This document shows positions 1 to 32,482 of a stretch of DNA of 32,482 nt, piece after piece (position 1 is the first letter of the stretch; each line of letters begins with the position of its first letter). Below the pieces are notes generated by a model, which saw only the letters and a program-made list of their open reading frames with translations, ran no database searches and was not told the origin of the DNA. The DNA comes from Campylobacterales bacterium (GTDB lineage: Bacteria; Campylobacterota; Campylobacteria; Campylobacterales; Sulfurimonadaceae), in assembly GCA_024277445.1 (NCBI GenBank), contig JAJRVE010000225.1:1-32482 (forward strand). Reading direction: 5' to 3'. The position numbers and the translations under genes are program-made.

Positions 1-187
1 ATACGATTAGCATGCCGTAGCTCTCATGCTTCGTCGCACCAACAACACCAAACTGTGCCATCGCAATAAACAACCATCCCAAATAACGACGATAAGAATG
101 TCTAAACTGATACTTGTAAAACAGCGCACTCGATGTTAACGCCGTCTCACTATCATAGAGATAATGTGACACAATAGCCTTAGACAT
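1..187 (-). CDS. Partial hypothetical membrane protein (N-terminal part; continues beyond window start)
   Basis: Minus-strand frame from ATG at 187 stays open to base 1: MSKAIVSHYLYDSETALTSSALFYKYQFRHSYRRYLGWLFIAMAQFGVVGATKHESYGMLIV. The start overlaps the stop of the 180..791 ORF by 8 bp (translational coupling). Confidence 0.65.
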   Translation of the reverse strand, partial: MSKAIVSHYLYDSETALTSSALFYKYQFRHSYRRYLGWLFIAMAQFGVVGATKHESYGMLIV

Positions 188-791
188 GTTCTTCACACTC
201 TTTAATGATCAGACGCTCTTTGTCTAAAGCACCCTCTTCGACTAAAGCATCAATCATAGCTAGCGTCTCTTCATACTTTTTCTCAAAAATTGCACTGTTT
301 TTAGCATAGACTTTCTGCTGTTTTTTAGCATACCACCAGGCAATAAACACTGAAGATCCAAAGAGTGTATAAAGCTCCCACTGCCACTCTTTTAAGTTAA
401 GTAAAATAATAAAGTACTGCACTGAAAAGAGCACAATAAACTCGATGGAAAAGATGATAACCAAGGTTGAACTCTGCTCAAAATCTAGGGTGTATTTTTC
501 CAGAGCTCTTAATTGGGCAAGATTAGTGTTTATCTCTTCTGCACGTTTTTTTACCTCACCTTCTAGGTCTGCTGTCTCAATATCACGTAGATGAATGTTA
601 CTCACGTTGTACTCAACATTGATCTGTTTATACTCTTCTAAAATCTTGGGTTCTGTCTCTAAAAGCGTTCGGATTTCTGCTTCTGCCACACGTTTTTTGC
701 CAAGAAAATTTTGCACATCTTGTAAAACCAGGTCATACAGACCCACATTTTTAATCTCTAATGCGACACGATCAAGATAGACCATCATCAC
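180..791 (-). CDS. Hypothetical coiled-coil protein with two central transmembrane segments
   Basis: 203-aa ORF; charged helical N-terminus; hydrophobic stretches SSTLVIIFSIEFIVLFSVQYFIILL and LYTLFGSSVFIAWWYA. Confidence 0.7.
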   Translation of the reverse strand: MMMVYLDRVALEIKNVGLYDLVLQDVQNFLGKKRVAEAEIRTLLETEPKILEEYKQINVEYNVSNIHLRDIETADLEGEVKKRAEEINTNLAQLRALEKYTLDFEQSSTLVIIFSIEFIVLFSVQYFIILLNLKEWQWELYTLFGSSVFIAWWYAKKQQKVYAKNSAIFEKKYEETLAMIDALVEEGALDKERLIIKECEEHV

Positions 792-892
792 TCTCCTTTT
801 AAAACTTTTTAGAGAGCTTGGCTAATAAGCTCTCGGAAAATTTTATGTTGCTTGCCTCATATTTTGGGAATGAGGCCCAACCACAGCAGAAT

Positions 893-2572
893 CTATGCTT
901 TTGCAGGCACAGGTTCTAGTTCTTCCTCTTCTTCAAGACCATAACTTGCAATATCATTTTTCGCTGGTAAAAAAATCCCAATAAGCCCCTTGAGACCCAC
1001 CGACATAATGATGTTAAACAAGAAGATGACCCAAGCACTTAAAAGCATCGTTCCGAAGATAGCCGCTAAGGTCATATAGGTACTAAACTCACCATTTAAG
1101 TACATATGACGACGTAACATTCCATCAAGTCCTGCCATACCCATAAATGCACCCATACCGATACCACCGATAAGTTGTAACCAGAAGTGGATGTTTGCTA
1201 GTTTCTGACTCCATAACTTTGCATTGTTTGTGACAATTGGAAAGAGGACATACACCACACTATAAAGGGTCATCGTCAAACCAACCAAGATCGCGATATG
1301 TACGTGTGCACCAATAATCCACTGTGTGTTATGAAGGACACGGTTCATCGCCATATCGGCTTGAATGATACCAGCAGGCACTGCCAGACCAAAACCTACA
1401 AGACCACCTAGGAGGTACTTTAACTCATTGGTCATTTTAAGTGGACGTGCCTTCCAAAGTGTCATCAAGGTGATGAATAGCGCAAGTCCCTGTGTTAAAA
1501 GTTCAAACGCCGTAACCATCTCACCTGAAACCAGTTTCATCATCTCCGGCTGACCTTGGTCTGCTAAAAGGTGATGCGACCAGACCATCCAAGAAACAAG
1601 AAGTTCTAACATCAGCGCAGCACGTGCCACGTTTTCCATAAAGAGTTTTTGACCTGTAATAATGGTCGCAAGAAGGTACCATGAACCCGCTACATAAATG
1701 AGTACAAGTCCATCTGCCACAAGGTCAAGACCCCACCAAAACCAGTTTTTGTAAAGAAGGGCATCGACCGCATGAACATCCCAGTTTAACCCGCCAGCAT
1801 CTGCTAATAGATAGACTAAGACCAAGATACCCGCACTTAAGATGACCAGTGCATCTAAGAACGTATCCACCGTACCACGGAAGATGGCGACAACAGGAAG
1901 CGAGAGTGCCGGCTCTTTTGTGTAAGGCTGACGTCCTGTTAACTTGTGAAAGAGGTTAAAGAGACCATCAATACCAAAACCAGAGATTAAAAGCTCTTTT
2001 GTTGTCTTGTTTTTATGGATCCCTACACGTGCAAAAATGGTTGCATAGATGTTATAGATAAACCCAAGTGTTCCAATCATAATCATCGCAACACCTAACA
2101 CAAAAACGATCCCACCAATAATCTTAAACTGCTCTGTATCTGCAGGCAGTGGCCAATAAAGCGTATACAGCGGTGCATACTGCCAAACAAAGGCAGCAAT
2201 CCACGAGGTTGCCGTACCCACCGTAATCATAATCCAAACAAAGTTCGCCAACTTAATGCTAAAGAGTGGCTTCTTCGTCAAATAAGGGATTAAGAACATG
2301 AAGGCTGCAAATACCAACTGGTAGGTCGAACCAAAGATTCCAACAATCGGGTGTACCGTCATAATAGAAAAATAATGTTCAGGTTGTGCATGAACAGGCG
2401 GAATACTCGGTACCACCGTTGCCACACGCATGATCATCCCCTCTATGGCCGCAAGACCATAAAAGAGAAAGGACATCACCACTGCACGAAGAGTGACCTT
2501 CTGTAAGGCACTCAAACTATCAACATCAAACTTGCCATCGGCTCCGTGGATAAGATCGCTCATAAAACTCAT
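893..2572 (-). CDS. Heme-copper oxidase superfamily subunit I, NO-reductase-like (gNOR-like)
   Basis: 559 aa, about 12-14 TM; HPIVGIFGSTYQ (helix II), SWMVWSHHLLADQG (helix VII HH) and HNTQWIIGAHVHIAI (helix X H-x-H); helix VI reads NWFWWGLDLVADG rather than canonical GHPEVY. Confidence 0.85.
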   Translation of the reverse strand: MSFMSDLIHGADGKFDVDSLSALQKVTLRAVVMSFLFYGLAAIEGMIMRVATVVPSIPPVHAQPEHYFSIMTVHPIVGIFGSTYQLVFAAFMFLIPYLTKKPLFSIKLANFVWIMITVGTATSWIAAFVWQYAPLYTLYWPLPADTEQFKIIGGIVFVLGVAMIMIGTLGFIYNIYATIFARVGIHKNKTTKELLISGFGIDGLFNLFHKLTGRQPYTKEPALSLPVVAIFRGTVDTFLDALVILSAGILVLVYLLADAGGLNWDVHAVDALLYKNWFWWGLDLVADGLVLIYVAGSWYLLATIITGQKLFMENVARAALMLELLVSWMVWSHHLLADQGQPEMMKLVSGEMVTAFELLTQGLALFITLMTLWKARPLKMTNELKYLLGGLVGFGLAVPAGIIQADMAMNRVLHNTQWIIGAHVHIAILVGLTMTLYSVVYVLFPIVTNNAKLWSQKLANIHFWLQLIGGIGMGAFMGMAGLDGMLRRHMYLNGEFSTYMTLAAIFGTMLLSAWVIFLFNIIMSVGLKGLIGIFLPAKNDIASYGLEEEEELEPVPAKA

Positions 2573-3168
2573 TTGGCACCCCCTTCTAACATTGCTACTT
2601 TACGTTGACAACCCCTTACTTCAACCGCATCAGGAACGAACATGGCGTTACCTGCTGGACCAGAATACTCTGTTGACATCAGATCAAACACACCATTATG
2701 GTTAAAGGTCCACAAAAGATCATTTTTAGAGCCAGGGTTCACCTGCATCTGTGTCACCATAGAGCCATCCTTTCTAAAAAGACCAAAACCATACGTCAAG
2801 TCACTACTCACCACATCAAACATCACCTTCTCACCACAAGCGATCAAAATCTTCTCTTTTGGCATGCTATAGTGGTGCTTTGCTATCGAGATATGGTAGG
2901 TTTTGTCTGGGGTAATCTCATGACGTGTTAGATCTTCAGAGACCCAAGGTACCGTGTTGTAGGTAAAAATGTGGTGTCCCACTCCTCCCGCTACTAAGAA
3001 CGCCATGTAGGTGTAAAAGGGTATTCGTACCACCGCCTTAGCCTTCTCCTTTTTTGTAAGGTTATACGCGAACCATGCTATGACCGAAATGATCATAAAC
3101 GAGTAAATGGTATAGGCCATCCAGTGAAACTGTAATAGCTCTATCGAATTTGAGAAACTCATTATCAC
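2569..3168 (-). CDS. Heme-copper oxidase subunit II-like cupredoxin protein lacking CuA ligands
   Basis: 199 aa, two N-terminal TM then a cupredoxin-like domain; overlaps subunit I by 4 bp (ATGA); SSDLTYGFGL and GVFDLMSTEYSGPAGNAMF align to CuA motif regions but lack the Cys/His ligands. Confidence 0.8.
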   Translation of the reverse strand: MIMSFSNSIELLQFHWMAYTIYSFMIISVIAWFAYNLTKKEKAKAVVRIPFYTYMAFLVAGGVGHHIFTYNTVPWVSEDLTRHEITPDKTYHISIAKHHYSMPKEKILIACGEKVMFDVVSSDLTYGFGLFRKDGSMVTQMQVNPGSKNDLLWTFNHNGVFDLMSTEYSGPAGNAMFVPDAVEVRGCQRKVAMLEGGAK

Positions 3169-3227
3169 TACCTTTCTATAGTATAAATATGAATGAACAT
3201 TTTAAAAGAAAAGCAGATGAAAAAAAA

Positions 3228-3241
3228 TTGACACAAATCAA
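3228..3241 (-). promoter_or_regulatory. Putative FNR/CRP-family binding site upstream of the NOR-like operon
   Basis: TTGACACAAATCAA (minus strand TTGATTTGTGTCAA), close to FNR consensus TTGAT-N4-ATCAA. A candidate -10 TAAAAT on the minus strand (3204..3199) places the box near -41.5/-42.5. Confidence 0.6.
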
Positions 3242-3433
3242 TAAAACATCAAGTAAGTGATTATTATTTAATCAATTTACAGTATTGTTTATATTCAAAG
3301 CTAGAAATATAGTAATAAATTACGATAAAAGCTCTATTTGAAGTATTAAACTCAATAAACAATAAGGTGAAATAATAGGCAGTTGATTGATAAAATTTAA
3401 GAGTACAAAGCTACATGTCAGCAGAATAGATCG

Positions 3434-3961
3434 CTAACTAAAACCAAACTCTTTTTCAGTTTTAATAGACTTTTTTAAAGCAAAGACACCAATGTACTCT
3501 ATCTTTTCGACTTCGTATTCGCCTCTACCATTGGGCAGATCAAGGCTAAACTCATCTCCAACCTCTTTACCAAGCATCTTTTTAGAAAGCGGTGCATGCA
3601 CCGTAATGAGACCATTTTCAGGCTCGCTCTCATACGTCCCACAGATCGTATAGACCTCTTCTTCATCGCTATTTAGGTTAAGCAAGGTGATCGTCGCACC
3701 AAAATGCATGCGGGTATGTTCAAGGGTAGAGGGGTCAATAATCTGCGTTTTGTGAAGTAGGTTTTGAAGGAAGAATAGACGTTTATCTATATGGCGTAGT
3801 TTCTCTTTAGCCGCATGGTAATCTGCGTTTTCACTACGATCACCCAAGGCAGCTGCGATCTCTTTTTCACGGCTTACTTTTGGTTTTTCAACCTCTTTAA
3901 GGTACTTAAACTCTTTGGTTAAAAGGTCAAACCCTTCTTGGGTGATGGGTTCTATGGACAA
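3434..3961 (-). CDS. greA: Transcript cleavage/elongation factor GreA
   Basis: 175 aa; GDRSENADYHAAKEKLRHID tip motif (cf. GDLSENAEYHAAKE) and a GreA/GreB C-terminal domain. Confidence 0.85.
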   Translation of the reverse strand: MSIEPITQEGFDLLTKEFKYLKEVEKPKVSREKEIAAALGDRSENADYHAAKEKLRHIDKRLFFLQNLLHKTQIIDPSTLEHTRMHFGATITLLNLNSDEEEVYTICGTYESEPENGLITVHAPLSKKMLGKEVGDEFSLDLPNGRGEYEVEKIEYIGVFALKKSIKTEKEFGFS

Positions 3962-4288
3962 CTATTTGTCAAACCCAAGGATATAAAATGTATTTTTACC
4001 TTCGACTTGTTTCAGTGCGACCTTATATTTGTCAGCAAAACGATCCACTTTTTCGATCGCCTCTTGTGTACGTTCAGGACTCGGTGCTTCGATCTTGATC
4101 TTGAAGTAGTCTTCACTGTTAGACATCGCAACATGCGAATCATCGACTTTAAGGTGTTCGTGAAGATCTAAAATATGTTTTTGGATCTTCTCAAAAGAGT
4201 TGGTGTTAGTGACAATTCTGTCGAATTGACTTAATAGTGCTTCATTGGGTGCATATCCAAGCTGTTTTAGCATCGCTTCGTTGTTCAT
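3962..4288 (-). CDS. Conserved hypothetical protein
   Basis: 108-aa ORF immediately upstream of greA, same strand, no gap. Confidence 0.7.
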   Translation of the reverse strand: MNNEAMLKQLGYAPNEALLSQFDRIVTNTNSFEKIQKHILDLHEHLKVDDSHVAMSNSEDYFKIKIEAPSPERTQEAIEKVDRFADKYKVALKQVEGKNTFYILGFDK

Positions 4289-4352
4289 GGTCCTACCTAG
4301 TATTTTGTTGAAATTATTCTAGCATAGAAGTTATTTACTCTAAAGCCTATGA

Positions 4353-5336
4353 CTAAAAAGGTTCAAACAAGAGGTGATATTGACGCTTTGTAGAACCTTT
4401 AGCCAAACATGCTTTGTACGCGTTAGCATAGACCTCGCCCTCTTTACTTTTGCCATAATAGTTTGCCAAGACACGGTTCACATCACAGACCTTTGTCGCT
4501 TTTTTATACCATTGAAGTGCTTTTTGTGGATTGTGCTGAACACCTTGTCCGTTGGCATAGAGTTCACCTGCCATCTGTGCACCAATAGCACTTCCACCCT
4601 CTGCCGCTTTTAAGATCAACTGAACACCATAATCAATACGGCGCAAGTTACGTGGACCAATAATATGCAGTTTTCCTAACTTTGCTGTGGCATCTAAATT
4701 TCCTAGCGCAGAGGCATCTCGATAATACTCTAAGGCTACATTGAGCGCATTGCCTGTCTGAGGCGCTACCATCAGAGTGTCTACTGTGTAGTTACTACGC
4801 CAGTAAGCATCGCCCATCAGCTCTTTTGCTTTAGCGTCACCTTTACGCGCGGCTTGGTTCGTTAAGTAGAGTGCTATCTTGAGATCAGGATGAACGATAC
4901 GATCATAATAGTAAAGTTCTGCCAAGAGCAGATACTCTTTAGCGGATGATTCGTCACGATTATGAGAGAGATCACGACTAACATTCATCAATGCATCACG
5001 AAGGTCACTTTTAGGCGCGTTGATCAAGTTTTCCATCACCTTCTCATAGTCTTTACGGTTTTGTGCCTGAGCAAAAGCGATAATAGCAACACCCAAAGCG
5101 CCCTTACCATCGTTTTTAACAGAACGCTTCAACCATGTCTTAGCCTCTTTAGTCGACCCTTTGGCATAGTAAAGCAACCCAAGATCGTACATAGCCGGTA
5201 TCTCTCCTTGCATGGCATGGGTACGGGCATACGAGATGGCACGAGCAACATCACCCTTATCAAATGCTTTTTGCATCAAAGCATAGTCACTACCAAACAG
5301 AGAGATAGCACTTATTAAAATCAATAAAACTTTCAT
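4353..5336 (-). CDS. SEL1-like/TPR repeat exported protein
   Basis: 327 aa; N-terminal signal peptide MKVLLILISAISLFGSDYA; repeats such as GNLDATAKLGKLHIIGPRNL and GSAIGAQMAGELYANGQGVQHNPQKALQWYKKA. Confidence 0.85.
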   Translation of the reverse strand: MKVLLILISAISLFGSDYALMQKAFDKGDVARAISYARTHAMQGEIPAMYDLGLLYYAKGSTKEAKTWLKRSVKNDGKGALGVAIIAFAQAQNRKDYEKVMENLINAPKSDLRDALMNVSRDLSHNRDESSAKEYLLLAELYYYDRIVHPDLKIALYLTNQAARKGDAKAKELMGDAYWRSNYTVDTLMVAPQTGNALNVALEYYRDASALGNLDATAKLGKLHIIGPRNLRRIDYGVQLILKAAEGGSAIGAQMAGELYANGQGVQHNPQKALQWYKKATKVCDVNRVLANYYGKSKEGEVYANAYKACLAKGSTKRQYHLLFEPF

Positions 5337-5364
5337 ATATTTTCCTCAGAATTCATTTCTTAGT

Positions 5365-5370
5365 TATAAT
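5365..5370 (+). promoter_or_regulatory. -10 element for rnr-holA
   Basis: TATAAT 35 bp upstream of the rnr start. Confidence 0.5.
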
Positions 5371-5404
5371 ACATCAAATAAAGAAATATGGATAATAAAC
5401 TTAC

Positions 5405-7360
5405 GTGAAAAACCTACTTATACGACTTACACTAGGGCTTTATGAACAAGATATCTCCGATGAAGAGATGAAACAGGTACAGACATGGCTTACTCAGGGA
5501 TATCTTGTCAAAGAAGAGAAACGCTACCGACTTCCTTCAAAGTACCGCGCGGGTACCATCATGATGACACAAGGTGCTTCAGGTTATCTACAAGTAGTGG
5601 GCGCTAATGTACGCGACCTCTATATCGATGAGCACTCCTTAAACGGTGCTAAACACGGTGATCTTGTTATTGCCCAACGTCTTATGGGTAAACGTGGTAC
5701 ACCAAGTGCAAAAGTGGTTGAAGTCATTGGAAAAGCGGAGAGTTATAGCGTGGCCATTCTCACCACCAAAGAGGGTAAAAAGAGCTTTGTCGACATACGA
5801 AACAGTCATCCTGCTGGCATCGAACTCACAGAAGAAGCACTTCTAAGCTACAAGGAGGGTGACCTTGTTAAAGTCAACAACCAAGATGGCACCATCATGG
5901 AGACACTTGGCAACATTAGTGATCCGCTTGTGGATGAGAAGATCGTCTTAGCACAGTTCAACAAACATGATGAATTTGAAGATGATGTCATCGCCTTAGC
6001 AGAGAGTTTTGACAAAAATGTTGATGCTTCTTTGTATCCCGATCGTAAAGACTTAAGAGAACTTCCGTTTTGTACCATCGACCCCGTTACAGCAAAAGAT
6101 TTTGATGATGCTATCTGTTATCTTCCTGAGAAGAACATTCTTTATGTCGCTATAGCCGATGTAAGTGCCTATGTAGAGCCTTTTGGCGCCATCGATGCCG
6201 AAGCCATCTACCGTAGTTTTTCCATCTATCTACCGCATCGTTCTATCCCGATGTTGCCGCGCCAACTCTCTGAGACCCTCTGTTCGTTACAAGCCCATGT
6301 TGATCGGCTTGCTTTTGTCTTTGAACTGCATATGGACGGGACTAAAGTCAAACATACTGAACTTTATGAAGCTATTATTCATTCCAAAAGACGTTTTACT
6401 TATGAAGATATCGATGCCTTTTATGAGGGGCAATTAACAGCTAAAAATAGCGATGAAGAGCTTGTCTTAGCTAACCTTATCGAACTTCGTAAACTCACCG
6501 ATGCCCTACGTGAAGAGCGTCTTAAAGTTGGTTACGACTTTCACTCTGAAGAGCTTAGTATGCAACTCGATGAGAAGCAGAACCTCATCGCCACAACAAC
6601 CAGTGAAGAGACCCCTTCACATGGTCTCATTGAAGACTGTATGCTGTTAGCAAACAAAGCAGCAGCCGCGCGTTATACCCATGGTGTTTTTCGTATCCAC
6701 GAGCAGTCGAGTCCTACGAAGCTCCAAAGTCTCTACCAAGAACTCGCAGGTATTGGTCTTATCGTCGAACCAAAAGAGTCAATGAAAGAGACCATTGACT
6801 TTATCCAGGCTGAGGCAGCCAAACGAGACTTGGTCAGCGAAGTAGACACCCTCATCATCCGCGCGCAGATGCAAGCACGTTACGCGCCAGACAATGTCGG
6901 ACACTTTGGACTCGGTTTTGAAGCCTATACCCACTTCACCTCCCCTATCCGTCGTTACGCTGATCTTATTGTGCACCGTCATCTCAAAGCACTGCTTGCC
7001 CATGACACGGAAGAGAGTTCTTACGTCTTACGCAACATTGACGCCCTCTGTTTTAGCATCAGTGAAAAAGAGCGTGAAGCATCAGCAATCGAAGTACGTT
7101 TTATGCAGCGTAAGTTTGCTCGTTGGGCAGCTGAGCACATCAATGAAGAGTTTAAAGCACGGGTTAACAGTACCGATCCTAGCTTTACAGCACAGATACT
7201 AGAGCCTATCCAAGGAGCTGAAGTCAACTTAAGTGTTGCCACCTCTGTCATGCTCTTTGATGATATCATCTTACGCATCGACGCGGTAGACATCGCCTCA
7301 GCACGCATCCATGCTTCGCTCGTTAAAAAGCTAGACAATGACCCCATGGAGTTAGTGTAG
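5405..7360 (+). CDS. rnr: Ribonuclease R / VacB family exoribonuclease II
   Basis: 651 aa, GTG start; RNB catalytic signature DPVTAKDFDDAICYLP, HRSIPMLPRQLSETLCSL, HFGLGFEAYTHFTSPIRRYADLIVHRHL. Confidence 0.93.
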   Translation: MKNLLIRLTLGLYEQDISDEEMKQVQTWLTQGYLVKEEKRYRLPSKYRAGTIMMTQGASGYLQVVGANVRDLYIDEHSLNGAKHGDLVIAQRLMGKRGTPSAKVVEVIGKAESYSVAILTTKEGKKSFVDIRNSHPAGIELTEEALLSYKEGDLVKVNNQDGTIMETLGNISDPLVDEKIVLAQFNKHDEFEDDVIALAESFDKNVDASLYPDRKDLRELPFCTIDPVTAKDFDDAICYLPEKNILYVAIADVSAYVEPFGAIDAEAIYRSFSIYLPHRSIPMLPRQLSETLCSLQAHVDRLAFVFELHMDGTKVKHTELYEAIIHSKRRFTYEDIDAFYEGQLTAKNSDEELVLANLIELRKLTDALREERLKVGYDFHSEELSMQLDEKQNLIATTTSEETPSHGLIEDCMLLANKAAAARYTHGVFRIHEQSSPTKLQSLYQELAGIGLIVEPKESMKETIDFIQAEAAKRDLVSEVDTLIIRAQMQARYAPDNVGHFGLGFEAYTHFTSPIRRYADLIVHRHLKALLAHDTEESSYVLRNIDALCFSISEKEREASAIEVRFMQRKFARWAAEHINEEFKARVNSTDPSFTAQILEPIQGAEVNLSVATSVMLFDDIILRIDAVDIASARIHASLVKKLDNDPMELV

Positions 7361-8329
7361 ATGTATCGTAAAGAGTTAGATAACCTCATGCGTGGTGGAC
7401 AAAACATCCCCGCCATCATGCTCTATGGTGAGAGCCATTTTCTCATTGATCATTACCTTAAGATCTTTAGCAACATAGAAGGGGCTAATGTCCTTAGTCT
7501 TTATCATGACGAGTATGACTTTGCCTCTGCCAAAGCACACCTTTCACAAGGATCACTTTTTGGCGACCAGAACCTACTCATCATCAAAAACGAGAAGAAA
7601 GTTCCTAAAAAAGAGCTCGACACCCTGCTCACCTTCATCAAGAAAAATCCTGACAACCGTTTTATCTACGCCTATTATGGTAGTGACATGAAAACGTCAG
7701 CGAAGGCTTTTAACAAGAAGTCAGGTGGCATTGAAGTGCGAATGTTTAACCCTTATGAGAGTGAAGCAAAGGCGATGTTACTGCAAGAGGCACAACGTCA
7801 AGGTCTCCAACTCGACAGCTACACCGCTTCACACCTCATCGACTCTCAAAATGGTGACTTGGCCCTTGCCTTTAATGAACTCTCTAAACTGGCCATCTTA
7901 AACCGCCCTATCTCTTCTAAAGATATCGATGCCTTAGTCTATGGTGTTGGTGAGGTCAAGATCGATCAGTTTATTAATCATCTTTTAGCCAAAAAAGATT
8001 TCCGGGAAGAGTTACAACATGTCTTAGAGAGTGGCGAAGATGAGATCCGCATCATCACTGCCATTAGCTCGTTTTTAACCCAACTTTACCTCTTTTATGC
8101 CCACATAAAGATCCACGGTATGGCTGATTCTCGTGCTATCTTAGGCTATAAGCTCCCTCGTAACATCGAACAAGAACGCGCACAACAGAGCATTCGTTTT
8201 AAACAGCACCAATACAATGAGATGATGAACCTGCTCTTAGAAAATGAGCTTAAGATGAAGTCAAGTGGAAAGATGGACAAGTCTGCTCTACTGCTTTCGA
8301 CATTGATCAAATTACAGAGCTATATTTAA
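7361..8329 (+). CDS. holA: DNA polymerase III subunit delta
   Basis: 322 aa; MLYGESHFLIDHYL, HolA-like organisation; starts directly after the rnr stop (TAGATG). Confidence 0.85.
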   Translation: MYRKELDNLMRGGQNIPAIMLYGESHFLIDHYLKIFSNIEGANVLSLYHDEYDFASAKAHLSQGSLFGDQNLLIIKNEKKVPKKELDTLLTFIKKNPDNRFIYAYYGSDMKTSAKAFNKKSGGIEVRMFNPYESEAKAMLLQEAQRQGLQLDSYTASHLIDSQNGDLALAFNELSKLAILNRPISSKDIDALVYGVGEVKIDQFINHLLAKKDFREELQHVLESGEDEIRIITAISSFLTQLYLFYAHIKIHGMADSRAILGYKLPRNIEQERAQQSIRFKQHQYNEMMNLLLENELKMKSSGKMDKSALLLSTLIKLQSYI

Positions 8330-8335
8330 CACGCA

Positions 8336-9592
8336 TTAAATCCTAATCTCTTGAAAGCGTGGTCGTCTCTCAACGACCTCATCCATACAGGTTTGGGCTA
8401 AGGTCTCAAGATAACGGTACCCCTCATTTTGATCATCACTGCATAAGTTAAGCATATCTTCCAAAAGAGCCCCAAAAGCACGCACTTCGATCTTCTCATA
8501 TAAACTGTTCGCTTTGTCATAAAAACTCGCTGCACCAAAGTCTCCAAAATAGATGTGATGATCTTCTCTGTCTATTAAAATATTATGCGCATACAGATCG
8601 CCATGCATGAGACCTCGGTTATGAAGGTGCTCTGCTGCAGAGACCATAGCACGAGCAACACTGTAAATCGTCTCAAGGCTAAAACGTGTACATTTGGCAA
8701 AGGTATCACGGGTACAGGTCTCAAAGTTAGGGGCGAGTCCGAGGTTCTCATAATGTGAAGGAACCAGTTCTAAGACCAAGCCCAACTTTTCATCGCCTTC
8801 TATCCGAGCATGCACACTAATAAGATGCGGGTGTGCTCCTGTACTCATGTAAGCGTTCATCTCATCATGGGCATAACCATCACTCGTCACCGCGCCTTTA
8901 AAGAGCTTAACCGCCACCTCTTTTGCCGCTTCTTTGTCATGTGCCTTGTAGATCTCACCTGAAGCCCCCTCCCCTAACAGCTCACTCATCTCCAAACTCT
9001 CATACGCGACTTCAGGTAGTGCTGACTTAGGTGAAATGGAACATGGGTTTCCAGAAAAGGCGAGCCATGCCAACTTTGGCAAACGCAGTAACCACTCTGG
9101 TAGTACTTCAAACTGATTTGCTGAGAGACGAATCAATTCTAACTCTCGACAGTTAGCCATCTCTTCAGGCAAAGTAGTCAATTGATTACCCGCTAAGGGA
9201 AACTTACGCATCTTGGTTAGTTTGCCTATGGAATGCGGCAAGGCCTTAAGTCTGTTATCTGTCAGTATCAACCAGCTAATACCAAGAGGTAAAATATCTT
9301 CATCAAAGTGTTCTATCTGATTACCCTTCATGCCGAGCATATAAAGTTTTTCACACTGTTTAAAGGCATGAGGAAGATGATTAAAACGGTTAAAAGAGAA
9401 AAATGCGATCTTTAGGTTTTTAAGCACACTAAGGTCAGGTAGTTCAGTTAGTTTGTTATGACTAAGATCCAAGACTTCCAAGGTGTCTGCCAAGGTAAAA
9501 ATCTCTTGTGGAAAAGAGGTTAGACCTTCTGAGATCGTCAGTTGCGTGACTCCGAGTAGCTTTCCAGATCTGAGTTGTTCTAAAGTCTGCAT
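8336..9592 (-). CDS. Leucine-rich repeat protein fused to a Ser/Thr protein-kinase-like domain
   Basis: 418 aa; N-terminal LRRs (LEVLDLSHNKLTELPDL..., LELIRLSANQFEVLPEWLLRLPKL); C-terminal kinase: GEGASGEIYKA, EVAVKLF, HGDLYAHNILI, FGDFGAAS. Confidence 0.9.
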   Translation of the reverse strand: MQTLEQLRSGKLLGVTQLTISEGLTSFPQEIFTLADTLEVLDLSHNKLTELPDLSVLKNLKIAFFSFNRFNHLPHAFKQCEKLYMLGMKGNQIEHFDEDILPLGISWLILTDNRLKALPHSIGKLTKMRKFPLAGNQLTTLPEEMANCRELELIRLSANQFEVLPEWLLRLPKLAWLAFSGNPCSISPKSALPEVAYESLEMSELLGEGASGEIYKAHDKEAAKEVAVKLFKGAVTSDGYAHDEMNAYMSTGAHPHLISVHARIEGDEKLGLVLELVPSHYENLGLAPNFETCTRDTFAKCTRFSLETIYSVARAMVSAAEHLHNRGLMHGDLYAHNILIDREDHHIYFGDFGAASFYDKANSLYEKIEVRAFGALLEDMLNLCSDDQNEGYRYLETLAQTCMDEVVERRPRFQEIRI

Positions 9593-9645
9593 GGTTCTCT
9601 TTTTTCTGAAATCTTAACCAAAACTCTCTTCAAGCCCTTACAAAG

Positions 9646-9651
9646 TATAAT
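9646..9651 (+). promoter_or_regulatory. -10 element for the ABC-F gene
   Basis: TATAAT about 20 bp upstream of the start codon. Confidence 0.45.
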
Positions 9652-9670
9652 ACGACAAAAAAAGATACCT

Positions 9671-11515
9671 ATGATCCAATTTTCCAACGTCTCCAAATCT
9701 TACGGCAGCCAAGAACTCTTCAACAACCTCACCTTTAAACTCAACCCCGGTAACAAAATGGGGCTAGTCGGTCGTAACGGTAGTGGTAAGTCCACCATGT
9801 TTAAACTCATTTTGGGGGAAGAAGAACCTAGTGATGGGCAAGTCATCATCCCTAAGAATTATAAAATAGGTGCATTACGCCAGCACCTGGTTTTTACTGA
9901 GAAAACACTCCGTGAAGAGGCAGCACTTGCCCTCGAAGATGATATGAAGTGGGACACCTACCGTGTTGAAAAGATCTTGTTTGGTCTTGGTTTCAACTTA
10001 GCCGACCTCGACAAGAGTCCACTTGACTTTTCGGGTGGATACCAGATCCGTATTAACCTTGCTAAGCTTTTGGTCACTGAGCCTAACCTACTCCTACTCG
10101 ATGAGCCTACCAACTACTTGGACATCCTCTCACTGCGTTGGTTAAAAAGTTTTTTACGTGCCTTCCAAGGTGAAGTGGTTCTCGTAACTCACGACCGTGA
10201 TTTTATGGATGGCATCTGTACGCATACTATGGGTATCATCAGACGTGACCTGTTTATGATCCCCGGTGACACCCACAAATTTTACAGCCAACTCAAAGAG
10301 AACGAAGAGCTTTATGCCAAGCAAAAAGTCTCTCAAGACAAAAAAGTCAAAGAGCTTGAAGAGTTCATCGCTAAAAACAAGGCACGTGCTTCTACTGCTG
10401 CCTTAGCACAGTCTAAAGTTAAGCAGTTAGAGAAGATGGACCGCATGGAAGACATTGGTTTTGATAACACCTTAAAGTTTGACTTCCAGTTTAAAGACAC
10501 CGTGGCTAAAGTGCTTCTTGATGTTAAAGACATTAGCTTTGGGTACACACCAGACAACATTCTCTTTAAAAACATCTCTTTTACCATTGAGAAAGGTCAC
10601 TGTCTTGCCATCATCGGTAAAAATGGTGTGGGTAAGTCTACCCTACTCAACAACCTTGCTAAAGAGTTAACACCTTTAAGTGGCGAGGTAAAGTACCACG
10701 GAACTACTGCCATCGGTCACTTTGGACAGACTAACATCTCACGTCTTGATCCTAAGAGCAACATCATGGACGAAATCTACGCAGCTAACCCTAAACTCTC
10801 TGCCGCAAGTGTAAGAAGTATCTGTGGTGCGATGATGTTTAGTGGAGACAGTGCTGAAAAGAAGGTCTCTCTTCTCTCGGGTGGTGAAAAAAGTCGTGTT
10901 ATGTTGGGACAGATCCTCTCTCGTCCTTCAAACCTTCTCTTCCTTGATGAGCCTACTCACCACCTTGACATCGACTCTATTGAGGCCTTAACGGTTGCGA
11001 TCAAAAACTTCCAAGGCTCTTCGATTATCGTTTCTCACTCTGAAGAGCTCCTACGACGTGTTGCTGACAGACTCATCATCTTCTCTAAAGATGGTGCTGA
11101 ACTCTTTGATGGCGGTTACGATATGTTCTTGGAGAAAAAAGGGTGGGATGAAGATGATGTTGAAGAGACAGCGCCTAAAAAGAAAAAGACCTCTAACCCG
11201 ATGAGTAAAGAGAACAAAAAACTTAAAAACGTCATCACAAAAGAGCGTTCACGTGCCACTTCACCGCTTCGTAAAGAGGTAGAAAAAGCAGAGAAGTTCA
11301 TTATGGAAGGTGAACGTCAGATCAAACTATACCATCAAGAGTTAGTAGAAGCTTCAAGCACTAATGACAATGCTAAGGTCATGGAAGTTTCCAAGCTAGT
11401 TAGTGACTTAGAAGCAGAAGTCGAAGCGAAGTTTGAGCGCATGGAAGTGGCGCAAGAAGAGCTAGATGCACTCATGGCTGAGTATGAAGTCAAGCTAAAG
11501 GCCTTAGAGGGATAA
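9671..11515 (+). CDS. ABC-F family ATP-binding protein
   Basis: 614 aa; two Walker A (GRNGSGKST, GKNGVGKST), two signature motifs (LDFSGGYQIR, LLSGGEKSR), LLLDEPTNYLD and LFLDEPTHHLD; no TM domains. Confidence 0.93.
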   Translation: MIQFSNVSKSYGSQELFNNLTFKLNPGNKMGLVGRNGSGKSTMFKLILGEEEPSDGQVIIPKNYKIGALRQHLVFTEKTLREEAALALEDDMKWDTYRVEKILFGLGFNLADLDKSPLDFSGGYQIRINLAKLLVTEPNLLLLDEPTNYLDILSLRWLKSFLRAFQGEVVLVTHDRDFMDGICTHTMGIIRRDLFMIPGDTHKFYSQLKENEELYAKQKVSQDKKVKELEEFIAKNKARASTAALAQSKVKQLEKMDRMEDIGFDNTLKFDFQFKDTVAKVLLDVKDISFGYTPDNILFKNISFTIEKGHCLAIIGKNGVGKSTLLNNLAKELTPLSGEVKYHGTTAIGHFGQTNISRLDPKSNIMDEIYAANPKLSAASVRSICGAMMFSGDSAEKKVSLLSGGEKSRVMLGQILSRPSNLLFLDEPTHHLDIDSIEALTVAIKNFQGSSIIVSHSEELLRRVADRLIIFSKDGAELFDGGYDMFLEKKGWDEDDVEETAPKKKKTSNPMSKENKKLKNVITKERSRATSPLRKEVEKAEKFIMEGERQIKLYHQELVEASSTNDNAKVMEVSKLVSDLEAEVEAKFERMEVAQEELDALMAEYEVKLKALEG

Positions 11516-11535
11516 CCTTCTACCTGACGCAACAC

Positions 11536-12165
11536 TTATGCGTCTATGATATTTCGCATCCAGTCCGAAATATATGCGAGCTCTTCTCTCGCGAGACTAT
11601 GATCTTTTTCATAGCTTTTAAACTCTATCTCAAACCCACCTTCTTGAAGTGTCTCAACTTGTTCTTTAGAGGTTTCAAAAGGTAAGACGTTGTCAAAGGT
11701 TCCATGGGTACAGAGCCAGTTGGATTCGCGTAAGTCTGGGTTCATCTCAGCAAGTAAGTGCTCAGCATCGTAAATATAACCACTGATAGCAATGTAGCCT
11801 GCCAGTTCTCTATGGTAGCGCGCACCAAACTCAAAGGTAAGCAGTGAACCCTGTGAAAAGCCAAACAAGAAGCTCTCCTCTGCGTTAAACTCCTCTTCAA
11901 AGAGCATATCAAGTGTCTCTGTTAAGAGCTGACTTGAGTGTTTGATACCAGGAAGTTGTTCGGGAGGGAGCTGATACCACGAGAGACCCGTAAAAAACTC
12001 AAAGGGTGCGTCAAGTAGCAGGTAGTTCATCTCATCAATATCGATAAAATCAGGCAACATCGTAAAGCCTTCAGACGAGTCACCACGACCATGCATAATG
12101 ATCATCACCTTTTTAGAAGGAACTTTAGCGGGTATAAATATATTATCTAGGGGTAAGTTTTGCAT
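11536..12165 (-). CDS. Phospholipase/carboxylesterase family alpha/beta hydrolase
   Basis: 209 aa; IIMHGRGDSSEGF, GFSQGS nucleophile elbow, CTHGTFDNVLPF, EKDHSLA. Confidence 0.85.
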   Translation of the reverse strand: MQNLPLDNIFIPAKVPSKKVMIIMHGRGDSSEGFTMLPDFIDIDEMNYLLLDAPFEFFTGLSWYQLPPEQLPGIKHSSQLLTETLDMLFEEEFNAEESFLFGFSQGSLLTFEFGARYHRELAGYIAISGYIYDAEHLLAEMNPDLRESNWLCTHGTFDNVLPFETSKEQVETLQEGGFEIEFKSYEKDHSLAREELAYISDWMRNIIDA

Positions 12166-12247
12166 GCGACATTATATAGAATTTGTATTTACCTTCAAAC
12201 ATTTTTTGTACAACAAAGAAATCTCTTTTCGTTTCTAAACAATTCGC

Positions 12248-12253
12248 TATAAT
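12248..12253 (+). promoter_or_regulatory. -10 element upstream of the zeta-toxin-like module
   Basis: TATAAT in TTCGCTATAATC, directly overlapping an 8-bp inverted repeat. Confidence 0.5.
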
Positions 12254-12276
12254 CTTTCTAATTATCCTGAAAGATT
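12251..12276. repeat. Inverted repeat AATCTTTC-N10-GAAAGATT in the module leader
   Basis: Perfect 8-bp arms at 12251-12258 and 12269-12276. Confidence 0.7.
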
Positions 12277-12378
12277 AAACATGAGCATATGTGAAGTATG
12301 TTCTATCTCAAGATCTTAATATGCTCCATAAGCGGTATGGTTTGAGAGATGGTGAAATAACGGTTGTGAAGGAAAAAA

Positions 12379-12942
12379 ATGAAAAAGCTCTATATCATAG
12401 CCGGAGCAAATGGGAGTGGCAAAACAACCTTTGCCAAATCTTTTGCCAAAGTTCACAACTTACACTTTATCAATGCCGATGAAATTGCAAAAGAACTTGA
12501 TCCTCACAACATTACAAAGCATCAAGTAAAAGCAGGTCGTATTTTTTTTCAAGAGCTTAGTCAACGACTTAAACAAGAGCACTCCTTTGTCATTGAAACA
12601 ACCCTTTCAGGTAAGTACCTTGTAAAGTACATCACACTTGCGCATACCAATGGCTTTGAGGTAGAGATGATCTATCTTTTCTTAGAGAGACCGGAGACAA
12701 ACATTGGACGGGTTGCTATACGGGTCATCGGTGGTGGACACCATGTTCCTAAAGATGATATAATAAGGCGATTTTACCGAAGTAAAACGATGTTTTTCGA
12801 GGTCTATAAAGATCTTGTAGATCATTGGGAAGTCTATTATAACTCTAATGAGATTTTTGAAAAAGTTGCAGACACAGATGCTGTCTATGACCATGAAAAG
12901 ATGCAAGAGTTCAGGAGCATAGAAAATGACGAAATCAGATAA
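12379..12942 (+). CDS. Zeta-toxin family P-loop kinase
   Basis: 187 aa; Walker A GANGSGKTT, INADEIAKEL, FVIETTLSG, IRVIGGGHHVPKDDIIRRFYRS. Confidence 0.9.
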   Translation: MKKLYIIAGANGSGKTTFAKSFAKVHNLHFINADEIAKELDPHNITKHQVKAGRIFFQELSQRLKQEHSFVIETTLSGKYLVKYITLAHTNGFEVEMIYLFLERPETNIGRVAIRVIGGGHHVPKDDIIRRFYRSKTMFFEVYKDLVDHWEVYYNSNEIFEKVADTDAVYDHEKMQEFRSIENDEIR

Positions 12943-13150
12943 TATCAACATATCAGACACCATCCAGCAGATAGGAAATGATGCCGTAAGACTTGCGCAG
13001 AAAAAGAACCTAGAGAATGGCATACCCAATGTCTATAGTAAAAATGGTGTCCTTTACTTTCAGCTCCCCGATGGAACCATAACCATGGAAAACCCTCTTG
13101 AAAAAGGCGTCTATAAGGCACAACTAGATGCTCTAACTCCCGCGTCTTAG
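12926..13150 (+). CDS. Small protein overlapping the zeta-like gene; candidate antitoxin/partner
   Basis: 74-aa ORF overlapping the toxin 3' end by 17 bp in another frame; IPNVYSKNGVLYFQLPDGTITMENPL motif. Confidence 0.7.
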   Translation: MTKSDNINISDTIQQIGNDAVRLAQKKNLENGIPNVYSKNGVLYFQLPDGTITMENPLEKGVYKAQLDALTPAS

Positions 13151-13172
13151 AATCTCTCTTAAATATTCTAAG
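13146..13172. repeat. Inverted repeat CTTAGAAT-N11-ATTCTAAG spanning the stop codon of the small partner gene
   Basis: Perfect 8-bp arms at 13146-13153 and 13165-13172. Confidence 0.6.
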
Positions 13173-13218
13173 AACCCACACCCAACTACATTAACCACAC
13201 ACTTCAAGGAACACCAAT

Positions 13219-13899
13219 ATGTCAGAATCAACCGAACCGACAACAGAAAAAATCTACTACGACCCTATCAGTATTGCTCAACGCACTAAGCAAAAGCTAC
13301 ACGTTGTTGCTGAGTATGACAAAGCAGCTATGTTAGCGCATATCATCAAAAGTAGTGAGGAGGTACATGCTGTTGTCATTACTAAGACAAAACGTTTAGC
13401 TGACACCTTGAGTACCTACCTCAACAAACACGGCATCAATGCCACTTCCGTTCATGGCAACAAACGCACACATGAAAACGAAGCTGCTGCTAAAGCCTTT
13501 GATGATGGAGAGCTTAGTGTTCTCATCACAACAGACATGATTTTGCAGACACTTGGACTTGCCAACATTACACACCTCATCAGTCATGATCTGCCTACCC
13601 AACCAGAGCACTACCTTAACCGTGTTGCTTCTCTAAACGAACGTGGAGAAGCGATTGTTTTACTTGGTGAGGAACAAGAGGTAGCACTTTTAGACATCGA
13701 GCGCGTGATGCGTCATGAGATCCCTGAAGAGCCGGTAGAAGGGTTTACGCCAACACCTGAGGCTGAGATCAATACAACACCGCAACCCACTGAAGATAAA
13801 AAGAAAAAGCCTCGTCACCGCAAGCAGAAACGAAAGACTACTAACAAGCAGACAGAACAAGAGAGTGAACAGCCAGCAAGTGACACGGAAGATAAGTAG
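13219..13899 (+). CDS. Standalone helicase C-terminal (RecA2) domain protein with basic tail
   Basis: 226 aa; HAVVITKTKRLADTLSTYLNKHGINATSVHGNK...AFDDGELSVLITTDMILQTLGLANITHLISHDLPTQPEHYLNRV resembles a DEAD-box C-lobe; no Walker A or DEAD domain; tail KKKKPRHRKQKRKTTNK. Confidence 0.8.
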   Translation: MSESTEPTTEKIYYDPISIAQRTKQKLHVVAEYDKAAMLAHIIKSSEEVHAVVITKTKRLADTLSTYLNKHGINATSVHGNKRTHENEAAAKAFDDGELSVLITTDMILQTLGLANITHLISHDLPTQPEHYLNRVASLNERGEAIVLLGEEQEVALLDIERVMRHEIPEEPVEGFTPTPEAEINTTPQPTEDKKKKPRHRKQKRKTTNKQTEQESEQPASDTEDK

Positions 13900-13902
13900 C
13901 CG

Positions 13903-14427
13903 ATGATTGTTTTAGACTTCGAGACCAACTCTTCACATGTTCATGATGTTATTGAAGTTGCAGCGTTTAGAGTGAAAAAAGAAAATGGGAGCTATGTCGT
14001 TACCGACACCTTTCATCGTTACTACCTATCAGACTACGAGGTTAACCCTCACGCTTTAGCCGTACACAAGTTATCTCCTGAGCGTATAGAAAGGCTTAGA
14101 GCAGGTGCTGATTATGCTGAGTACTTTGAAGAGGATGAAGCATTTGTGGCTTTTTGTCAGGGTGCCACTACCTTAGTAGCCCACAACATCTCGTTTGAAC
14201 TTCGTCATTTAGGAGAATTAGTCTCCTTTGAAAAGCATCTCTGCACCATGAAAGAGAACAAAAAACATGTTCAAGCCCGTAATGCAAAAGGGAACATCAA
14301 AAACCCGAAGCTCATCGAGACCTGTCTCTTTTACAATATAGAATTTGATGATGAGCAGTACCATAGTGCGCTCTATGATGTCACTAAGACCTTAGAAATC
14401 CTGAACCACATGCACATTAATAGTTAG
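13903..14427 (+). CDS. DnaQ/RNase T-like (DEDDh) exonuclease family protein
   Basis: 174 aa; IVLDFETNSS, HNISFELRHL, HSALYDVTKTLEIL. Confidence 0.75.
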   Translation: MIVLDFETNSSHVHDVIEVAAFRVKKENGSYVVTDTFHRYYLSDYEVNPHALAVHKLSPERIERLRAGADYAEYFEEDEAFVAFCQGATTLVAHNISFELRHLGELVSFEKHLCTMKENKKHVQARNAKGNIKNPKLIETCLFYNIEFDDEQYHSALYDVTKTLEILNHMHINS

Positions 14428-14440
14428 CGCACTTTACAAG

Positions 14441-15310
14441 TTATTTTACTAAAAGTGATCTCATTTTCAGAGTACCTTTGACTGAAACAACAACCACTAC
14501 TCCTATCACAAAGCCTACTAACAGTTCCGTCACAATAACAGGAAGAAAATGTAATACATCATGGATCTGGTGGATGTTATGCACATAGATGCCACCTGCT
14601 ACCAACAACATCGCTAAGGTTCCCACAACCGTTAAGAGCCTGATGACCTTTGGTAGTGCCGCCACCAGAGCTTCACCCGCTTTTTGCAGTAGTGAGTTCT
14701 CACCGTCTGCCATCCGTATAAGCGCAAAACCCGCATCATCCATGCGCACCAAGAGTGCCACCACCCCATACACACCTACCGTCGCTAACAAGGCGATAGC
14801 CGAAACAACAATGATCTGTACACCAATGCCTTTATCTACCACCGTACCAAGTGCAATGATGATGATTTCTATGGACAAGATGAAGTCTGTTCGTATCGCT
14901 GAGAGTATCTTCTTCTCTTCTTTCTCTTGCAGGTCTCCTTCATCATGAGTATCATCATTTTTGTGTGTCTCATCATGAGGAACAAAGTACTCAAAAATCT
15001 TCTCTGCTCCCTCATAGGCCAAGTAGAGCCCACCTAACATCAAGATAGGTACGATGACCCAAGATGCATAAGCACTCAGTACAAAAGCTATGGGCAAGAT
15101 GATCAACTTGTTGAGCAGAGAGCCCTTGGTAATCGCCCATAAAACAGGTAACTCTCTTGAGGCTGCAAAGCCTGAAGCTTTTTCAGCACCTACCGCTAAG
15201 TCATCACCTAAGACACCTGCTGTCTTTTTCGCAGCAACCTTACTCATCATTGCGGCATCATCAAGAAGCATTGCAATGTCATCTAAGACCATAAATATAC
15301 CAGCTGCCAT
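14441..15310 (-). CDS. DUF808 (YedI-like) inner-membrane protein
   Basis: 289 aa; MAAGIFMVLDDIAMLLDDAAMMSKVAAKKTAGVLGDDLAVGAEKASGFAASRELPVLWAITKGS, multiple TM. Confidence 0.88.
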   Translation of the reverse strand: MAAGIFMVLDDIAMLLDDAAMMSKVAAKKTAGVLGDDLAVGAEKASGFAASRELPVLWAITKGSLLNKLIILPIAFVLSAYASWVIVPILMLGGLYLAYEGAEKIFEYFVPHDETHKNDDTHDEGDLQEKEEKKILSAIRTDFILSIEIIIIALGTVVDKGIGVQIIVVSAIALLATVGVYGVVALLVRMDDAGFALIRMADGENSLLQKAGEALVAALPKVIRLLTVVGTLAMLLVAGGIYVHNIHQIHDVLHFLPVIVTELLVGFVIGVVVVVSVKGTLKMRSLLVK

Positions 15311-15563
15311 ACGACTCCTTGGTGAGATTATTTCTTTAGCTATTTTATCGGTTTTTGGTAATAATCAAAACAGACGAAAAGAGTTTTATTTACAAAATAT
15401 TTACCAATATTTTTTACAATTTCAGCAGGGTAACACAAGGTGCAATGACCATTGAGTGATGCCATCATCTCCTCATTGGTTCTAAAGTACCACAGAGTGA
15501 TAAAAATGCTTTCGTATGATCGCATTTTTCTACCCTGTATATTAATATATCGAAGGAGCTACT

Positions 15564-16034
15564 ATGTTTAAAACACTTTCTTTATTAACAACATTAACAG
15601 TAACATCACTACTTGCTTCAACAACTATCATCCCCAACCTCAACCAAGAGCTTGCCCACAACAAGGTCTTGATTAAAGAGTATAAGCAAGCCGTTACAGA
15701 GTTAGAAAAGCGTAATGACTTTCTGATTGCAGAGAAGAAGAAAAACCCAAAACTCTACGAGGTAAAGCCACTCTTTGAAGAGAGTAAAAAAGCCTATATC
15801 CATCGTGTTAAACTCAATGGAGCAGAAGCGAAAAACCTTAACTTTACCGTTAAAGATCATCGTGTAACACTTGAGATGCAGATGAAAACAGAACGAAAAG
15901 ATAAAAATGGATACTACTCAAGTTCTCAATACTTTTTTCAGGCCTATCCCATCCCTGAGGATGTCAATGAAGAGAAGATCAAACACAGTGTAGATGGTGA
16001 CTACTTTGTCATCACAATGCCGAAAAAGAAGTAA
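15564..16034 (+). CDS. Exported alpha-crystallin/Hsp20-like protein
   Basis: 156 aa; signal peptide MFKTLSLLTTLTVTSLLAS; C-terminal YIHRVKLNGAEAKNLNFTVKDHRVTLEMQMKTERKD...YFFQAYPIPEDVNEEKIKHSVDGDYFVITMPKK resembles Hsp20 beta-strands. Confidence 0.7.
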   Translation: MFKTLSLLTTLTVTSLLASTTIIPNLNQELAHNKVLIKEYKQAVTELEKRNDFLIAEKKKNPKLYEVKPLFEESKKAYIHRVKLNGAEAKNLNFTVKDHRVTLEMQMKTERKDKNGYYSSSQYFFQAYPIPEDVNEEKIKHSVDGDYFVITMPKKK

Positions 16035-16038
16035 GACC

Positions 16039-16992
16039 TTAAGAGAAACGTCTCTTTTTCCATGCGTGTTGTTGGTCGGCTGACAAAAAGGTCCAGACCA
16101 CGATGCGTGTCACCTTTTGACCTTGTTGCATCTCTATTGTCTCGATGCGTACAGGGTTGACTTCCTTTAACGCCTTATAGATAGCAGCTAAACTCTCTTT
16201 TTTAGAGACAAGTGTAGAGAACCAAAAGACTTTTTTTCCATGAACCGCACTCTCTTTTATCATCTTCTTCACAAAAGCGACTTCACCACCTGGACACCAC
16301 AACTCATTGGCTCTACCACCAAAGTTAAGTGCCCCTTTTTTGGACTTACCTTGATGTAAGTTACGGTTTTTACGTGCCGTTCCATATAGAGCCTCTTCAG
16401 CCGAGCGGTGAAAAGGTGGATTACTAAGTGTAAAGTCAAAACACTCATTTTTACCAATGATACCACTAAAGATATGTTCACTATTTGACTGCTCTCTTAT
16501 CTCTATCTTCGCTTTTAACTATGGGTTTTTAGAGACGATCGCATTAGCAGAGGTGATCGCTTTAGCATCGACTTCTGAGCCGACAAAAGACCAACCGTAC
16601 ACACTACACCCAACTATAGGATAGATGCTATTGGCGCCAACACCAACATCTAAGCCGCGTACTTTCTCCCCTTTAGGGATCTCGCCACCATTCGCTTCTG
16701 CTAAGAGGTCAGCCATATAATGTAAGTAATCTACCCGACCCGGTATGGGTGGACAGAGATAGCCTTTTGGGATCTGCCAAAAAGTGATGTCATAAAAATG
16801 TGTCAGAAGCGCTCTGTTAAGCATCAAAACTGCTTCAGGATCAGAAAAGGTAATAGAGAGGTCGCCATAGCTGTTCTCTTGAACAAAAGGAGCAAGCCGA
16901 GGTTCACTCTTAATCAAGGCTGGAAAATCGTATGATCCATTATGTAGGCTACGTTGGTGAAATCTTTTGGTCTGTTCTTTGGGCATTGTCAA
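16039..16992 (-). pseudogene. rlmF: 23S rRNA (adenine-N6)-methyltransferase RlmF, interrupted by an in-frame TAG at 16519-16521
   Basis: Same-frame translation: ...[54 protein letters not shown]...FDFTLSNPPFHRSAEEAL...ALNFGGRANELWCPGGEVAFVKKMIKES...QGQKVTRIVVWTF. Only one stop interrupts about 317 codons. Confidence 0.9.
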
Positions 16993-17117
16993 TCTCTATA
17001 AAATTATGGTGTAAATATTTGAAACATATTATTAAAAAATATTATCTTTAAGTGCTAAAGTATGTAACTGACGGTTTATAAGTGTATTATTCCATAAATA
17101 TTTTAAAGAGGTACCTT

Positions 17118-17876
17118 TTGTTTAAATCTGTTTTCCTACTCTTATCACTTATAACCTATCTATTTGCACAAGATTGTAGCACACTCTACCCTGAAGGTTT
17201 CCCTACACAGAGAGTTGACAAAGTACTCTGTAAAAAAAGCTTTGTACTCGGGTACTCGTTTGAGACTAAAACACCCCTTTGGGCAGTAGAACATCTTACA
17301 AAAGAGAACACAGCGACCAAAGAGATTGCACTCGAAGGTTTTCGCTATCACAGAGACTACGCCCTAGCACGAAAATATCGTGCAACCTCAAGTGACTACA
17401 GCTACAGTACCCAAGACAGAAGCCCACTTGTTCCCTTTGAAGACATGAACAAAGATCATTTTGCTTCACATGAGACCTTTGTCATGTCAAACATCGCCCC
17501 TCAAGACTACGCCCTAAACCGTCACGGTTGGGTCTACTTAGAACGTGGTGTACGCGAGCTTGCCAATGCTTATGAAGAGGTTATTGTCGTCACTGGTGTC
17601 GCTTTTTTACATGAGACCAATACTAAAGTCGAGCGTATCGGTCGCCATAAAGTGGCAGTTCCAACACACTACTATAAAGCGGTTTACGCACCCAACACCA
17701 TAGATGGTCCTAAGATGTGGGCATGGATCGTACCAAACAGAGCGGTTGACTATAAAAAGATGAAAGAGTACAGAACTACCGTTGACACGCTTGAGGCGAA
17801 ACTCGGGATCGACCTCTTTCCAAACCTAAGCACTGCTCTGCAAGAACGCGTTGAAAGCAAAACGATACCGCTGTAA
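17118..17876 (+). CDS. DNA/RNA non-specific endonuclease (NUC) family exported protein, divergent active site
   Basis: TTG start at 17118 preceded by AAAGAGG (track ORF opens at 17082); signal peptide LFKSVFLLLSLITYLFAQ; DRSPLVPFEDM, ETFVMSNIAPQDYALNRHGWVYLE. Confidence 0.8.
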   Translation: MFKSVFLLLSLITYLFAQDCSTLYPEGFPTQRVDKVLCKKSFVLGYSFETKTPLWAVEHLTKENTATKEIALEGFRYHRDYALARKYRATSSDYSYSTQDRSPLVPFEDMNKDHFASHETFVMSNIAPQDYALNRHGWVYLERGVRELANAYEEVIVVTGVAFLHETNTKVERIGRHKVAVPTHYYKAVYAPNTIDGPKMWAWIVPNRAVDYKKMKEYRTTVDTLEAKLGIDLFPNLSTALQERVESKTIPL

Positions 17877-17991
17877 AACGTTTTTGTAAGAAGCATCTGC
17901 TTTCACATTATTTCCACACTTTTTTACTTTAAACTACCATCAAGGAAGAGAAGCAAGACCAAGATTCACTCCACTTGGTCTATAATACCCT

Positions 17992-20511
17992 ATGCAAAAC
18001 TTACCAATCCATGATGTTTTACCAAAGATCCTCTCGCAACTAGAGGTAGCAAACCGTCTTATCTTACAAGCACCACCAGGTGCAGGTAAGACAACGGCTG
18101 TTCCCACTGCCCTTTTAAATGAACCGTGGCTGGCTGAAAAGAAGATCATTATGTTGGAACCTCGTCGTCTGGCCACGCGCAGTGCCGCAGCGAGAATGGC
18201 AGAACTGTTAGGCGAACAAGTGGGTAAACGCATAGGCTACCAGATAAAGTCTGATCGCTGTGTGAGTAAGGAGAGTAAGATCATTGTAGTAACCGAGGGC
18301 ATCTTGACCCGGATGTTACAGAGTGACCCTGCTTTAGAAGATGTCGCCTTGATTATCTTCGATGAATTCCATGAACGTAACCTTCATGGTGATCTTGCCC
18401 TTGCACTCACGCTTCAGTCGCAAGAGCTTCTACGTGATGACCTAAAGATCATGGTGATGTCTGCTACCTTAAACACTTCAGCACTCTATGAACTGTTAGA
18501 ACAACCTCCACTTATCACCTCAGAAGGAAAAAGCTACACCGTTGAAAACATCTATCTTGATAACAAGATAGCAGCACCAAAGCTCCATGAAGTGACAAGT
18601 TTAGTAAGTAAAACCATTATACATGCCCTACGCGTAGACGATGGTAGTATTCTCGTCTTTTTACCAGGTGTCAAAGAGATCAAAAATGTGCAAGAGAGAC
18701 TACATAAAAGTCTTAACGATAAGAGTATCATCATCGCACCTCTGTATGGCATGATGAGTAAACAAGCACAAGATGAAGCCATTTTACCTACAAAAGATGG
18801 TACACGAAAGGTCGTTCTTGCCACCAATATAGCCGAAACAAGCCTTACCATTCAAGGTATCAAAGTCGTCGTCGATGCTGGACTACAACGCGTCTCAACC
18901 TTTAACAGTGGCTCTGGTATGAACACACTTAAGACCATCTTCATCTCCCAAGATGCGGCTACGCAACGAAGTGGTCGTGCAGGTAGACTTAGTCATGGAC
19001 GATGTTATCGACTCTGGCACCAACACAAACCCCTTATCAAGCATGCCCTACCTGAGATCTTAACAAGTGACCTGACACCCATATTTTTAGAGTTGGCTAA
19101 CTGGGGTGTAGAGAACATCCATGAGCTACAATGGCTAGACATACCAAACGAGTGTGCTATCAAACATGCACAAGAGCTTTTAGAACAGTTAGGTGCCTTA
19201 AAAATGAAGCAGATAACCCCACATGGTCAGCAGATGCTAAGTCTAGGAACGCACCCTCGACTTGCCCATATGATCATCACTTCCCTGTCCTGTGGTCTCA
19301 GTAAAGAGGCGAGCACCTTGGCTGCCTTACTCACCGAAAAAGAGCTTTTTAGAGGCGAAGCACGACGCAACATAGACCTAAACCAACGCCTTGTTGCTGT
19401 TCAAGAGAACCACAATGGTATTGATGTCGATACTGCAGCACTCCGGCAGATAAAAGAGAGTATAAAAAGTTTTGAAAAAAAACTTCCAAGCGTCTCTCTC
19501 TCACAGCAGATACAACATAACAGTGTTGGAGTGCTATTGGCCCTTGCTTATCCTGATCGTATCGCCAAAATACGTCACCGAAATAGTCATAACTACCTGC
19601 TCTCAGGTGGTAAAGGAGCTCAACTCTCTCAAGATGATACTCTTTTTGGTGAGCCATACCTTGTTGTGGCGGACCTGGACAGTGCACAAAGTAACGCACA
19701 TATCTATAAGGCTGTAGCACTTGACGAAGCTACCATTTATACCCATCTCTCAAAGCAGATCATAGAAGAAAAAGTCGTGAGTTGGAACACTGCCCTTGAG
19801 CGTGTAGAAGCAAGGCAGATCCATAGACTTGGTGCTATTGTCTTAGAAGAGAAATCGACTAAAGAGATCTCTCGAGAGGATATTGCGAAGGCCTTGATGC
19901 TTGCCCTAAAAGAGAGGGGTCTCTCAGCACTAACATGGTCAAAAGAGGCAAGAAGTCTACAAGAGCGTGTTAACTTTTTGAACTATTGGAAAGGTCAAGA
20001 GATCAACACAGCTCAGTTTAAAGCCTTACCTAACTTCAGCGAAGATGCCTTATTAGAGCACCTTGATCAATGGCTCTTACCCCATTTAGATGGTGTCTCG
20101 ACCTTTAAAGCACTTCAAAAACTAAACGTACAGACCCTTCTCTTATCGATGTTGACATGGGAACAACAAGAGATGATTAATTTGCTTGCTCCGGCACGGT
20201 TAAAGGTACCAAGTGGCTCCAACATCTATCTTAACTATGCCAACAAAGTTACGCCAACCTTAGCTGTCAGACTCCAAGAACTTTTTGGCATGACAGAGAC
20301 CCCAAAACTCATCAACAACCAAGTCACCCTCACCATCGAACTACTCTCACCTGCCAACCGTCCCATGCAGGTCACAAAAGATCTTAAAAGTTTTTGGGAC
20401 AACACCTATGACGAGGTCAAAAAAGAGCTACGAGGAAAGTATAAAAAGCACTATTGGCCCGATGATCCTTACCAAGCCATCGCCACAAGTAAAACAAAAA
20501 AGCGTATGTAA
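17992..20511 (+). CDS. hrpB: ATP-dependent helicase HrpB
   Basis: 839 aa; QAPPGAGKTTAVPTALL, DEFHERNLHGDLALAL, MSATLN, QRSGRAGRLSHGRCYRLW; C-terminal RPMQVTKDLKSFWDNTYDEVKKELRGKYKKHYWPDDP. Confidence 0.95.
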   Translation: MQNLPIHDVLPKILSQLEVANRLILQAPPGAGKTTAVPTALLNEPWLAEKKIIMLEPRRLATRSAAARMAELLGEQVGKRIGYQIKSDRCVSKESKIIVVTEGILTRMLQSDPALEDVALIIFDEFHERNLHGDLALALTLQSQELLRDDLKIMVMSATLNTSALYELLEQPPLITSEGKSYTVENIYLDNKIAAPKLHEVTSLVSKTIIHALRVDDGSILVFLPGVKEIKNVQERLHKSLNDKSIIIAPLYGMMSKQAQDEAILPTKDGTRKVVLATNIAETSLTIQGIKVVVDAGLQRVSTFNSGSGMNTLKTIFISQDAATQRSGRAGRLSHGRCYRLWHQHKPLIKHALPEILTSDLTPIFLELANWGVENIHELQWLDIPNECAIKHAQELLEQLGALKMKQITPHGQQMLSLGTHPRLAHMIITSLSCGLSKEASTLAALLTEKELFRGEARRNIDLNQRLVAVQENHNGIDVDTAALRQIKESIKSFEKKLPSVSLSQQIQHNSVGVLLALAYPDRIAKIRHRNSHNYLLSGGKGAQLSQDDTLFGEPYLVVADLDSAQSNAHIYKAVALDEATIYTHLSKQIIEEKVVSWNTALERVEARQIHRLGAIVLEEKSTKEISREDIAKALMLALKERGLSALTWSKEARSLQERVNFLNYWKGQEINTAQFKALPNFSEDALLEHLDQWLLPHLDGVSTFKALQKLNVQTLLLSMLTWEQQEMINLLAPARLKVPSGSNIYLNYANKVTPTLAVRLQELFGMTETPKLINNQVTLTIELLSPANRPMQVTKDLKSFWDNTYDEVKKELRGKYKKHYWPDDPYQAIATSKTKKRM

Positions 20512-20587
20512 CGCCACAATTAGTAAGTACCCATGTCATTCATTTCGTTAGTACAATAATTTACACGATTTTTAAGTTACACTTGAG

Positions 20588-20593
20588 TATAAT
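20588..20593 (+). promoter_or_regulatory. -10 element of the rpsF-ssb-rpsR operon
   Basis: TATAAT in TTGAGTATAATCACG, about 107 bp upstream of rpsF. Confidence 0.55.
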
Positions 20594-20643
20594 CACGCGT
20601 TCCTTACTCTTTGTGCCAAAGCATAACGTTTAAGCATATGACT

Positions 20644-20659
20644 GTTTAGTTCGCTAAAC
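20644..20659 (+). promoter_or_regulatory. Hairpin in the rpsF 5' leader (GTTTAG-TTCG-CTAAAC)
   Basis: Perfect 6-bp stem with TTCG loop in the S6-S18 leader; candidate ribosomal-protein autoregulatory region. Confidence 0.5.
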
Positions 20660-20699
20660 TCGATCCATAAGGGACCAAAACCAAAAGGAGATATACTCT

Positions 20700-21149
20700 A
20701 TGAGACATTACGAAAATCTAGTAATTGTTAAACCAACACTAACTGAAGAAGAAGCAAAAGCTTCTGTTGCAGCTATCGAAGAAGTTCTTACTTCTAACGG
20801 TGCTGAGATCGTTGCTCGCGACGAAATGGGTACTAAGAAACTAGCTTACCCTATTCAAAAAAATGAGCGTGGTTATTTCCACGTTGTTTATTACACAATG
20901 GCACCATCGTCTATTGCTGAAGTTGAGCGTCGTTTCCGTATCAACGAAGATCTTCTTCGTTTCGTTACGATCAAGTACGATTCTAAGCGTGAAGTAACTG
21001 CATGGAAAGAGCTTGTTGCTAAGACTGAGAAAAAAGCAGCAGCTAAAACTGCAGCAGTAGAAGCAGCGGCGAAAGCAGCAGCAACTCCAGCAGCAGAAGA
21101 AGCTCCGGCAACTGAAGCACCAGCTACTGAAACTCCAGCAGCAGAATAA
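20700..21149 (+). CDS. rpsF: 30S ribosomal protein S6
   Basis: MRHYENLVIVKPTLTEEEAKA...GTKKLAYPIQKNERGYFHVVYYTM...INEDLLRFVTIK; Ala/Pro/Glu-rich C-terminal tail. Confidence 0.95.
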   Translation: MRHYENLVIVKPTLTEEEAKASVAAIEEVLTSNGAEIVARDEMGTKKLAYPIQKNERGYFHVVYYTMAPSSIAEVERRFRINEDLLRFVTIKYDSKREVTAWKELVAKTEKKAAAKTAAVEAAAKAAATPAAEEAPATEAPATETPAAE

Positions 21150-21165
21150 GTAAAGGAAAACCCAG

Positions 21166-21738
21166 ATGTACAATAAAGTCGTCCTAGTAGGAAACCTAAC
21201 ACGTGATATTGAGTTACGCTATAGCCAATCAGGCATGGCGATCGCTAAAACAGCCATCGCTACTAGTCGTAAGTTTACCTCTAATGGTGAAAAGAAAGAG
21301 GAAGTGATGTTTATTGACCTTACTTTCTTTGGACGTTCAGGTGAGGTAGCAAACCAGTATCTTCGTAAGGGTAGTAAAATCCTAGTAGAAGGTCGTCTTC
21401 AATTTGACCAGTGGGTTGACCAAAATGGTGGCAAACGTTCTAAGCACGGTATTGCTGTTGAAACAATGCAGATGTTAGACTCTAAGAGCGACAACCAGAA
21501 CTCTGGTGGCGCTCAAGGTGGTAACTACAATGCACCAACACAACAGCCATCACAAGGTGGTTATGGACAGCCGCAACAGCAGCAATCTCAATCTTACCAA
21601 GCTCCGCAACAGCAGCAGCAAGCGCAGTACCAGCAGCCCTCTTATGGACAGCCAGCACAGCAAAAGCCAGCGCCACAGCAGAGTATGCCGGCAGACCTTC
21701 CGTCTATCGACATTGATGAAGATGAGATTCCATTTTAG
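21166..21738 (+). CDS. ssb: Single-stranded DNA-binding protein
   Basis: MYNKVVLVGNLTRDIELRYSQSG...; Q-rich linker; acidic tip DIDEDEIPF. Confidence 0.96.
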   Translation: MYNKVVLVGNLTRDIELRYSQSGMAIAKTAIATSRKFTSNGEKKEEVMFIDLTFFGRSGEVANQYLRKGSKILVEGRLQFDQWVDQNGGKRSKHGIAVETMQMLDSKSDNQNSGGAQGGNYNAPTQQPSQGGYGQPQQQQSQSYQAPQQQQQAQYQQPSYGQPAQQKPAPQQSMPADLPSIDIDEDEIPF

Positions 21739-21785
21739 AGAGCATTCTCTAAACAATTAAGTAATAAACAAATAAGGACATTACC

Positions 21786-22049
21786 ATGGCTGAAAGAAGA
21801 AAATACAAAAAACGTTATTGTAAATACTGTGAAGCAAAAGTTGACTTCATGGATTACAAAGATGCAGGTTCACTACGCTTTTCACTATCTGAGCGTTACA
21901 AAATTATGCCACGTCGTTTAACAGGTAACTGTAAACGTCACCAAGAAATGGTTACAATCGCTATCAAGCGTGCTCGTGCAGCAGCAATCATTCCTTACAC
22001 TGTTACTCGTAAAGCGGTTATTAACAACCCTTTTGAGAACATCAAGTAG
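21786..22049 (+). CDS. rpsR: 30S ribosomal protein S18
   Basis: [26 protein letters not shown]...LPR-like [34 protein letters not shown]. Confidence 0.95.
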
Positions 22050-22058
22050 ATAACACTG

Positions 22059-22076
22059 GCGAAGCATCTGCTTCGC
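22059..22076 (+). terminator. Candidate terminator-like hairpin downstream of rpsR
   Basis: GCGAAGCA-TC-TGCTTCGC perfect inverted repeat 10 bp after the rpsR stop; T-tract is weak. Confidence 0.4.
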
Positions 22077-22204
22077 TACTTCCACCTCAACACCTCTTTT
22101 TACTCTTTTTTATACACTCAACTTATACTTTCTGTTATACCTCTAATCGTAATTTTATTTCTATTCAAATTTTTTCTATTACTTCATATCACTAGGATGC
22201 TACT

Positions 22205-22728
22205 TTTCTTCTTTGCTCGCACAAAGAAGAAACCTAGCGGAAAAGAAGAAAGTGCGAACGCGGTCACAGTTACACGGGGATGCATCATATACTCTGAGGT
22301 AGGCAAGGCAGTTGACTGTTTTAACTGTACCAAGAAGGTTGCGATAGCGAAGTCGAGTCCTAACTTATTTAAAGGTTGGTTTTTTCTTTCTCATGCTCTT
22401 ACGACTCTAGCATTGCCTATGTTTTGACACTCTGAATTGGGATGAAAGTGATGAGCTTTCACATTAATAGATGTGTTACCACTTGCTCTTCCTTCGCAAC
22501 ATCTGCAAAGCTGACTAGAAGAAGTGAAGTTCCGTTAAAAAAACAGTTCCGTTTGAACGAATAGTGAGTTAACTGTTTTTAGGAACGTAATGACTGGAAG
22601 GAAGGTACTCGATAGCTATCGAGCTTGAATCCGTTGCGAGCGGTTTTTCTACGATACGGAATTTAGTTCCGTCCTGTACGGCGCTTTAGCGCTGTGTGTT
22701 TCTCTTTTTTCCGAGAAAAAAAGAGAAA
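22205..22728. other. Structured intergenic element bounded by two pyrimidine/purine hairpins
   Basis: Left hairpin TTTCTTCTTTG/CAAAGAAGAAA (22205-22232). Right hairpin TTTCTCTTTTTT/AAAAAAGAGAAA (22699-22728). Between them: the long inverted repeat 22529-22586, palindrome CTCGATAGCTATCGAG (22608-22623), three copies of AGTTCCGT and GCGCTTTAGCGC. No convincing ORF. Confidence 0.65.
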
Positions 22729-22869
22729 GGCGTAGTCTATAAAGTTAATTCCAATAAAAACCACTAAACAGAATTATGCAACACATTAATAACTAACAAA
22801 ACATTCCCTTGCAAATAGTACTTTACAAGCCCATATTTATATGCTACCATTGTTATACAAGGAGTTCAG

Positions 22870-24255
22870 ATGCCATTTATGGAACGTCTACACAGTGCAT
22901 TGATACTAAAAACACCCATGTATCATCCCAATGAAGCACACATCATCGAACAGACTCACGAGATCTTTTTTGAGACCATCATCCATAACCAGGTAGCACA
23001 GATGGTACAGATGATCGTCGAAGGCTTTGACGTTGATTTTCATGAACTCGGCAAAACGCCACCTCTCATCTTCGCGATTAAGTACAACAAAAAAGAGGTC
23101 ATAGAGACACTGCTACTCTATGGTGCCAACGTGAACATCCAAGACAGAGAGGGTAACACTCCCCTGCACTTTGCTATTAAGTTTCGTCACTATGAGTTGA
23201 TGGCGACACTCTTGCATTATGGTGCAGACATCACGATAGAAAACAGTGAATCAATCTCAAGTTATGAACTCGCCACGCAAGCTGAAAAAGAGATGATAAG
23301 TAAGATTGAGACCCTAGTCGACACCAGTTCGCATAACATTTTTGAGACAGCACGACTGGGTGACTTAAACCGTTTAGTTCACAGTGTCACAAATGCTTCT
23401 CAGTTGCAACAGACGAACAATGAGGGACAGTCACTACTGCATCTAGCCATCTTAAGTAATAACATTAAGATCGTACTATATCTACTCAACAAAGGGGTTG
23501 ACATAGATGCTGAAGACAATGAAGGTCTAACACCTCTCATCATCGCACTCAGCCACCCTCGTTTTATGAATGTTGCCATCCTTCTGCTTAACCGCCATGC
23601 CACCCTCGAGCATGTCTCTAAAAGTGGTCACAGTGCACTCAGTGTCGCCATCAGAAACAACAATCCAGAGGGTGCCTTGATGCTGATCAAACGAGGTGCT
23701 AACATCAATATTGCAGACAATGCCCATACGCCATTGACCCTGACCCATGTCGCACTACTTCAGTACCATGAACAGGCACAGCAGTACCGTGAGTTAGAGA
23801 CACTCTTGCTTGCTAAAGGGGCTAAGGTTGATGTCGCGTTAAACTCACTGGGTTGGACGCCACTGTGTACGACAGTGACTAAGGCGGTAGACAAACCAAA
23901 CAACGACCACATACGTCTACTCTTACAACTTGGAGCAGACGTAAACCACCTTGACATTAATGGACGGACCCCACTCATGTTGGCAGCGTCCATGGGCCGC
24001 ATTAGTTCGGTTGAGATGTTGATGAAAAACTATGCCGACAACACACTTTTTGACAACTTTGGTTGGAGTGCACTTATGTTTGCTGTCTACTATAACCATA
24101 TAGATGTAGCTACCTTTATGTTAGACAATGGCGTAAATCCGAACAGTGTCTCGCCACAAGGTCTTACAGCACTCAAGATAGCGCAAGAGCATAAGCGTAT
24201 AAAGATGGTTGATCTCTTGTTAGAGTACGGTGCGATGGTGACGAAAGAGGAGTAG
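22870..24255 (+). CDS. Ankyrin-repeat protein
   Basis: 461 aa; many ANK repeats (DREGNTPLHFAIKFRHYELMATLLHYGADI, NEGQSLLHLAILSNNIKIVLYLLNKGVDID, NGRTPLMLAASMGRISSVEMLM). Confidence 0.93.
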   Translation: MPFMERLHSALILKTPMYHPNEAHIIEQTHEIFFETIIHNQVAQMVQMIVEGFDVDFHELGKTPPLIFAIKYNKKEVIETLLLYGANVNIQDREGNTPLHFAIKFRHYELMATLLHYGADITIENSESISSYELATQAEKEMISKIETLVDTSSHNIFETARLGDLNRLVHSVTNASQLQQTNNEGQSLLHLAILSNNIKIVLYLLNKGVDIDAEDNEGLTPLIIALSHPRFMNVAILLLNRHATLEHVSKSGHSALSVAIRNNNPEGALMLIKRGANINIADNAHTPLTLTHVALLQYHEQAQQYRELETLLLAKGAKVDVALNSLGWTPLCTTVTKAVDKPNNDHIRLLLQLGADVNHLDINGRTPLMLAASMGRISSVEMLMKNYADNTLFDNFGWSALMFAVYYNHIDVATFMLDNGVNPNSVSPQGLTALKIAQEHKRIKMVDLLLEYGAMVTKEE

Positions 24256-24264
24256 CGTACTACT

Positions 24265-27048
24265 TTAAAACGAGAATGTACCAAGTGAGAACCTAAAGTT
24301 ATGTTCCTCGAATGTATTGTCATTATGGATATACTCAAAGTTCAGTGGTAAGGTCACACGGTTCATCACTAAGATGTCTAAGGTCATACCCAGTGTGGAT
24401 TCGTTGTAATGGGTATGCTCACCCCAACTACTGCTCTGTCCAAAATCTTCTATATCATAGTAGCGGTGTTTAGCGTAGAGCATCTCCCGTGTCAGAGAGA
24501 AGGGAAAGGTAAAAAAGAGCAGTGTTGCGTTGAACTGTTTTTTCAGTGCAAGTTCACCATAGGCCGCTTGTTTGACAAATCGCGTATGCTCCAAGGTGGG
24601 CATGACAACCATCGCTCGATCACGCAGAAGAGAACTACCAAAATTACTAAACTTAACCCCACGTGTATAGTTGTTATGGGTTAGCTGATGCGCTTGACGA
24701 TCAAACTCGCTTCGGACACCTTTTATCTTTGCTGAGAGATAAAAGCGGTGAGGAAGATCATGTGCTAGACGATAGTCCACGCCATATGCTAGATCACTAC
24801 GATCATAACTACCAAACAGTGAGAGTGCATTTAAGTAGTTGTAGTCTGCCGCCTGATAATAACGCTCTGCATGTGAGATGCTACCACTCAAAACAAGCGG
24901 TGAACGTACGTTGTTATCATAATCTTGATAGTAGCGAAGATCAAGATCAGCACGATCGTAGCCACGTTTCATGACCGGTAATGTCATAAAGGCAGAGAGC
25001 CCATAGTCACGACTCTCTTTTTGAATGCCCACAGCGGAACCATAGGTGTTGGTAGCAGGATCATAGAGATGATAAGCAGCACTGTCACCTTCATCATACA
25101 CCCCATAAACAGAAGCACCAAAACCTAACAAATGTGCATTATTATCATAACTAGCACCGACTATGCCAACCTCATCATAACCTCTACTTAAGAAGAGAGC
25201 ATAACGGTTGGTCAACAAGGGATCGATAAACGAAGCTTTAACGTTATAGGTAGCGATGACAGAATTGTTTTTACTGTTAAGACCTACAGCAAGTTCAGTA
25301 CCAGCATACTCTGTACGAAGTGGGCCATAGTAAGCCTCTTCAAGTGATAGCGGAGCCATTGACGCTACCGGCACAAGGTTTGCATCTACTTGAGCCATCT
25401 GAGCCTCCTCAAAAAAAAGTCGCTCTTCATAAGGTTCTTCATCTATTATTTCTAACTTCGTTGTTAAATAGTAGTAGTTCTCTTGGCCCACTGCTGCTAT
25501 TAATACCTCATCATCATCTAGAAGACGGGCATCTATGATGTTATCAGCAGGAGATAGACGCTCAACCCCATGAGCTGTATAACGATAAAGCGAACTTCCT
25601 CGCTTTGAGTTGGCAATAAAGTAGACATTTCCAAGGCTATCAACATCACTTACTATCCCATAATAACCATTGTAGGTGTAGAGTGCTTCTCGGTTTTTAT
25701 AGAGTGTACGTTTTTTATGCTCTTGTACAAAATAATAAAGGTTGTCATCCTTATCAATAAAGACAGAGGAGTTAACCTGTGCATAGAACTCATCACCGAC
25801 ATAGAGTTGAGGCTGATCAAACGAACTAGCAACATCAAAATAGACCGCTATCCCACCACGAAGATAACCTTGGATAACCTTGGACTCGCTCTCTGGCTTG
25901 AGGTGAGCATCTTCATCATAGAGCCCAATCAACCGTTTTGTAGGTCCATTAAAGCCACTCGCCTGCGTATAATACGCATCATCTACCTTAATCAACTTCC
26001 CCTGTAAAAAACTTTTTGAGACTTTACTCAGGTACTTGTCATCTTTAAACAGCGTCACTAGCTCAGGTGCACGGTAAGCATTGGAGGTTAGAAAAAAGAT
26101 CTTGTCACAGTTTGCATTGAGAGGAGAGAACCGCAGGGAGCTTGCGACACGCGTACCCTCCGCCTCAACAAAGTCTCTACCCTCAGCTAAAAGCCACTGC
26201 TCAAACCCTCTTAATGCCACTTCATAATCCACACCAAAGGTCATCTCAAAAGTATCGTTAATCATAAACGGCCACAACCAAGATTTAGAGTGGTTGTAAA
26301 AAAAGCTATTAGTTTTATCTAAGCCATAGTGCTCTGCTAGATAAAGCTGGAAAAAACCACCCACAATATAGTGACGATCATAATAGGGAAAGGTCCCTAT
26401 CTCTTGGTTGTAAAGAAAGGGTGCATTAATATTGCCTGCCTTTGCTTGGAGCAGTGTCTCTGCTTTAAACCGACCACTGTAAAGCCGACCACCATTACCC
26501 TGCCATGACTCATTTAAGACCGCGTTACCCTCCAAAAGAAAAGAACTTATGGTGACGTTAGGTATGGAAGTTAAGGGAAAGAACCATAAGAGTACATAAG
26601 AGGTACCAAAGACACTATCCAGACCTCGTGTTACCGCACTTGCTTTGGCATTGATCTGGTAATTGTGCGTGGTTTCATGATAGAGAAGGCTAATGAGCCA
26701 AGAGGTTGTCGTAGCATGATCCACACTCAAACCACCACCATTGTAGTTGATCTGCATGTTGACAGGGTACTGCGTTGAAAAGCCATTAGACACTTGGTTT
26801 TGCTGAGAGATGATCCCCACAAAAAGTCGACTATCCATCCTAAACCCAAAAAGCTTCTCATACGCCGCATTGATCTCAGGCTCCAAGCCCATTGCTTGCT
26901 GCGCCGCATAACGGTTCTGCTTCGTATATAAAAAAGTAACATTCTCATCACGATGACTATAGTACTGTTCATCCCCAGGAACAATAGCAATACCTGCATA
27001 AAGTTGCACGATAAAAAATGGAATAAGAGATATAAAATATTTAAACAT
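24265..27048 (-). CDS. Large exported protein: N-terminal HETTH metallopeptidase-like region, central repeats, C-terminal probable outer-membrane beta-barrel
   Basis: 927 aa; signal peptide MFKYFISLIPFFIVQLYAG; SLLYHETTHNYQ at 26665-26679 followed by LLEGNAVLNES; aromatic amphipathic strands to a C-terminal Phe (FRFSLGTFSF). Confidence 0.75.
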   Translation of the reverse strand: MFKYFISLIPFFIVQLYAGIAIVPGDEQYYSHRDENVTFLYTKQNRYAAQQAMGLEPEINAAYEKLFGFRMDSRLFVGIISQQNQVSNGFSTQYPVNMQINYNGGGLSVDHATTTSWLISLLYHETTHNYQINAKASAVTRGLDSVFGTSYVLLWFFPLTSIPNVTISSFLLEGNAVLNESWQGNGGRLYSGRFKAETLLQAKAGNINAPFLYNQEIGTFPYYDRHYIVGGFFQLYLAEHYGLDKTNSFFYNHSKSWLWPFMINDTFEMTFGVDYEVALRGFEQWLLAEGRDFVEAEGTRVASSLRFSPLNANCDKIFFLTSNAYRAPELVTLFKDDKYLSKVSKSFLQGKLIKVDDAYYTQASGFNGPTKRLIGLYDEDAHLKPESESKVIQGYLRGGIAVYFDVASSFDQPQLYVGDEFYAQVNSSVFIDKDDNLYYFVQEHKKRTLYKNREALYTYNGYYGIVSDVDSLGNVYFIANSKRGSSLYRYTAHGVERLSPADNIIDARLLDDDEVLIAAVGQENYYYLTTKLEIIDEEPYEERLFFEEAQMAQVDANLVPVASMAPLSLEEAYYGPLRTEYAGTELAVGLNSKNNSVIATYNVKASFIDPLLTNRYALFLSRGYDEVGIVGASYDNNAHLLGFGASVYGVYDEGDSAAYHLYDPATNTYGSAVGIQKESRDYGLSAFMTLPVMKRGYDRADLDLRYYQDYDNNVRSPLVLSGSISHAERYYQAADYNYLNALSLFGSYDRSDLAYGVDYRLAHDLPHRFYLSAKIKGVRSEFDRQAHQLTHNNYTRGVKFSNFGSSLLRDRAMVVMPTLEHTRFVKQAAYGELALKKQFNATLLFFTFPFSLTREMLYAKHRYYDIEDFGQSSSWGEHTHYNESTLGMTLDILVMNRVTLPLNFEYIHNDNTFEEHNFRFSLGTFSF

Positions 27049-27120
27049 AGTAGACTTTAGAATTAAGTAAAGCTATTTTAGCAGATAATTACGAAGAAGT
27101 ATAAAGAAGTTGTAAACAGG

Positions 27121-27222
27121 AAAAAGTCTAGATTTGGTGTAGATTGTGTTGGAGGATTGTAAAGCGTACATAAAGTACGCTGTCAAGCATCAGACGCAAG
27201 ATGCGCCGAAGCTAGACTTTTT
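27121..27222. repeat. Multibranched inverted-repeat element between the cytochrome c and outer-membrane protein genes
   Basis: Outer 11-bp arms AAAAAGTCTAG (27121-27131)/CTAGACTTTTT (27212-27222) enclosing AGCGTAC-ATAAA-GTACGCT (27163-27181) and GCATC-N8-GATGC (27187-27204). Confidence 0.65.
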
Positions 27223-27554
27223 TAGCCACAAGAAGGAACGTTTCCTGAATCTGAACCATACTCATATAGGAAATCTTTCAAGTGTGGAGCATATTTTTTG
27301 AATTTTTTACCATTCGAATATTTTTCACCCTTAGTACCCTTATGCCATGCTTTGAAGCCAGCGTTGTCGTTAGAAAATGCAGATGCCCACTCGTCTTGAG
27401 TTTTCATTGCAGCACCCTTAGTACCGTTTCCGTGACACTTTTTACACTGCTTAAGGTAAGCTTTTTGACCTTTTTTAATGTCCGCGTTTGCAGTAGAAGC
27501 AAACATACCCATAGCAACAACTGATGCTAATAATAGTGAAGTAGATTTTTTCAT
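27222..27554 (-). CDS. Small periplasmic monoheme c-type cytochrome
   Basis: 110 aa; signal peptide MKKSTSLLLASVVAMGMFASTANA; single CKKCH. Confidence 0.88.
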   Translation of the reverse strand: MKKSTSLLLASVVAMGMFASTANADIKKGQKAYLKQCKKCHGNGTKGAAMKTQDEWASAFSNDNAGFKAWHKGTKGEKYSNGKKFKKYAPHLKDFLYEYGSDSGNVPSCG

Positions 27555-27659
27555 ATCTATGTTCCTTTGTGATTAAATTTCGATTAAATGATACATCAGT
27601 TAACTATAAAATATACTATAGAGTTCTTGATGTTTATCAAGTTTTTATCAACCCGTTAC

Positions 27660-28001
27660 TTATTCGCCCATCTCATCATGCTCGTCATCATCACTTTCTA
27701 GACTTTTAACGGCTTGACGGATCTTATCTTGACGCATTTTACGGTTACTCGTATGCTTGAGCTTTTCAATAACCTTCTCATCTTCAATCCCCATCTCCAT
27801 GGCGATCGCCGCGTCATCGAAGCCAGCAACTTGTAAGACATAAAGTTTTAACTCACGCTTTGTCATGTTCTTTTTAAGTACATTATAGAGTTCTACCTCA
27901 TTATTACTGATCAAACTTGTTGCACACTGATAAAATTCCGCCAATGTCGCACGGATAGACTTTTCGCCGTTGTATTTAAACCATATAGAGTTTTCTAACA
28001 T
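27660..28001 (-). CDS. Hypothetical protein with HTH-like region
   Basis: 113 aa; VLQVAGFDDAAIAMEMGIEDEKVIEKLKHTSNRKMRQDKIRQAV resembles a helix-turn-helix plus basic helix; acidic tail. Confidence 0.65.
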   Translation of the reverse strand: MLENSIWFKYNGEKSIRATLAEFYQCATSLISNNEVELYNVLKKNMTKRELKLYVLQVAGFDDAAIAMEMGIEDEKVIEKLKHTSNRKMRQDKIRQAVKSLESDDDEHDEMGE

Positions 28002-28010
28002 CTAATTTCC

Positions 28011-28640
28011 TTATATTTTTTCTAAGATCAAAGTAAGATCTTTTTCATCAATGATGATGTTGGCCTCTTTTTTCAAGACCTCTCTTGCACAAAAGGCAAC
28101 ACGTGTTCCAGCATGTGCAAACATACTTAAGTCATTGGCACCATCGCCGCAAACCATCGTCTCTTCTTCACTAACACCTAAGATGTTTTGCAGACGAACT
28201 AACATGTCACCCTTGGAGAAGTTAAACATCATGTCACCTCCAACAAGTCCTGTCAATTTGCCATCTTTTACATGTAAAGCGTTGGAGAAGTCAGCGTCAT
28301 AGCCTAAGATATCCTTAGCATAAGAGGTTGCTGTTCTAAAACCACCACTAAAGCAGACTACCGTCATACCACGCTTTTTTAGTTCGGCTATGGTTTCGAT
28401 GGCACCTGGCATATAGGGTAGAGAGTGGCTGATCTCCTCGACTTTTTCGAAGTCCAGACCTTTCAATAGACCAACACGTTCTTGAAGTGACTCAAAAAAA
28501 TCTAACTCACCCGCCATCGCTCGCTCTGTTATCTCAGAGACCTGTTCACCAATACCTAAGGCTTCGGCAAAAAAGTCAATCGTCTCGCCATCCATCAAGG
28601 TAGAATCAAAATCAAACACACATAGTTTCATCACTATCAC
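28011..28640 (-). CDS. serB: Phosphoserine phosphatase (HAD family)
   Basis: CVFDFDSTLMDGETIDFFAEALG, VVCFSGGFRT, MVCGDGANDLSMFAHAGTRVAFCA. Confidence 0.9.
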   Translation of the reverse strand: MIVMKLCVFDFDSTLMDGETIDFFAEALGIGEQVSEITERAMAGELDFFESLQERVGLLKGLDFEKVEEISHSLPYMPGAIETIAELKKRGMTVVCFSGGFRTATSYAKDILGYDADFSNALHVKDGKLTGLVGGDMMFNFSKGDMLVRLQNILGVSEEETMVCGDGANDLSMFAHAGTRVAFCAREVLKKEANIIIDEKDLTLILEKI

Positions 28641-28668
28641 TCCAAATTTCTAATAATTACGCTTCTTT

Positions 28669-28692
28669 CGCTATAATCACGCAATTATAGCG
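28669..28692. promoter_or_regulatory. Symmetric divergent promoter region between serB and metF
   Basis: CGCTATAAT-CACGCA-ATTATAGCG: perfect 9-bp inverted repeat carrying a TATAAT on each strand. Confidence 0.6.
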
Positions 28693-28696
28693 TAGG

Positions 28697-29614
28697 ATGC
28701 CCTTTTTGTTTGAACAACTCATAGATAAATTGCAAAACTCAACATACATTACCCTTGAGACGACCCCACCGCACTCTGCGCGTTTCAAACCTGTTATCGA
28801 TGCTATCGAAGAGTTGGGTCTCGAAAAGATGGTTGATGGCTTCAGCACAACCGACAACCCTCTTGCCAAACTAAAATACAACGCACTTTTTGCTTCACAG
28901 CTTTTACAAAACCGCTTTAACAAACCGGTTCTTGCGACCATGAGTATGCGAGACCGTAACCGCATCGCTCTTCAGTCTGATCTTCTTGGCGCAAATGAAG
29001 CGAATGTCCGTGCCTTTTTAGCCCTCACCGGTGATCCTGCAAAGATCTCTGATCAAAAAGAGGCAAAAGGGGTTTTTGAGAGTGACTCTAGCCTCTTGCT
29101 AGACATCATCGGTGCACTTAATAGCGGTACTGACATGATGGGAAAAGCCTTTAAAGATGCCCCTGAACCCATCTACCCTTTCGCCGTGGTCAACTCACAC
29201 GCGCGAAACCCAAAGTCACTGCAAAAGAAAATGCTTAAAAAGATCAACCACGGTGCCGTTGGTATCATCACCCAACCGGTCTATGACATCGACAATGCTA
29301 AACTCCTCATCGACCTTATGGTTGAAGCCAATAAAAACAGTGACCAAGATCAAGACGCGACACTCATACTAGGACTTTTTCCCATTACGAAGCTTCGTAC
29401 CGCACAGTTTTTAGATGCACATGTTCCAGGTATACACGTGCCTAGTTATTGGATCGAAGCCTTAGAAGCGGCGTCCAAAGTCTCTACTGATGAGGAGTAC
29501 AAGGTAGGCTTTGAACTCAGTAAAAAACTTTTTGATGATATCAAAGCGATCCACCCCAAAATCCACCTCATGACCGCTAACCAATTCCAAATCGCCAAAG
29601 ATATACTCGCTTAA
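28697..29614 (+). CDS. metF: 5,10-methylenetetrahydrofolate reductase family
   Basis: 305 aa; YITLETTPPHSARFKPVIDAIEELG, FLALTGDPAKIS, GAVGIITQPVYDIDNAKLL, LGLFPITKLRTAQFLDAHVPGIHVPSYWIEAL. Confidence 0.85.
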   Translation: MPFLFEQLIDKLQNSTYITLETTPPHSARFKPVIDAIEELGLEKMVDGFSTTDNPLAKLKYNALFASQLLQNRFNKPVLATMSMRDRNRIALQSDLLGANEANVRAFLALTGDPAKISDQKEAKGVFESDSSLLLDIIGALNSGTDMMGKAFKDAPEPIYPFAVVNSHARNPKSLQKKMLKKINHGAVGIITQPVYDIDNAKLLIDLMVEANKNSDQDQDATLILGLFPITKLRTAQFLDAHVPGIHVPSYWIEALEAASKVSTDEEYKVGFELSKKLFDDIKAIHPKIHLMTANQFQIAKDILA

Positions 29615-29685
29615 GGTGCGCCTTAATATAAGATTTTTCTATTTCTTGTTATAGTTACTGCTATTAACTATCATTAAGGGTCACA

Positions 29686-31290
29686 ATGACGCGTTTCTCG
29701 TTACTACTCATCTTTATTACTTCCCTCTTTTTTACCGCATGTAATTCTACGGCTGAAACACCCGAGTCACCCAAACTTGCCAGATATAGTCTTATTAAAG
29801 AGAACTGTGAACATATAAAACTCACCCCGGGTATCTTTGTGCATGACGATGTAGACAAAGAGTGTCGAAGCTTTCTTATACGATTAGACAAAGCGAACAA
29901 AGCAGAGTATAAACTAACCCGTTTCAAAGAGAAACATCCCGAGAGTGACCTTTCACGTGAATCAGAGTTTATCATGCTAAAAAAAGAGGCATACCGTCAG
30001 CATCGTAAGAGTGAAGTGGCGTATGAGAAACTCACCAAGGTTTTAAACCGTGTCTCACTTGACGCGATCGAGCATAATGAGCTTTCAGACGTTGACTTAA
30101 CGCTAACTTTTCCAGAAACCGTCTTCACAAAAAAACATTATGACTACTACAAACAACAAGAGCCTTCATATCATGAAAAGACATCCTACATTATGTTCGA
30201 GAAGCAGTACTCAAGTGCCTTGGTAGACAAAGGCTTACGCTACCTCAGTAAAGGGGATAAGCGAAGTGCACTCAAGGTCTTTAAGCGTGCGGCATCTATG
30301 CGTAATGCTCAAGCAGAATATTTGGTTGGTATTGTATATGAAGCAAAAAATGTTGACAAAGCCATCATCTGGCACACCAAAGCACTTGAACATGGGATCA
30401 AAGGCTCACGGATCAACCTAGCACGCCTACATCTGCGTAAACGTGAACCTAAGATTGCCCAACAGTTTTACCTTGATGCGGCAGAAGATGGTGATGCTTA
30501 TGCACAGTTTTTACTCTATCAAAAGTACCACAAAACCGATAACGCTAAAGCCAATGCGCAAGCACTTGAGTGGTTGATAAAGTCTGCCAACAACCATTTT
30601 GCACCCGCAACCAATGCTTATGGACTTTACCTCTACCGAAAGAAACAAGCAAGCGAAGCAAAACCTTGGCTTATCCACGCAAGTGAACATGGTATGCTAC
30701 CCGCGACAGAAGCCCTTGGTCTCATCTATTTTGATGAAAAAGCCTACACTAAAGCACTTCCTCTTCTTGAAAAATGCAACACTATAAAAGCTAAACAAAC
30801 CTTAGCGAAGATGTATGAACATGGACTTGGGGTTAATTTAGACTATTACAAAGCGACCATGTACTATAAAGATGCGGTTCGACTTGGTGCAAAAAAACTT
30901 GACAAAAATGTTGCACGTCTCTCACGCTTAAGTAGTGCCAAAGAGAAAGCCCATTTTGAAGCAGCCAAACGTAAAACGCGCGAACAGGCTAAAAAGTTGT
31001 TGCACACTTATGGCGAAAAGCCTATCTTACGTAACCTTAGAACAGCGGGTTTGAAGATACGTCTACATGGGATCGTCTCACTTCCACTTGGGACGTCACA
31101 AGGCTTTATTGTCTCTACACCTGATGGCAAACAGTTTTATGTTATCGATAGCAAACAAAAAGCAGGTGTAAAGCAGTTTGACTATGTCGACATTGCCACA
31201 AAAGCAACCGGTAATGCGGTTACTATTAGTAGTGACGACGGTCTAACGACTGCAATATATCAATTACAATACCTCAACAAATGTCACTAA
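29686..31290 (+). CDS. SEL1-like repeat lipoprotein
   Basis: 534 aa; lipobox LLLIFITSLFFTAC; repeats AEYLVGIVYEAKNVDKAIIWHTKALEHGIKGSRINLARLHLR, TLAKMYEHGLGVNLDYYKATMYYKDA. Confidence 0.88.
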   Translation: MTRFSLLLIFITSLFFTACNSTAETPESPKLARYSLIKENCEHIKLTPGIFVHDDVDKECRSFLIRLDKANKAEYKLTRFKEKHPESDLSRESEFIMLKKEAYRQHRKSEVAYEKLTKVLNRVSLDAIEHNELSDVDLTLTFPETVFTKKHYDYYKQQEPSYHEKTSYIMFEKQYSSALVDKGLRYLSKGDKRSALKVFKRAASMRNAQAEYLVGIVYEAKNVDKAIIWHTKALEHGIKGSRINLARLHLRKREPKIAQQFYLDAAEDGDAYAQFLLYQKYHKTDNAKANAQALEWLIKSANNHFAPATNAYGLYLYRKKQASEAKPWLIHASEHGMLPATEALGLIYFDEKAYTKALPLLEKCNTIKAKQTLAKMYEHGLGVNLDYYKATMYYKDAVRLGAKKLDKNVARLSRLSSAKEKAHFEAAKRKTREQAKKLLHTYGEKPILRNLRTAGLKIRLHGIVSLPLGTSQGFIVSTPDGKQFYVIDSKQKAGVKQFDYVDIATKATGNAVTISSDDGLTTAIYQLQYLNKCH

Positions 31291-32482
31291 AAAAAAGGAA
31301 CACGATGCCCTACTTATTACTCTTACCACTCTCTGCGCTACTACTCTTCACAGGGTGTATGGGTTCAGCCAAACCTGTCCCACACCAAAAACTAGCTACC
31401 TATAAGACCATAGAGATCGCTTGTCAACAGACACCGCCAGAAACCTTACGTGACTCATGTAGTGGGTTTTTAGAAGCCTTAGCTAGAGAGCGTACCCTCT
31501 TAGATGAGATGCGTGACATCAGAGAAGACGAAAAAGAAGAGGCAAGCTACATAGCACTTGCTGATGAAGAGTCCCTACTCGCCTTAAAGCTCCATGCAGA
31601 CAAGGCGGCACTCGCAAAAGAGTGTCAGGCGCAAATGCCCCTTATCGTCAAAAATGATGACATAAATAGTGCGGCATTTTGTCTGATCTTCGATGAAAAC
31701 CACATCACCTTAGATGAGTACAAATACCTTAAAAAGTATGCTCCTCGTTTTGATGACAACTCACAGTTTGTTGCTTTTGAAAACCAATACGCGCAAAGTG
31801 AACTTAAAAGAGGACTCGCTGCGCTCAACAAGGGCGATAAACGTACTGCCCTCAACGCCTTTAAGTCTGCTTCAAAGGCTAACAGTGCCGAAGCCGCTTA
31901 CCTTGTTGGTATTGTTTATGAAGAGAAACAGATCAAAAAAGCGATTAGTTGGCACAAAAAAGCAGTCCAAGAGGGCATCAGCCTTTCCAAAGTCAACCTA
32001 GCCCGTCTCTACCTTCGCATCAAACTACCGGCTAAAGCGAGAGAATACTACCTCAGTGCTGCTAAAGATGGTAATGCTTTAGCGATGTATCGACTCTTTA
32101 AGATGGATGCAAAATCTAAAAGCAAAAAAGCGCGTCATGAGGCGACAAAATGGCTAGAGCGTTCAGCAACCCTTAACTACCCCCAAGCACAGTATATCTA
32201 TGGTTTACAGCTTATGAAGCAAAACAGAGCAACAGAAGCACTAAACTGGCTTGAAAAAGCCAATGCAAACGGTATCAGGGACACAAACTTCTTCCTTGGT
32301 AAGCTCTACTACAACCAAGAGTCGTATACCCTAGCCTACAGCCACCTCTACAAAGCACAGGACAAAGGTTAAGCGAATTACCTACTTGCCAAGATGTATG
32401 AGAAAGGTCTCGGCATTAAGAAGAACAGTGTTATGGCGTATCGTCACTACAAAAAGGCACATGAACAAGCCCACGACAACCA
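31281..32482 (+). pseudogene. Paralogous SEL1-like repeat lipoprotein, interrupted by an in-frame TAA at 32370-32372; continues past window end
   Basis: Lipobox LLLFTGC; in-frame continuation after the stop: DKG*ANYLLAKMYEKGLGIKKNSVMAYRHYKKAHEQAHDN matches the SEL1 consensus and the upstream paralog. Confidence 0.8.

Follow-up and report, generated by a model that had tools for sequence, protein, structure and literature searches.

The element in the rpsR–ankyrin spacer

The window, a stretch of 32,482 nucleotides from the draft genome of a member of the Campylobacterales, carries between rpsR and an ankyrin gene a spacer of 820 bp that harbours a composite element at positions 22182–22744 (+ strand, oriented with its right half reading 5'→3'), as delimited by family alignment and BLASTN. 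The G+C content of the element is 41.6%, compared to 31.6% and 29.8% in its flanks, as had been noted in the original prediction. Two halves could be distinguished. The left half, module A (22182–22436, +), is common to copies on seven contigs (C55, C175, C26, C135, C79, C152 and C38), and the right half, module B (22437–22744, +), is the most abundant unit of the family, as judged from 57 nhmmer matches in extracted loci, an alignment of 34 copies (A1) and RNAalifold. The trinucleotide TTA directly adjoins the element on the left (22179–22181) and on the right (22745–22747), and could represent a 3-bp target duplication; the same pair flanks A+B copies on C26, C135, C79 and C152, but is missing at many others. 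Compared with MITEs, which have terminal inverted repeats in common with an IS of the host and a target site duplication, the element has loosely inverted ends, and the right ends of the copies are ragged.

An ORF of 76 residues across module A (22197–22427, +), suspected from the outset to be spurious, gave no match in a Pfam search. The longest open run in nine other A modules measures 42–59 codons in seven of them, 62 in locus L009 and 72 in L045, and the frame is therefore not maintained. With no Pfam match and a frame lost in most other copies, a decayed coding sequence was rejected; a tRNA or tmRNA identity was likewise rejected, as none was detected.

Hairpins are present at both edges, as originally described. 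The left one belongs to module A (22199–22238, +; loop CTCGCA) and is also found in other A copies; its arms (22199–22215 and 22222–22238) are 88% complementary and include TTTCTTCTTTG-N6-CAAAGAAGAAA. The right one is the terminal T-rich hairpin of module B (22699–22728, +), with fully complementary arms (12 of 12 positions; 22699–22710 and 22717–22728), and the 34 bp around it are identical in four other copies of the same genome. The two hairpins had been taken as similar to each other, but they belong to different modules and are not mutual copies. The loop of the left hairpin is complementary to GTGCGAAC at 22252–22259 (+), a predicted pseudoknot or strand switch, and loop and partner co-vary among copies (TCGCAC/GTGCGA, GCGCC/GGCGC, GCGTC/GACGC).

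Module B opens with a hairpin, GATGAAAGTGATGAGCTTTCAC (22439–22462, +), with double compensatory changes at three of its six pairs, and contains a palindromic hairpin, CTCGATAGCTATCGAG (22608–22623, +), with double changes at five of seven predicted pairs. Between these lies the core hairpin with its outer stem (22524–22591, +; core 22533–22582), as defined by alignment A2 and model R1. Module B of the window copy further holds a nested 47-bp double-hairpin insert (22650–22696, +) that many other copies lack. Identical or similar units, in both orientations, are found at other places within runs of T or A. By itself the window copy is unconvincing, because its predicted fold is only mildly better than that of shuffled sequences (z = -1.9).

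A multi-copy family in the host genome

A BLASTN search of the host assembly with the window element gave 65 matches, the best other copy being 85% identical over 465 bp, and 41 matches to a core covariance model were found in the 2.0-Mb draft genome. The possibility that the element is single copy, which would have spoken against the original prediction, is thereby removed, and the element is considered real because this family exists rather than from the fold of one copy. Several copies sit at contig ends, as is expected of repeats in a draft genome.

The anatomy of the copies, as read from extracted loci, follows two main plans: the A+B order seen in the window, and two B modules in inverted orientation around a short centre. 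Left modules of a second type, A2, also occur, and small double-hairpin inserts are nested at several places in the copies. With respect to the upstream gene the copies show no preferred orientation (14:14), and none was found to span a predicted gene, as expected of tolerated insertions. The element also accounts for small spurious ORFs, reading as LFERSEF-like peptides, that cross cores of this kind. In a complete genome of the genus (G002, contig C1), for which GC skew places the origin near 0 and the terminus near 1.45–1.55 Mb, the cores show an apparent one-strand bias, 12 of 15 core hairpins being head-on to the replication fork, albeit in small numbers.

Conservation of the fold

The core (about 50 nt, within a module B of about 250 bp) has a common plan, consisting of an outer stem ending in a C–G pair, an asymmetric GUUAA/A internal loop, an inner helix of A4/U4 followed by a variable part, and an apical predicted kink-turn. 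In the window copy the internal loop is formed by GTTAA (22534–22538, +) facing A22581, and this motif is nearly invariant in the copies of the same genome, which were found by similarity and not by pattern. The putative kink-turn (22552–22567, +) comprises a TTT bulge (22552–22554), the tandem sheared pairs G22555·A22567 and A22556·G22566, and a short AC/GT stem. All parts of the sequence signature are present, i.e. the bulge, the tandem G·A/A·G pairs and the flanking stems, and the flanking GA..GA residues are invariant while the short stem between them covaries. From this signature we infer that the UYU-GA-GC...GC-GA segment of the core forms a kink-turn.

The fold is conserved on one strand through compensatory change. 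RNAalifold on 34 B modules predicted 57 pairs, of which 35 show compensatory double changes. On the B strand of these modules G·U pairs outnumber A·C mismatches by 132 to 15, an excess to which prediction of the structure on the B strand itself is expected to contribute; in the cross-phylum alignment, after exclusion of one constant G/A–U pair, the ratio is still 68 to 13. Alignment A2 of 61 cores gave a covariation score of 0.632, versus 0.191 ± 0.012 for shuffled alignments and at most 0.142 when the structure was slid along the alignment. The inner helix, left unconstrained by the core search pattern, is fully paired in 30 of the 38 distinct types, where 2.2 would be expected. Core positions fixed by the search pattern are not independent evidence in the cross-phylum set; the same residues are also invariant, or nearly so, in the copies of the host genome found by similarity. 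Because copies are related and share apical variants, the changes represent fewer independent events than alignment cells. A lack of structural conservation, which would also have spoken against the original prediction, is excluded by these compensatory changes.

Filled and empty sites

The genes rpsR and ankyrin are adjacent in seven genomes of the genus, and spacer lengths are given here for those other than G001. The spacer measures 872 bp in G003, with a different left module, and in G007, where a remnant resembling A is left, 483 bp. In G006, G004 and G002 it measures 309, 286 and 150 bp, respectively, and no element was recognised in it. A second locus, between an MFS gene and moeA, is occupied by identically oriented B modules in four species, and none was detected in the corresponding stretch of G002. 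Retention in four species implies that some insertions are old, and copies fixed across divergence at the genus level imply that movement is slow or belongs to the past. The same variants of the apical stem turn up in unrelated copies, and orthologous copies may carry different ones.

Distribution in other bacteria

Every one of the eight genus genomes carries the element, with 13–27 matches to the core model in each member besides the 41 of the host, and its occurrence outside the genus is patchy; an exact core pattern was found in four of 298 high-quality genomes of the class, and a reversed pattern, used as a control, in none. Among the matches listed in GTDB genomes, the 50-nt core occurs in Campylobacterota, Bacillota, Bacteroidota and one Thermotoga MAG, reaching 34–47 copies in MAGs of Lachnospiraceae. 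Inverted core pairs are seen in Anaerococcus and in an Arcobacter MAG, and inverted B–B pairs in the genus itself.

In the Lachnospiraceae (loci L087, L129, L143, L152 and L127) the cores form the tip of very long, copy-specific, near-perfect palindromes. The cores of Anaerococcus and Peptoniphilus are tightly clustered (980–1100 kb on C2 of G332, 1418–1430 kb on C1 of G353 and 904–920 kb on C5 of G352); an association of these clusters in Bacillota with the replication terminus was rejected, since in G332 and G353 they lie away from the terminus as located by GC skew.

The window element gave no match in plasmid and phage records, and the core pattern none in viral contigs. No carrier between phyla was thus found in these collections, and carriage by a plasmid, phage or virus was rejected. 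At the gathering threshold of Rfam 15, no family for the element was obtained from the window, from a permissive scan or from eight loci of other organisms, which yielded only an FMN riboswitch and tRNAs, and a known RNA family was rejected for want of a match. As judged from Rfam 15 and from open-access papers, in which only analogues were found, the element is apparently new to the literature.

Candidate movers

No neighbouring gene, transposase genes included, recurs consistently among the loci, and a transposase gene beside the element was accordingly rejected as mover. Genes with a Y1_Tnp domain are present in five of the eight genomes of the genus and in 23 of 37 motif-bearing genomes, many of which are incomplete, so that absence from a draft MAG weighs little; the 14 genomes without Y1_Tnp include all four high-copy Lachnospiraceae MAGs. 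Neither the core motif nor a B module was found near any extracted Y1 gene locus. The host genome has two such RAYT-like genes of about 260 residues (loci L192 and L196), with no repeat beside them.

A reverse transcriptase (RT) gene occurs in seven of the eight genomes of the genus and is nearly absent from other relatives (41 checked). The gene is of the retron type (L235, 5197–6789, with about 180 nt upstream; contig C152 of G000), single-copy and syntenic. Its product matches NCBIfam retron_St85_RT (3e-44, below the cut-off) and has a long C-terminal extension, apparently with a hydrophobic segment. Its leader forms a conserved hairpin with GGCAG...CTGCC ends, like msr-msd. The element does not lie beside the RT as a retron ncRNA would, the RT of the genus having its own conserved structured leader, and RVT_1 is absent from the complete element-bearing genomes G189, G160 and G353. 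For these reasons the RT was rejected as mover.

Proposed nature of the element

The first description offered two readings, a mobile or repeated element between genes and a structured ncRNA. Repetition, presence or absence at a given site and conservation of structure have now been shown, and mobility is a conclusion that we draw from the dispersed copies and the empty sites. The element probably represents a non-autonomous mobile family that follows the logic of REPINs without being one of them, and its core would be recognised in the form of a folded single strand by a trans-acting factor. We favour this reading because of the negative results for neighbouring genes, Y1 genes and RT, together with the random orientation and the lack of copies that span genes. 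It is further supported by the copy numbers, the empty sites, the covariation and strand polarity, the occurrence in several phyla and the inverted pairs; against it count the lack of a consistently adjacent transposase or other gene, the restriction of TTA to some copies, the ragged right ends, the copies that stayed in place and the negative plasmid, phage and viral searches. Each dispersed copy is a mosaic of nested hairpin modules in which the core hairpin is invariant. The factor, encoded at another site in the cell, would recognise the folded single strand (RNA or ssDNA) around the core, and this recognition could allow copies to spread, occasionally between species. The A–B and inverted B–B layouts would then be comparable to a REPIN enlarged about tenfold.

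A more far-reaching proposal, which we put forward only tentatively, is a novel type of mobile element that crosses phyla, moving via a recognised, kink-turn-bearing RNA or ssDNA hairpin and inserting into hairpins or making them grow; such insertion or growth could account for the giant copy-specific palindromes.

It seems unlikely that the copies are a family of structured RNAs useful to the host (3'-end stabilisers, terminators or protein sponges) and kept in place by selection. The conserved fold with its G·U bias, the terminal T-rich hairpin and the copy retained in the same orientation by four species at MFS–moeA are all consistent with such a role, but the equal numbers of copies in either orientation to the upstream gene, the absence of the element from the same rpsR–ankyrin spacer in close relatives, the patchy occurrence across the class and the widely varying copy number argue against it.

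More doubtful still is that complementarity is kept not by selection for the fold but by correction of one arm from the other at the DNA level, through template switching at quasipalindromes or ectopic exchange. Such correction would agree with the near-perfect palindromes around the Lachnospiraceae cores and with the behaviour of the apical stem variants, but it would erase the unpaired or mispaired elements (GUUAA/A, GA..GA and the U-rich bulge) that are constant across phyla, and the excess of G·U over A·C is seen on one strand only. Finally, it is very improbable that the element is an outsized REPIN with a RAYT-type Y1 transposase as its mover. The inverted hairpin doublets and the occurrence of Y1_Tnp genes in five of the eight genomes might suggest this, but no core motif or B module lies near the extracted Y1 genes, and 14 of 37 motif-bearing genomes, many of them incomplete assemblies, lack Y1_Tnp, including the four high-copy Lachnospiraceae MAGs.

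For the non-autonomous mobile repeat that we favour, a fold strictly conserved in several phyla and the dozens of copies per genome that certain lineages carry, together with the negative results on movers, raise the question of what recognises the core. The covariance model of the core can be used to annotate such regions.

Comparison with known repeat systems

In logic the element is closest to REPINs, BOX and the bcr repeats; it was not assigned to any of them because linkage to RAYT fails and target duplication is not established. REPINs, built from REP sequences and associated with RAYT, are non-autonomous and occur in many intergenic copies as inverted pairs of asymmetric hairpins with compensatory changes (PMC3116915). 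The element shares all these properties (intergenic, multi-copy, inverted hairpin pairs, compensatory changes, non-autonomous), the doublets being represented by divergent B–B pairs, with A+B copies also common. Unlike REPINs, its units are about 250 bp long (versus 20–40 bp) and multi-branched with a predicted kink-turn, its core is common to several phyla, and it has no linkage to RAYT genes: no repeat was found beside a RAYT (Y1) gene, nor a Y1 gene throughout the hosts.

The pneumococcal BOX repeats are modular, intergenic, predicted to fold if transcribed, thought to be parasitic and known from Streptococcus (PMC3049150). The element resembles them as a modular intergenic repeat with a fold predicted if transcribed, but in terms of described properties it differs in a core that spans phyla. 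The bcr1–bcr18 repeats of Bacillus cereus are comparable in being 100–400 bp long, mostly chromosomal and endowed with mobile features, bcr1 with a conserved predicted structure (PMC6542083; PMC2267715); again by described properties, and unlike the element, they are tied to TTTAT motifs and confined to the B. cereus group. The nested 47-bp insert recalls the double-hairpin elements of mitochondrial DNA, which are mobile palindromic inserts; these are organellar and much smaller than the element.

A short palindromic repeat (approximately GTGGATCCCTGCCTTCGCAGGGATGACG) recurs beside several copies, to the right of module B in L014, L020, L030 and L035, and resembles repeats of the dRS3 type.
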